The notes beneath the pieces are model-generated. The model saw only the letters and a program-made list of their open reading frames with translations, had not been told where the DNA came from and did not search any database. Position numbers and translations under genes: made by a program. A stretch of 64,000 bases of DNA from Bacteroidota bacterium (lineage in GTDB: Bacteria; Bacteroidota; Bacteroidia; M30B66): assembly GCA_027490225.1 (NCBI GenBank), contig JAIXYK010000044.1, positions 1-64,000 of the forward strand, given 5' to 3'. This document shows positions 1 to 64,000 of this stretch, piece by piece; position 1 is the first letter of the stretch; each line of letters begins with the position of its first letter.

Positions 1-791
1 ACTTGAATAGACATTTTGCTGGCAACATTGCGAAGGTTATCTTCAAAATGATGCGCGATTGAGCCAATAAAATGTACGGGTACTCTTTGGTAATTTTTAT
101 AGCAAGCTACATGAGAAACAAAGAAATCTTCCATTCCTTTATTAACCAAAGAATCTACCCATTCCAGTTTTTTATTGTCTGACAATATTTTCATGAATGA
201 GGCTAAATAAACGTTAGCATGTGGTTTCATGTAAACGTTTTCTACAATTACATCGCGGTTTAGTTTGTAGTCATTGCGCAATACATCGTAAATTTCATCG
301 GGCAGTTTATTGTGAAGATAATCACGCAGCAAAGTTTTACCATAATAACTGCCACTGCCTTCGTCGCCCAAAATATATCCAAGTCCCAAACCTGAATTGG
401 CTTGTTTTACAATATCGCCATCGAAGTAGCAAGAGTTAGAACCTGTTCCTAAAATTCCTGTAATTGCAGGATTTTCGTCCCAAGTTGCGAATGCGGCGCC
501 CACTAAATCGTGGTCAACATAGATGTTTGCATTTACAAAAACTGAACGAAGTGCACGTTCTACAACCAGCTTCAGTTCTTTGCTAGAACATCCTGCGCTG
601 TATAAAAATAAAATGGTAACACTTGGTGCAATTTCACAAAGCTCACTGTTTTGGCGAATGGCATTAGAAATTACTGCTTCATTATGAAAATAAGGATTAA
701 AGCCCATTGTATTAAAACTCTGAGCCTCTTCATTTTCTTTGATGAGCATCCAGTCACATTTCGTTGAACCACTGTCGGCGATTAATAGCAT
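1..791 (-). CDS. BadF/BadG/BcrA/BcrD-family ATPase, N-acetylglucosamine kinase-like (3' end outside window)
   Basis: The gene starts with ATG at 791 and reads open for 263 codons to the window edge, so its C-terminus is missing. The N-terminus MLLIADSGSTKCDWMLI is the ASKHA phosphate-1 loop, and the segments GTGSNSCYFDGD and GYILGDEGSGSYYGK match the phosphate-2 and glycine-rich regions of the BadF/N-acetylglucosamine kinase family. In Bacteroidota such proteins are annotated as GlcNAc kinase-like enzymes that phosphorylate amino sugars in the cytosol; the substrate cannot be read from the sequence. It lies 10 nt downstream of gapN and after pfkA on the same strand, so a sugar-phosphate operon is likely. 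Family assignment is firm; substrate is inferred. Confidence 0.85.
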   Translation of the reverse strand, partial: MLLIADSGSTKCDWMLIKENEEAQSFNTMGFNPYFHNEAVISNAIRQNSELCEIAPSVTILFLYSAGCSSKELKLVVERALRSVFVNANIYVDHDLVGAAFATWDENPAITGILGTGSNSCYFDGDIVKQANSGLGLGYILGDEGSGSYYGKTLLRDYLHNKLPDEIYDVLRNDYKLNRDVIVENVYMKPHANVYLASFMKILSDNKKLEWVDSLVNKGMEDFFVSHVACYKNYQRVPVHFIGSIAHHFEDNLRNVASKMSIQ

Positions 792-801
792 AGTTTTTTT
801 C

Positions 802-2427
802 TTAGAGTAAAAAGTCTGTGGAAAGGAAATGAGATTTTCGGCCTTCCAATATTTGAGTAAAAATTTGTTTGTTTTGTTCGGTATCGCGCGTGGCAACCAT
901 TGTTCTGATGCTAAAAACGCGCAAGGCATCTATTACACTTAAGGTTCCTTCGGCTGAATCTTTTCTTCCGTTAAAAGGGAAAGCATCCGGCCCGCGTTGA
1001 CATTTTGTATTGATATTGATGCGGCAAACTTGATTGATTAATGGGTCGATAAGTTTTGCCAACGTATCCGCATTATTGCTAAACAGACTTACCTGTTGCC
1101 CATAATTGCTTTCAACGATATAATTTAAAGGTTCGCTGATATCATCAAAAGGTACAATTGGAACAATGGGACCAAATTGTTCTTCGCTGTAAATGCGCAT
1201 GTTTTTATTAACTGGAAACAATACTGTAGGGAAGAAAATGCTTTGGTGACTTACACCTCCTCCTTCATTTAATATTGTTGCTCCTTTTAAAACTGCGTCG
1301 TCGATTAATTCTTTTAAATAAACAGGTTTGTTTGGCTCAGGTAAAGGCGTGATATAAGCATCTTTTTCCCATGGCATTCCAGCTTTGAGTTGTTCTACTT
1401 TAAGGGTAAATAACTCAAGAAAATGCGGAAGAATTTCTTTCTGAACATAAAGAATTTTAAGGGCTGTGCATCTTTGTCCGTTAAATGCTAATGCTCCATT
1501 TATACATTCGTTTACTGCAATTTCTAAATCTGCATCGGCCAAAACTATTGCAGGATTTTTGGCATCTAAACCTAAAACAGAACGAAGTCTATTTGGACTT
1601 GGATGTTGTCTTTTCAGTAGGTTTGCAATTTTGCTGGAACCGATAAAAGCTAGCACATCAATTCCTCCAGATTCCATTAATTTTCCGGCTGTTTCCTTTC
1701 CATCACCATAAATTACATTGATAACGCCTTTTGGAAAACAATCTTTAAAAATTTGAAGCAGTGGGTGGATGAGTAAAATTCCAAATTTAGCAGGACGAAA
1801 AATTACTGTATTTCCCATTATTAGCGCGGGAATCAAGGTAGCAAAAGTTTCGTTTAATGGGTAGTTGTAGGGTCCCATACATAAGACTACGCCAATTGGG
1901 CCTCGTTTTACTTGTGCATAGATTCCTGAATTCAATTCTAGTTTCGAAGCATTTCGGTCTTGTTCTTTGAGTGCTTCAATTGTATCGTTAATGTAATCAA
2001 CGGTTCGGTCGAATTCTGCTTCTGAATCGCCTTTATTCTTACCAATTTCCCACATCAGCCATTTTACAATTTCTGGTTTAGTATGTAAAAAAGCTTTTAA
2101 AAAAGATTCAACATGAATAATTCTATTCTTTACTTGCATGGTAGGCCATTCGCCCATTCCTTGATTGTAAGCAAGTTTAGCTGCATGCATTACTTTAATG
2201 GCTGCTTCACCATTCATTTCAGGATAAGAACCCAAATATTTTGGCGCTGATTCTCTGTTTGAATGAATGTAAATAGGTGAATACACTTTAGAAAAAGGAC
2301 CATTCCATTCTTTCAATTCACCTCCAGAGAGAAATACTTTTTGTTCAAGAATATCAATAGCTGCATCCTTAGGAATATCTTCCAAATCGGGAAATAACTT
2401 TGAATGCTTGTATTCTTTTTGCACCAT
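802..2427 (-). CDS. gapN: NADP-dependent glyceraldehyde-3-phosphate dehydrogenase-like aldehyde dehydrogenase
   Basis: An aldehyde dehydrogenase superfamily protein of 541 residues. It shows the coenzyme-binding segment around MGPYNYPLNE, the NAD(P) loop region AFIGSSKIANLL, the glutamate-region equivalent LGLDAKNPAIVLADADLE, and the catalytic cysteine in FNGQRCTALK. The GQRCTA context and overall length resemble the non-phosphorylating GapN branch, which oxidises glyceraldehyde-3-phosphate to 3-phosphoglycerate and makes NADPH. An upstream in-frame ATG at 2451 would overlap pfkA by 23 nt; the ATG at 2427, one base after the pfkA stop, is preferred because the family N-terminus aligns from there. 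Note LGLDAKNP in place of the usual ELGGK motif. Linkage to pfkA supports a glycolytic role. Exact substrate is inferred. Confidence 0.8.
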   Translation of the reverse strand: MVQKEYKHSKLFPDLEDIPKDAAIDILEQKVFLSGGELKEWNGPFSKVYSPIYIHSNRESAPKYLGSYPEMNGEAAIKVMHAAKLAYNQGMGEWPTMQVKNRIIHVESFLKAFLHTKPEIVKWLMWEIGKNKGDSEAEFDRTVDYINDTIEALKEQDRNASKLELNSGIYAQVKRGPIGVVLCMGPYNYPLNETFATLIPALIMGNTVIFRPAKFGILLIHPLLQIFKDCFPKGVINVIYGDGKETAGKLMESGGIDVLAFIGSSKIANLLKRQHPSPNRLRSVLGLDAKNPAIVLADADLEIAVNECINGALAFNGQRCTALKILYVQKEILPHFLELFTLKVEQLKAGMPWEKDAYITPLPEPNKPVYLKELIDDAVLKGATILNEGGGVSHQSIFFPTVLFPVNKNMRIYSEEQFGPIVPIVPFDDISEPLNYIVESNYGQQVSLFSNNADTLAKLIDPLINQVCRININTKCQRGPDAFPFNGRKDSAEGTLSVIDALRVFSIRTMVATRDTEQNKQIFTQILEGRKSHFLSTDFLL

Positions 2428-2428
2428 T

Positions 2429-3421
2429 TTAAACTGATAATATGCCCGCAATTCGTAGCATTTCGCTGTCGAAATTGTCTACGTTAGTGGTGGCATGATC
2501 AAAAGGCGTAAAATTAACTTGATTATTTACAATACCTATCATCACTCCCGATTTGTTGTTTAACAAACTTTCAACAGCTACAACCCCCATTCTACTTGCC
2601 AAAACCCGGTCGGCAACAGTTGGCGAACCTCCTCTCAACAAGTGTCCTAAAATAGTTACTTTGGTATCATAATGATTAAAACGCTCATTCACTTCTCTTG
2701 CTAAATCTATAGAGTGACCAGGTTTTCCACCTTCAGCCACAACCACCAAACTGGATGATTTTTTTCTTCCAGCACCATGTTCAAGGAGATTTACCAATTC
2801 TTCAACATTCATAGGTATTTCAGGAATCAACGTGGCTTCAGCACCGGCTGCTATAGAGCTTCTTAATGCTATTTGCCCTGAATGTCGGCCCATTACTTCA
2901 ATGAAAAACAATCGGTTATGAGAAGAAGCTGTGTCACGAATTTTATCAATAGCTGATGCTGCCGTGTTTACAGCTGTATCATATCCTATTGTGAAATCTG
3001 TTCCGTTAAGGTCGTTATCTATTGTTCCAGGTATTCCAACTACAGGAATATTATATTCAGCTGAAAATATCTGCGCTCCTCTAAATGTCCCATCTCCTCC
3101 AATCGCTACCAAGGCATCAATACCGAATTTCTGAATATTTTCAAAAGCCGTTTTTCTACCTTCTGGAGTTTTAAATTCCATGCTGCGTGCAGATTTTAAA
3201 ATTGTACCTCCTCGCTGAATAATATTTGAAACTGAGCGGCTGCTCAATTCTTCTATGTCGCCAGCAATTAATCCATCATAACCACGGTAAATTCCCACTG
3301 GCTTAATATCATAATGGATACAAGCCCTTACAACAGCTCTAATTGCTGCATTCATTCCCGGAGCATCTCCACCTGAGGTGAAAACACCTATTTTTTGTAT
3401 TTTTCTAGTTTCCATAAACAA
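2429..3421 (-). CDS. pfkA: ATP-dependent 6-phosphofructokinase
   Basis: A typical bacterial PfkA of 330 residues, which phosphorylates fructose-6-phosphate to fructose-1,6-bisphosphate in the cytosol. Visible motifs are the ATP-binding GGDAPGMNAAIRA near the N-terminus, AIGGDGTFRGA, the catalytic GTIDNDLNGTD, and EVMGRHSGQIAL for substrate binding. The second and third glycolytic genes of this operon (gapN and a sugar kinase-like gene) follow directly. The longest reading frame starts at 3421 (MFMETRK); a second ATG at 3415 is equally possible and fits the position of a promoter element only 5 nt upstream of 3421. The gene is divergent from a NUDIX-type regulator, with a palindrome between them. 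Confidence 0.96.
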   Translation of the reverse strand: MFMETRKIQKIGVFTSGGDAPGMNAAIRAVVRACIHYDIKPVGIYRGYDGLIAGDIEELSSRSVSNIIQRGGTILKSARSMEFKTPEGRKTAFENIQKFGIDALVAIGGDGTFRGAQIFSAEYNIPVVGIPGTIDNDLNGTDFTIGYDTAVNTAASAIDKIRDTASSHNRLFFIEVMGRHSGQIALRSSIAAGAEATLIPEIPMNVEELVNLLEHGAGRKKSSSLVVVAEGGKPGHSIDLAREVNERFNHYDTKVTILGHLLRGGSPTVADRVLASRMGVVAVESLLNNKSGVMIGIVNNQVNFTPFDHATTNVDNFDSEMLRIAGILSV

Positions 3422-3426
3422 AAGAG

Positions 3427-3434
3427 CAAAGATA
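3427..3434 (-). promoter_or_regulatory. candidate -7 element of pfkA (TATCTTTG)
   Basis: Read on the minus strand this is TATCTTTG, an exact match to the Bacteroidota -7 consensus TAnnTTTG. Only five bases separate it from the ATG at 3421, so transcription would begin at or very near the start codon. No clear TTTG -33 box is present at the expected distance; a palindrome occupies that position instead. Confidence 0.45.
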
Positions 3435-3454
3435 AGTGTTATACAGACACTTTG

Positions 3455-3471
3455 ACTAAGTTGAGCTTAGT
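3455..3471. promoter_or_regulatory. inverted repeat between pfkA and NUDIX regulator, possible operator
   Basis: ACTAAG, five spacer bases, CTTAGT form a 17-bp inverted repeat. It overlaps the position where the -33 box of the pfkA promoter should be, and lies in the 168-bp gap shared with a divergent NrtR-like gene. Operator function is an inference from position and symmetry. Confidence 0.35.
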
Positions 3472-3551
3472 TTTATTCACATTTACTAAACAAAGCAACC
3501 AAAAATTGGGGAATAAACACGCAAATAGCTTTATTTGTTGAAGATAAAGTG

Positions 3552-3559
3552 TAGTTTTG
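3552..3559 (+). promoter_or_regulatory. candidate -7 element of NUDIX gene (TAGTTTTG)
   Basis: TAGTTTTG matches TAnnTTTG exactly, 30 bases before the ATG at 3590. A TTTG box at 3534-3537 precedes it, but the 14-nt gap is shorter than the usual 18-21. Confidence 0.4.
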
Positions 3560-3589
3560 CCACCGCAATTTTAGGAAGAATTTACCAAT

Positions 3590-4342
3590 ATGACCCTTGA
3601 AGAACAACAAAAACACCAATTAAATCCGCATGTATCTGTTGACTGCGTTATTTTTGGGTTCGATGAAGGGGAATTAAAAGTGCTGCTCATTGAACGCGAT
3701 GTTGCCAATCCACAAAACAACACCAAACGATTTTCATTACCCGGAAACTTAGTAGATGACGCTGAAGATTTAGATACATCTGCCAAGCGTGTTTTGAAGG
3801 AATTGACCATGCTCGACAATATATTTTTAGAGCAGTTTTTCACTTTCGGAAATCCAGACCGTGTTAAAAATGCAGAAGATGCGCAATGGTTAAATGAGGT
3901 AAGAGATTTACCTACCGCAAGGGTAATCACGGTTGCCTATTATTCATTAGTTAAAATTGGAGATTATGCTCCATCGGCCGCCTCTTTCGCAAGAAAAGCA
4001 TTTTGGTGCCCCGTTTCGGAGGTTCCTGATTTAGCTTTTGACCACAACCAGATTTTTACAACTGCACTAAATAGCTTAAAAAATAAACTACGAATTGAAC
4101 CTGTTGGATTCGAGTTATTGCCTAAGAAATTTACTTTAGGTCAATTGCAAAAAGTATATGAAACAATTTTAGGTACAACGCTCGACAAAAGAAATTTCAG
4201 AAGAAAAATATTAAACAAAGGATTTTTAAAACCTTTACAAGAAAAACAAAAAGGAGTGCCGCATAAAAGGGCTCGCTTGTTTGAATTCGATAAAGAAAAT
4301 TACGAATTAATAAAAGCAAAATCGCTTTATTTTGATTTTTAA
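3590..4342 (+). CDS. NUDIX-domain transcriptional regulator, NrtR-like (degenerate NUDIX box)
   Basis: A 250-residue protein with an N-terminal NUDIX fold (about residues 12-150) and a C-terminal winged-helix-like region (about 165-240) containing FTLGQLQKVYETILG and DKRNFRRKILNKGFL. This two-part layout is that of NrtR-family regulators, in which the NUDIX domain senses a nucleotide or sugar metabolite and the winged helix binds DNA. The catalytic NUDIX box is broken: where REUxEE is expected the sequence reads KRVLKE, so hydrolase activity is unlikely. It is divergent from pfkA-gapN with an inverted repeat in the shared promoter, making these genes plausible targets. The epimerase gene follows 12 nt downstream. 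Target and ligand are inferred only. Confidence 0.8.
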   Translation: MTLEEQQKHQLNPHVSVDCVIFGFDEGELKVLLIERDVANPQNNTKRFSLPGNLVDDAEDLDTSAKRVLKELTMLDNIFLEQFFTFGNPDRVKNAEDAQWLNEVRDLPTARVITVAYYSLVKIGDYAPSAASFARKAFWCPVSEVPDLAFDHNQIFTTALNSLKNKLRIEPVGFELLPKKFTLGQLQKVYETILGTTLDKRNFRRKILNKGFLKPLQEKQKGVPHKRARLFEFDKENYELIKAKSLYFDF

Positions 4343-4354
4343 TTGATTGTAAAC

Positions 4355-5389
4355 ATGCAGTCGATTCTTCATTTCAGCTATTTATTGCCATTTCATTACC
4401 CATTCCAAATTGCAGGTAATAGAATTAAAACACATCAACCAACGTTGATTATTCATTTTAAAAAAGATGGAATAACGGGTTATGGCGAAGCGCCTGCAAT
4501 TAACTATTACAACATTACGGTGGCAGAAATGGAAGCCGATTTATTGGCTAATTTAAAGGAATTAAATGCTGCTGATTTTTCGCATCCAGAAGAATATTAC
4601 GAACTTTTAATGCGCCTTTTTCCGCATAATTCTTTTTTACGTTGTGCAATAGACATGGCCGTGTGGGATTGGTTCGGAAAACTAAGTAAAATACCGCTTC
4701 ACGTAATGTGGCAATTTCCATGGGAAAATATTCCTCTAACCGATTATACCATTGGAATTGATACTTTGGAAACAATGCAAAGTAAAATGAAGCAAAATCT
4801 TTTTCCTATTTATAAAATTAAAATGGGATTTAAAGATGACCTTCAATTATTGAATCAATTAAAAAAAGGAAGTAAAAGTAAGTTTCGAATCGACGTAAAT
4901 GAAGGCTGGACAAAAGCCGAAGCGATTCAGAAAATTAAAAAATTAAATGATTCAGGAATTGAATTAATTGAACAACCAATTTCGAAAAAAGATTGGAAAG
5001 GAATGCAGGAAATTATGCAACATGCGCACATGCCAATATTTGCTGATGAAAGCTGTGTAGAAGAAAGAGATGTAGAAATTTGCGCCACTAGTTTTCATGG
5101 AATAAACATCAAACTTACCAAATGCGGAGGAATTACTCCTGCACTGAGAATGGTTAAAGCTGCTCAGAACCTTGGTTTATATGTGATGATGGGTAGTATG
5201 AACGAAAGTACTATTGGCACTGCAGCTGTAGCTCAGTTTCTTCCTCAATTAGATTTTGTGGATATGGATGGCCCATTACTTTTAAAACAAGATTTGGCAA
5301 AAGGACTAACACTGCATCAAGGCGTACCGCAAATTTCAAACAAACCAGGCTTAGGAATCGAATTGCTAAACATTCCCGCTTCCAATTAA
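4355..5389 (+). CDS. dipeptide epimerase (L-Ala-D/L-Glu epimerase-like, enolase superfamily)
   Basis: A 344-residue member of the muconate-lactonising/mandelate-racemase branch of the enolase superfamily. The catalytic lysine pair is in YKIKMGF, metal ligands are in RIDVNEGW, LIEQPISK and IFADESC, and the second catalytic lysine is in INIKLTKCGG; this combination is typical of dipeptide epimerases, which interconvert L-Ala-D-Glu and L-Ala-L-Glu during murein recycling. The frame opens with TTG at 4343 directly after the NUDIX stop, but ATG at 4355 gives the usual family N-terminus and is chosen. It probably shares a transcript with the NUDIX gene. Substrate specificity within the subgroup is inferred. 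Confidence 0.85.
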   Translation: MQSILHFSYLLPFHYPFQIAGNRIKTHQPTLIIHFKKDGITGYGEAPAINYYNITVAEMEADLLANLKELNAADFSHPEEYYELLMRLFPHNSFLRCAIDMAVWDWFGKLSKIPLHVMWQFPWENIPLTDYTIGIDTLETMQSKMKQNLFPIYKIKMGFKDDLQLLNQLKKGSKSKFRIDVNEGWTKAEAIQKIKKLNDSGIELIEQPISKKDWKGMQEIMQHAHMPIFADESCVEERDVEICATSFHGINIKLTKCGGITPALRMVKAAQNLGLYVMMGSMNESTIGTAAVAQFLPQLDFVDMDGPLLLKQDLAKGLTLHQGVPQISNKPGLGIELLNIPASN

Positions 5390-5445
5390 TTATTTTGATT
5401 TTCTTTTCTCATTAATTAATTCCATTTCAACTAATAAAAATCAAC

Positions 5446-5453
5446 TATTTTTG
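5446..5453 (+). promoter_or_regulatory. candidate -7 element of first rhomboid gene (TATTTTTG)
   Basis: TATTTTTG is an exact TAnnTTTG match ending five bases before the ATG at 5459, which predicts a leaderless or nearly leaderless transcript. A TTTC about 17 bases upstream could act as a weak -33 box. Confidence 0.45.
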
Positions 5454-5458
5454 TCCTA

Positions 5459-6298
5459 ATGAATCCATCATTCGGCGCACGCCCTTCTACCCCACCAACA
5501 GTTAGAAATCTAATAATTATTACTGTAGTTTGTCATTTGCTAAGTATTGCAGCAACTGAATTTTTACAATTTGATGTTGTTAAAAATTTCGGTTTGCACA
5601 ATTGGAATTCTGCAGATTTCAAACCTTGGCAGCTAATTAGTTATATTTTCCTTCACGATACTGGAGGAATAACACACCTGTTTTTTAATATGCTTGGCTT
5701 GTGGATGTTTGGTTCTGTTTTAGAAAGATTCTGGGGAGCACAAAAATTCATTATTTTTTATTTTGTAACAGGCATTGGTGCTGGATTGATAAATGTTTTT
5801 TCAACTACAATTTTGCTGCAACCCATGTTTGACTCAGCCGTGTTTTACATGAACCACCCAGGATACAACTTATTTGAGCACTTTGTTTCTAATTACTTAC
5901 CTGGTTCTTACGAAAATGAAGGCGTGAATGAATTTTTGAAAGCATGGTATTCTGATCCTTTAAACCCAGGTTATTTACAAGAATCTGTTCAAATTGTAAA
6001 TCAAGTAACAGATATAAGATTAAATACTCCGACTGTTGGTGCATCTGGTTCAATTTACGGATTGCTTTTAGCTTTTGGGATGTTGTTTCCAAATTCTGTA
6101 ATCATGCTTTTGATTCCCCCAATACCAATGAAAGCAAAATATTTTGTTCTTATATTTGGTGGAATGGAATTGTTGCTGGGATTAAGAAATAACTTAGAAG
6201 ATAATGTAGGGCATTTTGCACATTTAGGAGGTATGCTTTTCGGAATCTTACTTATTTTACTTTGGAAAAAACAAGCAAGTAATAAGAACGTTTTGTAA
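5459..6298 (+). CDS. rhomboid-family intramembrane serine protease
   Basis: A 279-residue polytopic membrane protein with about six to seven hydrophobic segments. The HxxxN pair of TM2 is in THLFFNMLGLWMFGS, the catalytic serine is S196 in GASGSIYG, and the catalytic histidine is H255 in HFAHLGGMLFG. These residues define an active rhomboid that cleaves transmembrane substrates within the inner membrane. A loop of roughly 60 residues (about 125-185) between TM segments is larger than in minimal rhomboids and is probably periplasmic. A second rhomboid starts two bases after the stop, and a sensor kinase follows, so the three genes are likely co-transcribed. Substrates are unknown. Confidence 0.93.
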   Translation: MNPSFGARPSTPPTVRNLIIITVVCHLLSIAATEFLQFDVVKNFGLHNWNSADFKPWQLISYIFLHDTGGITHLFFNMLGLWMFGSVLERFWGAQKFIIFYFVTGIGAGLINVFSTTILLQPMFDSAVFYMNHPGYNLFEHFVSNYLPGSYENEGVNEFLKAWYSDPLNPGYLQESVQIVNQVTDIRLNTPTVGASGSIYGLLLAFGMLFPNSVIMLLIPPIPMKAKYFVLIFGGMELLLGLRNNLEDNVGHFAHLGGMLFGILLILLWKKQASNKNVL

Positions 6299-6300
6299 AC

Positions 6301-7173
6301 ATGAATGATATTAAATCATATTGGGCACGTTCGGGAGTTGGCATCCGATTAATCATTATTAATGTCGCAATATTTGCTTTGTTGTATGTGCCGCTGTCGG
6401 TGCTGCATTTAATGAAACAAGATGCGGTTGGCGATTTAATTATTGAGCAGCTAGTTTTACCTGGTGATTTATTGCAATTATTTTTTAAGCCTTGGACGCT
6501 TATTACTCATCAATTTATACATTTTGGTGTATTGCATATTTTATTCAATATGCTTACACTATATTTTGGTTATCAGCTATTTACAACTTATTTGGATGAC
6601 AGAAAATATTTAAATGTATATTTTATTTCGGGCTTTTCAGGAGCCCTCGTTTTTCTAATTTCTGCAAATGTTCTTCCTATTTTTGAAGGAGTAACCACCA
6701 ATGCTGCAGGTGCTTCTGCAGCCACATTAGGAGCCATGATAGCCATTTGCGCTTTTCGTCCTGATGGGAATGTGTATTTATTTGGAGTGGTGAATGTGCA
6801 ATTAAGGTGGTTGGCTATCATTTTTATTTTACTTGATTTAATAAATCTTCGCTCTGGCAATGAAGGTGGGCATTTGGCGCATCTTGGTGGCGCATTGTTT
6901 GGACTAATTTGGGGAATCAGGCTTAGGGCTGGGCAGGATATTGCCGCTTTTTTAAATCCAGTGTGGTTATTGTTTTCAGGAGCTAGAAATCCCAAAAGAA
7001 ACAGTAATATGAAAGTTACGCACCGACAAAAAATGGAGCGTAGTAAAGATTTAAGTCCTTCAGAAAAACAAAAACAGGTAGATATAATATTAGATAAAAT
7101 ATCTCGTTCGGGCTACGACAGCTTAAGTAAAGAAGAAAAAGCTATATTGTTCGAGTTAAGCAAAGAGAAATAA
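6301..7173 (+). CDS. rhomboid-family intramembrane serine protease with C-terminal DUF6576-like tail
   Basis: A second rhomboid, 290 residues. It has the TM2 motif HFGVLHILFNMLTLYFGYQ, serine S139 in AAGASAATLG, and histidine H194 in GGHLAHLGGALFG. The active-site context is GASA, not GASG as in its upstream neighbour. A soluble tail of about 75 residues follows the last membrane segment; its end (DKISRSGYDSLSKEEKAILFELSKEK-like, residues about 265-290) is the short helical module seen on many Bacteroidota rhomboids. Two bases separate it from the preceding gene and three from the following kinase. Likely inner-membrane protease; substrate unknown. Confidence 0.92.
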   Translation: MNDIKSYWARSGVGIRLIIINVAIFALLYVPLSVLHLMKQDAVGDLIIEQLVLPGDLLQLFFKPWTLITHQFIHFGVLHILFNMLTLYFGYQLFTTYLDDRKYLNVYFISGFSGALVFLISANVLPIFEGVTTNAAGASAATLGAMIAICAFRPDGNVYLFGVVNVQLRWLAIIFILLDLINLRSGNEGGHLAHLGGALFGLIWGIRLRAGQDIAAFLNPVWLLFSGARNPKRNSNMKVTHRQKMERSKDLSPSEKQKQVDIILDKISRSGYDSLSKEEKAILFELSKEK

Positions 7174-7176
7174 GAA

Positions 7177-8694
7177 GTGAGTATTTACCAAAAAAAACAA
7201 AGATGGAAATTATGGTTGGCAAGCGGAGCTGCATTAATTGTAATTGCATCTCTTTACTATACCAACGAACTGGTAAAAAATGTAGCTGTTGAAGAAAGAA
7301 AAAAAGTAGAGCTTTGGGCCGATGCTGTTAGAAGTAGAGCAACATTGGTACAATATACCGAAAGACTATTCGAACGTTTAAAAATTGAGGAGCGTAAACG
7401 TGCCGAAATTTGGGCGCAAGCCACACAAAATCTAAGTATTACAGAAGACGACGATGCCCGCTCATTCTATCTAAAAGTAGTAAGTGAAAACAATACAATT
7501 CCTGCAATTATTGTTGACGAGCAAAACAGAATCAACTATATTACAAATGTAGATACTGCTGGGATGAAAATGGCTTCTACATTCAGTGGTAAGGTAAAAA
7601 ACGAATTTACTAGGTATAAACCCATTATAATTGACGATGGATTTTCTAATAATTACTACATCTATTATCAAGATTCCAGAGTCTTTATTGAACTGCGTGA
7701 AGTTTTAGATAATATCATAAAATCGTTTATTTCTGAAGTTGTTGTAAATTCTGCAAGCGTACCAGTAATTGTAGCAGATAGTTCTTCAACCAAAATAATT
7801 GCATCGGGAAATTTGAGTAATGCCCTTTCTACAGATACAACAGCTATGCTGAAGTTAACGAAGAATATGTCGGGCGACAATACTCCATTTATTATTGATT
7901 TACCTGAATATGGTTCTTGCTTAATTTATTATCAAAACTCAGCTTTATTAACGCAACTGAAGTTTTATCCGGTCATTCAATTTGTGGTGATTGCCTTGTT
8001 TATGTTAGTGGCCTATTTCCTTTTTAATTTTAGTCGAAGGGCTGAACAAAATCAGGTTTGGGTAGGAATGTCGAAAGAAACTGCACACCAATTAGGAACT
8101 CCACTTTCCAGCCTTATGGCTTGGATGGAAATCTTGAGATTGAAGGGAATTGATGAAGATACCTTGTCGGAAATTGGGAAAGATATAAAACGCCTGGAAG
8201 TGATTACTGAAAGGTTTTCAAAAATCGGCTCAATTCCAGAATTGTCCTTACACAGTTTAGAAGAAGTATTAACAGAAAGCATTGCATACATGCGATTAAG
8301 GGCTTCCAAGAAAATTACGATTACGCTTCAAAATCTGACAGAAAATAAAGAAACAATTATTGTAAATTTAAATGTGCCTTTATTTGACTGGGTAATTGAA
8401 AATTTATTCAGAAATGCCATAGATGCCATGGAAGGTCCCGGTTCTTTAGAAGTTACTTATTTGCTTAAAGGAAAATGGATTCAAATTGATGTAATTGATA
8501 CTGGAAAGGGAATTCCAAAATCTATGTTAAAAACGGTATTCGAACCTGGTTACACTTCTAAGAAAAGAGGCTGGGGATTGGGTCTTTCGCTTACTAAAAG
8601 AATCATTGAAAATTACCACAAAGGGAAAATTTTTGTGCGCAGATCTGAATTAGGAAAAGGAACAACATTTAGAATATTATTGCCAGTTACTTAG
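7177..8694 (+). CDS. membrane sensor histidine kinase
   Basis: A 505-residue kinase that begins with GTG three bases after the rhomboid stop; no ATG is nearby and the first membrane segment follows at once. It has a TM segment at about residues 12-30, a periplasmic region at about 35-255, a second TM at about 263-285, then a kinase core with phosphoacceptor H304 in SKETAHQLGTPLSS and an HATPase domain with N box NLFRNAIDAME and DTGKGIPK / GWGLGLSLTKR glycine boxes. No response regulator is adjacent, so its partner must be elsewhere. Operon position behind two rhomboids hints at envelope sensing, but this is inference. Confidence 0.9.
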   Translation: MSIYQKKQRWKLWLASGAALIVIASLYYTNELVKNVAVEERKKVELWADAVRSRATLVQYTERLFERLKIEERKRAEIWAQATQNLSITEDDDARSFYLKVVSENNTIPAIIVDEQNRINYITNVDTAGMKMASTFSGKVKNEFTRYKPIIIDDGFSNNYYIYYQDSRVFIELREVLDNIIKSFISEVVVNSASVPVIVADSSSTKIIASGNLSNALSTDTTAMLKLTKNMSGDNTPFIIDLPEYGSCLIYYQNSALLTQLKFYPVIQFVVIALFMLVAYFLFNFSRRAEQNQVWVGMSKETAHQLGTPLSSLMAWMEILRLKGIDEDTLSEIGKDIKRLEVITERFSKIGSIPELSLHSLEEVLTESIAYMRLRASKKITITLQNLTENKETIIVNLNVPLFDWVIENLFRNAIDAMEGPGSLEVTYLLKGKWIQIDVIDTGKGIPKSMLKTVFEPGYTSKKRGWGLGLSLTKRIIENYHKGKIFVRRSELGKGTTFRILLPVT

Positions 8695-9036
8695 TTTTTA
8701 ACAGCCTTTTCATAAAACTGTATTTTTAATTAACTTTCATAAATATCTTAAAAATACGCGAAACAGCTAACTTTGACATTCTCAGTAAACAAATCCTTGA
8801 GAAATAAGCAGTAGTAAAGACTTCAACAATCTCAGAGTGAACAAAAACTCCGTGCGCTTCGTGACCGTAGTGAACTCTGTGTAAATGAAAGAACAGCAAT
8901 CACTCCGTGCGCTCTGTGCAATAACCTCTGTGAACTCTGTGCTATTTAAGAAACTGCGAACACTTCAATAAGCTCAGTGTAAACAAAATAACTTCCGTGA
9001 GGTTTCAGCTTCGAAAAAGGCTTTAAATTCTAAATA
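8695..9036. repeat. gene-free convergent spacer with CTCnGTGnn 9-mer repeats
   Basis: The spacer lies between the convergent kinase and VOC genes and holds no credible gene. It contains two runs of 9-base units of the form CTCnGTGnn: a degenerate run at about 8848-8881 and a well-formed composite at 8903-8943. The composite is two 9-mers, ATAAC, then two 9-mers (41 nt). The same architecture recurs at 57962-58002, 58050-58090 and 58213-58253. Decayed copies of the word (for example around 8831 and 8972) suggest an older, larger array. Confidence 0.75.
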
Positions 9037-9459
9037 TTATGCTTCCTTCAATTTTTGGATATCAAATTTCTTCATTTGCATAAAAGCATACATTACCCTT
9101 GGTGCTTTCTCAGCATCGTTCATTAATTTGCCCAAAATAGAAGGCACTACCTGCCAGGAAATCCCAAATTTATCCTTTAACCATCCGCATTTGCCTTCTT
9201 CTCCTCCCTCGGTGAGTTTGTCCCAATAATTATCAATCTCATCTTGCGTTTCACAGCTAATTACAAAAGAAACAGCTTCATTAAATTTAAATTCTGGTCC
9301 ACCGTTTAAACCCATAAATTTAGTTCCGTTTAATTCAAATATTGTAACAAAAGGCGTAACAGAAATAATCTTGGAATTAGGAAAAATAGTACAATAAAAA
9401 TCTGCTGCTGCTTTCGAATTACTTTCGAACCATAAGCAAGGATAAATTGGGCTTACCAT
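9037..9459 (-). CDS. VOC-superfamily PhnB-like protein
   Basis: A 140-residue protein of the PhnB-like / 3-demethylubiquinone-9 3-methyltransferase-domain group of the vicinal-oxygen-chelate superfamily. Diagnostic stretches are PCLWFESNSKAAADFYCTIFP at the start, FMGLNGGPEFKFNEAVSFVI in the middle, and CGWLKDKFGISWQVVP near the end. Proteins of this type are small, soluble and usually of unknown reaction; metal-dependent chemistry on small molecules is presumed from the fold. It is a single-gene unit with its own consensus promoter upstream and a repeat-containing spacer downstream. Family is certain, function is not. Confidence 0.88.
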   Translation of the reverse strand: MVSPIYPCLWFESNSKAAADFYCTIFPNSKIISVTPFVTIFELNGTKFMGLNGGPEFKFNEAVSFVISCETQDEIDNYWDKLTEGGEEGKCGWLKDKFGISWQVVPSILGKLMNDAEKAPRVMYAFMQMKKFDIQKLKEA

Positions 9460-9509
9460 GCGTTTGTTTTTAACTTATGAATTAAATATTTCTGATGAAA
9501 AGTATGCAG

Positions 9510-9539
9510 CAAAAATAATAAATGAAGTTTAGGTCCAAA
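9510..9539 (-). promoter_or_regulatory. promoter of the VOC gene with both -33 and -7 boxes
   Basis: On the minus strand TTTG (9539-9536) is followed after 18 bases by TATTTTTG (9517-9510). Both boxes match the Bacteroidota housekeeping promoter; spacing is one base below the usual minimum of 19. The start site would fall near 9505, giving a leader of about 46 nt before the ATG at 9459. This is the best promoter match in the window. Confidence 0.6.
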
Positions 9540-9566
9540 CACACTCAAAATTTGTAGGCGCTGCTT

Positions 9567-11393
9567 TTACTGCTTCAAAACCTTGAATGTAGCATTAGTG
9601 TTATTTGATTTCACCTGTACTAAGTAGATTCCAGGAGCTGCATCAGCAATGTTTATCGTTTGATTTAAGTTACAGTTTGAGAAGCTGCAAATAGTTGCTC
9701 CTAATAAATTGCAAACTGAAACATCAAATGAACTGTTATTGTCTTTAATTCCTGATATTTGAAACAAACCCGTGGATGGATTTGGATAAATGCTAATAGT
9801 TGAATTGCCATAATTAGCGTAAATATTATTAATAACAACATTCAAAATAGAAGAAGTATCAGCACTTATGCATCCTGATGTGTAAGCATAAGTCACACTG
9901 TAATTCCCTGTCTCTGTTGCTAAGAGCGTTTGTCCATTTTCGTTATTTAACATATTGCCATTGAAATACCATTGAATATCACCTGAAAATTCAGGACTAG
10001 CAGTAAGTTGATTTCCGTTTGCAATAATTGTGGGTGTAGGCGCAATGTCGGGTTGTTCGGTAAAATTACCTAAATAAAAACCACGATTGGCAGTTGCTGT
10101 TGTGCAACTAAAAATAGGTGCCGTGAAGCCAGTCAATTTCCCACCTACGTAATAATTTCCATTTCCATCAGCCAACAAACTAAGAGCATCTGTTTGACTT
10201 AAGTTTTGAATGTAATTGAACGCATTTATGTAATTTCCATTTGCATCAAACTTGGCTATAAAAGGCAAACTTTGACTGGCTGCAGTTAAAATGAATGAGC
10301 CAAATTGTGTATTACCAGTATACCCGCCACCTATTACAATACCGCTGTTATCTGGCGCCTTTTGCATGCACCAAGCATAAGCCAGCCCTGTACTTTGTAA
10401 AGCTTGAGCCCAAATTCCAGCTCCATTGCCATCTAGTTTAATTATAGTTCCCTGACCAGTAAAGTCAGTGCTTTGGATAGTATCATTTCCAATAATCATT
10501 TCAAGATTAACTTGCACAGCCGCATACACATTTTCACTGCTATCAATGGCTACCGGAATAAAATTATTATCTGGGTCGCGGGCATTGCTTGCATATTTTG
10601 CCCAAACAAGGTTCATATTGGTATCGCAGCGAACAAATAAAACTGGTGCTGTTAAAAATGGATTTCCAATATGAAATAATGTGTCGGTGCCATAAGCAAC
10701 GGTGCCACGCGAGTAGGCTGCAAATAATAAATCACCATTCGGAAATACAGATGAGCCTTTAAACAATAAACCACTTGATGCAGTTGGAGAACTGTAGTAA
10801 CTTGCTGTGAGATTTGCACCAACAACTCCGGCTGTATCTATTTTACTCACCTTCAAATTACCCGATTGATAATAAAGGTATCCATTACTGTATTGCAGCA
10901 TACAACCTCCGCCGTTGGTGGCAACACCTGTGTTTTGTTTCCAAACAAAATTTCCATCGCTATCTAATTTAATTAATTGATTGGTAAAGTCAACTGCTGG
11001 AACTGTATCTTCATTCACTATAATAGCACCATTGCCTGCGCCTTGCCCAAGAATATAGAGACTACCAGCATCGTCGGTTTCAATATTAAATGGACTAAAA
11101 CTACCGCCTAATTCACCTACCCGATTTATAAATAATAAATCACCTTGGGCATTAAACTTATATATATAGGCGGTAATGCCATCAAAAGGTTGCATGGTAT
11201 CGCCTTGACATTGCTGGGCATGATTGCTATAGTCAAATGTGTAAATATTTCCCTGAGGGTCGCGGGCAATATCAACGGCGCCATAATAGGAATTGGCTAT
11301 TCCCGCTGCCCCGCCAGCAGTAGCCCAATCGAAGCGTTGAGCAAATAGCTGACTTGAAAGTATTGTAAGACAAATTAGTACAGATTTTTTCAT
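9567..11393 (-). CDS. secreted beta-propeller-like protein with T9SS type A sorting domain
   Basis: A 608-residue exported protein. It has a signal peptide (MKKSVLICLTILSSQLFAQ), then repeated strands of the type GNIYTFDYS, GNFVWKQNTG, GNYYVGGKLTG that resemble SBBP-like propeller repeats, a short Ig-like stretch (about residues 445-520), and a C-terminal domain beginning ISIYPNPSTGLFQISG and ending GIYLVQVKSNNTNATFKVLKQ. That ending is the type A signal for outer-membrane translocation by T9SS. It follows the related gene at 11442-13073 after 48 nt on the same strand, so the two are likely co-expressed. The biological role is unknown; surface or secreted location is well supported. Confidence 0.9.
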   Translation of the reverse strand: MKKSVLICLTILSSQLFAQRFDWATAGGAAGIANSYYGAVDIARDPQGNIYTFDYSNHAQQCQGDTMQPFDGITAYIYKFNAQGDLLFINRVGELGGSFSPFNIETDDAGSLYILGQGAGNGAIIVNEDTVPAVDFTNQLIKLDSDGNFVWKQNTGVATNGGGCMLQYSNGYLYYQSGNLKVSKIDTAGVVGANLTASYYSSPTASSGLLFKGSSVFPNGDLLFAAYSRGTVAYGTDTLFHIGNPFLTAPVLFVRCDTNMNLVWAKYASNARDPDNNFIPVAIDSSENVYAAVQVNLEMIIGNDTIQSTDFTGQGTIIKLDGNGAGIWAQALQSTGLAYAWCMQKAPDNSGIVIGGGYTGNTQFGSFILTAASQSLPFIAKFDANGNYINAFNYIQNLSQTDALSLLADGNGNYYVGGKLTGFTAPIFSCTTATANRGFYLGNFTEQPDIAPTPTIIANGNQLTASPEFSGDIQWYFNGNMLNNENGQTLLATETGNYSVTYAYTSGCISADTSSILNVVINNIYANYGNSTISIYPNPSTGLFQISGIKDNNSSFDVSVCNLLGATICSFSNCNLNQTINIADAAPGIYLVQVKSNNTNATFKVLKQ

Positions 11394-11441
11394 TTTGGGT
11401 TTGGTTATAGTATATTTGGGTAATTAAAATTTCAAGTTTGA

Positions 11442-13073
11442 TTATTGTAAAATCATTTTTTTGCATATTCTCCCTGCTTTTACCAGGTATATTCCTGCTG
11501 CAACATGTGAAAGATTCATAGAAGTCTCCTGCTTTTCAGCGGAGAGAACCGACATGATTAGTCGTCCTTGCATGTCGCGCAATTCTACAACTTCATTTGG
11601 CTTTACTCCAGCTAAGGTAACTGTTGTGTTTGAGCCAGCAGGATTAGGATAGATTGTGAAATCTGAATTTGAAACTGGATTTATTCCTGTTGTGAAATCG
11701 TAATGATAACGTCCTATTGTCCAACGGTCAGCTGTAAACGAGCCTTTCTGCGCACCAATTCCATGAGTATAAAACGTTCTGTTTCCTTCGTAAATCATTC
11801 CGTTTATAGCTGAATATAAAGTGCCATTCTGGAATAAAGAGGTTTCTAACAAACCTTGTGGATTGATGATAAAAATTGATATTCCACCATAACCAGAAGA
11901 ATTTCCAAACGAAGAAGCAATAACAAATCCGTTTTCATCTACAATAATTCTTGACGGATATTCAGAGGAAAATTCTACCCCTGAGGAACCCTCATATACA
12001 TAGTTCCATTGGTATTCACCTGTACTGTTGAATTTATAAATGGCTGGTCTAATTTGCGAACTTCCACCACTACCTCCCAATTGATCTCCTGCGAATCCGC
12101 CTCCTCCACCAACAAACTTGCTTTTAACTAAATAAACAAAAACGTTTTCTGAATTATCTAAAACTATGTCACGATATAAATAACCGTAAACATCTTGTTC
12201 TTCCAAAATATGAGTGGTTTGCCAAATAAGTTCTCCACCTTCTGAAAACCTCGCTAAATGGATACGTTGATCTTGATTTACATTGTAATTATTCAAGTAT
12301 GTTGCGAAAAGCACATCTCCATTAGGGTAAAATAAGGTCTGAACTTGTCCAGATCCTTGATATCCAACTACGGGAATAGGCTCGAACCAGCGCAAGTTCA
12401 AATCAGAATCCCAAGACGAAAATCTCAAGGTATCTAAATCAGAAGTATTCATATAAATATTATCACCAGCTCCAACTGCAATTTTTTTAATACCTGTCCA
12501 GCCAATTGGAGCTGTAATCACTTCACTTATAACAACTCCTGTACTTGCATTTATCTTGAATAAGTGGGGAACAATCGTGTTATATGCTGCGGCATACATA
12601 TCTCCAGTAACATAAAGTACTGTCTCGTCATTCGACAATTTCACATCATTGAATTCTCCTGAAAATGTGGATGTAAATAATTCTTCAGCATATATTAAGT
12701 TGCCAGCCGAATCGGTTTTGTAAACATACCTTCCTCCAAACGGAAAAGCGGGTTGAAAACCAACTCCATATGCATCTCCGTTAGATGCAATAGCCACAGA
12801 TTCTACTCCTGCATTTCCACAGTTGTTACAAGCATTAAATTGCTCGTGTTCCATGTACCAGTTTTCTTGTCCATCGGTTGTTATAGATTGAGCCGATTGC
12901 CAGGAGCCTCCCTCAAAAAGTGTTGTATGTGTATAGATATTATTATTCACAATTCGCATGTAGGAATCGTTGAATGAAAAGCTAAAAGGCCGATCGGTAT
13001 GCCAAACCTGATTTATTTGGGCATGGAGAAGTCCTTGGATAGAAATCAAAAAAAATAGTAGTGCTTTTTTCAT
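11442..13073 (-). CDS. secreted propeller-like protein with T9SS type A sorting domain
   Basis: A 543-residue exported protein with signal peptide MKKALLFFLISIQGLLHAQ. The body has repeating segments such as DAYGVGFQPAFPFGGRYVYK, GDVLFATYL and ENVFVYLVKSK, similar in style to the downstream T9SS protein, and a glycine-rich loop FVGGGGGFAGDQLGGSGGSS at about residues 315-335. The C-terminus starts FTIYPNPAGSNTTVTL and ends GIYLVKAGRICKKMILQ, a type A T9SS sorting domain. The two neighbouring T9SS genes look like diverged relatives of one propeller family. Substrate or partner unknown. Confidence 0.9.
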   Translation of the reverse strand: MKKALLFFLISIQGLLHAQINQVWHTDRPFSFSFNDSYMRIVNNNIYTHTTLFEGGSWQSAQSITTDGQENWYMEHEQFNACNNCGNAGVESVAIASNGDAYGVGFQPAFPFGGRYVYKTDSAGNLIYAEELFTSTFSGEFNDVKLSNDETVLYVTGDMYAAAYNTIVPHLFKINASTGVVISEVITAPIGWTGIKKIAVGAGDNIYMNTSDLDTLRFSSWDSDLNLRWFEPIPVVGYQGSGQVQTLFYPNGDVLFATYLNNYNVNQDQRIHLARFSEGGELIWQTTHILEEQDVYGYLYRDIVLDNSENVFVYLVKSKFVGGGGGFAGDQLGGSGGSSQIRPAIYKFNSTGEYQWNYVYEGSSGVEFSSEYPSRIIVDENGFVIASSFGNSSGYGGISIFIINPQGLLETSLFQNGTLYSAINGMIYEGNRTFYTHGIGAQKGSFTADRWTIGRYHYDFTTGINPVSNSDFTIYPNPAGSNTTVTLAGVKPNEVVELRDMQGRLIMSVLSAEKQETSMNLSHVAAGIYLVKAGRICKKMILQ

Positions 13074-13449
13074 AATTTAATTTTGAATTGTAAAACAGTG
13101 TTCATTTCTATAGTTTTTTGAAATGAATGTTTGTTTGGCAAATCTAGATTAATCTCCATTAAACTAACTATAACATTTTATCTATTGGCTGATTGAATTT
13201 ATAGCTTAACCGACTCTTAACATTTAAATGAAATTGCTACGGGCCACGATTGAAGAAAGTACCCCGCCAAAGGCTGCATTGCGCGCGGTGCGGAGTACTT
13301 CTGAAAGCGTGACAAGCCCGCCAAAAAATCATGCTAAATACTTGATTAGCTGACAGTTTTGCAATTAAACCCAAAAACTACTGACACAATTTCCGAATCT
13401 CAATTTTGGGGCAATTGTTGACTGCGGCTTACCAAATTAATTTATAGAT
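13074..13449. other. divergent spacer between T9SS gene and clpB
   Basis: No gene is visible in these 376 bases. A perfect 8-bp inverted repeat, TTCATTTC and GAAATGAA with an 11-base loop, lies at 13101-13127 close to the T9SS gene start. A GC-rich dispersed repeat lies at 13239-13325. The 120 bases before clpB contain TTGTTGACTGCGGCTTACC (13417-13435) and AATTTATAG, but no clear TAnnTTTG element. Confidence 0.6.
13239..13325 (-). repeat. dispersed GC-rich repeat, member D (inverted orientation)
   Basis: Read on the minus strand this block runs GGCGGGCTTGTCACGCTTTC, then a hairpin with arms AAGTACTCCGC and GCGGGGTACTT (one mismatch), then TTCAATCGTGGCCCG. The CGCTTTC word, the central hairpin and the CAATCGTGGC tail are shared in the same order with the blocks at 16074, 26845 and 59521. 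It sits about 125 bp upstream of clpB, so a regulatory effect is possible but unproven. Confidence 0.55.
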
Positions 13450-16059
13450 ATGAACTTTAATCAGTATACCAATAAAGCGCAGGAGGCAGTGCAAAAAGCA
13501 CAGCAGTTTGCAGCAGATAACGACCAGCAAGCCATAGAAACTGGTCATTTATTAAAAGGATTATTAACCGTAGATGCACAAGTTTTACCATTTCTATTTA
13601 ATAAAATGGGCGTAAATATGCCCGGAACAGTTGCGGCGCTTGAAAAAATAGTGAGCACTTACCCAAAAGTTACTGGCGGAACTCCATACCTGAGCAACGA
13701 TGCCCAAAAAGCCCTGAACGTTGCCGACAAAGAAAAAACTAAAATGGGCGACGAGTTCGTAACCATTGAACATATTTTACTGGGAATCGTGGCCGGAAAC
13801 GATACCATTTCTCGCTTATTAAAAGATGCCGGCATAACACAAGATGGCCTTAAAACTGGAATTGAAGGCATGCGCAAGGGCCAAAAAGTAACCTCATCGA
13901 GCGGGGAAGATACTTTTAACGCATTGAACAAATATGCGCGGAACCTCAACGAACTGGCGAAAAAAGGCAAACTCGACCCTGTAATTGGGCGTGATGAAGA
14001 AATAAGGCGCGTGTTGCAAATTTTATCACGCAGAACGAAAAATAATCCATTATTAATTGGAGAACCTGGCGTAGGTAAAACTGCCATTGCCGAAGGTCTG
14101 GCGCACAGAATTGTGAATGGTGATGTGCCAGAAAATTTGAAACAAAAACAAATTTATTCGCTCGATATGGGCGCTTTAATTGCCGGTGCTAAATATAAGG
14201 GCGAGTTTGAGGAACGCCTAAAAGCTGTGGTAAGCGAAGTGATTGGTGCCGAAGGTGATATCGTATTGTTTATTGACGAAATTCATACCTTGGTGGGCGC
14301 TGGTGCATCAGAAGGAGCAATGGATGCGGCAAACATTTTAAAACCTGCTTTGGCACGTGGAGAATTGCGCGCAATTGGAGCAACTACTTTAAACGAATAC
14401 CAAAAATACTTCGAAAAAGACAAAGCTTTAGAACGTCGTTTTCAGCAAGTGTTGATTGATGAACCGGATGCTGCCGATGCAATCTCTATTCTCCGTGGAT
14501 TAAAAGATAAATACGAAAATCACCACAAGGTGATGATTAAAGATGAGGCGATTATAGCTGCCGTTGAAATGAGTCAGCGGTACATCAACGACCGTTTTTT
14601 GCCCGATAAAGCCATAGATTTAATTGATGAAGCTGCTGCAAAATTGCGCATGGAAATTAATTCCTTGCCGGAGGAATTAGATGAAATGGAACGCAAAATT
14701 CGCCAGCTCGAAATTGAGCGCGAAGCCATAAAACGTGAAAACGATACCAAGAAAAATGCACTGTTGCAGGAAGAAATTGCCAACTTGGAAGATGCCCGCA
14801 ACTCTTTGCGTGCAAAATGGCAAAGCGAAAAAGATGTGGTAGACCAGATTCAAGCTACAAAAGCGCTGGTAGAACAATATAAATACGATGCAGAGCAAGC
14901 CGAACGCAGCGGAGATTTTGGGAAAGTGGCCGAAATACGCTACGGCCGCATCAAAGAAGCGGAACTGAAAATTGAAGAATTAAAAAGCAAATTATTGGTG
15001 ACCCAAAGCGGCAAAGCAATGATTAAAGAGGAGGTTGATGCCGAAGATATTGCAGGAATTGTAAGTCGTTGGACGGGCATTCCCGTAAGCCGCATGCTGC
15101 AAAGCGAGCGTGAAAAATTACTGCACCTCGAAGATGAATTGCACAAGCGCGTAGTTGGTCAGGAAGAAGCCATTGAAGCAGTTTCTGACGCCATTCGCAG
15201 GGCAAGAGCTGGCCTACAAGACCAAAAACGTCCTATTGGCTCCTTCATATTTTTAGGAACTACAGGTGTTGGTAAAACCGAATTGGCAAAAGCCTTGGCC
15301 GAATTTCTATTTAATAACGAGCAAGCCATCACACGCATCGACATGAGCGAATACCAAGAACGTCATTCTGTGAGCCGTTTAGTGGGAGCGCCTCCGGGAT
15401 ATGTTGGCTACGAAGAAGGTGGTCAGTTAACCGAGGCCGTTCGCCGTAAACCATACAGTGTGGTGCTTTTGGATGAAATTGAAAAAGCGCATCCAGATGT
15501 GTTCAATATACTTTTGCAAGTGCTAGACGATGGCCGTTTAACTGACAATAAAGGTCGCGTGGTGAATTTCAAGAATTCCATCATCATTATGACCAGCAAT
15601 ATCGGTTCTCACTTGATACAAGAAAGCTTCGAAGGTCTTACTGAGTTTAACCGTGATGAAGTAATTGCAGAATCTAAATTGAAGGTGTTCGAGTTGTTGA
15701 AAAAGACCATTCGTCCGGAGTTTTTAAATCGCATCGACGATGTTATTTTATTCCAGCCATTGACCCGCGAAAATGTTGAGGAAATTGTAAAAATTCAATT
15801 CCGTGGATTGCAAAAAATGGTGCAAGAACAAGGCTTAGAACTTTCTGTTACCGACGAAGCCATCGATTGGCTGGCGCAATTGGGTTATGACCCGCAATTT
15901 GGCGCACGTCCTGTAAAACGCGTGTTTCAAAAGAAAGTGCTGAACCAGTTGAGCAAGCAGATTTTGGCCGGCAGCATCATTCCCGGCAGCGCCATTGTTT
16001 TAGACATGGTAGCCAACGAATTGTTTTTTAGAAATAAAGAGCAGGAATTGTTAGTTTAA
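13450..16059 (+). CDS. clpB: ATP-dependent chaperone ClpB
   Basis: An 869-residue ClpB disaggregase, which with DnaK extracts and refolds polypeptides from aggregates in the cytosol. It has the Clp N-domain (about residues 1-145), first AAA+ domain with Walker [10 protein letters not shown] at about 203 and Walker [12 protein letters not shown], the coiled-coil middle domain (about 405-525, rich in E/K/R), and second AAA+ domain with Walker [10 protein letters not shown] at about 602 and sensor region [10 protein letters not shown]. The middle domain separates ClpB from ClpC and ClpA. Full length and intact. The gene uses more G/C-ending codons than its neighbours, as expected for high expression. 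Heat-shock control is likely from the family, not visible here. Confidence 0.97.
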
Positions 16060-16073
16060 AATAAGTTAAATGA

Positions 16074-16155
16074 ATGGGCCGCCTTTTCCCGCTATCGCCT
16101 ATACTGCCCTCGTTCCTCGGGCGGTATTTGGCTCTATCGGGGGCGGGGCTGCAGT
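16074..16155 (+). repeat. dispersed GC-rich repeat, member C
   Basis: The block begins GGGCCGCCTTTTCCCGCTAT, contains a hairpin with arms ATACTGCCC and GGGCGGTAT, and ends GGCTCTATCGGGGGCGGGG followed by CTGCAGT. Its last 35 bases (16121-16155) align closely with 59620-59655. It begins 14 bases after the clpB stop and reads open in frame with the next gene, which gives a false N-terminal extension there. Confidence 0.65.
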
Positions 16156-16204
16156 AATTAATTGGGCCTTAAAATTCCAATCAAATTCATTTCTTTACCG
16201 AAAC

Positions 16205-16720
16205 ATGACAATTATAAATTTAGTTTTTATTTGCTGGACTTGCATAACAAATGCTGCATTAAATTTCGACCATAAAATCTTTAATCAAGCTAATTTATCA
16301 GCAACAGAAAGCTTCAGCACCTCTCAAATTGATACAAATTTAGTAACTGGCTGGTATTACATAAGCGATTCAGAAAATGGTTTTAAGAGGAATATTACCG
16401 GAACAATTGAATATCATTTTATTACTCCAGTGCCAATTTTAACAGTAAAAGATTTTAAAAATATTAATATTTACAAAAATAATTATAGCCATGATTTGGG
16501 CTTAGGCATTGAGTTTACTGAAGCTGGAACTGAAAAATGGAGCGCTGCTACCGAGAAATCAATTGGTAAAAAGCTGGCATTTATTTTAAAAAACAAATTG
16601 ATATTCGCGCCCATAATAAATCAAAAAATTACTGGAGGATTTTCAGCAATAACAGGTCGAAACACTTCAAAAAAAGACTTGAAAAAATTAAAAAGAGAAA
16701 TAGAAGCAGAAATGAAATAG
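16205..16720 (+). CDS. small protein with SecD/SecF P1-head-like domain
   Basis: A 171-residue protein starting at ATG 16205; an in-frame ATG at 16072 exists, but the codons between lie in a GC-rich repeat. The N-terminus MTIINLVFICWTCITNAAL could be a weak signal peptide. Residues about 100-150, LGLGIEFTEAGTEKWSAATE followed by IGKKLAFILKNKLIFAPIIN and ITGGFSAITG, resemble the periplasmic P1 head subdomain of SecDF, which is normally part of a 600-1000 residue translocase subunit. There are no membrane segments of SecDF here. It is therefore an orphan head-domain protein; partner and function are unknown. Confidence 0.65.
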   Translation: MTIINLVFICWTCITNAALNFDHKIFNQANLSATESFSTSQIDTNLVTGWYYISDSENGFKRNITGTIEYHFITPVPILTVKDFKNINIYKNNYSHDLGLGIEFTEAGTEKWSAATEKSIGKKLAFILKNKLIFAPIINQKITGGFSAITGRNTSKKDLKKLKREIEAEMK

Positions 16721-16893
16721 CTGATTAAAAATATGAAGAATTAACAAGCCATCGAAATTTCAACATCATATTTCAGCAACGAATAATATAATAAACTGCC
16801 ACTGTAAATACAATTAACATTCTCACACTCATAATTATTCAATTCAATTGCCGTTGTTGACATGATTTTCTTCAATTTGCGCAATTGTAAATC

Positions 16894-19458
16894 ATGCCCA
16901 ACATTCAAATTTTAACTGTATGGAAATTCATTCGCAAGCCGCTGTTGGTATTGCTTGGAAGTTTCATTACTGTAGTTTTGAGTTGTTTGATAATTGCAGC
17001 TGTCTATGAAAAAGAAATCACAGCCTATTTTATTCAGAAAATAAACGAACAACTCAATACCAAAGTAAGCATTGGTAAAGTTGAATTTTCATTACTTAAT
17101 AATTTTCCAGATGCAACTGTGAGGCTTAGCAATGTTGTTGCAGAGCATTCAAAACCCTATAAAAGTGCAGGAAAATTATTGCAATTAGAACAAATAGATT
17201 TCCGTTTTGGAATCTTAGATTTCTTTAACAGCAACTATTCCATTCAACGCATCGACCTAAAAAATGGTGCAATAAATATCCTTAAAAATAAAGATGGAAT
17301 TATTAATTATCAACTGGTAAAAAAAGACAGCGCTCAAACAAAAAGTCAATTTTCCTTTTCGCTCAATGCCTTAACATTGAGCAATATCAATATGTTGATT
17401 AGAGATGATGTTGCCAATCTTTCTATCGGATTTTTAGCCAACAAAGCCAGCGCAAAAGGAGAATTTACAGAAACAATTTACGACATAGAAGTACAAGCCG
17501 ATTGCCAGGCAAATTCAATAAAATCGAATAAAATTACCTTGCTCGAAAACAGGCCTGTAGAATTAGATGTAGCATTAAAAATAGACCAGCAAAAAGACCT
17601 TTACACTTTTACAAAAGGCAATTTCGTGATTTCAGATTTAACCTGTGCAATTACAGGTAACATTGTTGATAAAGAAGCCACCGCGGTCGATTTAATTGTA
17701 AAAGGAAAAGACATTGAAATAAGTACCTTACTTTCTTTGTTACCACCAGAATATGACGACCAGATTGAAAACTTCAAAAGCGCTGGAAATATATACCTAA
17801 CCGCTCAATTTAAAGGTGAATGGACCAGCGATATTACCCCAAAAATAAGAGTAGATTTTGGAATTGAAAATGCGGATATTCAACAGAAAAAAACAAACAT
17901 CGAATTAAAAAATGTATCCTGCACGGGCATGTATTCTAATGGAAGAAAAGCAGATTTAGCAACCAGTTCCATAGAATTAAAAAACATTAAAATGAATTTA
18001 AATGGAGGAAACGTCAGCGGAAATTTTAATCTCCGGAATTTTAATTCTCCATATATTTCTTTTGCCAGTAAAGCAAATATTCAATTAAAAGATGTGCAGG
18101 AATTTCTGCAAATAAAAAACATTCAAAGTTTACAAGGCAACGCTGCAGTTGATTTGAGTATGGAGGGAAACTGGAATAATTTTTCAGGTGAAGACCCAAT
18201 AGCCTACAATCAAGTAAAATCTAAAGGCTATATTCAAATTAGCAATTGCAATTTAAAACTTACAGGCGACAGCCTCAATTACAGCAATATTCAAGGTAAT
18301 CTACAATTTAGCAACAATGAAATAATTGTTGAGAATTTTAGGGCAAATGCCGGAAAATCAGATTTAATTATAAAAGGAAGAATAATTAATGCATTTAATT
18401 GGTTATTTGATGAAAAAGAATCCATCGAAATCAATGCGAGCTTGCAAAGTAAATTAGTGGTACTAGATGAATTGTTTCAAAGAAAATCAGAAACGGCAAC
18501 CGCCAACACTTACAAGTTTGGAATTTCTCCAAGAATTAATCTAAAATTAAACGCAAGAATTAATGAAATTAAATTCAGGAAATTTGCTGCCCGAAATATT
18601 GTGGGCGATTTTGCTGTAAATCAAAAGCAATTAATTGCCAATAAATTGCAATTCACTACCATGTCGGGAAATGTTTCACTAAACGGAAAAGTAGATGCGA
18701 CAGAGCTAAATAAATTAAAACTATTGGCCAATATCAACCTAAACAAAGTTGACATCAGAGAACTCTTTTACCAGTGCGAAAATTTTGGTCAAAATGTGTT
18801 GGTCGATAAAAACATCAAAGGAAAAGTTACTTCCAAAATTATGCTCCTGGCCACCAGCGATGCAGCAATGGATATTGACTTAAACAGTATCAATAGCACC
18901 GCCGATATTGAAATAAACCAAGGTGAACTCATTCAATTTGAACCATTGCGTGAACTTTCAAAATTCATCAGCCTCGATGAGCTTAAAAACGTGAGTTTCT
19001 CTCAACTCAAAAATCAAATTGAAATAAAAAACAGAACCATCATTATTCCTCAAATGGACATTACCTCAAGTGCCATCAGCATCAGCGCTTCTGGAACGCA
19101 TACCTTTGAAAATATAATTGATTACCACCTTAAACTTTTACTGTCTGATGTGCTTTCAAGAAAAGCAAAAAGAGCCAAAAAAGAAAACGAGGAATTCGGT
19201 GTTATTGCTGACGATGGTTTAGGAAAAACAAACATTTTTATTTCAATGAAAGGCCCGATAAATAATCCCAAAATTGGGTATGATGGCAAGGGCGCACAAC
19301 AAAAAATAAAAAATGATTTGGTACAGGAAAAACAAAGTTTAAAGAAAATTCTAAACCAGGAACTTGGCCTATTTAAAAGAGATTCTGCCGTAGTAAATTC
19401 AAAAACTGAAAAAGATAAAAAGAAACAACAAAAAGTCATTATTGAGTTTGATGAGTAA
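16894..19458 (+). CDS. AsmA-family protein
   Basis: An 854-residue protein with one N-terminal membrane anchor (about residues 13-37, LLVLLGSFITVVLSCLIIAA) followed by a long periplasmic region of repeated beta strands. The segment NEQLNTKVSIGKVEFSLLNNF plus FPDATVRLSNV is the AsmA N-terminal signature, and the C-terminal third has the AsmA-like region. AsmA-family proteins are thought to bridge inner and outer membranes and move phospholipids; that role is from the family. A charged lysine-rich tail ends the protein. The gene stands alone; its stop is 8 bp from the stop of the convergent PIN gene. Confidence 0.88.
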   Translation: MPNIQILTVWKFIRKPLLVLLGSFITVVLSCLIIAAVYEKEITAYFIQKINEQLNTKVSIGKVEFSLLNNFPDATVRLSNVVAEHSKPYKSAGKLLQLEQIDFRFGILDFFNSNYSIQRIDLKNGAINILKNKDGIINYQLVKKDSAQTKSQFSFSLNALTLSNINMLIRDDVANLSIGFLANKASAKGEFTETIYDIEVQADCQANSIKSNKITLLENRPVELDVALKIDQQKDLYTFTKGNFVISDLTCAITGNIVDKEATAVDLIVKGKDIEISTLLSLLPPEYDDQIENFKSAGNIYLTAQFKGEWTSDITPKIRVDFGIENADIQQKKTNIELKNVSCTGMYSNGRKADLATSSIELKNIKMNLNGGNVSGNFNLRNFNSPYISFASKANIQLKDVQEFLQIKNIQSLQGNAAVDLSMEGNWNNFSGEDPIAYNQVKSKGYIQISNCNLKLTGDSLNYSNIQGNLQFSNNEIIVENFRANAGKSDLIIKGRIINAFNWLFDEKESIEINASLQSKLVVLDELFQRKSETATANTYKFGISPRINLKLNARINEIKFRKFAARNIVGDFAVNQKQLIANKLQFTTMSGNVSLNGKVDATELNKLKLLANINLNKVDIRELFYQCENFGQNVLVDKNIKGKVTSKIMLLATSDAAMDIDLNSINSTADIEINQGELIQFEPLRELSKFISLDELKNVSFSQLKNQIEIKNRTIIIPQMDITSSAISISASGTHTFENIIDYHLKLLLSDVLSRKAKRAKKENEEFGVIADDGLGKTNIFISMKGPINNPKIGYDGKGAQQKIKNDLVQEKQSLKKILNQELGLFKRDSAVVNSKTEKDKKKQQKVIIEFDE

Positions 19459-19466
19459 TAGATTTT

Positions 19467-19892
19467 TTAATGATCACCACTTTTAATTTTCATATAATTA
19501 TCAGGCGTCATTACAGCTAGCAAATTGTTTTTAAAGTCTTTTGTATTTCGAGTTATTATCACATCTATTTCTTTATCTAATTCTGCAGAATAATTCTGTA
19601 AAGCATCTTCAAAATCCTTAAAATCTGAATTCAGAGCTTGAAGTACTGCATCTTTATCGATAATCAATATTTCAGTAATTGAAACTAATTGTTTTAATTT
19701 CTCTATTACCTTTAGATGTGTAGCAGTTTGCCTAAGTAAATAGTATACATTACTTATTATTACTGGCGTTACAAAACCTTTTATTTCCTTCGATTCACAT
19801 AAAGAAAGAATCTTCGCTGCATTCTCGGCAAAAGGCTGCCTGTCAAAAAAGAAATCAAGAATTATATCAGTATCAATTAAAATTCTTGTCAT
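19467..19892 (-). CDS. PIN-domain toxin (VapC-like)
   Basis: A 141-residue PIN-domain protein. The first acidic residue is in RILIDTDIILDFFFDRQPF, an internal glutamate is in AENAAKILSLCES, and later acidic residues are in DFKDFEDALQNYSAELD and VDVIITRNTKDF-like text (IDVIITRNTKDF). This spacing is that of PIN ribonucleases of the VapC type, which cut RNA and stop growth when freed from their antitoxin. It starts three bases after the stop of a small DNA-binding-type gene, the usual antitoxin-toxin order. Confidence in the pair is high; RNA target unknown. Confidence 0.88.
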   Translation of the reverse strand: MTRILIDTDIILDFFFDRQPFAENAAKILSLCESKEIKGFVTPVIISNVYYLLRQTATHLKVIEKLKQLVSITEILIIDKDAVLQALNSDFKDFEDALQNYSAELDKEIDVIITRNTKDFKNNLLAVMTPDNYMKIKSGDH

Positions 19893-19895
19893 TGA

Positions 19896-20144
19896 TTATA
19901 GATATTTTCTAGATAAACGACTAGTCAATTCTTTTTTATAATCAAAATCCTTAGGCGCTGTAAAAGAACCTTTTAAAGATTTTACAATAGGAGTTAATTC
20001 TATTTCATTTGAATTATCATCTTTCGTAAGAACCTTTAAATAATTTTCTATTAAGCTTGATAAACTGCGCTCTTTATCTTTTGCATATTTTTTTGCTTTT
20101 TCAATAACAGTTTGTTCAATTGTCAAAGTTAACTTCGTGTTCAT
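19896..20144 (-). CDS. antitoxin of PIN toxin, DUF6364 family
   Basis: An 82-residue protein, MNTKLTLTIEQTVIEKAKKY followed by AKDKERSLSSLIENYLKVLT, which is the short beta strand plus two helices of a ribbon-helix-helix-like DUF6364 protein. Such proteins bind DNA through the strand and neutralise the toxin with their C-terminal tail, here about residues 45-82. The toxin gene follows after three bases. Self-regulation is usual for this class; a pair of CACGTG palindromes lies 42-71 bases upstream of the start and could be the operator. Confidence 0.85.
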   Translation of the reverse strand: MNTKLTLTIEQTVIEKAKKYAKDKERSLSSLIENYLKVLTKDDNSNEIELTPIVKSLKGSFTAPKDFDYKKELTSRLSRKYL

Positions 20145-20185
20145 GATAATAGATATCGAAAGGCAAATATGTAAATAGAATTTTT

Positions 20186-20215
20186 CACGTGCAAATATTG
20201 ATTAAACAACACGTG
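20186..20215. promoter_or_regulatory. paired CACGTG sites upstream of the antitoxin gene
   Basis: CACGTG occurs at 20186-20191 and again at 20210-20215, 24 bases apart, and the flanks are roughly symmetric (AATTTTTCACGTG and CACGTGTAATT). The pair lies in the 105-bp gap between the Fic stop and the antitoxin start. An autoregulatory operator is inferred. Confidence 0.35.
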
Positions 20216-20249
20216 TAATTCATTTTTGAAAGCAACATTCCACTAATGT

Positions 20250-21290
20250 TCAAATTACCGAGTAATTTGTTCCAGCTCCAGAACCATGTTTTTCAATTAA
20301 ATTCATTTTAACAATTGCTGTTAAAAGCCTTTTCACTGTTGGATTTGGAATGTTCAATTTCTCAGAAATTTCACCTGATTTACATCCTGCATGATTTTCA
20401 ATATAAGCAATAATTGATCTTTCTTTGGGCGACAATTTAGCTTGATGCTCATTTAATGCTAATTTTTTCAAAAGTTTAGTCTGAATATTCATGATTGCAT
20501 CGAAGAAAAATGTGATCCATTCTGTAACATTTTCATTTGGTCTTTGTGCTTGACAATTTCTCAGAATGCGATAGTACTCTAGTTTTCTTAATTCAATTTC
20601 ATGCTCCAAACTAATGTATTGAATCCAATTATATCCACCTTTCAATAACAGTAAAATAGAAATCAGCCTGCTAAGTCTCCCATTTCCATCTTGAAAAGGA
20701 TGAATACTAAGAAATTCATAAGTAAATAAGGCATATTTTACTAGCGGATGTGTTTCATCTTCTTTATTATACCAGGCTACAAGATTTCTCATTGCGTCTT
20801 GGGTTTGAAATCCTGCAGGAGTAGTTTCGAAAATAATTTGTTTTGCTCCATCTGCATAATTTGCCTCAACAGAATTATTCTGCTTTTTGTACTCTCCTTT
20901 ATGCCATTCATCTTTCTTACTAAATCGCATTAAGATATTGTGGAGATGCTTTATACTACTTTCAGAGATGTTGATTTCAGCATATGATTCCGAAATAGTA
21001 TCAAACGTTTCGAAATAGCCAACTACTTCCTGCGAATCTCTGTCTTCTAGCTTAGTTATATCAATATTCTTCAAAAGCATGTCAACTGCTTCATCTGATA
21101 GTTTTGACCCTTCAATTCTCGTAGAAGAACCAACGCTATTCACTGTTGCAATAAATTTTAATTGTTTAAGACTTTGTCCCTCACGTCTTTCTATTGATGT
21201 CCATGATGCATCAAAACGGTCTATCTTGCTAAGTAAACCTATTAACTTCCAATCAACATCAATTTTGAAATTGTAAACACTGTTATTCAT
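20250..21290 (-). CDS. Fic family protein (class II, N-terminal inhibitory motif)
   Basis: A 346-residue Fic protein. The core HPFQDGNGRLSR is at about residues 197-208, with catalytic H197 and the phosphate-binding GNGR, so AMP transfer to a protein target is expected. The inhibitory motif SxxxEG is at residues 56-61 (STRIEG), which makes it a class II Fic kept inactive by its own N-terminal helix. A C-terminal winged helix (about 285-346: SPKERSIIAYIENHAGCKSG) suggests DNA binding. The ATG at 21290 is chosen because the frame further upstream only translates a short-period repeat array. Target and trigger are unknown; toxin-like or regulatory use are both possible. Confidence 0.9.
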   Translation of the reverse strand: MNNSVYNFKIDVDWKLIGLLSKIDRFDASWTSIERREGQSLKQLKFIATVNSVGSSTRIEGSKLSDEAVDMLLKNIDITKLEDRDSQEVVGYFETFDTISESYAEINISESSIKHLHNILMRFSKKDEWHKGEYKKQNNSVEANYADGAKQIIFETTPAGFQTQDAMRNLVAWYNKEDETHPLVKYALFTYEFLSIHPFQDGNGRLSRLISILLLLKGGYNWIQYISLEHEIELRKLEYYRILRNCQAQRPNENVTEWITFFFDAIMNIQTKLLKKLALNEHQAKLSPKERSIIAYIENHAGCKSGEISEKLNIPNPTVKRLLTAIVKMNLIEKHGSGAGTNYSVI

Positions 21291-21310
21291 TTTGCAAATA
21301 TATAAAACAG

Positions 21311-21446
21311 AATAATACGAAATGATACGATTTAATACGAAATGATACGATATAATACGAAATAACACGAAATTGATATGATACGATTTAATACGATTTA
21401 ATACGAAATTGGTACGATACGAAATGATACGATTTAATACGAAATT
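21311..21446. repeat. 10-bp-period TACGA array upstream of fic
   Basis: Twelve TACGA and one CACGA boxes occur in about 136 bp, most at 10-base steps, with linkers AAATGA, TTTAA and AAATT. The array ends about 20 bases upstream of the Fic ATG and about 126 bases from the thiolase ATG. One box per helical turn puts all boxes on one DNA face, as expected for a protein that binds cooperatively. Repeats are direct with no unique spacers, so it is not CRISPR. Confidence 0.8.
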
Positions 21447-21572
21447 TCCCCTTTCAATTTCAGAAATCAAAAAGAATAAATAAGTTTTTCGTTCACAAAA
21501 ATATTCTGCCACAAACTGCAAATTATTAATAAATTCAAGTAATTTCGCCAAAAATTTCATCACAACTAATCT

Positions 21573-22751
21573 ATGGAAGAAGTAGTAATCGTTTCGGCTG
21601 TTCGTACGCCAATTGGGAGTTTCAACGGATCTTTGGCAACAGTTTCTGCCACACAACTAGGTGCTGTGGCTATAAAAGCTGCTGTAGAACGCGCTGGTAT
21701 TACACCTGAACAAGTGCAAGAAGTATTTATGGGAAATGTAGTTTCTGCCAACTTAGGTCAGGCTCCTGCTACACAAGCTGCAATATTTGGAGGTTTGCCA
21801 CATAACATTCCAAGCACAACCGTAAATAAAGTATGCGCTTCGGCCATGAAAGCAGTGATGTTAGGCGCTCAAAGTATCATGACAGGCGCTAATGAAGTAG
21901 TTGTTGCAGGCGGAATGGAAAGCATGTCGAACATTCCTTATTACTTAGATAAAGCAAGAAGTGGTTACAAATTAGGCCATGGACAAATCACAGATGGTTT
22001 GGTAAAAGATGGCTTATGGGACGTTTATAAAAATTATCACATGGGTAGTGCAGCCGAATTGTGCGCCAGAGAATATAAAATTAGCCGCGAAGCACAAGAT
22101 GCCTACGCCATAGAATCATACAAAAGAGCCGCAGCTGCTGTTGAAGGCGGACGATTTAAAAATGAAATTGCAGCTGTTACCATTCCTCAGAAAAAAGGTG
22201 ATGCACTCATCATTTCTGAAGATGAAGAATACAAAAACGTACGTTTCGATAAGATTCCAACCTTAAATCCTACTTTCGAAAAAGACGGAACTGTAACTGC
22301 TGCCAATGCTTCCACTTTAAATGATGGAGCAACAGCACTGGTCTTAATGAGCGCTAAAAAAGCAAAAGAATTAAATTTAAAACCAATTGCCATCATCAGA
22401 GGTTTTGCTGATGCACAACAAGCTCCAGAATGGTTCACAACTACTCCTTCTAAAGCAGTCCCTTTGGCCATTGCAAAAGCAGGATTAACCAAAAACGACA
22501 TTTCTTTTTACGAAATAAACGAAGCGTTTTCTGTGGTTGCCATTGCAAATAATCAACTGTTGGATATCAATCCTGCAAATGTAAACGTGAATGGTGGCTC
22601 TGTTGCTTTAGGTCATCCTTTAGGAACTTCTGGTGCGAGAATCATTACCACTTTGATTAATGTATTAGACCAAAACCACGGTAAATACGGAGTTGCCTCT
22701 TTGTGCAATGGTGGCGGTGGTGCTTCTGCAATCGTAATTGAAAAAGTGTAA
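21573..22751 (+). CDS. acetyl-CoA C-acetyltransferase (thiolase)
   Basis: A 392-residue thiolase. The nucleophilic cysteine is in NKVCASAMKAVML at about residue 88, the region GGMESMSNIPYYLDKAR is typical of the biosynthetic and degradative acetoacetyl-CoA thiolases, the histidine is in GGSVALGHPLGTSGARI, and the second cysteine is in SLCNGGGGASA at about 378. The enzyme joins or splits acetyl-CoA units in the cytosol. Length and motifs are complete. It is followed after 21 nt by a murein peptidase gene without obvious metabolic link. Direction of the reaction cannot be read from the sequence. Confidence 0.95.
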   Translation: MEEVVIVSAVRTPIGSFNGSLATVSATQLGAVAIKAAVERAGITPEQVQEVFMGNVVSANLGQAPATQAAIFGGLPHNIPSTTVNKVCASAMKAVMLGAQSIMTGANEVVVAGGMESMSNIPYYLDKARSGYKLGHGQITDGLVKDGLWDVYKNYHMGSAAELCAREYKISREAQDAYAIESYKRAAAAVEGGRFKNEIAAVTIPQKKGDALIISEDEEYKNVRFDKIPTLNPTFEKDGTVTAANASTLNDGATALVLMSAKKAKELNLKPIAIIRGFADAQQAPEWFTTTPSKAVPLAIAKAGLTKNDISFYEINEAFSVVAIANNQLLDINPANVNVNGGSVALGHPLGTSGARIITTLINVLDQNHGKYGVASLCNGGGGASAIVIEKV

Positions 22752-22772
22752 CAGTGCAAAAATAATCCTGCA

Positions 22773-23555
22773 ATGACGCATGGCATTTGTAATTTAAGCG
22801 TAATTCCCGGTAGAGCGGAAAACAGCGACAAAAGCGAACAAATTACCCAGCTGCTGTTTGGTGAACATTTTTCTGTAATTAAAAAAGAAGGAAACTGGTT
22901 GTACATCCGTTGTGCCTTCGACCAATACGAATGCTATATTGACGCAAAGCAATGCCAGGAAATTTCTGAAGAAACCTTCAATGAATTGAATTCCAAAGAA
23001 ATTATCTGTAGTACCGATTTGTTGCAGCTATTAGAAGATGTAGAAAAGAAAAGCTACTTGCCCATTCCAATTGGTGCAACATTGCCCTATTTCGATGGAC
23101 AAACATGCAACCTCGAAGGATACGAATATAACTTCGATGGAAATACTTCGCTGAATCATACCAACGAAACCAAAGCCAACATTATTCTAGACAGCGCCTT
23201 TGTTTTTATGAATGCGCCATATTTATGGGGTGGCAAATCAGCATTAGGAATTGATTGTTCGGGTTTTACACAAACAGTCTTTAAAATTGCTGGTCTCAAA
23301 CTATTGCGTGATGCCTATCAACAAGCAGAACAAGGCGAAACCATTAATTTCATAAGCGAATCCCAAACAGGAGATTTGGCCTTTTTCGACAATGCCGAAG
23401 GACGTATCATTCATGTCGGAATTTTGATTGGTGATGGTAAAATAATTCATGCTTCAGGAATGGTGCGCGTAGACAAAATTGACCACCAGGGCATTTACAA
23501 TGAGCAGATTGGAAATTATAGTCATAATTTACGCCTCATCAAACGCATATTTTAA
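22773..23555 (+). CDS. C40-family (NlpC/P60) peptidase
   Basis: A 260-residue peptidase with an SH3-like N-terminal half (about residues 8-65, with SEQITQLLFGEHFSVIKKEG) and a C-terminal NlpC/P60 domain. The catalytic cysteine is in GIDCSGFTQTVFK at about residue 161 and the histidine is in RIIHVGILIGDGKIIHA at about 214. These enzymes cut gamma-D-Glu-diaminopimelate bonds in murein peptides. No signal peptide is visible, so it may act on recycled peptides in the cytosol, in line with Bacteroidota dipeptidyl-peptidase VI-like proteins. The next gene overlaps its stop by one base. Confidence 0.9.
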   Translation: MTHGICNLSVIPGRAENSDKSEQITQLLFGEHFSVIKKEGNWLYIRCAFDQYECYIDAKQCQEISEETFNELNSKEIICSTDLLQLLEDVEKKSYLPIPIGATLPYFDGQTCNLEGYEYNFDGNTSLNHTNETKANIILDSAFVFMNAPYLWGGKSALGIDCSGFTQTVFKIAGLKLLRDAYQQAEQGETINFISESQTGDLAFFDNAEGRIIHVGILIGDGKIIHASGMVRVDKIDHQGIYNEQIGNYSHNLRLIKRIF

Positions 23556-24748
23556 TGCCATTTTTCTCGGAAAATAGCAGCATAAAAAAGACGCTACATT
23601 TTTTCCAGCAGCCAGCAGTAATTGTAATACTTAGTTGTGTTATTTCCATTCTTATTTCCATTCAACTGCTCATAGCAACTAAAGTTGACCCGAAACCAGG
23701 CTGGCCAACACGTTACAACAATTACGAAATTTTCAGCAACAGTTTTATTCACCTGCTCGAAGGCAAAGATTTATACACCACATTTCCCGAAGAGCATTAC
23801 GATTATTATAAGTATAGTCCTTCCTTTCCTGTTTTTATGCTGCCATTTGCCATGCTGCCCGATTGGTTAGGCCTAAACTTATGGAATTTATTAAATGTCT
23901 TGGTTTTAATTTTCGCAATCTTAAAAATACCCTATTTTCTTCCGCCAATTAGAGCCTCAATTTGTTATTTAATTTTACCGGAAACCATTATCTCACTTCA
24001 AAACTCGCAATGCAATGCTTTACTAGCAGGATTAGCCATTTGGACATTTATTCTACTCGAAAAAAACAGACTCATTGCAGCGAGTATTTTAGTAGTAGTG
24101 AGTGCTTATATTAAAATTTTTGGAGTGCTGTTATTTATCATTTTTCTATTTTATAAAAACTATTTTAAATCATTTTCCGCTGCATTAATTTCAGCCATCA
24201 TCATCGGAATTTTGCCCTTATTTTTTATCGATATTCCACAAATCATTTTCTTATACAAAAGCTGGTTTCACTTACTCAGCTGGGATTTTAACGATAGCAT
24301 CGGTCTTTCTGTGCAAGGTTGGCTGCAAACCTGGTTTCAATTTACGCCAGCATCAATATTCATTTTATTAATTGGAATTATTAGCCTTTTATTGCCCATT
24401 TTCCAATTCAATAAATGGAGCAACATTTCCTTTAAAATCAATTACCTCGCAGCCATTCTCATTTGGCTGGTAATATTCAACCACAAAGCAGAATCGCCCA
24501 CATTTGTGATAGCATTTACGGGCGTTTTATTATGGTATTACAATAGCCAAAAAAGAAACTGGGAAACCATTTTATTTCTCTCCGCATTTATACTAGTAAG
24601 TCTAAGTCCAACCGATTTATTCCCACAATATTTACGTGAGCATTTAGTAAAACCTTATGTGCTCAAAGCAGTTCCTTGCATTGCAATTTACGCTGTGTTG
24701 ATTTTCGAATTGCTTAGAAAAAACCGAACAACGCCTCAAGTAAATTGA
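23555..24748 (+). CDS. GT87/DUF2029-like membrane glycosyltransferase
   Basis: A 397-residue polytopic membrane protein with about ten hydrophobic segments and the region FSNSFIHLLEGKDLYTTFPE followed by YKYSPSFPVFMLPFAMLPDW, which is typical of GT-C fold glycosyltransferases of family GT87 (DUF2029). Members move mannose or related sugars from polyprenyl-phosphate donors on the outer face of the inner membrane. Its start codon shares one base with the stop of the peptidase gene, so translation may be coupled. Sugar donor and acceptor are unknown. Confidence 0.82.
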   Translation: MPFFSENSSIKKTLHFFQQPAVIVILSCVISILISIQLLIATKVDPKPGWPTRYNNYEIFSNSFIHLLEGKDLYTTFPEEHYDYYKYSPSFPVFMLPFAMLPDWLGLNLWNLLNVLVLIFAILKIPYFLPPIRASICYLILPETIISLQNSQCNALLAGLAIWTFILLEKNRLIAASILVVVSAYIKIFGVLLFIIFLFYKNYFKSFSAALISAIIIGILPLFFIDIPQIIFLYKSWFHLLSWDFNDSIGLSVQGWLQTWFQFTPASIFILLIGIISLLLPIFQFNKWSNISFKINYLAAILIWLVIFNHKAESPTFVIAFTGVLLWYYNSQKRNWETILFLSAFILVSLSPTDLFPQYLREHLVKPYVLKAVPCIAIYAVLIFELLRKNRTTPQVN

Positions 24749-24862
24749 ATTCTTAGAGGTCATTTATTCGAAACAATTAAGGAATTAATTATAAAGCGTT
24801 AGATTTTTGCAGAACTATCCTATTTTAGCAAGAAATAATATCGCAATATCTCCGAAGCCTTT

Positions 24863-24870
24863 TACCTTCG
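24863..24870 (+). promoter_or_regulatory. possible -7 element of acs (TACCTTCG)
   Basis: TACCTTCG differs by one base from TAnnTTTG and ends 23 bases before the ATG at 24894. No TTTG box is seen at the right distance, so support is modest. Confidence 0.3.
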
Positions 24871-24893
24871 TACTTTAAAAAATACCAACGAGC

Positions 24894-26822
24894 ATGTCAT
24901 ATCCATATCAAATTAAGACCTTAGCGCAATACCACGAAGCATACCGCAAAAGCGTTGAAAATCCTGAAGAGTTCTGGGGCGAAATCGCCGAAAACTTTAC
25001 CTGGCAAAAGAAATGGGACAAAGTGCTTGAATGGAATTTTAAAGAACCAAAAATAGAATGGTTCAAAGGTGGAAAACTCAATATTACCGAAAACTGCATT
25101 GACAGACACCTTGCCACCAGAGGAGAACAGCCAGCCATTATTTGGGAACCCAACAATCCTGAAGAACGCACCCGCATCATCACTTACAACAGATTGCACA
25201 AAAGAGTTTGCCAGGTTGCACAAATGCTCACCAACTTAGGCGTTAAAAAAGGAGACCGTGTTTGCATTTACATGGGAATGATTCCCGAACTTTCCTACGC
25301 TGTGCTGGGCTGCGCACGCATTGGTGCAGTGCATTCAGTTATTTTTGGCGGCTTTTCGGCTCAAAGTATTTCCGACCGCATTCACGATGCAAAGGCCGAG
25401 TTTATTATTACCTGCGATGGTGCTTATCGCGGTAACAAAGACATTCCTTTGAAGTCAGTAATTGATGATGCCTTAATTGGCGACCATTCCGTAAAAAAAG
25501 TAATTGTTTATACCCGAACGCGCACCCCAATTTCTATGCTCAAAGGTCGCGACGTTTGGTGGGAAGACGAAATGGACCATGCCGAAACACAAGTTGAAAA
25601 AGATGGTGTTGTAAGTTTCCCAGCCGTGCCCATCGATGCAGAAGATATGCTTTTCATTCTTTACACTTCCGGCTCCACAGGAAAACCTAAAGGCGTAGTG
25701 CACACCGCCGCAGGTTATATGATTTGGGCAAATTACACGTTCGTAAATGTGTTCCAATACAAACCCGGTCAAGTGCATTTCTGCACCGCCGATATCGGTT
25801 GGATTACAGGACACTCCTACATTGTATACGGTCCGCTCAGTGCAGGCGGCACTTCTTTGTTATTCGAGGGAATTCCTACTTGGCCCGACGCTGGCCGATT
25901 CTGGGATATCGTAGACAAGCACAAAGTAAATATTCTCTACACCGCGCCAACAGCCATCAGAAGCCTCATGGGTTTTGGATTAAGCTACCTGCAAGGCAAA
26001 GATTTAAGCTCTCTTGAAGTACTCGGCACCGTTGGCGAGCCCATCAACGAAGAAGCCTGGCATTGGTACCACAAAAATATTGGCAAAGAAAAATGCCCCA
26101 TTGTAGATACTTGGTGGCAAACCGAAACGGGCGGTGTGCTCATCTCAAATTTGGCAGGCGTCACACCGCAAAAACCTAGTTTTGCTACCCTTCCAATGCC
26201 CGGAATTCAACCACAATTGGTCGACGAAAATGGAAATGTAATTGAAGGAAACGAAGTAAGTGGCAACCTGTGCATTACACATCCTTGGCCGGGAATTATC
26301 AGAACCACCTATGGCGACCATGAGCGCTGCCGCACCACTTATTTTGCAACTTACGAAAACAAATATTTTACCGGCGATGGTTGCCTGCGCGACGAAGATG
26401 GCAATTACCGAATCACCGGCCGTGTAGATGATGTACTCAATGTAAGTGGTCACCGCATAGGAACCGCCGAAGTAGAAAACGCCCTCAATATGCACAGCGG
26501 CGTGGTAGAAAGCGCTGTGGTGGGCTACCCGCACGATTTAAAAGGACAAGGCATTTACGCCTACGTAATCTACGACGGACACCATGCCGACGAAAACCTC
26601 ATCCGCTTAGACATCATTCAAACAGTATCAAGAATGATTGGCCCAATAGCAAAACCAGACAAAATACAGTTTGTAAAAGGCTTACCCAAAACACGCAGTG
26701 GCAAAATTATGCGCCGTATTTTGAGAAAAATTGCCGAAGGCGAAACCCAAAACCTTGGAGACACCTCCACCCTGCTCGACCCTGGCGTTGTAGAAGATAT
26801 TAAAAACGGAGCGCTCGTTTAG
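24894..26822 (+). CDS. acs: acetate-CoA ligase (acetyl-CoA synthetase)
   Basis: A 642-residue AMP-forming acetyl-CoA synthetase. It shows the N-terminal ACAS domain, the P-loop-like TSGSTGKPKGVVHTAAGY at about residue 257, the acetate pocket region with DTWWQTETGG, the hinge TGRVDDVLNVSGHRIGTAEVE, and the C-terminal lysine in LPKTRSGKIMRRILR at about 604, which is reversibly acetylated in this family. It converts acetate, ATP and CoA to acetyl-CoA in the cytosol. The gene stands alone between two spacers and is richer in G/C-ending codons than neighbours. Identity is certain. Confidence 0.97.
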   Translation: MSYPYQIKTLAQYHEAYRKSVENPEEFWGEIAENFTWQKKWDKVLEWNFKEPKIEWFKGGKLNITENCIDRHLATRGEQPAIIWEPNNPEERTRIITYNRLHKRVCQVAQMLTNLGVKKGDRVCIYMGMIPELSYAVLGCARIGAVHSVIFGGFSAQSISDRIHDAKAEFIITCDGAYRGNKDIPLKSVIDDALIGDHSVKKVIVYTRTRTPISMLKGRDVWWEDEMDHAETQVEKDGVVSFPAVPIDAEDMLFILYTSGSTGKPKGVVHTAAGYMIWANYTFVNVFQYKPGQVHFCTADIGWITGHSYIVYGPLSAGGTSLLFEGIPTWPDAGRFWDIVDKHKVNILYTAPTAIRSLMGFGLSYLQGKDLSSLEVLGTVGEPINEEAWHWYHKNIGKEKCPIVDTWWQTETGGVLISNLAGVTPQKPSFATLPMPGIQPQLVDENGNVIEGNEVSGNLCITHPWPGIIRTTYGDHERCRTTYFATYENKYFTGDGCLRDEDGNYRITGRVDDVLNVSGHRIGTAEVENALNMHSGVVESAVVGYPHDLKGQGIYAYVIYDGHHADENLIRLDIIQTVSRMIGPIAKPDKIQFVKGLPKTRSGKIMRRILRKIAEGETQNLGDTSTLLDPGVVEDIKNGALV

Positions 26823-26844
26823 GATACTATTAGCATATTTTCTT

Positions 26845-26990
26845 GGGCGCCTTTACAAAACAACACCAGCATTTCGTAAAAGTTAAACAACACGTTATTG
26901 TTTTGTAAACCGTGCTTTCCGCTTCAATGCGCTGCTCGGCAAAGGGCCTCGCACCGGGTTTCCGCTGCAATCACTGGCGCGAGCAGTATA
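26845..26990 (+). repeat. dispersed GC-rich repeat, member A, with 58-nt inverted-end element
   Basis: The block begins GGGCGCC, continues with a 58-nt element at 26852-26909 bounded by TTTACAAAACAA and TTGTTTTGTAAA (perfect 12-bp inverted repeat), then CCGTGCTTTCCGC, a GC-rich middle, and CCGCTGCAATCACTGGCGCG. The 58-nt element is the same length as that at 59529-59586, shares its 12-bp ends exactly and matches it at 23 of 34 internal positions by eye. Confidence 0.7.
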
Positions 26991-27093
26991 GATTTTGGGG
27001 TTGACATTTTCCATAGGTTAAAACCCATGGCCAAACAGCCCAATTATTCATTATTCATTTTTAATTATTAATTATCCATTTAACTTTCGTTAT

Positions 27094-27125
27094 ATTGTTT
27101 CATATCCAAAATTGCTGCACTTTTG
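27094..27125 (+). promoter_or_regulatory. candidate promoter of NarL-type regulator
   Basis: ATTG (27094-27097), 20 bases, then CACTTTTG (27118-27125) differ by one base each from TTTG and TAnnTTTG. The element ends three bases before the ATG at 27129, again implying almost no leader. Confidence 0.35.
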
Positions 27126-27128
27126 AGA

Positions 27129-27758
27129 ATGAAAAAAATAGACGTTTGCATTGTAGAGGACTTAAGGGATATTCGTGAAGGATTAATCAGTATTATTAGT
27201 GGTTATGCTGATTTTAATTTGTTGGGAGCATTTGAAACTGCTGACGCTGCATTTGTAGCATTACCCAAATTAAAGCCCGAAGTGGTAATTATGGACATTA
27301 ACCTTCCTGGCATGTCGGGCGTAGAATGCGTGCGTCAGTTAAAAACGACCATGCCGCACATGCAATTTATGATGTTCACCGTTTTTGAAAGTAGTGAGCA
27401 GGTTTTTGAAGCATTGGAAGCTGGCGCATCAGGTTATTTGTTAAAAAGATCTTCGCCTGCAAAAATAATTGAAGCTGTTATAGAATTGAAAGAGGGTGGC
27501 GCACCCATGAGCACCGAAATTGCCAGAAAAGTAGTGGCATCTTTCCAAAAACCAACACTGAGCAAAGAAACAGATGTGCTCACCACCCGTGAAAAGGAAA
27601 TTTTAGACCAATTGGCCAAAGGATTATTATACAAGGAAATTGGAGCTAATTTGAATATTTCTACAGGCACTGTTCGCCAGCACATTCATAATATTTACGA
27701 AAAATTGCACGTTCAAAATAGAACAGAAGCCTTGAATAAAGCATTTCAGCGCTCCTAA
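27129..27758 (+). CDS. NarL/FixJ-type response regulator
   Basis: A 209-residue regulator starting at ATG 27129 (a TTG two codons earlier is not needed). The receiver domain has acidic residues in CIVEDLRDIREG, phospho-acceptor D56 in VVIMDINLPGMSG, and the conserved lysine in GYLLKRSSPAKI. A GerE/LuxR helix-turn-helix fills residues about 145-205 (LTTREKEILDQLAKGLLYKE). No kinase gene is adjacent on this transcript, although a LytS-type kinase lies 1.9 kb downstream and is paired with its own regulator. Binding sites and cognate kinase are unknown. Confidence 0.92.
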   Translation: MKKIDVCIVEDLRDIREGLISIISGYADFNLLGAFETADAAFVALPKLKPEVVIMDINLPGMSGVECVRQLKTTMPHMQFMMFTVFESSEQVFEALEAGASGYLLKRSSPAKIIEAVIELKEGGAPMSTEIARKVVASFQKPTLSKETDVLTTREKEILDQLAKGLLYKEIGANLNISTGTVRQHIHNIYEKLHVQNRTEALNKAFQRS

Positions 27759-27872
27759 TTCAATTGGGCAATAAGTTCTTGCCATTCACCTACTTTTTTT
27801 GTTGATTCGCCGAATAAGTGTTTCGCAGCTATACCATTCGGAATACGTTTGTACCATAAAATAAAACAAACA

Positions 27873-28718
27873 ATGGAAACAACAGACGATCAAAAAAAAC
27901 AAGACTGGCCTTACAAAATGTATGAGCCCAGCGCAATAAGCAGAGTAATTGGTGGAATATTTATCATTTCAATTGGTGCAGTTCTTTTAGCCCACGAAAT
28001 GGGAGTGCAATTCCCTTCTTGGCTTTTAACATGGGAAGTATTATTCATTTTATTTGGTGTATACAATTTATTTAAATACTCCTTTAAAAAATTATTTCCC
28101 GGGTTCATGTTCATTTTAATTGGAGGCGTTTTTCTAATTAATAACTTTAATCCTGAATTAAATATTACACAATTCTTTTGGCCAATTTTATTAATTATTG
28201 GGGGCGTATATTTTATGTTTAGGCCGAGAAACAGACACTATTTTCATGGAGGACCTGGAGGTGGAAAATTTAGAAAATGGCAGGAAAAACAACAAGATAA
28301 ATGGCAAAACGCCGAAACTGTAAATGCTTCCTACAGCACAAATGCCGGTGGTTCTCAAAACACCGCAGATGCAGACCAATTTATGAATAGTACCACCATT
28401 TTAGGTGGTACTAAAAAAACATTTTTCAGCAAGGATTTCAAAGGTGGAACTTCTACAACAATACTAGGCGGAACAGATATAGATTTAAGTCAGGCTGATA
28501 TTCATGGTACAGTTGTACTTGAATTAAATCAGGTACTTGGAGGAACAAAATTGATAATTCCTTCTACCTGGCAAATAAAATCTGAAATGGTGAATATTCT
28601 AGGTGGTTTAGAGGACAAAAGAAAGTTTCAAATTGGTGTTCAAACGGAAGGAGAACATAAAATATTATTGATTAGAGGAATTGCATTATTAGGTGGAATT
28701 GATATTAAAAGCTATTAA
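27873..28718 (+). CDS. LiaF-like membrane protein (DUF5668 plus LiaF C-terminal domain)
   Basis: A 281-residue protein starting at ATG 27873; the upstream TTG at 27849 is not favoured. Four hydrophobic segments lie within residues about 22-125 (for example FWPILLIIGGVYFMF), followed by a polar linker with HGGPGGGKFRKWQEKQQDKW and a C-terminal beta-rich domain with repeated LGGT words (TTILGGTKKTFFSKDF, TTILGGTDIDLSQ, QVLGGTKLIIP), the LiaF/cell-wall-active-antibiotics-response fold. In Firmicutes LiaF restrains an envelope-stress kinase. Here a LytS-type kinase and LytTR regulator follow in the same direction, fitting an envelope-sensing unit; that link is inferred. Confidence 0.85.
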   Translation: METTDDQKKQDWPYKMYEPSAISRVIGGIFIISIGAVLLAHEMGVQFPSWLLTWEVLFILFGVYNLFKYSFKKLFPGFMFILIGGVFLINNFNPELNITQFFWPILLIIGGVYFMFRPRNRHYFHGGPGGGKFRKWQEKQQDKWQNAETVNASYSTNAGGSQNTADADQFMNSTTILGGTKKTFFSKDFKGGTSTTILGGTDIDLSQADIHGTVVLELNQVLGGTKLIIPSTWQIKSEMVNILGGLEDKRKFQIGVQTEGEHKILLIRGIALLGGIDIKSY

Positions 28719-28720
28719 AA

Positions 28721-29110
28721 ATGAGCCTATTTTATATAAAACTCACCTATAAAATTATTTCTGAAACTGCGCTTAAATCATACGAAGAGCAGATTAGAAT
28801 TATAGAAGCTTCTTCCATAAATTTAGCCTATTACAAAGCAATGAGTTTAGGGAAAAATGAAGCCATTGAAAACAATTCAATAGAAACATCTAAAGTATAC
28901 TGGGAATTTTTCGGATTAACAGAATTAAAAGAACTCCCGGAAATAAAAGATGGAATTGAATTAGAAACAACAACCCAGGAATTACACCCAGAAATTGATG
29001 TGGAAAAAAGGTATTTTCACAGAATGAATTTCGTTAAAAATAAACTCACAACAGACGGTGTGGCAGCATTAACATCTGTTTTTGAACCATGTTTCAATTA
29101 CGCTTTTTAA
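28721..29110 (+). CDS. DUF4288-like protein
   Basis: A 129-residue cytosolic protein. The pattern YIKLTYKIISE at the start, SINLAYYKAMSLGKNEAIE in the middle, and VYWEFFGLTELKELPEIKDG matches small DUF4288-type proteins of unknown function. It starts two bases after the LiaF-like stop and overlaps the following kinase gene by 22 bases, so it is almost surely part of this operon and may be translationally coupled to the kinase. No catalytic residues are recognisable. Confidence 0.7.
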   Translation: MSLFYIKLTYKIISETALKSYEEQIRIIEASSINLAYYKAMSLGKNEAIENNSIETSKVYWEFFGLTELKELPEIKDGIELETTTQELHPEIDVEKRYFHRMNFVKNKLTTDGVAALTSVFEPCFNYAF

Positions 29111-30114
29111 TCTCAATATTAACTGGATGGACAATATGGATTCTGGTTCATATCATCTATTTATTACAAAACAATGTTCCTGCTGACATAGCATTTGCGG
29201 ATGCTTCCATATTTGCCACAGTTTTAGCTTTTGCCGCTTGGAGCTTATTAATTACGCTTAAATATTATAAACCAGACTCCCGAAAAATAATAGAAATGTT
29301 AGGATGGAGTTCCATTCTATCGTGGGCGGTTTTACAAATTCACCAGGTAGTTATTAAGTTAATAATACCAATTGAATATAGAATCTTAGAACAATCATCC
29401 AATGGTAAATTAGTGCTTGCAATTGCTACATTTCTGGTATTAACCATCATAATTCTGGTAAACTGGATTGTACAAAATAATACAGAAAGAAAAGAAACAT
29501 TTAAAAGAAACGAGCAAGCGGAAAAATTAAAAAAAGAAGCTGAATTATTAAATTTAAGATTACAATTACAACCACATTTTTTATTTAACAGTTTAAATTC
29601 AATTAATGCATTAATTCCATACAATCCTGCAGAAGCGCAGAAAATGCTGCAGTTACTTTCAGAATTTCTTCGGGGAACAATTAGAAAAGATAACGATGCA
29701 TTGATAGATTTTGAAGAAGAAATTAAGCACCTCAACTTATATTTAAATATCGAAAAAGTACGTTTCGACCACAGGTTAAATATCGAATTGAATATCGATG
29801 AAACGACAAAAAACTGCAAAATCCCACCCTTAATTTTACAACCCTTGGTGGAAAATGCCATTAAATTTGGAATCTACGGAACTCTTGGAGCCGTTACTAT
29901 AAATATACATGCCCAGTTAAATGGGAACAACCTAAAAATCGAAATAAAAAACCCATTCGATAAAAATGATAAATCTGCTTTCACAGGAACCGGATTCGGT
30001 TTGGATGCAGTAAAAAAAAGGCTTCAATTAATTTACGGAAGCATTAATTTAATAAATACCAGCGAGCAAGAAGAAATATTTACAGTTCAATTATTAATTC
30101 CCCAATCTAAATGA
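29089..30114 (+). CDS. LytS/YehU-type sensor histidine kinase
   Basis: A 341-residue kinase with four hydrophobic segments in residues 7-130, then the short His_kinase domain with phosphoacceptor H163 in LRLQLQPHFLFNSLNSINAL and an HATPase domain with PPLILQPLVENAIKFG and TGTGFGLDAVKKRLQ. This is the usual Bacteroidota partner of LytTR regulators; the regulator follows with a 4-base ATGA overlap. No extracytoplasmic sensor domain is present, so the membrane segments themselves or the LiaF-like protein upstream may provide the input. The start overlaps the preceding gene by 22 bases. Confidence 0.93.
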   Translation: MFQLRFLISILTGWTIWILVHIIYLLQNNVPADIAFADASIFATVLAFAAWSLLITLKYYKPDSRKIIEMLGWSSILSWAVLQIHQVVIKLIIPIEYRILEQSSNGKLVLAIATFLVLTIIILVNWIVQNNTERKETFKRNEQAEKLKKEAELLNLRLQLQPHFLFNSLNSINALIPYNPAEAQKMLQLLSEFLRGTIRKDNDALIDFEEEIKHLNLYLNIEKVRFDHRLNIELNIDETTKNCKIPPLILQPLVENAIKFGIYGTLGAVTINIHAQLNGNNLKIEIKNPFDKNDKSAFTGTGFGLDAVKKRLQLIYGSINLINTSEQEEIFTVQLLIPQSK

Positions 30115-30851
30115 TTACAGCACTATTAATAGATGACGAGCCTTTGGCTAGAAGGGCATTAAAAGAGTATTTAAAAACCAGTGTCGATATAGAAATTATC
30201 GCTGAATGTAATGATGGATTTGAAGGTTTAAGAGCCATACAAAAACACCAACCTCAACTAATATTTTTGGATATTCAAATGCCAAAAATCAATGGTTTCG
30301 AAATGTTGGAATTAGTGGAGCAACCCATTGGTGTAATCTTTACAACCGCTTTTGATGAATTTGCTTTGAAAGCTTTTGAAGCCGGAGCAGTGGATTATTT
30401 GTTAAAACCTTTCTCAAAAGAACGATTAGAAAAAGCCCTTGAGAAATTTAGAAATGCAAATGCACCAACCGAAAATGAAAAAGTAAAAAAGACATTAGAA
30501 TTCGCCTCTCAAGAAAATAACGAAAGCAATAGAATTGTTGTAAAAAATGGAGCTGAAATTAAAATAATAGCAGTATCAGATATACACTACATAGAAGCCT
30601 ACGACGATTACGTGAAAATACATACCAAAGCTGGAATGAGCTTAAAAAAACAGACATTACAATTTTACGAAAACAGCTTAAATCCAAGCCAATTCGTTAG
30701 AATTCATCGCTCATATTTATTAAACATTACTGAAATCACGAAAATTGAATTAGTAGAAAAAGACCAACACATTGCAATACTAAAAAACAATCAAAAATTG
30801 CCACTGAGCAGAAGTGGATATTTGAAGTTAAAAGAAACGTTGGGGGTTTGA
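30111..30851 (+). CDS. LytTR-family response regulator
   Basis: A 246-residue regulator. The receiver domain has LLIDDEPLARRALKEYL, phospho-acceptor D54 in LIFLDIQMPKINGFEML, and lysine in VDYLLKPFSKERLEKAL. A linker leads to a LytTR DNA-binding domain at about residues 140-246, with the typical SDIHYIEAYDDYVKIHTKAG and FVRIHRSYLLNI. It is coupled by a 4-base overlap to the LytS-type kinase, so the pair forms a two-component system. Its target sites are not known. Confidence 0.94.
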   Translation: MITALLIDDEPLARRALKEYLKTSVDIEIIAECNDGFEGLRAIQKHQPQLIFLDIQMPKINGFEMLELVEQPIGVIFTTAFDEFALKAFEAGAVDYLLKPFSKERLEKALEKFRNANAPTENEKVKKTLEFASQENNESNRIVVKNGAEIKIIAVSDIHYIEAYDDYVKIHTKAGMSLKKQTLQFYENSLNPSQFVRIHRSYLLNITEITKIELVEKDQHIAILKNNQKLPLSRSGYLKLKETLGV

Positions 30852-30855
30852 GGGG

Positions 30856-30993
30856 AAAGTAGAAAGTAAAAAGTATAAAGGGGAAAAGGGAAAGTAAAAA
30901 GGGTAAATGTTGATGGGTACAAGGATAATAAAGAGTTTAGAATAAGTACTTTTAACTTTACACTTTCAACTTTATACTTTTAACTTTTAACTT
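30856..30993. repeat. AAAGT-word arrays in opposite orientation between convergent genes
   Basis: A plus-orientation array of words such as AAAGTAGAAAGTAAAAAG faces a minus-orientation array ending CTTTATACTTTTAACTTTTA. AAAAGTATAAAG (30869-30880) and CTTTATACTTTT (30970-30981) are a perfect 12-bp inverted pair about 90 bases apart. The right array forms the stop and last codons of the cytochrome gene. Bidirectional termination is possible but not shown. Confidence 0.6.
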
Positions 30994-32983
30994 TATTAAT
31001 TACCTCTTTTGCTTGCGCATTATCGGGATTCTTAATCAGCACTTGTTGTAGTATTTTTTTTGCTTTTTCATTTTCACCTTTATACAAGTACAAACCAGCC
31101 ATATTCAACAATCCAGGTTCATAGTCTGGATTTAATTGCAAGGCTTTTTTATAAAACAATTCTGCTTGTTCGGGCTGCTTATTTAACAATTCAATGTATC
31201 CCAAGTTCGAATATGCCGGGGCATAATTTGGGTTTTCTGTTATTAATTCATTGAATATAATTTTAGCCTCTTCTATACTGCCTAAAAGAAGTGCTGTACT
31301 TCCATATTTATTTGAGAATTCAAAATAATAAGGAGCCAATTCATAAGCCTTTTTATAAAAAGTATAAGCGCTTTTTCTATCGCCTAGCTCTGAATAAGAT
31401 TCTCCGATACGGTATGCTGTCCAAGCGTAAACATTGTCCCAAGTAGTTTTTGTAAGTAGTGTTTTATTGAGATACTCCTCACCTATTTTACTCGCTAATT
31501 TAATTACCTGATTAAAATCGTTTTTTAAATAAAATAAATGAACGAGGTAAATTAAATTACGCTTTAAATCTGCATCGCTTTTAAAATTCAATCTATTGAA
31601 AGCACTATCTAAAAAATATGGTTGAGCATTATCGAATCGCTCAAATTGTTGAATATAAGCCCTTGCAACAGTAATGTTATCTGGATTTGGGTCATTAATA
31701 CAAGCCAATTTCGAAAATGCGCCTTTAGGTGCTGTATAATTTAAATCAGGCTTTTTCCGAATAAAATGGTCGTGAATGCTCACATGTGGAATATCTTCTG
31801 AACCAGATTTTGGCATATGACAAGTAATGCAATTGTCTTTTTCAATGGCTCTTTTGGCAGGCGTTTCTGTACATACCAATTTTGAATTTCCTGGATGACA
31901 CGATTTACAAGTATTTACAAAAACATTGGCATCTGTATTCCGAACGCTTACATGCGGATTGTGACAAGTAACACAAGTAAGCGCCGATTTATAAGGGCGC
32001 AAAGCTTCTGCATCTCCTTTTTTCTTTGCCATTTGAATAAAACATTGACTTTGTTTTAATCTATCGGCATGCGAAGCCATGATGAATTTGTTATCGCCGT
32101 TTTCATACCTTGGAACGAAAACGCTCATTACTTCTTTCAAAGCCATTCCCGGTTTAAAATCATAAAACGACTTGCCTTCTTTTAGCACTGCATTGCCTTG
32201 CAAATGGCAGCGTTGGCATAAATCGAATTGTAAATCAACCGATAATTTTCCGGGATTTACAATTGTATAATCAATGTATTTTGAGGTGTCAACTAAATTC
32301 CCTTTTTGCTTTTCGGCTACATGTATTTCTCCTGGGCCGTGGCAGCGTTCACAATCAATTCCATTAGGTATAGAAATATATTTATTTTCTGAGCCTTTCA
32401 CAAAATTGGGATATCCATTGTGGCAACTCATGCACTCTAAGCCAATAATTCTGTTGAACCTAGAATTAAATCCTTTTTCAAAACCGGGCGGCAAATCCCA
32501 TTTCTCTTTTTGCGTATAAAACGTAAGCGGCGCCTGATAAATGTAGCCATTCAATGAATACAAATGAGAATTAGTATGTTGCCCTGAACCAACAATGTAA
32601 TTAATTGCCTGCACACGCTGGTGAATGGTGTCTTTTCCTTTTAAACGATATTCTTTGATAAACAGAGAATCATTTGCCCAAAATGGGAAATACCAAAAAT
32701 CTAAATCAGCATCATAAACCTTATGCTCAGGACCAAATTTTGCCTTACTTTTTTGCCTTGTTGCATGGTCGAAAGATTGCCCCATGCCAGTATGACTAAA
32801 CGTTTCGTGAATACCAGTATGACACTGTTTACAGGTATTCATTCCTACATATTTTACAGAATCATGTAAATTCAAAAATCCGTTTTCTGCTGTCGGTTTA
32901 TTTTCAGAACTGCAGTAAAAAGAAAAAATTGCAAAGCCAATAACCAACAGCACAACTCCAAATGTTCTAAGATATCTTTTCAT
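30980..32983 (-). CDS. seven-haem cytochrome c with C-terminal TPR repeats
   Basis: A 667-residue exported protein. After MKRYLRTFGVVLLVIGFAIF comes a cysteine in SFYCSS that could be a lipoprotein site, though the lipobox is imperfect. Seven CxxCH haem sites follow (CKQCH, CMSCH, CERCH, CQRCH, CVTCH, CKSCH, CITCH) within about residues 50-390, in a cytochrome c554-like arrangement. The last 200 residues are TPRs (for example APAYSNLGYIELLNKQPEQA). The role is likely periplasmic electron transfer; donor and acceptor are unknown. An in-frame ATG at 33040 exists, but 32983 gives a signal sequence and lies 8 bases from a TATTTTTG element. Confidence 0.88.
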   Translation of the reverse strand: MKRYLRTFGVVLLVIGFAIFSFYCSSENKPTAENGFLNLHDSVKYVGMNTCKQCHTGIHETFSHTGMGQSFDHATRQKSKAKFGPEHKVYDADLDFWYFPFWANDSLFIKEYRLKGKDTIHQRVQAINYIVGSGQHTNSHLYSLNGYIYQAPLTFYTQKEKWDLPPGFEKGFNSRFNRIIGLECMSCHNGYPNFVKGSENKYISIPNGIDCERCHGPGEIHVAEKQKGNLVDTSKYIDYTIVNPGKLSVDLQFDLCQRCHLQGNAVLKEGKSFYDFKPGMALKEVMSVFVPRYENGDNKFIMASHADRLKQSQCFIQMAKKKGDAEALRPYKSALTCVTCHNPHVSVRNTDANVFVNTCKSCHPGNSKLVCTETPAKRAIEKDNCITCHMPKSGSEDIPHVSIHDHFIRKKPDLNYTAPKGAFSKLACINDPNPDNITVARAYIQQFERFDNAQPYFLDSAFNRLNFKSDADLKRNLIYLVHLFYLKNDFNQVIKLASKIGEEYLNKTLLTKTTWDNVYAWTAYRIGESYSELGDRKSAYTFYKKAYELAPYYFEFSNKYGSTALLLGSIEEAKIIFNELITENPNYAPAYSNLGYIELLNKQPEQAELFYKKALQLNPDYEPGLLNMAGLYLYKGENEKAKKILQQVLIKNPDNAQAKEVINKVKS

Positions 32984-32991
32984 CAGCTTTG

Positions 32992-32999
32992 CAAAAATA
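32992..32999 (-). promoter_or_regulatory. candidate -7 element of the cytochrome gene (TATTTTTG)
   Basis: On the minus strand TATTTTTG matches TAnnTTTG exactly, eight bases before the ATG at 32983. TTTA lies 21 bases upstream as a weak -33 box. It supports the shorter start codon. Confidence 0.45.
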
Positions 33000-33036
33000 T
33001 TAATATAATGAATGGATGAATAAATATGTTTCCATT

Positions 33037-33501
33037 TCAATATTTTTCGAGAAAATAAAAATCATTTTTATCCTCGGCTTGATGAAATCCAGCTTTTTCA
33101 AATAAATACAAGCTAATGATATTTGATTTTTCAACTTCAGCAAAATAGTGAGAGATCCCAATTTTATTTGACCATTTAATTATTTCATTTATAGCTGAAG
33201 TTGCTATTTTTTTCCTTCTGAATTCAGGTAAAATAATTATTCCAATACCAGCTTTGTTTTTTTCAAAATCAACTTCGTATAAATCAACAAAACCCACCCT
33301 TTCATTGTTTTCCAGAATGGTAAATTTTAGTTGCTTATGCAAATAAATATCGTGGTTTGAATGTATAAATGATAACAATACATCTTCATTTAATTGCTCA
33401 TTTAAATCAGAATATTTTTTATTTGAAACATCTAATTCAATTTTTTTCAATAAATCAAAATCAGAAATATTAATAATTCGAATAGATACATTTTCATTCA
33501 T
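33037..33501 (-). CDS. GNAT-family N-acetyltransferase
   Basis: A 154-residue GNAT protein. The acetyl-CoA-binding motif A is seen in AGIGIIILPEFRRKKIATSA and motif B in SLYLFEKAGFHQAEDKNDFYFLEKY, as in RimJ/RimL-like enzymes that acetylate small molecules or protein termini. The ATG at 33501 is chosen; the frame is open to 33543, but those extra codons overlap a terminator hairpin on the same strand. It is followed by the cytochrome gene after 53 bases. Substrate unknown. Confidence 0.85.
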   Translation of the reverse strand: MNENVSIRIINISDFDLLKKIELDVSNKKYSDLNEQLNEDVLLSFIHSNHDIYLHKQLKFTILENNERVGFVDLYEVDFEKNKAGIGIIILPEFRRKKIATSAINEIIKWSNKIGISHYFAEVEKSNIISLYLFEKAGFHQAEDKNDFYFLEKY

Positions 33502-33515
33502 CAGCACAAATAAAC

Positions 33516-33550
33516 AAAAAATCACCATAGAAGCTTGTTCCATGGTGATT
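33516..33550 (-). terminator. rho-independent terminator after the hybrid kinase gene
   Basis: On the minus strand AATCACCAT, a 13-base loop, ATGGTGATT form a perfect 9-bp stem, followed immediately by a run of T (TTTTTTG). It begins 21 bases after the stop of the hybrid kinase gene at 33572 and ends before the GNAT start at 33501. This is the clearest intrinsic terminator in the window. Confidence 0.8.
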
Positions 33551-33571
33551 CAAAATTTTGGTGTACAAAAT

Positions 33572-35560
33572 CTATTTAACTTTCACTGTTTTCAAAGCGT
33601 GAAGTTTAATTTTGTTATATAAGTCGTTTTGCTCTAATGGTTTAGTAACAAAATCGTTCATTCCTTCTTCCATTACTTTTTTCTTTGTTTCAGGGAATGC
33701 ATCTGCAGTTAAAGCAATGATTGGAATTTCTGGATTTCTTAATTTATTTGTCTTATCGCGAATAAATGCTGTAGCTTCATAACCGCTCATAACAGGCATT
33801 TGCAAATCCATTAAAACCAAAGCGTAATCGTTTACTTTCAGTTTATCTGTTGCTTCCAGCCCATCATTTGCAAAATCAACTTTAATGTTCCACAATTCAA
33901 GTACTTGATGTGCTACAAACTGATTCATAACATTGTCTTCGACCAACAATACCGACATTCCATCAAAATCTCTTTTTTCCAACATTTCGGCTATTTGCTC
34001 ATCAACTGTAGCTTGACTATCTGCAACACCTTTCTGGAATTGAAGCGTAACAGAGAATGTGCTTCCTTTTCCTGGTTCTGATTCGATGTTAATTTGCCCA
34101 TTTTGCATGGTTACCAATTGTCTTGTAATGGCCAGACCTAAACCGGTGCCACCAAATCTGCGTGTTATATCTGTATAAGCTTGGGTATAACTTTCGAATA
34201 CCGAGGCCAATTTATCTTTAGGAATTCCAATACCTGTATCTACAATATTGAATTTTATTTCAACATTTTCTTCATCTTCACTTACCAAATCAACAATTAA
34301 TGAAACAGTACCTTCTTTGGTAAATTTCACAGCATTGCTAAGGAGATTCAATAAAATTTGATTTAATCTAAATGGATCACCAATTACGAAAGGTGAAATG
34401 CGCTCATCAACTTGAAACTTTAGACCAATTCCTTTTTCTTCTGCTTTAAAAATAAATGTTTTACGAATTTCCTGAACTTTAGAAAATAAATCAAAATTTA
34501 TTGATTCGAATTCTATTTTTCCAGATTCAATTTTAGAGAAATCTAGAATATCATTGATAATAACCAATAAATTATCGGCTGAATATTTAATTGATTTTAA
34601 ATTTTCTAATTGTTTATCTGTTAAACTTTCTTTGAGCAATAATTCAGATAAACCGATAATTGCATTCATCGGTGTTCTAATCTCATGGCTCATATTACTA
34701 AGAAACTCAGATTTAGCTTTGGCAGTTCTTTCTGCTTCAAACTTAGATTCTAAAATTTCTCGTTCCAGTTTTTTCTTTTCTGTAAAATCTTGACCATAAA
34801 TTGCTACTCCAGAAACATTTCCAAATTCATCAATAATAGGATTAAAGCTTAATTCATAAAAAACAGAACATTTTTCGCGGTCACCAAATTCCTCGGTTAC
34901 ACCAAAATGCTCTCCTGCCAATGCTCTATTGAAACAATTTTGAATAAAGACCCTGTCGGTTTCGTATGAAAAATCATAAGTTGCATGTAAACCTAATTCT
35001 GGTTCTATGGTATATAGCTCAGAAATGGTTCTATGGTAAATAGTGTTAAAAGCAGTATATCTGAAATTGCGGTCAATACTAAAGATTAAAGCCCTGGTGC
35101 TCTCGAGAATGGTTTTTAATCTATCACTGTTTTCTTTTAATAATCGTTCTGCATTAGACTTTTTAACTTCAATATCTCTCATGCGCATACCAGCGCGAAT
35201 AATTCTTTGTATGTTATCGGGAGTTACTTCAGCCTTTGGAAAATACTCAAAAGCACCCGCTTTCATCATCTCCACGGCAATTTTTTCATCACCTTGAGAA
35301 GTCATTACCGCAATTGGAGCAGCAATACCAAGTTCTTTGATTTTCTTCAAAAGCACAAGTCCATCAGAACCAGGCAATTGATAGTCTAAGAAAATACAAT
35401 CGTACTGAACCTGATTGATTTGCTCTAATGCCTCATTTGCATTTTTACAATGCGTGAGCGCATATTCAAGTCCAGTCTTTTTCAATGTTCTTTCGAATGC
35501 CATTGCATCGATTTCATCATCGTCGACTAGAAAAATTTTGTAAGTAGTATTATCCAACAT
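33572..35560 (-). CDS. hybrid sensor kinase: receiver, PAS, HisKA, HATPase, receiver
   Basis: A 662-residue cytosolic protein. Receiver 1 (residues 1-125) has D59 in CIFLDYQLPGSDG; a PAS domain covers about 145-262; HisKA has H292 in FLSNMSHEIRTPMNAIIG; HATPase has LLNLLSNAVKFT and DTGIGIPKDK; receiver 2 (about 535-655) has D585 in LVLMDLQMPVMSG. With a receiver at each end it can take phosphate from another kinase and pass it on, so it is a likely phosphorelay hub for the upstream FIST, PAS-kinase and CheY-like genes. It starts 91 bases after the CheY-like gene. Signal and output are unknown. Confidence 0.93.
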   Translation of the reverse strand: MLDNTTYKIFLVDDDEIDAMAFERTLKKTGLEYALTHCKNANEALEQINQVQYDCIFLDYQLPGSDGLVLLKKIKELGIAAPIAVMTSQGDEKIAVEMMKAGAFEYFPKAEVTPDNIQRIIRAGMRMRDIEVKKSNAERLLKENSDRLKTILESTRALIFSIDRNFRYTAFNTIYHRTISELYTIEPELGLHATYDFSYETDRVFIQNCFNRALAGEHFGVTEEFGDREKCSVFYELSFNPIIDEFGNVSGVAIYGQDFTEKKKLEREILESKFEAERTAKAKSEFLSNMSHEIRTPMNAIIGLSELLLKESLTDKQLENLKSIKYSADNLLVIINDILDFSKIESGKIEFESINFDLFSKVQEIRKTFIFKAEEKGIGLKFQVDERISPFVIGDPFRLNQILLNLLSNAVKFTKEGTVSLIVDLVSEDEENVEIKFNIVDTGIGIPKDKLASVFESYTQAYTDITRRFGGTGLGLAITRQLVTMQNGQINIESEPGKGSTFSVTLQFQKGVADSQATVDEQIAEMLEKRDFDGMSVLLVEDNVMNQFVAHQVLELWNIKVDFANDGLEATDKLKVNDYALVLMDLQMPVMSGYEATAFIRDKTNKLRNPEIPIIALTADAFPETKKKVMEEGMNDFVTKPLEQNDLYNKIKLHALKTVKVK

Positions 35561-35651
35561 ACTGGTAGATTTTATGCTTTAAAAAAAGCTACTTTATTAA
35601 TAAAATAACTTAGCACATTATTTACGTAGAGAGAATTTTAAAGTTTCAGTT

Positions 35652-36080
35652 TTAGGTAGGATATTCGCATAAAATCCAATAATTTTTAAGGATCGAAACT
35701 GCAGAAACAAAGTTTTCCATTGACAATGGTTTCAAGATATAGCCAGCAACATTTAGGTTGTAAGCATCTACTTTATCTTTGTCTTCGTTGGAAGTAGTCA
35801 TAACAAATACGCTGATATTTTTCAGGTGTTCATCTTTGCGCAATTCGTGCAAAAACTCGATACCACCCATTTTTGGCATATTTAAGTCAAGCAAAATGAT
35901 TCGAGGCAAATCAATTTGTTTTTGACCGTTTTGGCCTCTTAATAAATCAAGGGCTTCAATTCCGTTTCCAGCGTGCTGAATTGGATTATTGAGGTTATTT
36001 TTTTGGAATGCCCTTTTTACATTCATCACATCTACTTCATCGTCTTCGACCAATAGAATATTAATTGTTTTCTCTGTCAT
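35652..36080 (-). CDS. single-domain response regulator (CheY/Rcp1-like)
   Basis: A 142-residue receiver with no output domain. Acidic pocket residues are in ILLVEDDEVDVMNVKRAF, phospho-acceptor D65 is in IILLDLNMPKMGG, the threonine is in FVMTTSNEDKDK, and the lysine is in GYILKPLSMENF. Such Rcp1-like receivers usually pair with PAS/GAF-rich kinases, and one lies 18 bases upstream in the same operon. It probably shuttles phosphate between the PAS kinase and the downstream hybrid kinase. The final target is unknown. Confidence 0.93.
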   Translation of the reverse strand: MTEKTINILLVEDDEVDVMNVKRAFQKNNLNNPIQHAGNGIEALDLLRGQNGQKQIDLPRIILLDLNMPKMGGIEFLHELRKDEHLKNISVFVMTTSNEDKDKVDAYNLNVAGYILKPLSMENFVSAVSILKNYWILCEYPT

Positions 36081-36098
36081 TTTATTTGTAGTTTATTG

Positions 36099-38780
36099 TT
36101 AGTTCTTAGTTAATGTAAAAAAGAATTTGGAACCTTTTCCCACTTCACTTTCTACCCAGGCATTTCCACCTTTTTCTTCTACGATTTTCTTTACTATTGC
36201 TAAGCCAACACCTGTGCTTTCAACAGAATCTCTGGCTTGTAATGTTTGGAAAATTTGAAACACTTTTTCGTGATATTGCTTATCTATTCCTGGTCCATTG
36301 TCTGCAACACAAAATTTATAAACGTCACCCTCATCACTATAATTTACTTCAATTTCAGGATTTTCATTGCTATTATATTTAATGGCATTACTAATAAAAT
36401 TAGAAAACACCTGATCAATAGCTATTTTTTCGGCCCAAATAGTTGGAAGATTTTCTTGTATTTTCACTTTAAACTTTTCAGGTGGAGCTAGGTTAATAAC
36501 AATATCGTCAATAAATACATTTAAATCAATTTCGCTCAACTGCGCTTTCATTCGTCCTGCTCTTGAATAATCCAAGATTCCATTTATCAATCCTTCCATT
36601 CTACCAATTCTACCTCTTAAAAGATTGAAATTTTTCTGGGTATCTGCTTCAATTTTTTCTCCAATATCTTCTTCAATCCAAATAGAGAGATTATTAATTG
36701 CACGCAATGGAGCTTTTAAATCGTGAGAAACGATATATGCAAACTGATCGAGCTCTTTGTTAATTTTCTCTAATGAACCTGCATATTCTTTCAAAGTTTG
36801 TTCATTCTTAACGCGCTCAGTTACATCTCTAGAATTAACAACAATTCCATTAATGTTGTTATCGTTCAATAAATTGTTTGCAATGGCTTCTAAGTAAATC
36901 CATTCATTTAACTTATTTCTAAATCTAAAAAGTATAGCATTGCTAGTACTTTCGCTGTTTGCTAATCTTCTAAATTCATTTATTGTAATTTCCACATCTT
37001 CAGGATGCAAGAACTCAAATGCATTTTTACCTAAAATTTCAGACTCTTCAAAACCAAACATCCTGTAAAAACTAGGACTTTCATACTTAATATTTCCCTC
37101 GGCAGACAAAATGGTTGTAATATCTGATGAGTTATGTACCAACGAACGAAACCTATTTTCGCTTTCAACTAAGGCATTCTGGGCTAAAACCCTTTCTGTA
37201 ATATCTGAAATTATTCCTTGATGGTGTGTTGCCTTTCCTTTTAAATCAACTTCAACCATTGTTCTGTCTTCTACCCAGCGCAACTTTCTTTCTTTTGTAA
37301 AAATTCTATAAACCTGAACATATAAATTGGTTCCTGAATTTTTAAATTCTTCAATTTCTTGGCTTATTCTTTTAAAATCTTCTGGGTGAATTATTTCAGC
37401 ATATTTAATTCCTTGAGATAAAAAATCCTCTACACTATAGCCGAATTGGGAAATGTTTTCCGAAACATATTCAACAGGATAATTTTCCTCTAATTTCCAG
37501 CGGAACAAAATAGTTGGACTATTTTCAATAATGAGCTTCGCTGTTCTTGATTTTTGTTCAATTAAGTTTCTTTCTGTGATATCTTGTAAAGTTCCAGAAA
37601 CCTTAATGAGCTTACCTGATTTACTGTAAGTAGTATTTACATACCAATTTAAACAATATACATTCCCATCCGGATGATTTACTTTAAAGTCGATTTTAAC
37701 ATCAGAACGCTCTTCAATTGCTTTCATCCAGGCTTTATCAATCATTTCTAAGTCCTCAGGAACAACTCTTTTCCTTAAGTTCATGATAAGTCCTTGTTCA
37801 AAAGATAATTCTTCATTACTTAAGCCCAATAAATTAGCTGCTTGTTCTGTAAAAATGCTCACCTTTTTGATAAAATCAATTTCAAAACTTCCCATTTTCG
37901 AGAACTTTTGAGATTCTAGTAAGGCTAACTTTGTATTTTCTAAGTTTCTTTCGTTTGATTTCTGACGAATAACACCAGAATATGTATTAACTAAGTTTAT
38001 TAAAATCTTTTCGTCAGTTACATTGCATTCCTTTGCTGTGTTGCACCATTCTAATCCAATAATTCCCCACAACACTCCATCAATAAAAATTGGCATTATC
38101 TTTAATGATTGAATTTTGATAGATATCAATATATCAGCATCTTCGGTCTCAAATGAATTTAAAGCGCCTTTGATTGCTTTATCGGATAAAAAAGCTGTTT
38201 TCCATTTATTCAATAAAATTGCTCTCTTGTTTTCAATAGAAACACTCACTTCTGCGGTTTCGTTTAATGCAGACCATTTTGCGGTCAATAAAAAACTTTT
38301 TTCTTCTTTATCTACATCAATTTTTTTATAGATAAATGAACGATCTGCTGCTATTCCTTCTCCAATTAGTTGTAAAGAGTTTACTAAACCCTGGTCAAGA
38401 TCTTTATTATTAATTAACTCTCCAGAAACTTTGTTTGCAGCTTGTAACAATAAATCTGTTGCTAGTCTTTCTGATTCCTGTCGTTTTCTAACCTGAATTT
38501 CTTTCAGTAAGGAAAAGTTTGTTTCCTCCAATTCATTGGTACGTAATTCTACTTTTTTCTCCAGTTCCTCGTTTACTATGTTTAGTTGACGATTCAGTTT
38601 AAATAGCTCGTTAGAACTAATTTCCAATGTTCTTTCTATTTGTTCATGATCACTGTCGAAATCAATATATGCTTGATTAATAGCAGCAAGGAATTCTTCC
38701 ATGAACACCTCATTCATTAGGTGCTCAGGAAGAAATTTTGAAATTTGTCTGTTAAGTAATCTATGAAAATTTGGTGTCAT
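36099..38780 (-). CDS. GAF/PAS multi-sensor histidine kinase
   Basis: An 893-residue soluble kinase. Layout by residue: helical N-terminus and coiled coil (about 40-105), GAF domain (105-270), three PAS domains (290-405, 410-530, 535-655, each ending in DITER or DVTER), HisKA with H686 in FAYIVSHDLKAPLRAINNLS, and HATPase (785-893) with VADNGPGID and STGVGLAIVKKIV. The HisKA type is that of phytochrome-like kinases partnered with Rcp1-like receivers. No membrane segments are present. It begins one base after the FIST gene stop, so the FIST protein is a probable sensor partner. Confidence 0.94.
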   Translation of the reverse strand: MTPNFHRLLNRQISKFLPEHLMNEVFMEEFLAAINQAYIDFDSDHEQIERTLEISSNELFKLNRQLNIVNEELEKKVELRTNELEETNFSLLKEIQVRKRQESERLATDLLLQAANKVSGELINNKDLDQGLVNSLQLIGEGIAADRSFIYKKIDVDKEEKSFLLTAKWSALNETAEVSVSIENKRAILLNKWKTAFLSDKAIKGALNSFETEDADILISIKIQSLKIMPIFIDGVLWGIIGLEWCNTAKECNVTDEKILINLVNTYSGVIRQKSNERNLENTKLALLESQKFSKMGSFEIDFIKKVSIFTEQAANLLGLSNEELSFEQGLIMNLRKRVVPEDLEMIDKAWMKAIEERSDVKIDFKVNHPDGNVYCLNWYVNTTYSKSGKLIKVSGTLQDITERNLIEQKSRTAKLIIENSPTILFRWKLEENYPVEYVSENISQFGYSVEDFLSQGIKYAEIIHPEDFKRISQEIEEFKNSGTNLYVQVYRIFTKERKLRWVEDRTMVEVDLKGKATHHQGIISDITERVLAQNALVESENRFRSLVHNSSDITTILSAEGNIKYESPSFYRMFGFEESEILGKNAFEFLHPEDVEITINEFRRLANSESTSNAILFRFRNKLNEWIYLEAIANNLLNDNNINGIVVNSRDVTERVKNEQTLKEYAGSLEKINKELDQFAYIVSHDLKAPLRAINNLSIWIEEDIGEKIEADTQKNFNLLRGRIGRMEGLINGILDYSRAGRMKAQLSEIDLNVFIDDIVINLAPPEKFKVKIQENLPTIWAEKIAIDQVFSNFISNAIKYNSNENPEIEVNYSDEGDVYKFCVADNGPGIDKQYHEKVFQIFQTLQARDSVESTGVGLAIVKKIVEEKGGNAWVESEVGKGSKFFFTLTKN

Positions 38781-38781
38781 T

Positions 38782-39927
38782 TTACAATTCTGTAAAAGTT
38801 GTAATTGTCATAGTTTGATTGTGCAATTCGCAAGTACTGTTGTTAGAAAAAGGAGATATTTCTCCGTATGAATAAAAGCCTGTAACGGTAGTATCTTTTC
38901 CAAGAATTCCCATCGCCGCTTCAACCTCCTCTTCAACCATTTGCTTTAAAACAAGCTTTCTACCAACGCAACTAATTAAAATTGCTAAATCTGGTTCTAC
39001 TCCATTTAGAGGTAAAATACTTGTTTCTGCTGCTTTTACAGAACCACTTACCAATCTATCAATATTAGCTTTCATTAAACGAATAGATGAACCTTCGGGT
39101 AAATCACCGGCAAAAGTTATACTTTGATTTGATTCATCTACAGCTAAAATTGTTCTTACAACTGGCGCTTCATCTGTTTTTGTTCTTAAACTTAAAGGAA
39201 ATAATAAACCTGATCCGGGTAACTCATCTGCTTTATCTCCCAGAAAAGATTTATAAAGTTCCAAAGCTGGAACTCCATCTATTTCGTATAAAACATTGTT
39301 TTCGCTTTTTGTTACGGTTCTGTCTAATCCAAAGCTATCCCAACCTCCAAAAGAACCATAGCCAACATGCAAACTATCGCCATAAAAACCAATGGCAGAA
39401 ATTATCTTTGAACCTACCGCCCCATTATCGCCAATAACATTCGTTTCATTAAAATCTGCTGCATCTCCAGCTAAACCGCCTGTTACGGCCACTCCTTTTG
39501 GCAAAGTATCTCTTAATCCTTTTACTAATTCAGAACCGTTTACATTTAGCCCATCAGACAATAAAAAAACATGCTTTAAACCATTTTTATCAAACTTTTC
39601 AACAAGAGATTTCCCACAGTCGTAGCTATCTGAATAATCATCAATTGAAATTGATACATGTTTTATTGCTGTCTTTTCTAATTCTACTGCAGTTAAGGCA
39701 ATTGAATTATCTCTTACATTACTTCCTGAAATCTCTCCTGAAGTGGAACACCCTATCAAAATTGCATTAGGATATTTATCCTTGATATTTCCAATTACAG
39801 ATTCATCTTTTAGAATTGCTCCCGATGAAAATACTAAAACAAATTGTGGGGAAAAACTATTGTTTGTGGCTGTTTGAGCTGAAAACCAGCCTTTTGCTGA
39901 TGTCCAATTACTTTGTTCAATTTTCAT
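38782..39927 (-). CDS. FIST-domain sensory protein
   Basis: A 381-residue protein with FIST N and FIST C domains. Recognisable regions are NAILIGCSTSGEISGSNVRD (residues about 55-75), VAVTGGLAGDAADFNETNV (about 150-170), and the C-terminal GILGKDTTVTGFYSYGEISP followed by CELHNQTMTITTFTEL. FIST proteins bind small ligands, probably amino acids or their derivatives, and are found beside signal-transduction genes. There is no signal peptide, so it acts in the cytosol. It is the first gene of the four-gene signalling operon and abuts the PAS kinase gene by one base. Ligand unknown. Confidence 0.93.
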   Translation of the reverse strand: MKIEQSNWTSAKGWFSAQTATNNSFSPQFVLVFSSGAILKDESVIGNIKDKYPNAILIGCSTSGEISGSNVRDNSIALTAVELEKTAIKHVSISIDDYSDSYDCGKSLVEKFDKNGLKHVFLLSDGLNVNGSELVKGLRDTLPKGVAVTGGLAGDAADFNETNVIGDNGAVGSKIISAIGFYGDSLHVGYGSFGGWDSFGLDRTVTKSENNVLYEIDGVPALELYKSFLGDKADELPGSGLLFPLSLRTKTDEAPVVRTILAVDESNQSITFAGDLPEGSSIRLMKANIDRLVSGSVKAAETSILPLNGVEPDLAILISCVGRKLVLKQMVEEEVEAAMGILGKDTTVTGFYSYGEISPFSNNSTCELHNQTMTITTFTEL

Positions 39928-40169
39928 GGTTTAGTAGTTATGTTACATTCAGTAAATTTATGAATGCAGTTTACGCCACTTAAAAGGAACAGTTTTGCCT
40001 AATAATTTAAGAATCTTACGTTTACTTTATCGGTAGAATTCGTTGATTTCCAAAGAGTAAAAAACGTACTTTATCTTAATTTTCGCTTGTTTTCAAATCC
40101 AGTTTTATGTAAAATTTTCGTATAATATTACACAAACCCATTAATTAAAGTATACTTTATTTTTAAAAA

Positions 40170-43100
40170 TTACCTTAACAATGTTATTGAACCATACTTT
40201 TCATAGTCCTTTTGAAAGGTATCTTTTGCAGTAATCAAATAAAAATAAACGCCATCTGGAGACATTCTGCCATTTGTTCTTCCATCCCATCCATTATTCG
40301 CCCCTTTCCACTGAAAAATCTGTTCTCCCCATCTATTAAAAATTAATCCTTCTAACTCTGCAATTCCATAAGTTACAGCCTTAAACGTATCATTCTTTGA
40401 ATCTCCGTTAGGTGTAAAACTATTAGGAACCAATAATTCTACAAAGTCTGAAATAGATTTTATAGTTCGAGTGATGCTATCCCTGCAGCCTTCTGCGCTA
40501 ATTACCAATTGCTGTACTTCGTATTCTCCTGCTTCAAAAACCCTGTCAGCACCTGAAATAATATTTACCAACTCACCATTTATTGTCCAAATTATCTGGT
40601 CACCATTTACACTTTCATCGGTAATGCTTGATGTTAAAGGTGCAGATCCTGTTAATGGACTTGCCGTGAAATCTGCATTTACACTTCCGTTTGAAATATT
40701 AACTGAAGCAACATCTGTATTACATGCTCCAGTAACAGTTAAAGTATAAGTTCCCGATTGAGAAACTTCTATAGAAGGTGTTGTTGCGAGCGTAGACCAA
40801 GCATTATTTGTAAGTGAACTTGAAGTAAGTGTTATACTTTGATTATCGCAAATTACTAAGTTACCATTGGGAGTAATCTGCGCAATTACCAAAGCTCCTT
40901 GTTGTATTTGCACGTTTGCTGCTAGACTTCTGCATGTTGCTACTTCTGCAATAACAAAATAGCTGGTAACACTTCCATCTACTGTTTGGAAGCTAGCTCC
41001 AGTGCCTAGTTGATTAGTTAAAGCTGCATCAGCATACCAGATAAAATTACCTGCTACTCCTGAGGCTGTTAGTACTGGCAATGCTCCATTACAGTATTCT
41101 ACAATAGGCGTAACTGTAGGAGCTGCTGGCAAAGCAATAAAGGTAACTGTTACACTAGAAGCACTGCTTTCACAACCTGCAACTTCTTGAACAGCATAAT
41201 ACGTTTGTGTTTGATTGTTTATTGGAGCAATGCTAGTTCCTGTGCCAAACTGATTGTTTAAGTTTACATCTGTAAACCAAGTAACTAAAGCATTTACTTC
41301 TCCTGAAGCAGTTAAATTAAGCGGTATTTCGCCTGTACAGTAGTTCCCTCCACCGTTCAGCACAAGTGCGGATGGAACAGGGTTTACATCAATATTTTGC
41401 TGATTATTTGCAGAACAAGTTCCACTTCCTACTGTATAGGTAATTTGTATGCTACCATTTAAGCCATTTGGCGAAAATGTATTTCCTGAAACACCATTTC
41501 CTGACCAAGTACCACCAGCGCTTCCAGTTATAAGACTATTTAAATCTAAAGGAGATTGGTTCTGACAAAAAGCTGCAGGAGCTGTCCAGCTTGCACTTGG
41601 CGCATCAATTACATTAATTGTTCTAACTTCAATGTCGGAGCAAGCTCCAGATCCTAAAGTATAAGTTACTGTTACGTTTCCTAACAAACCTGCTGGTGAA
41701 AACAAGTTCCCTGTGACTCCCGTTCCGGACCAAATTCCGCCTAAATCTCCAGTAATTAAAGCATTCAAATTAACTGCTGCATCACTACTGCATATTGAAG
41801 GTGAACTGAAATTCCAACTTGCGTTTGGAGCTGAAACTACGTTAATATTTTGAGTTAAGAGTGCTGCACAAGTTCCATTTCCAACCGAATAGGTAACAGG
41901 AATATTTCCCAACAAACCAGTTGAATTAAACACAGTTCCTGTAACTCCTTGACCTGACCAAACACCACCTGTGGTTCCAGTTAACAAAGTATTCAAATCT
42001 GCAATATTGTTTCCAACGCAAACAGGAGGAGGAATTGTCCAGGTTGCGTTAGGTGCATTAATTACATTTATTGTTCTAACTTGAGTATCAGAACATGTTC
42101 CGCTACCTATTGTATAAGTAACCGAAATATTTCCAGATAAACCAATTGGTGAAAATGAATTGCCAGTAACTCCAGAGCCGGACCAAACTCCTCCCAGATT
42201 TCCTGTAACTAATAAGTTCAAATTAACAGCCGCGTCACCGCTGCAAATCGTAGGTGAACTAAAATTCCAACTTGCATTTGGAGCTGATATTACATTTATA
42301 TTTTGTGTTAGCTGAGCTGCACAAGTTCCATTCCCAACAGAATAAGTAACTGGAATATCGCCTAATAAGCCAGTTGAATTAAATACAGTTCCTGTAACAC
42401 CTTGACCTGACCAAACGCCACCTGTAGTTCCTGTTAACAAAGTATTTAAATCGGCAATATTGTTTCCAACACAAATAGCAGGAGGAATTGTCCAGGTTGC
42501 TGTTCCACCAATGTTTATAGTTATGAATTTTTCTTCTTCGACAGAACAATTTGCACTACCAACAGTATAGTTAACAGCAATATTTCCAGATAATCCTGCT
42601 GGAGAAAAGGTATTGCCCGTAACTCCTTGTCCAGACCATGTTCCTCCTGGAGTTCCTGTTATTAAAGTATTTAAGTTTATTGGTGCATCGCCCTGGCATA
42701 AAGGCTGAGGTTGTGTCCAAGCCGCAGATAAAGGAGTAATAGGAACATTACAGCCATAATTAGTGTAAGAAGCTGTATTTGAAAATGTGTATTCAACTGT
42801 TGCTCCGTTTCCTCCTGGCAATAAAGACCTGTCATAGCTTACAGCATCATTACAATTACCCCCTGGAGATGTAAAACTCATAGAGAAATTTCTAATTCCT
42901 GTTCCAACATTTGCAAAATTTCCACTTGTTGAATTTCCACAATGAAAAATCATATAAAGTGTATCCGAAAGACCTGCAAATGAAGCTGCTGCAGGATCAA
43001 AGTTAATCCCAGAAACGAGTATTACTTTCTTATTTGCAGGTAAAATACCATTCACCGGCTCTCTTACAAATCCACAAGCTACTATTGTACTATTCAATTG

Positions 43101-43355
43101 AGCTACATAACCGGCTGTTGTAGCATTTTGACAAACTCCAGTCCAGGCATTTGAAGTATTAGCCCAAACTGCATTCATGTTTGCTGTATTCAAATTATTG
43201 GGACCAACTAAGAACCTAACCATTTCATTGTTACCCTCATTTGACCCGCAGGCATCTACTAAAATACTTTGAATATCAAAACAATTGGTAGTTGTTTGAG
43301 CAGCAGTAACAAATGGAAGCAAAATAAGCATCCACTTTAAATAAATCTTATACAT
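40170..43355 (-). CDS. large secreted protein with six 70-residue repeats and T9SS type B (gliding-motility-associated) C-terminus
   Basis: A 1061-residue exported protein. A signal peptide (about 1-19) is followed by a lamin-tail-like domain starting CFDIQSILVDACGSNEGNNE, six repeats of about 70 residues with the core GGxWSGxGVTGxxFxPxGL, two Ig-like or PKD-like stretches, and the type B ending LVPNSFTPNGDSKNDTF with FNRWGEQIFQWKG. Type B proteins are exported by T9SS and kept at or released from the surface; adhesin function is common but not proven. Repeats 2-3 and 4-5 are nearly the same, indicating a recent internal duplication of about 420 bp. A TAATTTTG element lies at 43385-43378 on the minus strand. 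Confidence 0.92.
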   Translation of the reverse strand: MYKIYLKWMLILLPFVTAAQTTTNCFDIQSILVDACGSNEGNNEMVRFLVGPNNLNTANMNAVWANTSNAWTGVCQNATTAGYVAQLNSTIVACGFVREPVNGILPANKKVILVSGINFDPAAASFAGLSDTLYMIFHCGNSTSGNFANVGTGIRNFSMSFTSPGGNCNDAVSYDRSLLPGGNGATVEYTFSNTASYTNYGCNVPITPLSAAWTQPQPLCQGDAPINLNTLITGTPGGTWSGQGVTGNTFSPAGLSGNIAVNYTVGSANCSVEEEKFITINIGGTATWTIPPAICVGNNIADLNTLLTGTTGGVWSGQGVTGTVFNSTGLLGDIPVTYSVGNGTCAAQLTQNINVISAPNASWNFSSPTICSGDAAVNLNLLVTGNLGGVWSGSGVTGNSFSPIGLSGNISVTYTIGSGTCSDTQVRTINVINAPNATWTIPPPVCVGNNIADLNTLLTGTTGGVWSGQGVTGTVFNSTGLLGNIPVTYSVGNGTCAALLTQNINVVSAPNASWNFSSPSICSSDAAVNLNALITGDLGGIWSGTGVTGNLFSPAGLLGNVTVTYTLGSGACSDIEVRTINVIDAPSASWTAPAAFCQNQSPLDLNSLITGSAGGTWSGNGVSGNTFSPNGLNGSIQITYTVGSGTCSANNQQNIDVNPVPSALVLNGGGNYCTGEIPLNLTASGEVNALVTWFTDVNLNNQFGTGTSIAPINNQTQTYYAVQEVAGCESSASSVTVTFIALPAAPTVTPIVEYCNGALPVLTASGVAGNFIWYADAALTNQLGTGASFQTVDGSVTSYFVIAEVATCRSLAANVQIQQGALVIAQITPNGNLVICDNQSITLTSSSLTNNAWSTLATTPSIEVSQSGTYTLTVTGACNTDVASVNISNGSVNADFTASPLTGSAPLTSSITDESVNGDQIIWTINGELVNIISGADRVFEAGEYEVQQLVISAEGCRDSITRTIKSISDFVELLVPNSFTPNGDSKNDTFKAVTYGIAELEGLIFNRWGEQIFQWKGANNGWDGRTNGRMSPDGVYFYLITAKDTFQKDYEKYGSITLLR

Positions 43356-43474
43356 AGGCGTTTTTCCAGAACGATTGCAAAATTAACAGATTATTAAGTA
43401 AAAATTACCTTTCTAGTTCAATAAATTGTTAACCTAATGTAAACAATAGTTCTTTAGAATTCAATTGAGCTGTA

Positions 43475-43482
43475 TATATTTG
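43475..43482 (+). promoter_or_regulatory. candidate -7 element of guaA (TATATTTG)
   Basis: TATATTTG is an exact TAnnTTTG match ending three bases before the ATG at 43486 and 12 bases before a second in-frame ATG at 43495. If used, transcription would start at about the first ATG. Confidence 0.4.
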
Positions 43483-43485
43483 CGC

Positions 43486-45012
43486 ATGCAAGAAATGATT
43501 TTAATTTTAGATGTAGGTTCGCAATACACACAACTGATTGCCAGAAGAATAAGAGAATTAAATGTGTATTGTGAGATACATCCATTCAATAAAATCCCTC
43601 CCATATCTTCAAATATTAAAGGAGTTATCATTTCTGGGAGCCCACATTCAGTAAATGAAAATGATGCTCCTTACATTGATTTGGAAAGTATTTTCACAAA
43701 AGTCCCTCTTTTGGGTGTTTGTTATGGCGCTCAATTAATGGCTTTTCAATTAGGCGGAGGAGTTAAAAGAAGTAATAGCAGAGAATATGGAAGAAGTTTT
43801 TTATTGCCAACTCATAAAAGCAAATTATTAAATCATATTCCAACTAATTCTCAAATTTGGATGTCGCATGGAGATACCATTGCAGAAATTCCAAAAGATT
43901 TCATCATTACTGCAAAAACTGATGATATTCCTGTAGCTGCTTTTGAGCATAGAACACTTCCTGTATATGGAATACAATTTCACCCTGAAGTAACACATTC
44001 TGTTGATGGGAGTACATTACTTGAGAATTTCTTAAAAGATATTTGTCATTGTAAGCATGATTGGAGTTCGGCATCATTTGTAGACCAAACCGTAAGAGAA
44101 TTAAAAGCCAAACTTGGACAAGATAGAGTTGTGCTTGGATTAAGCGGTGGAGTTGACTCTTCTGTTGCAGCAATTATTTTAAATGAAGCCATTGGCAGTC
44201 AACTGTTTTGCATATTTGTAGATAACGGCCTTCTTCGTAAAAATGAATTTGAACAAGTCTTACACGATTACCGTGAAATGGGCTTAAATATTCATGGTGT
44301 GCGCGCCTCTGCAAGATTTCTGGATGCACTTAAAGGAATCGAAGAGCCAGAAGAAAAACGCAAAGCCATTGGCAGAACTTTTATTGAAATTTTTGATGAA
44401 GAAGCTCAGAAAATTGAAAATGTTACTTGGTTAGGTCAAGGTACAATTTATCCGGATGTAATTGAATCTGTTTCTGTAAATGGACCATCGGCAAAAATAA
44501 AATCACATCACAATGTAGGCGGATTGCCTGAAACAATGAAGTTAAAAGTTGTAGAGCCACTTAGAACTTTGTTTAAAGATGAAGTAAGAAAAGTAGGAAA
44601 AGTACTGGGATTAAGTAGTCTGATATTAAACAGACACCCTTTTCCTGGTCCCGGACTGGCAATTAGAATTTTAGGAGAGGTAACAGAAGCTAAAGTGAAA
44701 TTATTGCAAGAAGCAGATGCCATTTTCATTGACCATTTAAGAAGTAGCGGAGAATACGATAAAGTTTGGCAGGCAGGAGCAATTTTTCTTCCTGTAAAAA
44801 GCGTTGGTGTAATGGGTGATGAAAGAAGCTACGAACATGTAATTTGCTTAAGGGCTGTAACTTCACTCGATGGAATGACCGCAGATTTTTCTCATTTGCC
44901 TTATGAATTACTTTCGAAAATCTCTGTAGATATTATAAACAAAGTAAAAGGTATTAATCGAGTAGTTTTCGACATTAGTTCTAAACCACCTGCAACAATA
45001 GAGTGGGAATAA
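43486..45012 (+). CDS. guaA: GMP synthase (glutamine-hydrolysing)
   Basis: A 508-residue GuaA, which converts XMP to GMP with ammonia from glutamine. The glutamine amidotransferase half has [16 protein letters not shown] with the catalytic cysteine at about 78 and QFHPEVTHS with the histidine; the ATP pyrophosphatase half has [13 protein letters not shown] at about 217; the C-terminal dimer domain ends [17 protein letters not shown] 43486 ([13 protein letters not shown]) is chosen over a TTG at 43465; the ATG at 43495 is also possible. The second residue pair DVGSQ replaces the common DFGSQ. A LysM-protein gene follows after 11 bases. Confidence 0.96.
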
Positions 45013-45023
45013 TCAACATATCT

Positions 45024-46613
45024 ATGAAAAAAATATTCTCGCTTTTCTGGTTGCTTGCTTTTTCTTTGATGGTTTCTGCTCAGTTAGATAGCAGTAAAAC
45101 ATTTGTAGAAAATGATGTTACTTTCATGAACTATAAAGTAGTTAAAGGTAAAACATTGTATAGCATTTCAAAAGAAACCAAAGTCTCTCAAGATTCTTTG
45201 TTGCTTTTTAACCCTTCTCTTAAAGATGGTGTAAAAACAGGTGCCGAGTTAAAAATTCCCATCAAACAGAAAAAGGAAAAAAGAGCTGCATCTATTGAAT
45301 ACATTGTAAAGGCTAAAGAAACTGAATTCAGTATTGCAAAAAAATATAGTTTATCGGTTGCCGATTTAAGGGCCATGAATCCTGCTTTAGAAAATGGACT
45401 TAAAATAGGAATGGTGCTTCAAATTAACCCAGCTTCTGGAGGAAAACCTCCTAAAGAAGAAAATCAATTGGTGAATGAAGAGAAAAAAGATAGCGTTGCT
45501 CCTGCAGTTATAGAAGTTAAGAAAGAATTAATTGGATGTGAAATTCAAGAAGCGAGACTTCAAAAAAATGAGGTAAACATTGCCTTATTGTTGCCACTAT
45601 TTATTGGAGTTGCAGAAGAAATAAATGCAAAGTCTAAAATAGGATTAGACTTTTACGCTGGTGCTAAAATGGCACTAGACTCAATGCGTAAAACAGGATT
45701 AAATGCCAAAGTTTTTTTGTATGATACACAGAACGATTCAACAAAAATTACAGAGATAATTAATAAGCCTGCTTTTAAATTTATGGATTTAATTATTGGC
45801 CCATTGTATACATCCGAATTTAAACAAGTTGCTGACTTTGCTCAAAACAATAACATTACGATTATTTCTCCTTTTGCTCAGTCTGAAAGTATTCTAAAAA
45901 ACAATAATCAGGTTTTAAAATTTACGCCCGACAGTAAAACATTGATTAGCAAAGCAGTTAATCAATTAACAATAATAAATAAAAATGCCGTTTTTACTTT
46001 AATTTATAATAAAAATGAAGCTGATAGAATACTCGCTGATAGTATTAAATCGGCCTACCAAGTATCAACTGGAAAAACTATTAATACAGTCGAATTTACA
46101 GGTGTTTCGGAACTTGTAGATCAATTATTAGAAGTCAATGAGAATGTTGTTATTTTCCCTTCTACTATACAGATTCAAGTAATAGATTTTACTATAAGAT
46201 TGAATGCTGCCAGATTAGGAAAAAGAATTACATTGGTTGGTTTAAATGAATGGAATACTTATGAAAATATTGATTTTGATTTACTCAATAATTTAAATTT
46301 TGTATATGCTGCGCAAATGCATAATAATTATGAGGATGTAAAAAATATTGAGTTCAGAAAAAACTTCAAAACAGAGTTTAAATCAGAACCAAGCCAATAT
46401 GCATTTCAAGGATTTGATGCAACATATTTCTCAGTTACGCAGCTAAAACTTTATGGTAAATCGTTTAATAATTGTTTACCAAAAATTCCAACTTTTTGTG
46501 GTTTTAATTCATGTTATTCTTTCCATCAAACAAATAATAAAAGTGGATATTTGAATAACTATGTAAATGTTCTTCAACTTGTTGATTTTAAGCCTACAAA
46601 AATTAACAAATAA
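45024..46613 (+). CDS. LysM and periplasmic-binding-type protein
   Basis: A 529-residue exported protein starting at ATG 45024 with signal peptide MKKIFSLFWLLAFSLMVSAQ; a GTG at 45003 would overlap guaA and is rejected. Two LysM motifs (NYKVVKGKTLYSISKETKVS and EYIVKAKETEFSIAKKYSLS) bind murein, and residues about 175-500 resemble a type 1 periplasmic-binding fold (NIALLLPLFIGVAEEINAKS, FMDLIIGPLYTSEFKQVADF), as in LpoA-like or amino-acid receptor proteins. A role at the cell wall is likely; ligand unknown. It overlaps hemF by one base, in an operon with guaA. Confidence 0.87.
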   Translation: MKKIFSLFWLLAFSLMVSAQLDSSKTFVENDVTFMNYKVVKGKTLYSISKETKVSQDSLLLFNPSLKDGVKTGAELKIPIKQKKEKRAASIEYIVKAKETEFSIAKKYSLSVADLRAMNPALENGLKIGMVLQINPASGGKPPKEENQLVNEEKKDSVAPAVIEVKKELIGCEIQEARLQKNEVNIALLLPLFIGVAEEINAKSKIGLDFYAGAKMALDSMRKTGLNAKVFLYDTQNDSTKITEIINKPAFKFMDLIIGPLYTSEFKQVADFAQNNNITIISPFAQSESILKNNNQVLKFTPDSKTLISKAVNQLTIINKNAVFTLIYNKNEADRILADSIKSAYQVSTGKTINTVEFTGVSELVDQLLEVNENVVIFPSTIQIQVIDFTIRLNAARLGKRITLVGLNEWNTYENIDFDLLNNLNFVYAAQMHNNYEDVKNIEFRKNFKTEFKSEPSQYAFQGFDATYFSVTQLKLYGKSFNNCLPKIPTFCGFNSCYSFHQTNNKSGYLNNYVNVLQLVDFKPTKINK

Positions 46614-47515
46614 TGGATAAGAAAGAAATTTCATCTGCATTTATCCAGTTACAAAACGAAATTATTGCTGCGCTCGAAAACGCTGATGGAAAAGGAAAAT
46701 TTCGAAAAGATACTTGGACAAGAACTGAAGGAGGCGGAGGCATAACTGCAATTATTCAAGACGGAAATATCCTGGAAAAAGGTGGAGTTAACTTTAGTGA
46801 AGTGGAAGGTCCTATGCACGAGAAAGTTGGAAAAATGCTCGGTATTTCAGCAACTGAATTCTATGCAACAGGAGTTTCCATTGTAATTCATCCGAAAAAT
46901 CCATTTGTACCTATTATTCACATGAACATTCGTTATTTCGAAGTAAACACAGGTGAATATTGGTTTGGAGGAGGCATCGATCTTACACCTCATTACATTG
47001 TTAAAGAACAAGCTCAGTATTTTCATAGGCAATTAAAAGACACCTGCGATAAAACTGACACAGCGTTTTACTCGAAATTTAAAATTTGGGCAGACGATTA
47101 TTTCTTTATACCTCACAGAAACGAGACCAGAGGAATTGGTGGAATTTTCTTCGATAGATTGAATCATGAATCAACTTCGTTCTCCAAAGAAAAGCTATTC
47201 GATTTTGTAATAAATGTTGGAAAAACATTCGCACCTGTTTATACACATTTAATGAAATTAAACGCCGAAAAACCATTCAATGAAGATAACAAACGCTGGC
47301 AATTATTGCGACGTGGAAGGTATGTTGAATTTAATTTGGTGTACGACAAAGGAACTCGCTTTGGTTTAGAAACTGGTGGAAGAATAGAATCTATTTTGAT
47401 GAGTTTACCTGCTCAGGCAAGCTGGGAATACGATGTAACTCCGCAAAAAAATAGCCCAGAATCTTTAACTTCTGAGCTACTTGTAAAAGGTGTAAACTGG
47501 TTAGAATTATCTTAA
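46613..47515 (+). CDS. hemF: oxygen-dependent coproporphyrinogen III oxidase
   Basis: A 300-residue HemF. Signature regions are RTEGGGGITAIIQDGNILEK, SIVIHPKNPFVPIIHMNIRY, WFGGGIDLTPHYI, and RRGRYVEFNLVYDKGTRFGL. The enzyme uses oxygen to convert coproporphyrinogen III to protoporphyrinogen IX in haem synthesis, which implies that the cell lives with oxygen at least part of the time. The start shares one base with the stop of the LysM gene. Its last nine bases overlap the end of the convergent lolA-like gene. Confidence 0.96.
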   Translation: MDKKEISSAFIQLQNEIIAALENADGKGKFRKDTWTRTEGGGGITAIIQDGNILEKGGVNFSEVEGPMHEKVGKMLGISATEFYATGVSIVIHPKNPFVPIIHMNIRYFEVNTGEYWFGGGIDLTPHYIVKEQAQYFHRQLKDTCDKTDTAFYSKFKIWADDYFFIPHRNETRGIGGIFFDRLNHESTSFSKEKLFDFVINVGKTFAPVYTHLMKLNAEKPFNEDNKRWQLLRRGRYVEFNLVYDKGTRFGLETGGRIESILMSLPAQASWEYDVTPQKNSPESLTSELLVKGVNWLELS

Positions 47516-48154
47516 ATCGTTGATTTCAAATCCCGGAAACTCCGCTTTTTTAAAACTCAATTGCCCTTCATCCACTGTTTCATTGGTAGAGAATTTCTTA
47601 ATGTCGTAAGTATAAACGTTTCCGTTTTTACCTTTGATTTCCGACTTTAATACTTGCAACGCTGTTTTATCTATAAATAACCGAATAGAATTGTAGTCTT
47701 TTTCTTTCGGAACAATTGGAAACAAATCTATTACATGTGCTATTTTGTTTCCGAGCTTCTCTTCTTTGATATACTTGAATTTGAACCCCTTTTCATACAT
47801 TGTAAAGATATTCTTAGGATTCAAAGCATCTTCTTTGGCTGAAGGTGTTGAAATTTCAACTTCTTTATCGTTTTTTAAAATCTTCCACATTGTTTTTCCA
47901 TCGCTAATAATCAGCTGATCACCCATGTCGAGTCTGTATTTATCACCTTTTAAAAGCAATTTCCAAAATTGGGAATTGTTAATTTTTCTGTCTTTGTTAA
48001 CCAAAGCGTAACTAAATTCTGTTCTTATAGAAGAATACGACTTTGTTTTAGCGCTCAGTTTATCGAGTATTCCTTTCGCTTTTTTATCTTCTTGCGCTTG
48101 CAGATTGGTAAATGCAATGAAAAACGCAACTATTAAAGTTAATTTTAATTTCAT
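47507..48154 (-). CDS. LolA-like outer-membrane lipoprotein carrier
   Basis: A 215-residue periplasmic protein starting at ATG 48154 with signal peptide MKLKLTLIVAFFIAFTNLQAQ. The mature part has the open beta-barrel pattern of LolA (TKSYSSIRTEFSYALVNKDR, DKYRLDMGDQLIISDGKTMW, LRLFIDKTALQVLKSE-like text). LolA takes lipoproteins from the LolCDE complex to the outer membrane. It starts one base after the ftsK stop, an arrangement common in Bacteroidota. Its last codons overlap the hemF 3' end by nine bases on the opposite strand. Confidence 0.87.
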   Translation of the reverse strand: MKLKLTLIVAFFIAFTNLQAQEDKKAKGILDKLSAKTKSYSSIRTEFSYALVNKDRKINNSQFWKLLLKGDKYRLDMGDQLIISDGKTMWKILKNDKEVEISTPSAKEDALNPKNIFTMYEKGFKFKYIKEEKLGNKIAHVIDLFPIVPKEKDYNSIRLFIDKTALQVLKSEIKGKNGNVYTYDIKKFSTNETVDEGQLSFKKAEFPGFEINDLR

Positions 48155-48155
48155 A

Positions 48156-50729
48156 TTAAATTTCTTGATTTCCACTTTTCAAAAACTGCTCCAAAGATAG
48201 TGCGTCTTTGATAATTACTTTACGTGCCTTGCTTCCTTCGAAAGGTCCAATAATTCCGGCCTTTTCTAATTGGTCAACAATTCTGCCTGCTCTGTTGTAG
48301 CCTAATTTTAGTTTACGTTGCAACAAAGAAGCTGAGCCTTGCTGGTGCATTACAATTATATGAGCCGCCTCTTCAAACATTGAATCCCTGTCGCCAATAT
48401 CAAAATCATCATCTTCTGGAGGCGCATTTTCATCAACATATTCAGGCAATTCAAATGCAGAAGGATAGCCTCTTTGACTTCCAATGAACTCTGTAATTTT
48501 ATCAACTTCTGGAGTATCAACAAATGGACATTGCAAACGAATCAAATCGCTTCCTGTGCTAAACAACATATCACCACGGCCAATTAATTGGTCGGCACCA
48601 CCAGAATCTAAAATAGTACGCGAATCTATTTTCGAAGTAACCCTAAATGCAATACGCGCAGGGAAATTCGCTTTGATGGTTCCTGTGATAATGTTTACAG
48701 AAGGCCTTTGTGTAGCAATAATTAAGTGAATACCAATGGCACGGGCCAATTGTGCCAAACGAGCAATTGGTAATTCTACTTCTTTACCAGCAGTCATGAT
48801 CAAATCGGCAAACTCATCCACTACCAAAACAATGTAAGGCATGTAATGGTGACCTAATTTTGGATTTAACTTCCTACTTAAAAATTTAGCATTGTATTCT
48901 TTTAGATTACGCACCATTGCCATTTTTAGCAATTCGTAACGCTGATCCATCAAGATACAAAGTGAATTGAGTGTGTAAACAACCTTTTTAACATCGGTAA
49001 TAATGGCATCTTCCCCACCAGGTAGCTTTGCTAAAAAGTGCCTTTCGATTTTATTGAACAAGGTTAACTCAACTTTCTTAGGGTCAACCAATACAAACTT
49101 TATTTGTGAGGGATGTTTCTTATAAAGTAAAGAAACCAGAATGGCATTCAAACCTACAGATTTACCTTGACCGGTTGCACCTGCCATCAATAAATGGGGC
49201 ATTTTAGCCAAATCGGCCACGAAGTTTTCATTCGAAATTGTTTTACCCAAAGCAATCGGCAAATCCATTGTAGAATTCATGAATTTTTCGCTCGCTAAAA
49301 GCGTTTTCATGGCTACAATTTCCGGATGTTGATTAGGAACCTCAATCCCGATCGTTCCTTTTCCTGGCATTGGCGCAATGATCCTTATTCCTAAAGCTGA
49401 TAAACTTAATGCAATATCATCTTCTAGATTTTTAATTTTCGAAATACGAACACCTGCTGCAGGAATTATCTCGTAAAGAGTTACAGTTGGACCAATGCTG
49501 GCGCTGATTTTCGCAATTTCAATTCCGTAATTTTTCAAGGTTTCTATGATCCTATCGCTGTTGGCTTTTAACTCAACTTTATCAACTTGTGGCTTACCTG
49601 ATGAATGGTTTTCTAGTAAATCGAGCTCAGGATATTTGTATGAAGATAAATCTAAAGTTGGGTCATATTCACCAAGCTCAAACTCTTGATTTTCTGACAA
49701 GATTTCTTTCAGATTCATTCTCTCTTTATCTTCCTCGGTTAAAGGCACAGGCTCTTCCTCGAAAGTTTTAAAATTCCCTATCGCTTCAGGTTCATCAATA
49801 GGTTCATTAATGTCTAAAGTAAGGTCATTTGTTGGTGGAATAAAAGGCACCTCAGGTTCAGTTCTAACTTCAAAATCAAAAGCATCTTCATCAATTTCGT
49901 TGTAATCTGCTGTTTCGTCTGTTATGCTGTGGTCATCATCATCATCGAATTCCTCAATTTCTTCTTCATCAGTTTCTAGATTAGCAACTACAGGAGGAAT
50001 ATTTCTAACTTGATTTGCTTTTGCATTCGCTCCATCATTGTTACTATGAGAGAGCACTGATTCCATTTTTTGCGGCAATCGGAAACTAAAATTGAATGCC
50101 AACATTAAAAAGGTAATTGCACTAAAAATCAAAACAAAAATTACTCCCACTCCACCAAGAATTCCAGATAAATAATTGTTTAAGACAAACCCAAATTGAC
50201 CTCCCCAAATAAGACTGTTGTCTTTTAAGAAAAAAGTACAAGACAATGAAATAAATACAAGAGAGAAAAAGGAGTAGCCAATGGTTTTAGAAATTGGAAG
50301 TAGCTTAACATCGAAAAACATTCTAAAAGAAACAATGAACAAACAGAATGGAATTAGGTAAGCTGCAACTCCGAACCAGGAATAAAAAAACACAAATGCA
50401 AGCAATGCTCCAATTTTACCCATGCTATTTTGAACTGTGATGGATGAATCATTCAAGTATTGCCAAAAGGGAGCATCTTTTACCTTATCAAAATCGGCTT
50501 CGTTATTAAATAAATGTGAGGTAAATGCGAAAACGAGAAAAACAGAAAAAAGCAGAAAAAACAATCCAGACACCTTTATAAGGCGTTCGTTTTGCAAAAG
50601 CGATTTCAAAGGATTCTGAAAAGCTCGCTTTTCCTTATCAGCCGGCTTATCTTTCTTAGGCTTTTTTTCAACCGGATTTACTGGCTGTTCAGCAGGTTCA
50701 TTTTTAAGTCGGTTGGTTGTTGGAGGCAT
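48156..50729 (-). CDS. ftsK: DNA translocase FtsK/SpoIIIE family
   Basis: An 857-residue FtsK. A lysine-rich N-terminal tail (about 1-50) is followed by four or five membrane segments (about 50-225), an acidic linker (about 245-330), the motor with Walker A GATGQGKSVGLNAILV at about residue 513 and Walker B YIVLVVDEFADLIM, and a C-terminal winged-helix gamma domain (about 790-857, ASLLQRKLKLGYNRAGRIVD) that reads KOPS-like DNA sequences. It pumps chromosome ends through the division septum for XerCD. Complete and typical. A TACGTTTG element lies ten bases upstream of the start. Confidence 0.96.
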   Translation of the reverse strand: MPPTTNRLKNEPAEQPVNPVEKKPKKDKPADKEKRAFQNPLKSLLQNERLIKVSGLFFLLFSVFLVFAFTSHLFNNEADFDKVKDAPFWQYLNDSSITVQNSMGKIGALLAFVFFYSWFGVAAYLIPFCLFIVSFRMFFDVKLLPISKTIGYSFFSLVFISLSCTFFLKDNSLIWGGQFGFVLNNYLSGILGGVGVIFVLIFSAITFLMLAFNFSFRLPQKMESVLSHSNNDGANAKANQVRNIPPVVANLETDEEEIEEFDDDDDHSITDETADYNEIDEDAFDFEVRTEPEVPFIPPTNDLTLDINEPIDEPEAIGNFKTFEEEPVPLTEEDKERMNLKEILSENQEFELGEYDPTLDLSSYKYPELDLLENHSSGKPQVDKVELKANSDRIIETLKNYGIEIAKISASIGPTVTLYEIIPAAGVRISKIKNLEDDIALSLSALGIRIIAPMPGKGTIGIEVPNQHPEIVAMKTLLASEKFMNSTMDLPIALGKTISNENFVADLAKMPHLLMAGATGQGKSVGLNAILVSLLYKKHPSQIKFVLVDPKKVELTLFNKIERHFLAKLPGGEDAIITDVKKVVYTLNSLCILMDQRYELLKMAMVRNLKEYNAKFLSRKLNPKLGHHYMPYIVLVVDEFADLIMTAGKEVELPIARLAQLARAIGIHLIIATQRPSVNIITGTIKANFPARIAFRVTSKIDSRTILDSGGADQLIGRGDMLFSTGSDLIRLQCPFVDTPEVDKITEFIGSQRGYPSAFELPEYVDENAPPEDDDFDIGDRDSMFEEAAHIIVMHQQGSASLLQRKLKLGYNRAGRIVDQLEKAGIIGPFEGSKARKVIIKDALSLEQFLKSGNQEI

Positions 50730-50739
50730 AGTATGTTTA

Positions 50740-50747
50740 CAAACGTA
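50740..50747 (-). promoter_or_regulatory. candidate -7 element of ftsK (TACGTTTG)
   Basis: On the minus strand TACGTTTG matches TAnnTTTG exactly, ten bases from the ATG at 50729. A leader of only a few bases is predicted. No good -33 box is seen. Confidence 0.4.
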
Positions 50748-50829
50748 GAACTTACAAAAGTCGATACATGAGTAATCAAAAAATCAATTTTACAGAAATG
50801 CTTATCTACATAATTATGAACAACTCGGT

Positions 50830-51495
50830 TTATCTTCCTCCCGTCATTTTTAACAATTCGTCCATAGACATTTCTTTGTAATCAGTTGGAACAACAAACT
50901 TATCATCAGAAACAGCTTCTTTTCTCACCTCTCGAGCTGTGAGTGTCATACTTATTGGACCTTGATCAATAGTAAATTCTAAAGCTGCGCCTTCTACTTT
51001 CGAAGTAGGTCCTTGTTGACCTTTTGATGAAAATGCAAGATCTTTCGTTGACCAAATATCAAATTTAGAAGTCCTACCAGATTTCCCTTTAAACTCAACA
51101 ATTGTTTTGTTGCAATTGTATCCAGCTATTATCTTTGTTTCCTTCGTTAAAGTAACCTTTGCATCTTCCATTGCTTTTTTAGCATCTGAATCGGTTTCAT
51201 TCCATTTACTTTTTACGACAAATTTCATTCCCATCGCATCCATTAGCATAATTGATGTTTTTGTGGCTTCATCTGTAATGGTTGTATTTTTCGCTCCCAT
51301 CATCATATTCATCTCAAATCTTGATTTACCTTTTTTAAACCAAGCGGAGGCTTCCTTGGGCATCATACTAGCCACTTGAGGGTCGATTTCTTTTCCTAGT
51401 TTAATATCGAATATAATTCGACCTTCGACCAAAGGTTGCGCAAAAACACTTACTGTAAAGAGCAAAGAAGTTAAAATTGAAACAACTATTTTCAT
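50830..51495 (-). CDS. secreted DUF4412-like protein
   Basis: A 221-residue protein with signal peptide MKIVVSILTSLLFTVSVFAQ. The body pattern, VEGRIIFDIKLGKEIDPQVA followed by GKSRFEMNMMMGAKNTTITD, MLMDAMGMKFVVKSK and KETKIIAGYNCNKTIVEF, is that of DUF4412 periplasmic proteins, which may be lipocalin-like. Function is unknown. It lies alone between ftsK and an unrelated secreted protein, on the same strand, with gaps of about 100 bases on each side. Confidence 0.78.
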   Translation of the reverse strand: MKIVVSILTSLLFTVSVFAQPLVEGRIIFDIKLGKEIDPQVASMMPKEASAWFKKGKSRFEMNMMMGAKNTTITDEATKTSIMLMDAMGMKFVVKSKWNETDSDAKKAMEDAKVTLTKETKIIAGYNCNKTIVEFKGKSGRTSKFDIWSTKDLAFSSKGQQGPTSKVEGAALEFTIDQGPISMTLTAREVRKEAVSDDKFVVPTDYKEMSMDELLKMTGGR

Positions 51496-51620
51496 AAAAA
51501 AATTGAATTAAATGAGGAAGTGAAAATCAAAAAAATAATTAAATAAATTCTGGGTAACGATTAAAACAGCTCAAAGTATAAAACAGCAATTACCGAAATC
51601 AAGACAATTGAAAATGCAAT

Positions 51621-53369
51621 CTAGTTTGATTCCAATTTCTCTAAATCAACGATAATATAATTGAAAGATTTAAATCTACCATTCCCGGGCAGATTTACAA
51701 AGCTTCCATCATAAAAACCTGAAACATACAAAACGTTATTTTCATCTACCCAAGAGGATGAATTATCTGGATTTGTATAGTAATCGATACCTCCAGGAAA
51801 TTGATTAATAGAATAATGTTTAACAAGTCCTGATTTATCGATTTTATCTATTCTTAAAATATTTGCTTTAGAACCCAAGTCATAGTTATTCAATTTAAAA
51901 GTACTTTTTTCTGGAACCTCAGCTCCTGCAGTGTGTCCGTTATTTATAATTTGATCGTTTGTATTTATATTCTCTATGTTTGATTTATCATCACTGCTGA
52001 TTATATAAACATCTTCTTTAACAACCTTTAAAAAGGTGCTAATTCCTAAAACAAATCCACTATTATTTCTTGGAATAATTCGAAGCCAATTTTCATCAGT
52101 GTCTTTCATATCAAAACTTGCAACCAAAATTGCTCCTTTTATTCTAAAGGCATCCCTTGAATATTGAAAATCTAATGAAACAATTAGCCTTCCATCTTTA
52201 CTTGTTTGAATATTTGTAAAGAATGATTTTGTTTGTATTTCTTGCATGTAAACTGTGCTTTTTGAAAACGGATCTTTTTCATTAGGGTAGAGCAAAGTAG
52301 TTTGCAGCGGTGAAGCCTTCAAATTAAAAGACTTAATAATTGACATGTCTACCGGATTAATAACATCTAACTCAAGACCAGGAATATAAGCTCTAAATTT
52401 TTCATCTCTGTATGTTGAATCTCTATACATTCTTAGTGAAATAATATTTCCATTTTCCATCTTTGTGTATTGTCTCAAATGCTCTCTTTTGGATTGAAAA
52501 AAATAAAACTCCTTTTTTAGCAATTCAGCAGCACCAACTTTACCATAAAATAATATTTGATCAGGTAATTTATGATCATTCTTTTTTGTTCTAAATAAAG
52601 AAACCGTTACCTCTTCAATTCCTGAGTCAAAAACAGCTGCTACATCAGACTTATTCTTCAATAAAAAATTAGATAAATAAAATTGCTCTCCAGTAAATTC
52701 AGTTTTAAATTCTCCCTTTCCAATAAGTTCTAAGCTTTCTATTTCATACACATCATAATTAATTGTCATTGGTCCCATTGTAGGATTTATTCCTTTAAAT
52801 GTGTTTTCAGCTTGTAATTGAGTTACTGTAAGACAGGTGCTATCGCTATTTAACCAAATTCTATGAGACAATACATCATTTGATGTAAAATTACTTTTAT
52901 ACTTGCATAAAAAAGTGAGCTCTTCTTCAACGGGTGTTAATGCTTCTAGGTCAATGTTGCATAAAAAAAACAATACTGTTTCATCTCCTTTTACTTTTTT
53001 ATCTCCATCATCATACCCCTTTAAGACATAAAATAGTTTTCCCTTAATAATTTGGGAAAAGTTAATATATAAGGACAAATCACCATTATGTTCTGCGGGT
53101 AATCTTGGAAGCTGAAAGGGTTTTGAATTTATTATGACACCATTCTCAAAACAAACCAAGCTTTTATTTTCGACTGAACCATTTTTGCTTTTAAAATAGT
53201 TAATAATCGCATATGTATAATTTCCATTTTGCCCCAAAATATCAATATCTTGATAGTTTTCATTCTTTACTGCAGGAGTAAACTCTGGTATTACCGGGGT
53301 AAACTGGGCAAATAATAAATTAAAAAAAATGGGATTAACTATTAAAAAAAAGGTGATAAATTTTCTCAC
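51621..53369 (-). CDS. secreted protein of unknown function
   Basis: A 582-residue protein that starts with GTG at 53369; no ATG gives a comparable signal peptide (MRKFITFFLIVNPIFFNLLF then AQ). The mature part is beta-rich with recurring strands such as GNIISLRMYRDSTYRDEKF and GRLIVSLDFQYSRDAFRIKG, and a late segment NVLYVSGFYDGSFVNLPGNG. I see no T9SS sorting domain, membrane segment or known catalytic motif. A propeller-like periplasmic or surface protein is possible. I do not recognise the family. Confidence 0.75.
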   Translation of the reverse strand: MRKFITFFLIVNPIFFNLLFAQFTPVIPEFTPAVKNENYQDIDILGQNGNYTYAIINYFKSKNGSVENKSLVCFENGVIINSKPFQLPRLPAEHNGDLSLYINFSQIIKGKLFYVLKGYDDGDKKVKGDETVLFFLCNIDLEALTPVEEELTFLCKYKSNFTSNDVLSHRIWLNSDSTCLTVTQLQAENTFKGINPTMGPMTINYDVYEIESLELIGKGEFKTEFTGEQFYLSNFLLKNKSDVAAVFDSGIEEVTVSLFRTKKNDHKLPDQILFYGKVGAAELLKKEFYFFQSKREHLRQYTKMENGNIISLRMYRDSTYRDEKFRAYIPGLELDVINPVDMSIIKSFNLKASPLQTTLLYPNEKDPFSKSTVYMQEIQTKSFFTNIQTSKDGRLIVSLDFQYSRDAFRIKGAILVASFDMKDTDENWLRIIPRNNSGFVLGISTFLKVVKEDVYIISSDDKSNIENINTNDQIINNGHTAGAEVPEKSTFKLNNYDLGSKANILRIDKIDKSGLVKHYSINQFPGGIDYYTNPDNSSSWVDENNVLYVSGFYDGSFVNLPGNGRFKSFNYIIVDLEKLESN

Positions 53370-53461
53370 GAGTATTAAGATTACAAGTTTGTTGCAATAA
53401 TATAATTAATTGACGGAATTTAAAATATCAATTATTAAGAATAACTACAAATATTTTTTTA

Positions 53462-54871
53462 TTAGTAGTAGCCCAGTGTTTTTAACATCGATTTGTAGCT
53501 TTGCTCTTTTCCAAAAATGTAAGTTACCAACTCTTCATTTTCATCACGTGTTATAATTACATGTTTAGGAGCTGGAATCAAGCAATGTTGAATACCACCA
53601 TATCCACCCAATGCTTCCTGATAAGCGCCCGTGTGGAAAAAACCAATGTATTGCGGGTTGCTTGCAACTTCCTCATCTTCAATCTTTGGTAAAAATACCT
53701 GACTGATATGCGCTTCTGAATTGTAATAATCCTGACTATCGCAAGTTAAACCACCTAAGTTTACACGTTTGTATTCTTTGTCCCAGTTATTCACCGCCAA
53801 CATTATAAAACGCTGGTTAATTCCCCAAGTATCTGGTAAAGTTGTGATAAATGAAGAATCAATCATGTACCAAGTTTCGGTATCGTTTTGTTGCTTCTTA
53901 TCTATTATAGAATACAATGTTGCCCCACTTTCACCAACAGTATACGAACCAAACTCTGTAAAAATGTTAGGTTCATCTACGCCTTGCTGTGCACAGTAGT
54001 TTTTAATCTGCTGTACGATTTCTTCAATCATATATTCATAATCGAATTCAAATGCAAGTGAATTCTTAATTGGTAAACCACCGCCAATATTCAAGGAATC
54101 CAATTCAGGACAAACTTTTTTCATTTCGCAATACACACTCAAAACTTTGCTCAATTCGCTCCAGTAATAAACAGTATCGCGAATACCAGAATTGATAAAG
54201 AAGTGAAGCATTTTTAATTCAAAACGCTTGTCATCTTTCAAATTTTTCATGTAGTAATCCATTATTTCGGCATGCGGAATACCTAATCTAGATGAATAGA
54301 ATTCAAAATTAGGCTCTTCTTCTGAAGCTACTCTAATTCCAATTTTAGCCTTTTTTACCGTAAAATGGTCCTTATAGTACTGAAGCTCATTTTTAGAATC
54401 GAGCACAGGAATCAAATTATGGAAGCCATCATTTACAAATTTTGTAATGTATTCCTGATACATTGGTCGTTTGTACCCATTGCAGATAATAAAATTATCT
54501 TTATTCAAAAGACCTCTATTGTGCAACTCTTCTACTATTGGCATATCGTAAGCAGAAGATGTTTCCATGTGCGCATCATTTTTCAACACTTCTTCCATTA
54601 CAAAGCTAAAGTGAGAACTTTTTGTGCAGAAACAATAATTGTATGTTCCTTTGTAATCAGCTTTTGCCATTCCCACCTTAAACATTATCTTCGCACGCTG
54701 AATCTGCTGACTAATTTTCGGCAGATAAGAAATCTTCAACGGTGTTCCGTATTGTTCAATGATGTCCATTAGTGGTATGTCATGGAAATACAAATCGTTA
54801 TCGATGACATCAAATCCATCCTGAGGAAACTCAAACGTTTGTTTTATCAGGTCAATGTATTTGTTTTTCAT
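53462..54871 (-). CDS. speA: arginine decarboxylase, PLP type III fold
   Basis: A 469-residue decarboxylase of the alanine-racemase-like (type III) PLP fold. The PLP lysine region is YNYCFCTKSSHFSFVMEEVL at about residues 77-97, the glycine loop is LDSLNIGGGLPIKNS, and the substrate-side aspartate/cysteine region is GLTCDSQDYYNSEAHI. Bacteroidota carry this compact form (about 465 residues) annotated as biosynthetic arginine decarboxylase, giving agmatine for polyamine synthesis. The divergent arginase/agmatinase-family gene fits the next step of that pathway. A palindrome lies at the likely transcription start. Substrate choice (arginine versus another amino acid) is from family context. Confidence 0.87.
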   Translation of the reverse strand: MKNKYIDLIKQTFEFPQDGFDVIDNDLYFHDIPLMDIIEQYGTPLKISYLPKISQQIQRAKIMFKVGMAKADYKGTYNYCFCTKSSHFSFVMEEVLKNDAHMETSSAYDMPIVEELHNRGLLNKDNFIICNGYKRPMYQEYITKFVNDGFHNLIPVLDSKNELQYYKDHFTVKKAKIGIRVASEEEPNFEFYSSRLGIPHAEIMDYYMKNLKDDKRFELKMLHFFINSGIRDTVYYWSELSKVLSVYCEMKKVCPELDSLNIGGGLPIKNSLAFEFDYEYMIEEIVQQIKNYCAQQGVDEPNIFTEFGSYTVGESGATLYSIIDKKQQNDTETWYMIDSSFITTLPDTWGINQRFIMLAVNNWDKEYKRVNLGGLTCDSQDYYNSEAHISQVFLPKIEDEEVASNPQYIGFFHTGAYQEALGGYGGIQHCLIPAPKHVIITRDENEELVTYIFGKEQSYKSMLKTLGYY

Positions 54872-54913
54872 TTTTAATTGAGACTGTTCGATGATGTTAA
54901 ATTTTAAAATTAG

Positions 54914-54939
54914 AATGAGTAAGTAACTTACTTCTCATT
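54914..54939. promoter_or_regulatory. palindrome in the speA/arginase divergent promoter
   Basis: AGTAAGT, one base, ACTTACT form a perfect inverted repeat at 54918-54932, enclosed by AATGAG and CTCATT (offset by three bases). It sits 43 bases from speA and 36 bases from the arginase-family start, at the predicted speA transcription start. A shared operator for a dimeric regulator is inferred. Confidence 0.5.
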
Positions 54940-54946
54940 TAGAATG

Positions 54947-54954
54947 CAAAACTA
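54947..54954 (-). promoter_or_regulatory. candidate -7 element of speA (TAGTTTTG)
   Basis: On the minus strand TAGTTTTG matches TAnnTTTG exactly. It predicts transcription from about 54942, within or at the edge of the palindrome, and a leader of about 70 bases. Confidence 0.4.
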
Positions 54955-54968
54955 AGTAATTTACTTTC

Positions 54969-55934
54969 ATGAAGAAAGCAAAAATAATTTTACTTCGATC
55001 AGAACTTGGTGCCGGTACAAGAGGTGCCAGCATGGGCGTTGATGCCTTGAAAATAGCGGCAATTGACTTAGGTAGTGACTACTTTAGGAAACACGATGAA
55101 ATAGAAGTGAGCGATGAAAACTGGCTATTACTCGAGAAAATTAAGTTCAAATACGCCAAAAGAATTCGTGGAATCATCAAGATTTACGAAAGATTAGCCA
55201 AAACTGTAGCTAGAACTTTAAAGAACCCAACAGTGTTTCCAATTGTACTTGCAGGCGACCACAGTACTGCCGGAGGAACAATTGCAGGACTAAAAATGGC
55301 TTATCCTGAAGGCAGATTAGGTGTAATTTGGATTGATGCACACGCAGATTTGCATTCTCCATACACAACTCCATCAGGAAATATGCATGGAATGCCATTG
55401 GCAGCCGCATTAGGTGCTGACAACCTGGAATCTGCTAGCAATAAATTAGATGATAAAACCATTGAACTTTGGGAAAAACTCAAAAATTCTGGTGGTATTA
55501 GTCCGAAGTTAGATTTTAGAGATCTTGTATATATAGGTGTTAGAGATACCGAAGAACAAGAAGATGCCATCATCGAAAGGCAAAATATTAAAAATATTTC
55601 TGTTAAAGAGCTAAGAACAAACGGTGTAGAAAACACTGTTAATAAAGTGCTTGAGTATTTAAAGGAATGCGATCATTTATATGTATCTTTTGATGTCGAC
55701 AGCATTGACCCAAGTATTTCAGTTGGCACAGGAACGCCTGTTCCCAATGGTTTGCGCATTAAAGAAGCCAAAGAATTGATGATTCGATTTGCCAGCTGTC
55801 CTAAACTACGATGCTTCGAAATAGTAGAAATAAACCCTACACTAGATACTGAAAATCACATGGCCGAAACAGCTTTTAAAATTTTAGAAGCTGCAACAGA
55901 TGCCGCATTAAACCAAGAAAACAATGAACATTAA
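54969..55934 (+). CDS. arginase/agmatinase-family ureohydrolase
   Basis: A 321-residue ureohydrolase. Manganese ligands are in VLAGDHSTAGG (about 95), IWIDAHADLHSPYTTPSGNM followed by HGMP (about 120-145), and LYVSFDVDSIDPS (about 238-250). The HSPxTTPSGNxHGMP text is closer to arginases than to typical agmatinases, but the divergent arginine decarboxylase gene suggests agmatine hydrolysis to putrescine. Both activities release urea. The last 11 bases overlap argS, so the arginine-related genes are co-transcribed. Substrate needs assay. Confidence 0.88.
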   Translation: MKKAKIILLRSELGAGTRGASMGVDALKIAAIDLGSDYFRKHDEIEVSDENWLLLEKIKFKYAKRIRGIIKIYERLAKTVARTLKNPTVFPIVLAGDHSTAGGTIAGLKMAYPEGRLGVIWIDAHADLHSPYTTPSGNMHGMPLAAALGADNLESASNKLDDKTIELWEKLKNSGGISPKLDFRDLVYIGVRDTEEQEDAIIERQNIKNISVKELRTNGVENTVNKVLEYLKECDHLYVSFDVDSIDPSISVGTGTPVPNGLRIKEAKELMIRFASCPKLRCFEIVEINPTLDTENHMAETAFKILEAATDAALNQENNEH

Positions 55935-57807
55935 ACAATGGTTAGCCGATACCTTAAAGACTTCCATTTCAGAATTATATAGTAATAATGAACCTTTAAC
56001 GCTTAGTATTCAAGAAACAAATAAAGAATTCGAAGGCGACTTTACTTTAGTTTGTTTCCCATTGACAAAGCTTTCTAGAAAGAAACCTTTTGAAACAGCA
56101 CAAGAAATTGGCGAATTTATTAAGCAGAAGGAAAGCAATATTGAAAACTTTAATGTTGTAAACGGATTCCTTAACATTAGTTTAACATTCGAATTCTGGG
56201 TTAACTACTTCTTAACATTTACCCCAAATGTAACTAATACGGATAATTCAAAAATCCATGTTATGGTGGAATATTCTTCACCAAACACAAACAAGCCTTT
56301 GCATCTTGGGCATATCAGGAACAATCTTTTAGGTGCTTCAGTGGCAAAAGTTATGAGCGCTGCAGGTTATCATGTTACAAAAGTAAATCTTGTAAACGAC
56401 CGTGGCATTCACATTTGTAAGTCGATGCTGGCCTGGCAAAAGGCAGGTAAAAACGAAACACCCGCTTCCACTGGAATTAAAGGCGACCATTTAGTAGGTA
56501 ACTATTATGTTGCATTCGATAAACTATTGAAAGCGGAAGCAAATCCACTTATTGAAGCTGCCCTTGTAAAAGATTACTCAAAGTTCAATGCAGAAGCAGT
56601 TTTAAAAATATCGGCAATTGTAGATAGAATCGAACTTGCCAAAGACGATGAAAAGAAAGAAGCTGCACTCGGAGAGCTGAAAATGCTCATAAACAACCAA
56701 ACTCCAATCATGAATGAAGCGCAGGAAATGCTGCGTAAATGGGAAAATGGAGATACCGAAGTAGTGAATTTATGGAAAACCATGAACGGTTGGGTGTATG
56801 CCGGATTCGAAGAGACCTACAAAAAAATGGGTGTTACTTTCGACAGGTTTTATTATGAATCGAATACGTACGTACTAGGAAAAAATATCGTTGAAGAAGG
56901 TTTAAACAAAGGTGTTCTGTTTAAAAAAGATGATAATTCAGTATGGATTGATTTAACTGCTGATGGTTTAGACCAAAAATTATTGTTGCGTGGTGATGGA
57001 ACTTCTGTTTACATGACGCAAGATATTGGCACTGCAGTATTAAGAAATGAAGAGTTGCATTGTTCTAAATATGTTTACGTAGTTGGAAACGAGCAAGATT
57101 ATCATTTTAAGGTTTTGTCACTTATCCTTCAAAAACTTGGATACGATTGGGCCAAAGGAATTTACCATTTGTCATACGGAATGGTAGATTTACCAACAGG
57201 CAAAATGAAATCACGCGAAGGAACAGTAGTAGATGCCGACGATTTGATGGAATTAGTTGTAGAAGAAGCAAAGAAAAAGTCAGAAGAACTGGGTAAAAAT
57301 GAAGATTTTACTGAAGCTGAAAAAGCTGTCCTCTACGAACAAGTTGGAATGGCCGCTTTGAAATACTTTATTTTAAAAGTAGACCCTAAAAAACGAATGA
57401 TATTTAACCCTTCAGAATCTATTGATATCAACGGAAATACAGGACCATTTATTCAATATGCACACACGCGTATTAAATCACTGATTAAAAAAGCTGATGG
57501 TAAAGTTCCTCAAACTTTCGAATCCTCTACCCTGCCCAATGAAACAACACACCGAAGTTTGGTAAGATTACTGTCTCAAAATCAGGATATAATTGAGGAA
57601 GCAGCAAAAGAATACAGTCCTGCGTTGGTTGCCAACCATACTTATGAATTGGCCAAATCATTCAATCAATTTTATCACGACTTCCCGATTTTGCAAGAAG
57701 AAGATAAAAATTTGGCTGCGTTTAGGTTGCAATTGATTGAGAAAATTGGAGCTACCCTTCGGTACAACATGGATTTGCTGGGCATTGAGTTGCCAGAGAG
57801 GATGTAA
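55924..57807 (+). CDS. argS: arginine-tRNA ligase
   Basis: A 627-residue class I synthetase that charges tRNA-Arg. It has the N-terminal Add-1 domain, the HIGH-type motif in NKPLHLGHIRNNLLG at about residue 125, the KMSK-loop equivalent in GKMKSREGTVVDADDLMEL at about 426, and the anticodon-binding helical domain ending GIELPERM. The altered KMSK loop is common in ArgRS. It overlaps the arginase-family gene by 11 bases, an unusual coupling of arginine breakdown and arginine use. Complete and typical. Confidence 0.96.
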   Translation: MNIKQWLADTLKTSISELYSNNEPLTLSIQETNKEFEGDFTLVCFPLTKLSRKKPFETAQEIGEFIKQKESNIENFNVVNGFLNISLTFEFWVNYFLTFTPNVTNTDNSKIHVMVEYSSPNTNKPLHLGHIRNNLLGASVAKVMSAAGYHVTKVNLVNDRGIHICKSMLAWQKAGKNETPASTGIKGDHLVGNYYVAFDKLLKAEANPLIEAALVKDYSKFNAEAVLKISAIVDRIELAKDDEKKEAALGELKMLINNQTPIMNEAQEMLRKWENGDTEVVNLWKTMNGWVYAGFEETYKKMGVTFDRFYYESNTYVLGKNIVEEGLNKGVLFKKDDNSVWIDLTADGLDQKLLLRGDGTSVYMTQDIGTAVLRNEELHCSKYVYVVGNEQDYHFKVLSLILQKLGYDWAKGIYHLSYGMVDLPTGKMKSREGTVVDADDLMELVVEEAKKKSEELGKNEDFTEAEKAVLYEQVGMAALKYFILKVDPKKRMIFNPSESIDINGNTGPFIQYAHTRIKSLIKKADGKVPQTFESSTLPNETTHRSLVRLLSQNQDIIEEAAKEYSPALVANHTYELAKSFNQFYHDFPILQEEDKNLAAFRLQLIEKIGATLRYNMDLLGIELPERM

Positions 57808-58340
57808 ATTTATATTAAATGGTATTTTTTGTTTGCTATTCCTAATTATAGCAAAGAGCTCAAAGCGGTCACTGAGCTTGCCGAAGTGAGGTTGTTGCAC
57901 AGAGAACACTGAGGTTTTTGCTGAGTTGATTTCGTAATGCTTTTTTCCAATTCCTTTTTTTAACATGGAGATCACTGAGGTTGTGGCACAGAGAACACTG
58001 AGGTTTTTGCTGAGTTGATTTCGTAATGCTTTTTTCCAATTCCTTTTTTAACACGGAGATCACAGAGGTTGTGGCACAGAGTTCACGGAGTTTTTTCTGT
58101 TAAATTTTTTATATTCAATTAACTTTTGCTATTTGTAGATTTATCTATAACTAAGTATCAAACGCTAAGTTTTTTTGTGCTATAAATCAGCAGAAAACAC
58201 TAAGAATCAATTCTCTGTGATCTCAGTGCAACAACCTCAGTGTGCTCTGTGCCATTTCATCTGCAGCAAATAAATAAAAACTCTGAGAACTCCTTACAAA
58301 AACCTCCGTGGCCTTCAATCATCCGCAACAAACATCTATT
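57808..58340. repeat. convergent spacer with 41-nt composites and an 89-nt tandem duplication
   Basis: No real gene is present. Two adjacent copies of an 88-89-nt unit lie at 57891-57979 and 57980-58067 with about four differences, and a partial third copy starts at 58068. On the minus strand the composites, two CTCnGTGnn units, ACAAC, two more units, occur at 57962-58002 and 58050-58090; the plus-strand composite is at 58213-58253. The opposed copies flank an AT-rich stretch (58091-58200). The region lies between convergent argS and the WG-repeat gene, like the composite at 8903-8943. Confidence 0.8.
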
Positions 58341-59330
58341 TTATTCATAGCTATACAATTTCTCCCCTTTTGCATCTATGTAATGGAAGTTTCCGCTTTT
58401 GTCTTTTACCAGCGCAATACCATTTTTAAAATCAGTTCCATTTGTGTAAATAGCTGGTATTATTACCTTTCCTAAGTTATTAATGTAACCAATTTTTCCC
58501 TGGTAATCGACCATTGCCATGCCATTTGAGAAAGAATAAACTTCTGTATAAACAGGTTTCGCAATAACATTTCCATTGGTATCGATAAATCCCCAGAGAC
58601 CTTTTATTTTTACAGCTGCACGTTGCTCTTTAAAAGGCTTAACGTTGGTGTATTTTGCAGCCAGCACCTTATTTCCCTTCGTATCCACAAATCCAAATTC
58701 ACCACCAAGATGCTTTACACCAGCCACACCCTCGCTAAAACCATCTGCAAAGTCCCAAGTTCCGGCACTTATTTGTTTACCAGATTGGTCAATTATAAAC
58801 CAAACACCTTTTTCTTTTACCATGGCAACACCATTTTCGAAGGGCGTTGCGAGGTCATAATTAAATGGAACTTTAACATTTCCAAAAGCATCAGAGTAGC
58901 CCCAGTATGAACCTTTACGCGCGGCTATTAATCCATTTTGGTATTTACCTAAATCTTCAAAAATAAAAGGACAAACTGTCTTTCCGAAAGTATCAATTAA
59001 GCCCCATTTTTCGCCCTTTTCTATCACAGCTAATCCTTCGCTGAAAGATTCTATGCGCTCAAAAGATACAGGTAAGATTAAATCACCACTTCGGTTTATA
59101 AGTCCCACATAAGGTGGGTACAAACCTTCCGAATTGCGGTCAGACACTACTGCAACTCCATGCTCAAATCTTAAGGCATAATTAAATTTTTCGGGAATTA
59201 CAGTGCGGAGATTATAATCTACATAGCCCCATTTTTTCTTTCCTTGATAAGGCAGAATTTCATCCCGAACAACTTGTGAAAACAACGATTGAAAACAAAA
59301 AAGTAAAATAAAAATGAATTGATATTTCAT
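58341..59330 (-). CDS. secreted WG-repeat protein
   Basis: A 329-residue protein with signal peptide MKYQFIFILLFCFQSLFSQ and about seven to eight WG repeats of roughly 40 residues (KKWGYVDYN, EKWGLIDTFGK, SYWGYSDAFGN, EFGFVDTKGN, GLWGFIDTNGN, KIGYINNLGK). WG repeats form beta-hairpin arrays of unknown function that are common in Bacteroidota secreted proteins. No T9SS sorting domain is seen. Its promoter (TAATTTTG at 59382-59375, minus) gives a leader of about 40 bases rich in G and C. Confidence 0.88.
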   Translation of the reverse strand: MKYQFIFILLFCFQSLFSQVVRDEILPYQGKKKWGYVDYNLRTVIPEKFNYALRFEHGVAVVSDRNSEGLYPPYVGLINRSGDLILPVSFERIESFSEGLAVIEKGEKWGLIDTFGKTVCPFIFEDLGKYQNGLIAARKGSYWGYSDAFGNVKVPFNYDLATPFENGVAMVKEKGVWFIIDQSGKQISAGTWDFADGFSEGVAGVKHLGGEFGFVDTKGNKVLAAKYTNVKPFKEQRAAVKIKGLWGFIDTNGNVIAKPVYTEVYSFSNGMAMVDYQGKIGYINNLGKVIIPAIYTNGTDFKNGIALVKDKSGNFHYIDAKGEKLYSYE

Positions 59331-59520
59331 AAAATTAAATTTTTAAGAGCGCCCGCCCTTGGAAATTTCCGTGCCAAAATTATATTTTATTGGATTCGTT
59401 CTGACTTAAATTGGCATGGCTACGCACCCAAGCTTGAGGTAAAAACCTAAGCTGAATTTTTAAAGCTGTTATAAGAAGATAAATGCAGCTGTTTTTGGGG
59501 ATAAACATTGAGTTTTTTTG

Positions 59521-59660
59521 GGGGCGCCTTTACAAAACAAAACAAGCTTTTCGCAAAAGTTTAGCAATGCAATGTTGTTTTGTAAACCTCGCTTTCGCCA
59601 CTACTCCCTCCTGCGTCGGGCGGTAGTTGGCTCAATCGTTGGCGCGGGCTGCGGTGGTTG
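59521..59660 (+). repeat. dispersed GC-rich repeat, member B, with 58-nt inverted-end element
   Basis: The block begins GGGGCGCC, carries a 58-nt element at 59529-59586 bounded by TTTACAAAACAA and TTGTTTTGTAAA, continues CCTCGCTTTCGCC, and ends GGCTCAATCGTTGGCGCGGG. Inside the element CTTTT, CGC, AAAAG form a small hairpin. Its tail (59620-59655) closely matches 16121-16155, and its 58-nt element matches that at 26852-26909. Confidence 0.7.
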
Positions 59661-59797
59661 GGTTGTTTTTATTTCTCATATGATCATTTTACTTTAATGC
59701 CCGCACAAGTGGGTGAGCCAAGTGCCGCGCACAGGCGAACACACGGCCCAAAGGGTGTGCCCAAAAAAGGGCTAACTTTTTATGGAAATGCAGCTTC

Positions 59798-59813
59798 TAA
59801 TTTTGTACTTTTG
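59798..59813 (+). promoter_or_regulatory. tandem -7 elements upstream of ffh (TAATTTTG, TACTTTTG)
   Basis: Two exact TAnnTTTG matches lie end to end at 59798-59805 and 59806-59813, giving predicted start sites 8 bases apart and a leader of about 20-28 bases before the ATG at 59839. No clear -33 box is seen. Confidence 0.5.
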
Positions 59814-59838
59814 CGCTCCTTAAAAAAAGCATGTATTT

Positions 59839-61173
59839 ATGTTTGAGAACCTGAGTGAAAAATTTGACCGTGCGTTTAAAGTCCTGAAAGGGCAAGGTAA
59901 GATTACCGAAATAAATGTTGCAGAAACGATGAAAGAGGTGCGTAAAGCGCTTCTGGATGCGGATGTGAATTATAAAATTGCCAAAGAATTTACCGATAAA
60001 GTAAAGGAAAAAGCGCTTGGTGAGAATGTGTTGACTGCGATTTCGCCTGGACAATTGTTGGTAAAAATTACCCGCGACGAGCTGGCAGTGTTGATGGGTG
60101 GTGAGAAAAAAGACATTGAAACAAATGGTAATCCTTGTGTAATTTTAATTGCAGGTTTACAAGGTTCTGGTAAAACTACTTTCTCTGGGAAGCTTGCCAA
60201 TTACTTGAAAACAAAGAAAAACAAGCAGGTTTTATTGGTTGCGGGCGATGTTTACAGACCTGCTGCGATAAACCAGCTGAAAGTTTTAGGGGAACAAATT
60301 GGTGTAGAAGTTTTTGCTGATTTAGAAAGTAAAGACCCTGTAAGTATTGCGCAGCGTGCCATAGCACATGGTAAAGCAACGGGTAAAAACTTAATAATTG
60401 TAGATACTGCTGGTCGTTTGGCGATTGATGAGCAGATGATGAACGAAATTGCTGCAGTTAAACGCGCCATTCAGCCACAGGAAACATTGTTTGTGGTAGA
60501 TGCCATGACAGGGCAAGATGCCGTGAATACTGCAAAAGCATTTAATGAGAAAATAGATTATGATGGCGTTGTATTGACCAAATTAGATGGTGATACACGC
60601 GGTGGAGCTGCATTAACCATTCGCTCTGTGGTTACCAAACCAATAAAGTTTGTGGGAACGGGCGAGAAAATGGAAGCAATTGATGTTTTCTACCCAGAAA
60701 GAATGGCCGACAGGATTTTGGGAATGGGCGACATTGTTTCATTGGTGGAGCGTGCTCAGGACAATTTTGATGAGGAGCAAGCCAGAAAATTACAGAAGAA
60801 AATTGCGAAAAACACCTTTAGCTTTAACGATTTCTACGACCAGATTCAGCAGATTAAGAAAATGGGAAATATTAAAGATTTGGTGGGAATGATACCGGGA
60901 ATGGGCAAAGCAATGAAAGATGTGGAAGTGAGTGATGATGCATTTAAAAGTATTGAAGCCATTATACAATCTATGACCAATGCGGAAAGAGAAGATGCTT
61001 CACTGATAAACGGGAATAGAAAAAAACGGATTGCAGACGGAAGCGGCACCACCATACAAGATGTAAATAAATTGTTGAAGCAATTTGAAGAAACACGAAA
61101 AGTGATGCGTATGATGTCGAATCCTTCGGCAATGCAAGGAATGATGAAAAATATGCCTGGCATGCGCCGCTAA
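59839..61173 (+). CDS. ffh: signal recognition particle protein Ffh
   Basis: A 444-residue SRP54 GTPase. The N domain (about 1-90) is followed by the G domain with P-loop GLQGSGKTTFSGKLA at about residue 105, DTAGRLAIDEQMM, and TKLDGDTRGGAAL, and by a methionine-rich M domain (about 320-444) ending MMSNPSAMQGMMKNMPGMRR that binds 4.5S RNA and signal peptides. It brings nascent membrane proteins to FtsY at the inner membrane. Identity is certain. folD follows after nine bases, so ffh, folD and queE are likely co-transcribed. Confidence 0.97.
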   Translation: MFENLSEKFDRAFKVLKGQGKITEINVAETMKEVRKALLDADVNYKIAKEFTDKVKEKALGENVLTAISPGQLLVKITRDELAVLMGGEKKDIETNGNPCVILIAGLQGSGKTTFSGKLANYLKTKKNKQVLLVAGDVYRPAAINQLKVLGEQIGVEVFADLESKDPVSIAQRAIAHGKATGKNLIIVDTAGRLAIDEQMMNEIAAVKRAIQPQETLFVVDAMTGQDAVNTAKAFNEKIDYDGVVLTKLDGDTRGGAALTIRSVVTKPIKFVGTGEKMEAIDVFYPERMADRILGMGDIVSLVERAQDNFDEEQARKLQKKIAKNTFSFNDFYDQIQQIKKMGNIKDLVGMIPGMGKAMKDVEVSDDAFKSIEAIIQSMTNAEREDASLINGNRKKRIADGSGTTIQDVNKLLKQFEETRKVMRMMSNPSAMQGMMKNMPGMRR

Positions 61174-61182
61174 AAAAATAAT

Positions 61183-62064
61183 ATGCAATTAATTGACGGG
61201 AAAATTGCTTCGGAAGCAGTAAAAACAAGATTGGCAGAAGCTGTAAAAGTGTTGCAGGATAAAGGAAACCGGAAACCTTGTTTAGCTGCTATTTTGGTTG
61301 GAAATGATGGTGCAAGTGAAACATATATTGCATCGAAAGTGCGCACTTGTGGCCAAATTGGATTTTTATCTAATTTAATTAGATTTGATGCGCAAGTAAG
61401 TGAAGAAAGGTTGCTGGAAGAAGTTCGAAAAATAAATACCGACAGTACTATTGATGGATTGATTGTGCAATTGCCTTTACCCGCGCATATTTCAGCTGAA
61501 AAAGTAATCTTAGCCATTGACCCGAAAAAAGATGTAGACGGATTTCATCCAATAAATATGGGGAATCTTGCTTTGGGATTGCCAGGATTTGTTTCGGCAA
61601 CACCAAAAGGAATAATGATGTTGTTAGAGCATTTCAACATTGAAACAGCTGGTAAAAATGCAGTAATAATCGGCAGAAGCAATATTGTTGGTACACCAAT
61701 GAGTCTATTGCTGAGCAAGAATACCAATCCCGGAAACTGTACAGTTACTTTATGCCATAGTAAAACAAAAAACCTCAATAGTTTTATAAAACAAGCCGAT
61801 ATTGTGGTGGCTGCTTTGGGAAGGCCAGAAAGTATTGTGGCAGAAGATATAAAAGAAGGTGCAGTGGTAATAGATGTTGGTATTACAAGATTAGATGACA
61901 GTTCCGCTCCAAAAGGTTACAGAATTGTGGGCGATGTTGACTTTAAAAATGTTGCACCAAAATGCAGCTGGATAACTCCTGTGCCCGGTGGTGTTGGATT
62001 GATGACAATAGCAGCATTGATGCAAAATACATTTACTGCGTATTTAAAAAACATAGAAAATTAA
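61183..62064 (+). CDS. folD: bifunctional methylenetetrahydrofolate dehydrogenase/cyclohydrolase
   Basis: A 293-residue FolD, which interconverts 5,10-methylene-THF and 10-formyl-THF in the cytosol. Recognisable are the catalytic region ETYIASKVRTCGQIGF with tyrosine and lysine, IDGLIVQLPLPAHIS, the NADP site GRSNIVGTPMSLLL, and the C-terminal TPVPGGVGLMTIAALM. Length and motifs are complete. It sits between ffh and queE with gaps of nine and one bases. Confidence 0.96.
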   Translation: MQLIDGKIASEAVKTRLAEAVKVLQDKGNRKPCLAAILVGNDGASETYIASKVRTCGQIGFLSNLIRFDAQVSEERLLEEVRKINTDSTIDGLIVQLPLPAHISAEKVILAIDPKKDVDGFHPINMGNLALGLPGFVSATPKGIMMLLEHFNIETAGKNAVIIGRSNIVGTPMSLLLSKNTNPGNCTVTLCHSKTKNLNSFIKQADIVVAALGRPESIVAEDIKEGAVVIDVGITRLDDSSAPKGYRIVGDVDFKNVAPKCSWITPVPGGVGLMTIAALMQNTFTAYLKNIEN

Positions 62065-62065
62065 A

Positions 62066-62707
62066 ATGGCAGAATTAAGCGCCGAGCAGCAATCAGCCAT
62101 AGATGCAGGAACACTTTTGCCATTGATGGAAGATTTTTATACCATCCAGGGTGAGGGATTTAATACTGGAAAGGCGGCCTATTTTATTCGTTTAGGCGGT
62201 TGTGATGTGGGTTGCCATTGGTGTGATGTAAAGGAAAGTTGGGATGCATATTTACATCCACTTACGGAATCAAAAAAAATTGTAGAAAGAGCGGCATCTT
62301 ACACTGCAAAGTCTATTGTTATTACAGGTGGAGAGCCTTTGATGTACAATTTAGATGTGTTGTGCGCTGAACTGCACCAAGAAAACTTAGAGATTTTTCT
62401 GGAAACATCAGGAGCTTATCCACTGAGTGGAAATTTCGACTGGATTTGTTTATCGCCTAAGAAATTTAAGGCACCTCGAAAAGATATGTTGGCGGTGGCG
62501 AATGAACTGAAAGTAATTGTGTTCAACAAATCTGATTTTGAATGGGCAAAAGAACATTCACAACATGTGAGTGCCGATTGTAAATTGTATTTGCAGCCCG
62601 AATGGAGCAAGGCGGAAAAAATAATTCCGGAAATAATTGATTTTGTAAAAGAAAATCCAAACTGGCAGGTATCGTTGCAGACGCATAAATACATGCATAT
62701 TCCATAA
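62066..62707 (+). CDS. queE: 7-carboxy-7-deazaguanine synthase
   Basis: A 213-residue radical SAM enzyme. The cluster-binding cysteines are in GGCDVGCHWCDVKESWD (C45, C49, C52 by rough count), preceded by DFYTIQGEGFNTGKAAYFIR, and SAM-binding GGEPL is present (VITGGEPLMYNLD). QueE makes the 7-deazaguanine core of queuosine and archaeosine from carboxytetrahydropterin. The compact length is usual for QueE. It starts one base after folD. Other queuosine genes are not in the window. Confidence 0.93.
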   Translation: MAELSAEQQSAIDAGTLLPLMEDFYTIQGEGFNTGKAAYFIRLGGCDVGCHWCDVKESWDAYLHPLTESKKIVERAASYTAKSIVITGGEPLMYNLDVLCAELHQENLEIFLETSGAYPLSGNFDWICLSPKKFKAPRKDMLAVANELKVIVFNKSDFEWAKEHSQHVSADCKLYLQPEWSKAEKIIPEIIDFVKENPNWQVSLQTHKYMHIP

Positions 62708-62716
62708 ATAAATAGC

Positions 62717-64000
62717 ATGAAGCTCTCGGTAGTTATTGTTAATTATAATGTGATTCACTTTTTAGAGCAGTGCTTATTATCGGTTTTTCAGTCGATGAAA
62801 GGCATTGAAGGTGAGGTATTTGTGGTTGATAATAATTCGGTGGATAATTCTGTGGAAATGGTAAAAACCAAGTTTCCGCAAGTAAAATTGATTGCCAATA
62901 AGGATAATCCAGGTTTTTCGAAGGCAAATAACCAGGCTATTAAACTGGCAAAAGGAGAATACGTGCTTTTATTGAATCCTGATACAGTAGTAGAAGAAGA
63001 TACTTTTAGAACGTGTATTTCATTTATGGATACGCATGCAGATGCCGGAGCGATGGGCGTAAAACTGATAGATGGCAAAGGAAATTATTTACCTGAATCT
63101 AAAAGAGGCTTGCCCACTCCGGAAGTATCGTTTTACAAGATTTTTGGATTGTCTAAATTATTTCCAAAATCGAAGAGATTTGGGCGTTACCATTTAGGTT
63201 TTTTAAATGCGAATGAAACCAATAAGATTGATGTATTGTCAGGAGCGTTTATGTTTATAAGAAATGCAGCCTTACAAAAAGCTGGTTTGTTGGATGAGGC
63301 ATTTTTCATGTATGGCGAGGACATTGATTTAAGTTACAGAATTACAAAAGCTGGATATTCAATTTATTATCATCCAGAAACACGCATTATTCATTACCGG
63401 GGCGAAAGCACAAAAAAAGGCAGTGTGAATTATGTGAAAATATTCTACCAGGCGATGATAATTTTTGCTGAGAAGCATTATTCGCAGAAACACGCAGGAA
63501 TATTTAGATTATTAATAAAGTTAGCCGTTTACTTAAGGGCATTTGTTTCTATTGCAAAGCGTTTAATTTCGGCTGTTTGGTTGCCAATTGCTGAAACAGT
63601 ATTATTTGTAATTGGCATGTATTTTCTCAAAACTTATTGGGCAACAAAAAGCGGCGTATTTTACCCCTATTCGTTTATGTGGATAGCTGTGCCGTTGTAT
63701 TGCTTATGTTGGGTAATTTCTTCTTGGCTGAGTGGAGGTTATGACAAGCCTTTGCAGATTTCAAAAAGCATCAGGGGAATTGTTTTTGGAACGGTCATCA
63801 TATTAATTGTTTATGGCTTATTAGATGAAACTTATAGGTATTCTCGATTTCTTACGTTAGTTGGAGCTGGTTGGGCAGCAATTGCTGCAACTTTATTACG
63901 TTTAGGGCTTAATTTCATTAAATTCAAAACAATATTTCCTGAAAATAGCATATTAAAAAGGCTATTAATTGTTGGGGAAATTGAAGAAGCAAAAAGAATA
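62717..64000 (+). CDS. GT2-family glycosyltransferase with membrane C-terminal region (3' end outside window)
   Basis: The gene starts at ATG 62717, nine bases after queE, and reads open for 428 codons to the window edge. Residues about 1-250 are a GT2 rhamnosyl/glycosyl transferase domain: SVVIVNYNVIHFLEQCLLSV, VVDNNSVDNSVEMV, the DxD-like LLLNPDTVVEEDTF, and FFMYGEDIDLSYRITKAGYS. Membrane segments follow at about 295-400, and the visible end ILKRLLIVGEIEEAKRI begins what may be a nucleotide-binding domain as in sugar-transferase fusions. Likely surface polysaccharide synthesis. Product unknown. Confidence 0.87.
   Translation, partial: MKLSVVIVNYNVIHFLEQCLLSVFQSMKGIEGEVFVVDNNSVDNSVEMVKTKFPQVKLIANKDNPGFSKANNQAIKLAKGEYVLLLNPDTVVEEDTFRTCISFMDTHADAGAMGVKLIDGKGNYLPESKRGLPTPEVSFYKIFGLSKLFPKSKRFGRYHLGFLNANETNKIDVLSGAFMFIRNAALQKAGLLDEAFFMYGEDIDLSYRITKAGYSIYYHPETRIIHYRGESTKKGSVNYVKIFYQAMIIFAEKHYSQKHAGIFRLLIKLAVYLRAFVSIAKRLISAVWLPIAETVLFVIGMYFLKTYWATKSGVFYPYSFMWIAVPLYCLCWVISSWLSGGYDKPLQISKSIRGIVFGTVIILIVYGLLDETYRYSRFLTLVGAGWAAIAATLLRLGLNFIKFKTIFPENSILKRLLIVGEIEEAKRI

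Follow-up and report, generated by a model that had tools for sequence, protein, structure and literature searches.

This locus raises the question of what reads a row of thirteen short boxes standing directly upstream of a fic gene, and what the gene gains from it. In the window, by which we mean the whole 64,000-nucleotide stretch of Bacteroidota DNA that was analyzed, the boxes (12 TACGA and one CACGA, all on the plus strand) fill a 136-bp stretch at 21311-21446, and no box in the opposite orientation was found within it. From the fic ATG it is 21 bp to the edge of the array and 26 bp to the first box, which agrees with the preliminary description of thirteen boxes ending about 20 bases from the Fic start. 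The array has 12 TACGA in 136 bp, whereas 200 dinucleotide-shuffled versions of the window never had more than 3 in any stretch of that length. Searching the 3.77-Mb genome for TACGA-N5-TACGA-N5-TACGA gave five overlapping matches, all within the array, and a search for TACGA pairs found one further isolated pair outside it. The array is a single dedicated site of its kind in this genome.

On the fic strand, which is the functional one, the unit is TCGTATYANW; the complementary TACGA covers only part of what is conserved. The candidate operator array (21311..21446, minus strand) consists of the thirteen clear boxes and one degenerate box near 21377, shows a 36-bp higher-order repeat, and falls into three blocks. 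The gene-proximal block (21316..21370, minus strand) has six boxes at exact 10-bp steps, with TACGA starting at 21316, 21326, 21336, 21346, and 21356 and CACGA at 21366. The middle block (21377..21417, minus strand), half a turn off the first, begins with the degenerate box and continues with TACGA at 21382, 21392, 21402, and 21413, and the distal block (21418..21442, minus strand), with TACGA at 21418, 21428, and 21438, is half a turn out of phase again. Between the thirteen clear boxes the steps are 10, 10, 10, 10, 10, 16, 10, 10, 11, 5, 10, and 10 bp. Offsets of 5 bp close to 21377/21382 and 21413/21418 rotate each block by roughly half a turn relative to the one before, so that the earlier statement that the boxes share one DNA face is correct within blocks, but not across these two half-turn breaks.

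The fic gene (20250..21290, minus strand, ATG at 21290) encodes a class II, SoFic-like protein of 346 aa, as judged by its motifs and the SoFic profile. The class II inhibitory motif STRIEG (residues 56-61, pattern [ST]xxxE[GN]) and the Fic motif HPFQDGNGRLSR (residues 197-208, pattern HxFx[DE]GNGRxxR) are made up of residues nearly all of which are invariant or conserved to 90% or more in family alignment A1. The PADLOC SoFic model PDLC03963 matches the window Fic with E=4.2e-48 over profile positions 57-344 of 361, and the matches of sampled relatives likewise cover most of this profile. By sequence, then, this is probably a SoFic-like phage-defense enzyme, with a presumed AMP-transferring role in defense. 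The protein ends in a winged helix (residues 286-346; 20253..20435, minus strand), supported by Pfam PF13412 at residues 287-333 and by an AlphaFold2 model. The model and covariation mark residues 316-328 as the recognition helix (20307..20345, minus strand), with P317, K320, R321, and L322; AlphaFold2 places residues 317-322 inside this helix with a mean pLDDT of 87.

Across the loci, no neighboring gene of at least 60 aa was found conserved beside fic, so the layout is stand-alone and single-gene. Nor is a small downstream ORF of the AS1 kind conserved across the family, as judged by ORF conservation rather than by AS1 sequence. In the window, fic is followed immediately, on its own strand, by a DUF6364 and PIN-domain pair (VapBC-like toxin-antitoxin; 19467-20144), and a PIN gene likewise adjoins fic on an Agrobacterium plasmid (L074). 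Two other roles for the array were considered and rejected. A TTG-started frame of 468 aa crosses it and might make it coding sequence, but M1 of the 346-aa protein is at least 90% conserved, and in relatives such as L033 the open frame is no longer than 346 aa. The array might also be the operator of the divergent thiolase gene (21573, plus strand), but relatives have no conserved neighbor.

Bacteroidota genomes, one IMG/VR contig, and plasmids yielded homologues of 35-82% identity, and the upstream regions of these have the same direct-repeat layout, with 10/11-bp steps, just 5' of the start. Among 50 dereplicated fic upstream regions, identical 5-mers recur at lags of 10, 11, 20, 21, and 31 bp in 54-80% of loci, compared to 10-14% for control upstreams taken from other ORFs of the same loci. 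When 130-bp upstreams were tested against shuffles with a cut-off of 0.01, phased repeats were significant in 25/30 diverged members of the family, versus 0/24 members of other Fic families and 4/62 control upstreams. Similar boxes, judged by eye, are found in Proteobacteria and Cyanobacteria plasmids. The phased direct-repeat array is a family trait of stand-alone class II SoFic-type Fic proteins, and the earlier proposal that it is a regulatory element gains from these sequence comparisons. The conserved module has four boxes with steps of 11, 10, and 10 bp, and often comes as two quartets at a distance of ~55 bp, some of their boxes being eroded. Four loci (L048, L113, L114, L111) share a common frame of 0, 21, 31, 55, 66, 76, and 86 and differ in which boxes are missing, and L121 has three quartets. 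The 13-box array in the window is an enlarged four-box module, with its quartets packed closer to give the 36-bp repeat.

In these genomes, the genes of other Fic families have inverted repeats upstream instead, as judged by eye. Their palindromic sites include TTTGATAGTATCAAATGATAGTATCAA (L092, L095, L089) and ATATCGGAT..ATCCGATAT (L082, L108, L110), and the type of operator may thus be particular to each Fic family. A phage-borne relative at 30% identity (L139) also appears by eye to have an inverted repeat. Same-family homologues are only ~60% identical to the window Fic, compared to 82% for an Algoriphagus homologue, which suggests that fic has traveled horizontally, probably together with its operator. 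On the Agrobacterium plasmids (L074, L133-L137) the annotated fic start codon lies inside the second box module, and the true start is probably a downstream ATG. Family members on rhizobial plasmids (L075, L138, and others) are annotated as "DUF977 family protein", a name that probably derives from the winged helix alone. A distant Fic relative is found near the integrase of a temperate phage, Brochothrix phage BL3 (gp26, gp27; L140), and is followed by a small gene of ~52 codons, which recalls the Sofic-AS1 pair.

Although the layout recurs, the spelling of the boxes differs by clade. On the fic strand most units share the grammar YGKNTNW, with some exceptions (CGAACCA, TAGCTCA). The window form is CGTATYA, and the clade units are CGTATCA, CGGATAT, CGTATAT, CGAACCA, TGGCTCA, TGGATAT, TGGGTGT, TGGATGA, CGGGTAT, and TGGCTAT. 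The sixth base of the unit goes with residues 321 and 322 of the recognition helix: R321 with C6 in 21 loci, K321 with A6 in 14, H322 with G6 in 8, and R322 with A6 in 5. Four loci are exceptions, with K321 and C6 in L036, L118, and the mixed-box L047, and T6 in L146. In an unbiased scan of all protein columns, R321 ranked top for unit base 6 by normalized mutual information. It was also first of 296 columns by a tree-aware likelihood ratio (25.2; first of 290 in an earlier run), using a tree built from the catalytic part of Fic. A small residue (A/S) at 317 goes with C at base 4, with a likelihood ratio of 18.3, again first of 296, the next column scoring 10.8; the {A,S} class was picked after looking at the data, yet it was applied to all columns. 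Joint switches between tree neighbors were seen in L122 (KR, C) versus L120 (KK, A), in L132 (KR, C) versus its KK, A neighbors, and in L050 (KK, A) beside a KR, C clade. As few independent switches lie behind the likelihood ratios, more weight should be given to the ranking than to p-values. H322 goes with G6 without exception (8/8); that it comes no higher than fifth among the columns for base 6 = G is due to its being largely confined to one clade. In the column tests for base 3, for which the scan was incomplete, no helix residue came out on top. A minority of units were set by hand, including those of L074, L040, L042, and the plasmid loci L143-L151; the automatic unit of L132, AGCTCAT, was out of register and was reset to TAGCTCA after the covariation had been noticed. 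Since the letters of the boxes covary with the recognition helix of the Fic protein across the family, Fic itself is most likely the reader of its own array, as the preliminary description had suggested for its winged helix.

The position of the array gives an indication of what reading it might do. At 21295..21302 (minus strand), 12 bp before the ATG, is the sequence TATATTTG, a probable Bacteroidota -7 promoter element, which would give fic a nearly leaderless mRNA. The -7 motif TAnnTTTG was found in 49/82 Bacteroidota family loci, of which 30/49 have it 12-13 bp ahead of the ATG, and boxes overlap it in 13 loci; in the two-box clade, a box abuts a TATAAT-like element. We are fairly confident, from the sequence comparisons, that the array serves as the operator of fic and would be read by the C-terminal winged helix of head-to-tail Fic monomers, in a negative feedback. 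Each ~10-bp unit (YGKNTNW) would be the half-site of one monomer, and neighboring monomers, spaced by a single turn of the helix, would occupy modules of roughly four boxes (11, 10, 10). With the array over or just upstream of the -7 element, bound Fic would shut off fic transcription, and the feedback would hold a toxic SoFic-like AMP-transferring enzyme at a low level. A protein bound at the -7 element should stand in the way of RNA polymerase, which makes autorepression the simplest interpretation. The gene-proximal box of the window array does not reach the -7 element, and repression by simple overlap is thus less evident than in L121 or L113. Binding, cooperativity, and the sign of the control are inferred, with CccR and BldC as precedents for autorepression through head-to-tail binding as the likely mechanism.

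Other explanations have to be weighed against this one. A separate regulator could bind the array, but the box letters follow the recognition-helix residues of Fic across lineages and no regulator gene is conserved beside fic, so we regard this as very improbable. Intrinsic curvature, or an upstream promoter element with no specific reader, would fit the AT-rich stretches phased at 10 bp. However, the conserved part is a G/C-bearing core that changes with the recognition helix, and the phasing is absent from other Fic families and from neighboring genes, making this explanation extremely improbable. If Fic is the reader, DNA-bound oligomers might mainly set the activity of the enzyme, as a store or a switch, with transcription control secondary. 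Binding of DNA through the wHTH stimulates AMPylation by CbFic2 (PMC10628234), and a contact between the CTD and the AMPylase domain controls EcSofic toxicity (PMC12249575). But the arrays sit at the fic promoter, often over the -7/-10 element, and many relatives have two boxes only, few for a store, and we consider this reading unlikely. Bolder, and in our opinion also unlikely, is the idea that a family of defense AMP-transferases found in several phyla forms polymers on private arrays of phased boxes, each at the enzyme's own promoter and under an evolving residue-to-base code, with the gene silenced and the enzyme restrained until an infecting phage strips or copies the DNA.

The array could also be a simple repeat prone to slippage, with phase variation of fic expression as the result, as had been proposed for this locus. 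Copy number does change, from 2 to 13 boxes between species, with many relatives having two only. The window array has its 36-bp higher-order repeat, and that of its nearest relative (L006) has four boxes. But the frame is constant among close relatives (L034/L035, L006/L007, L123/L124, L126-L128, and the two-box clade). It is also constant in the Agrobacterium plasmid arrays, which extend into the annotated start codon, and the two A. fabrum arrays compared (n=2) are identical. E. coli strains searched for the same comparison gave no DNA match. Variation between species stands, but these comparisons between relatives do not support phase variation by slippage, which we consider quite improbable.

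Compared with known systems, autorepression by Fic would have precedent, but not on this kind of site. CccR of Yersinia pseudotuberculosis, like the window Fic a class II Fic with a C-terminal HTH (a winged helix in the window Fic), represses its own promoter through this domain, but its site is one inverted repeat, AGATAATCAT-N26-ATGATAATCT (PMC9755527). In the window family the boxes are present in several copies, all as direct repeats in helical phase, and their spelling depends on the clade. An operator of the CccR type, an inverted repeat with a long spacer, was rejected for the window fic, as all boxes have one orientation. The CccR dimer reads an inverted repeat and class II Fics of this build dimerize through the N-terminus, which is harder to reconcile with strictly direct repeats. 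CbFic2 of Coxiella burnetii (8CIL), among the closest folds to the window Fic, is a Fic protein with a C-terminal wHTH that binds DNA, but its binding was tested with random DNA only (PMC10628234), while the window family has a concrete predicted site. EcSofic, of the SoFic family (PDLC03963), is likewise a stand-alone class II Fic, but has the small antitoxin AS1 downstream, and no conserved small downstream gene of this kind was seen in the window family; the parts of the EcSofic paper searched (PMC12249575) contain no operator. On the DNA side the closest likeness is to BldC of Streptomyces, whose winged-helix monomers bind direct repeats in variable number cooperatively and head to tail, the repeat number setting the oligomer (PMC6428758); RdfS is a further oligomeric analogue. 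BldC, however, is a MerR-like regulator with no enzyme domain and many targets (PMC6428758), while the window Fic has one predicted target.

DNA binding by SoFic was unproven as of PMC10628234, and although many solved Fic structures include a DNA-binding domain, few of its sites are known from the open-access literature. The arrays provide a concrete predicted DNA target and candidate specificity-determining residues for a widespread enzyme family, and suggest how a self-contained toxic defense enzyme may be kept low without a partner. The matched pairs of reader and box are also a natural series for studying how winged-helix specificity changes. Elsewhere in the window we noted two tandem repeats, one of 89 bp at 57888-58096 (2.4 copies, 93% matches) and one of 453 bp at 41565-42626 (~2.3 copies), the latter possibly part of a gene for a repeat-domain protein.
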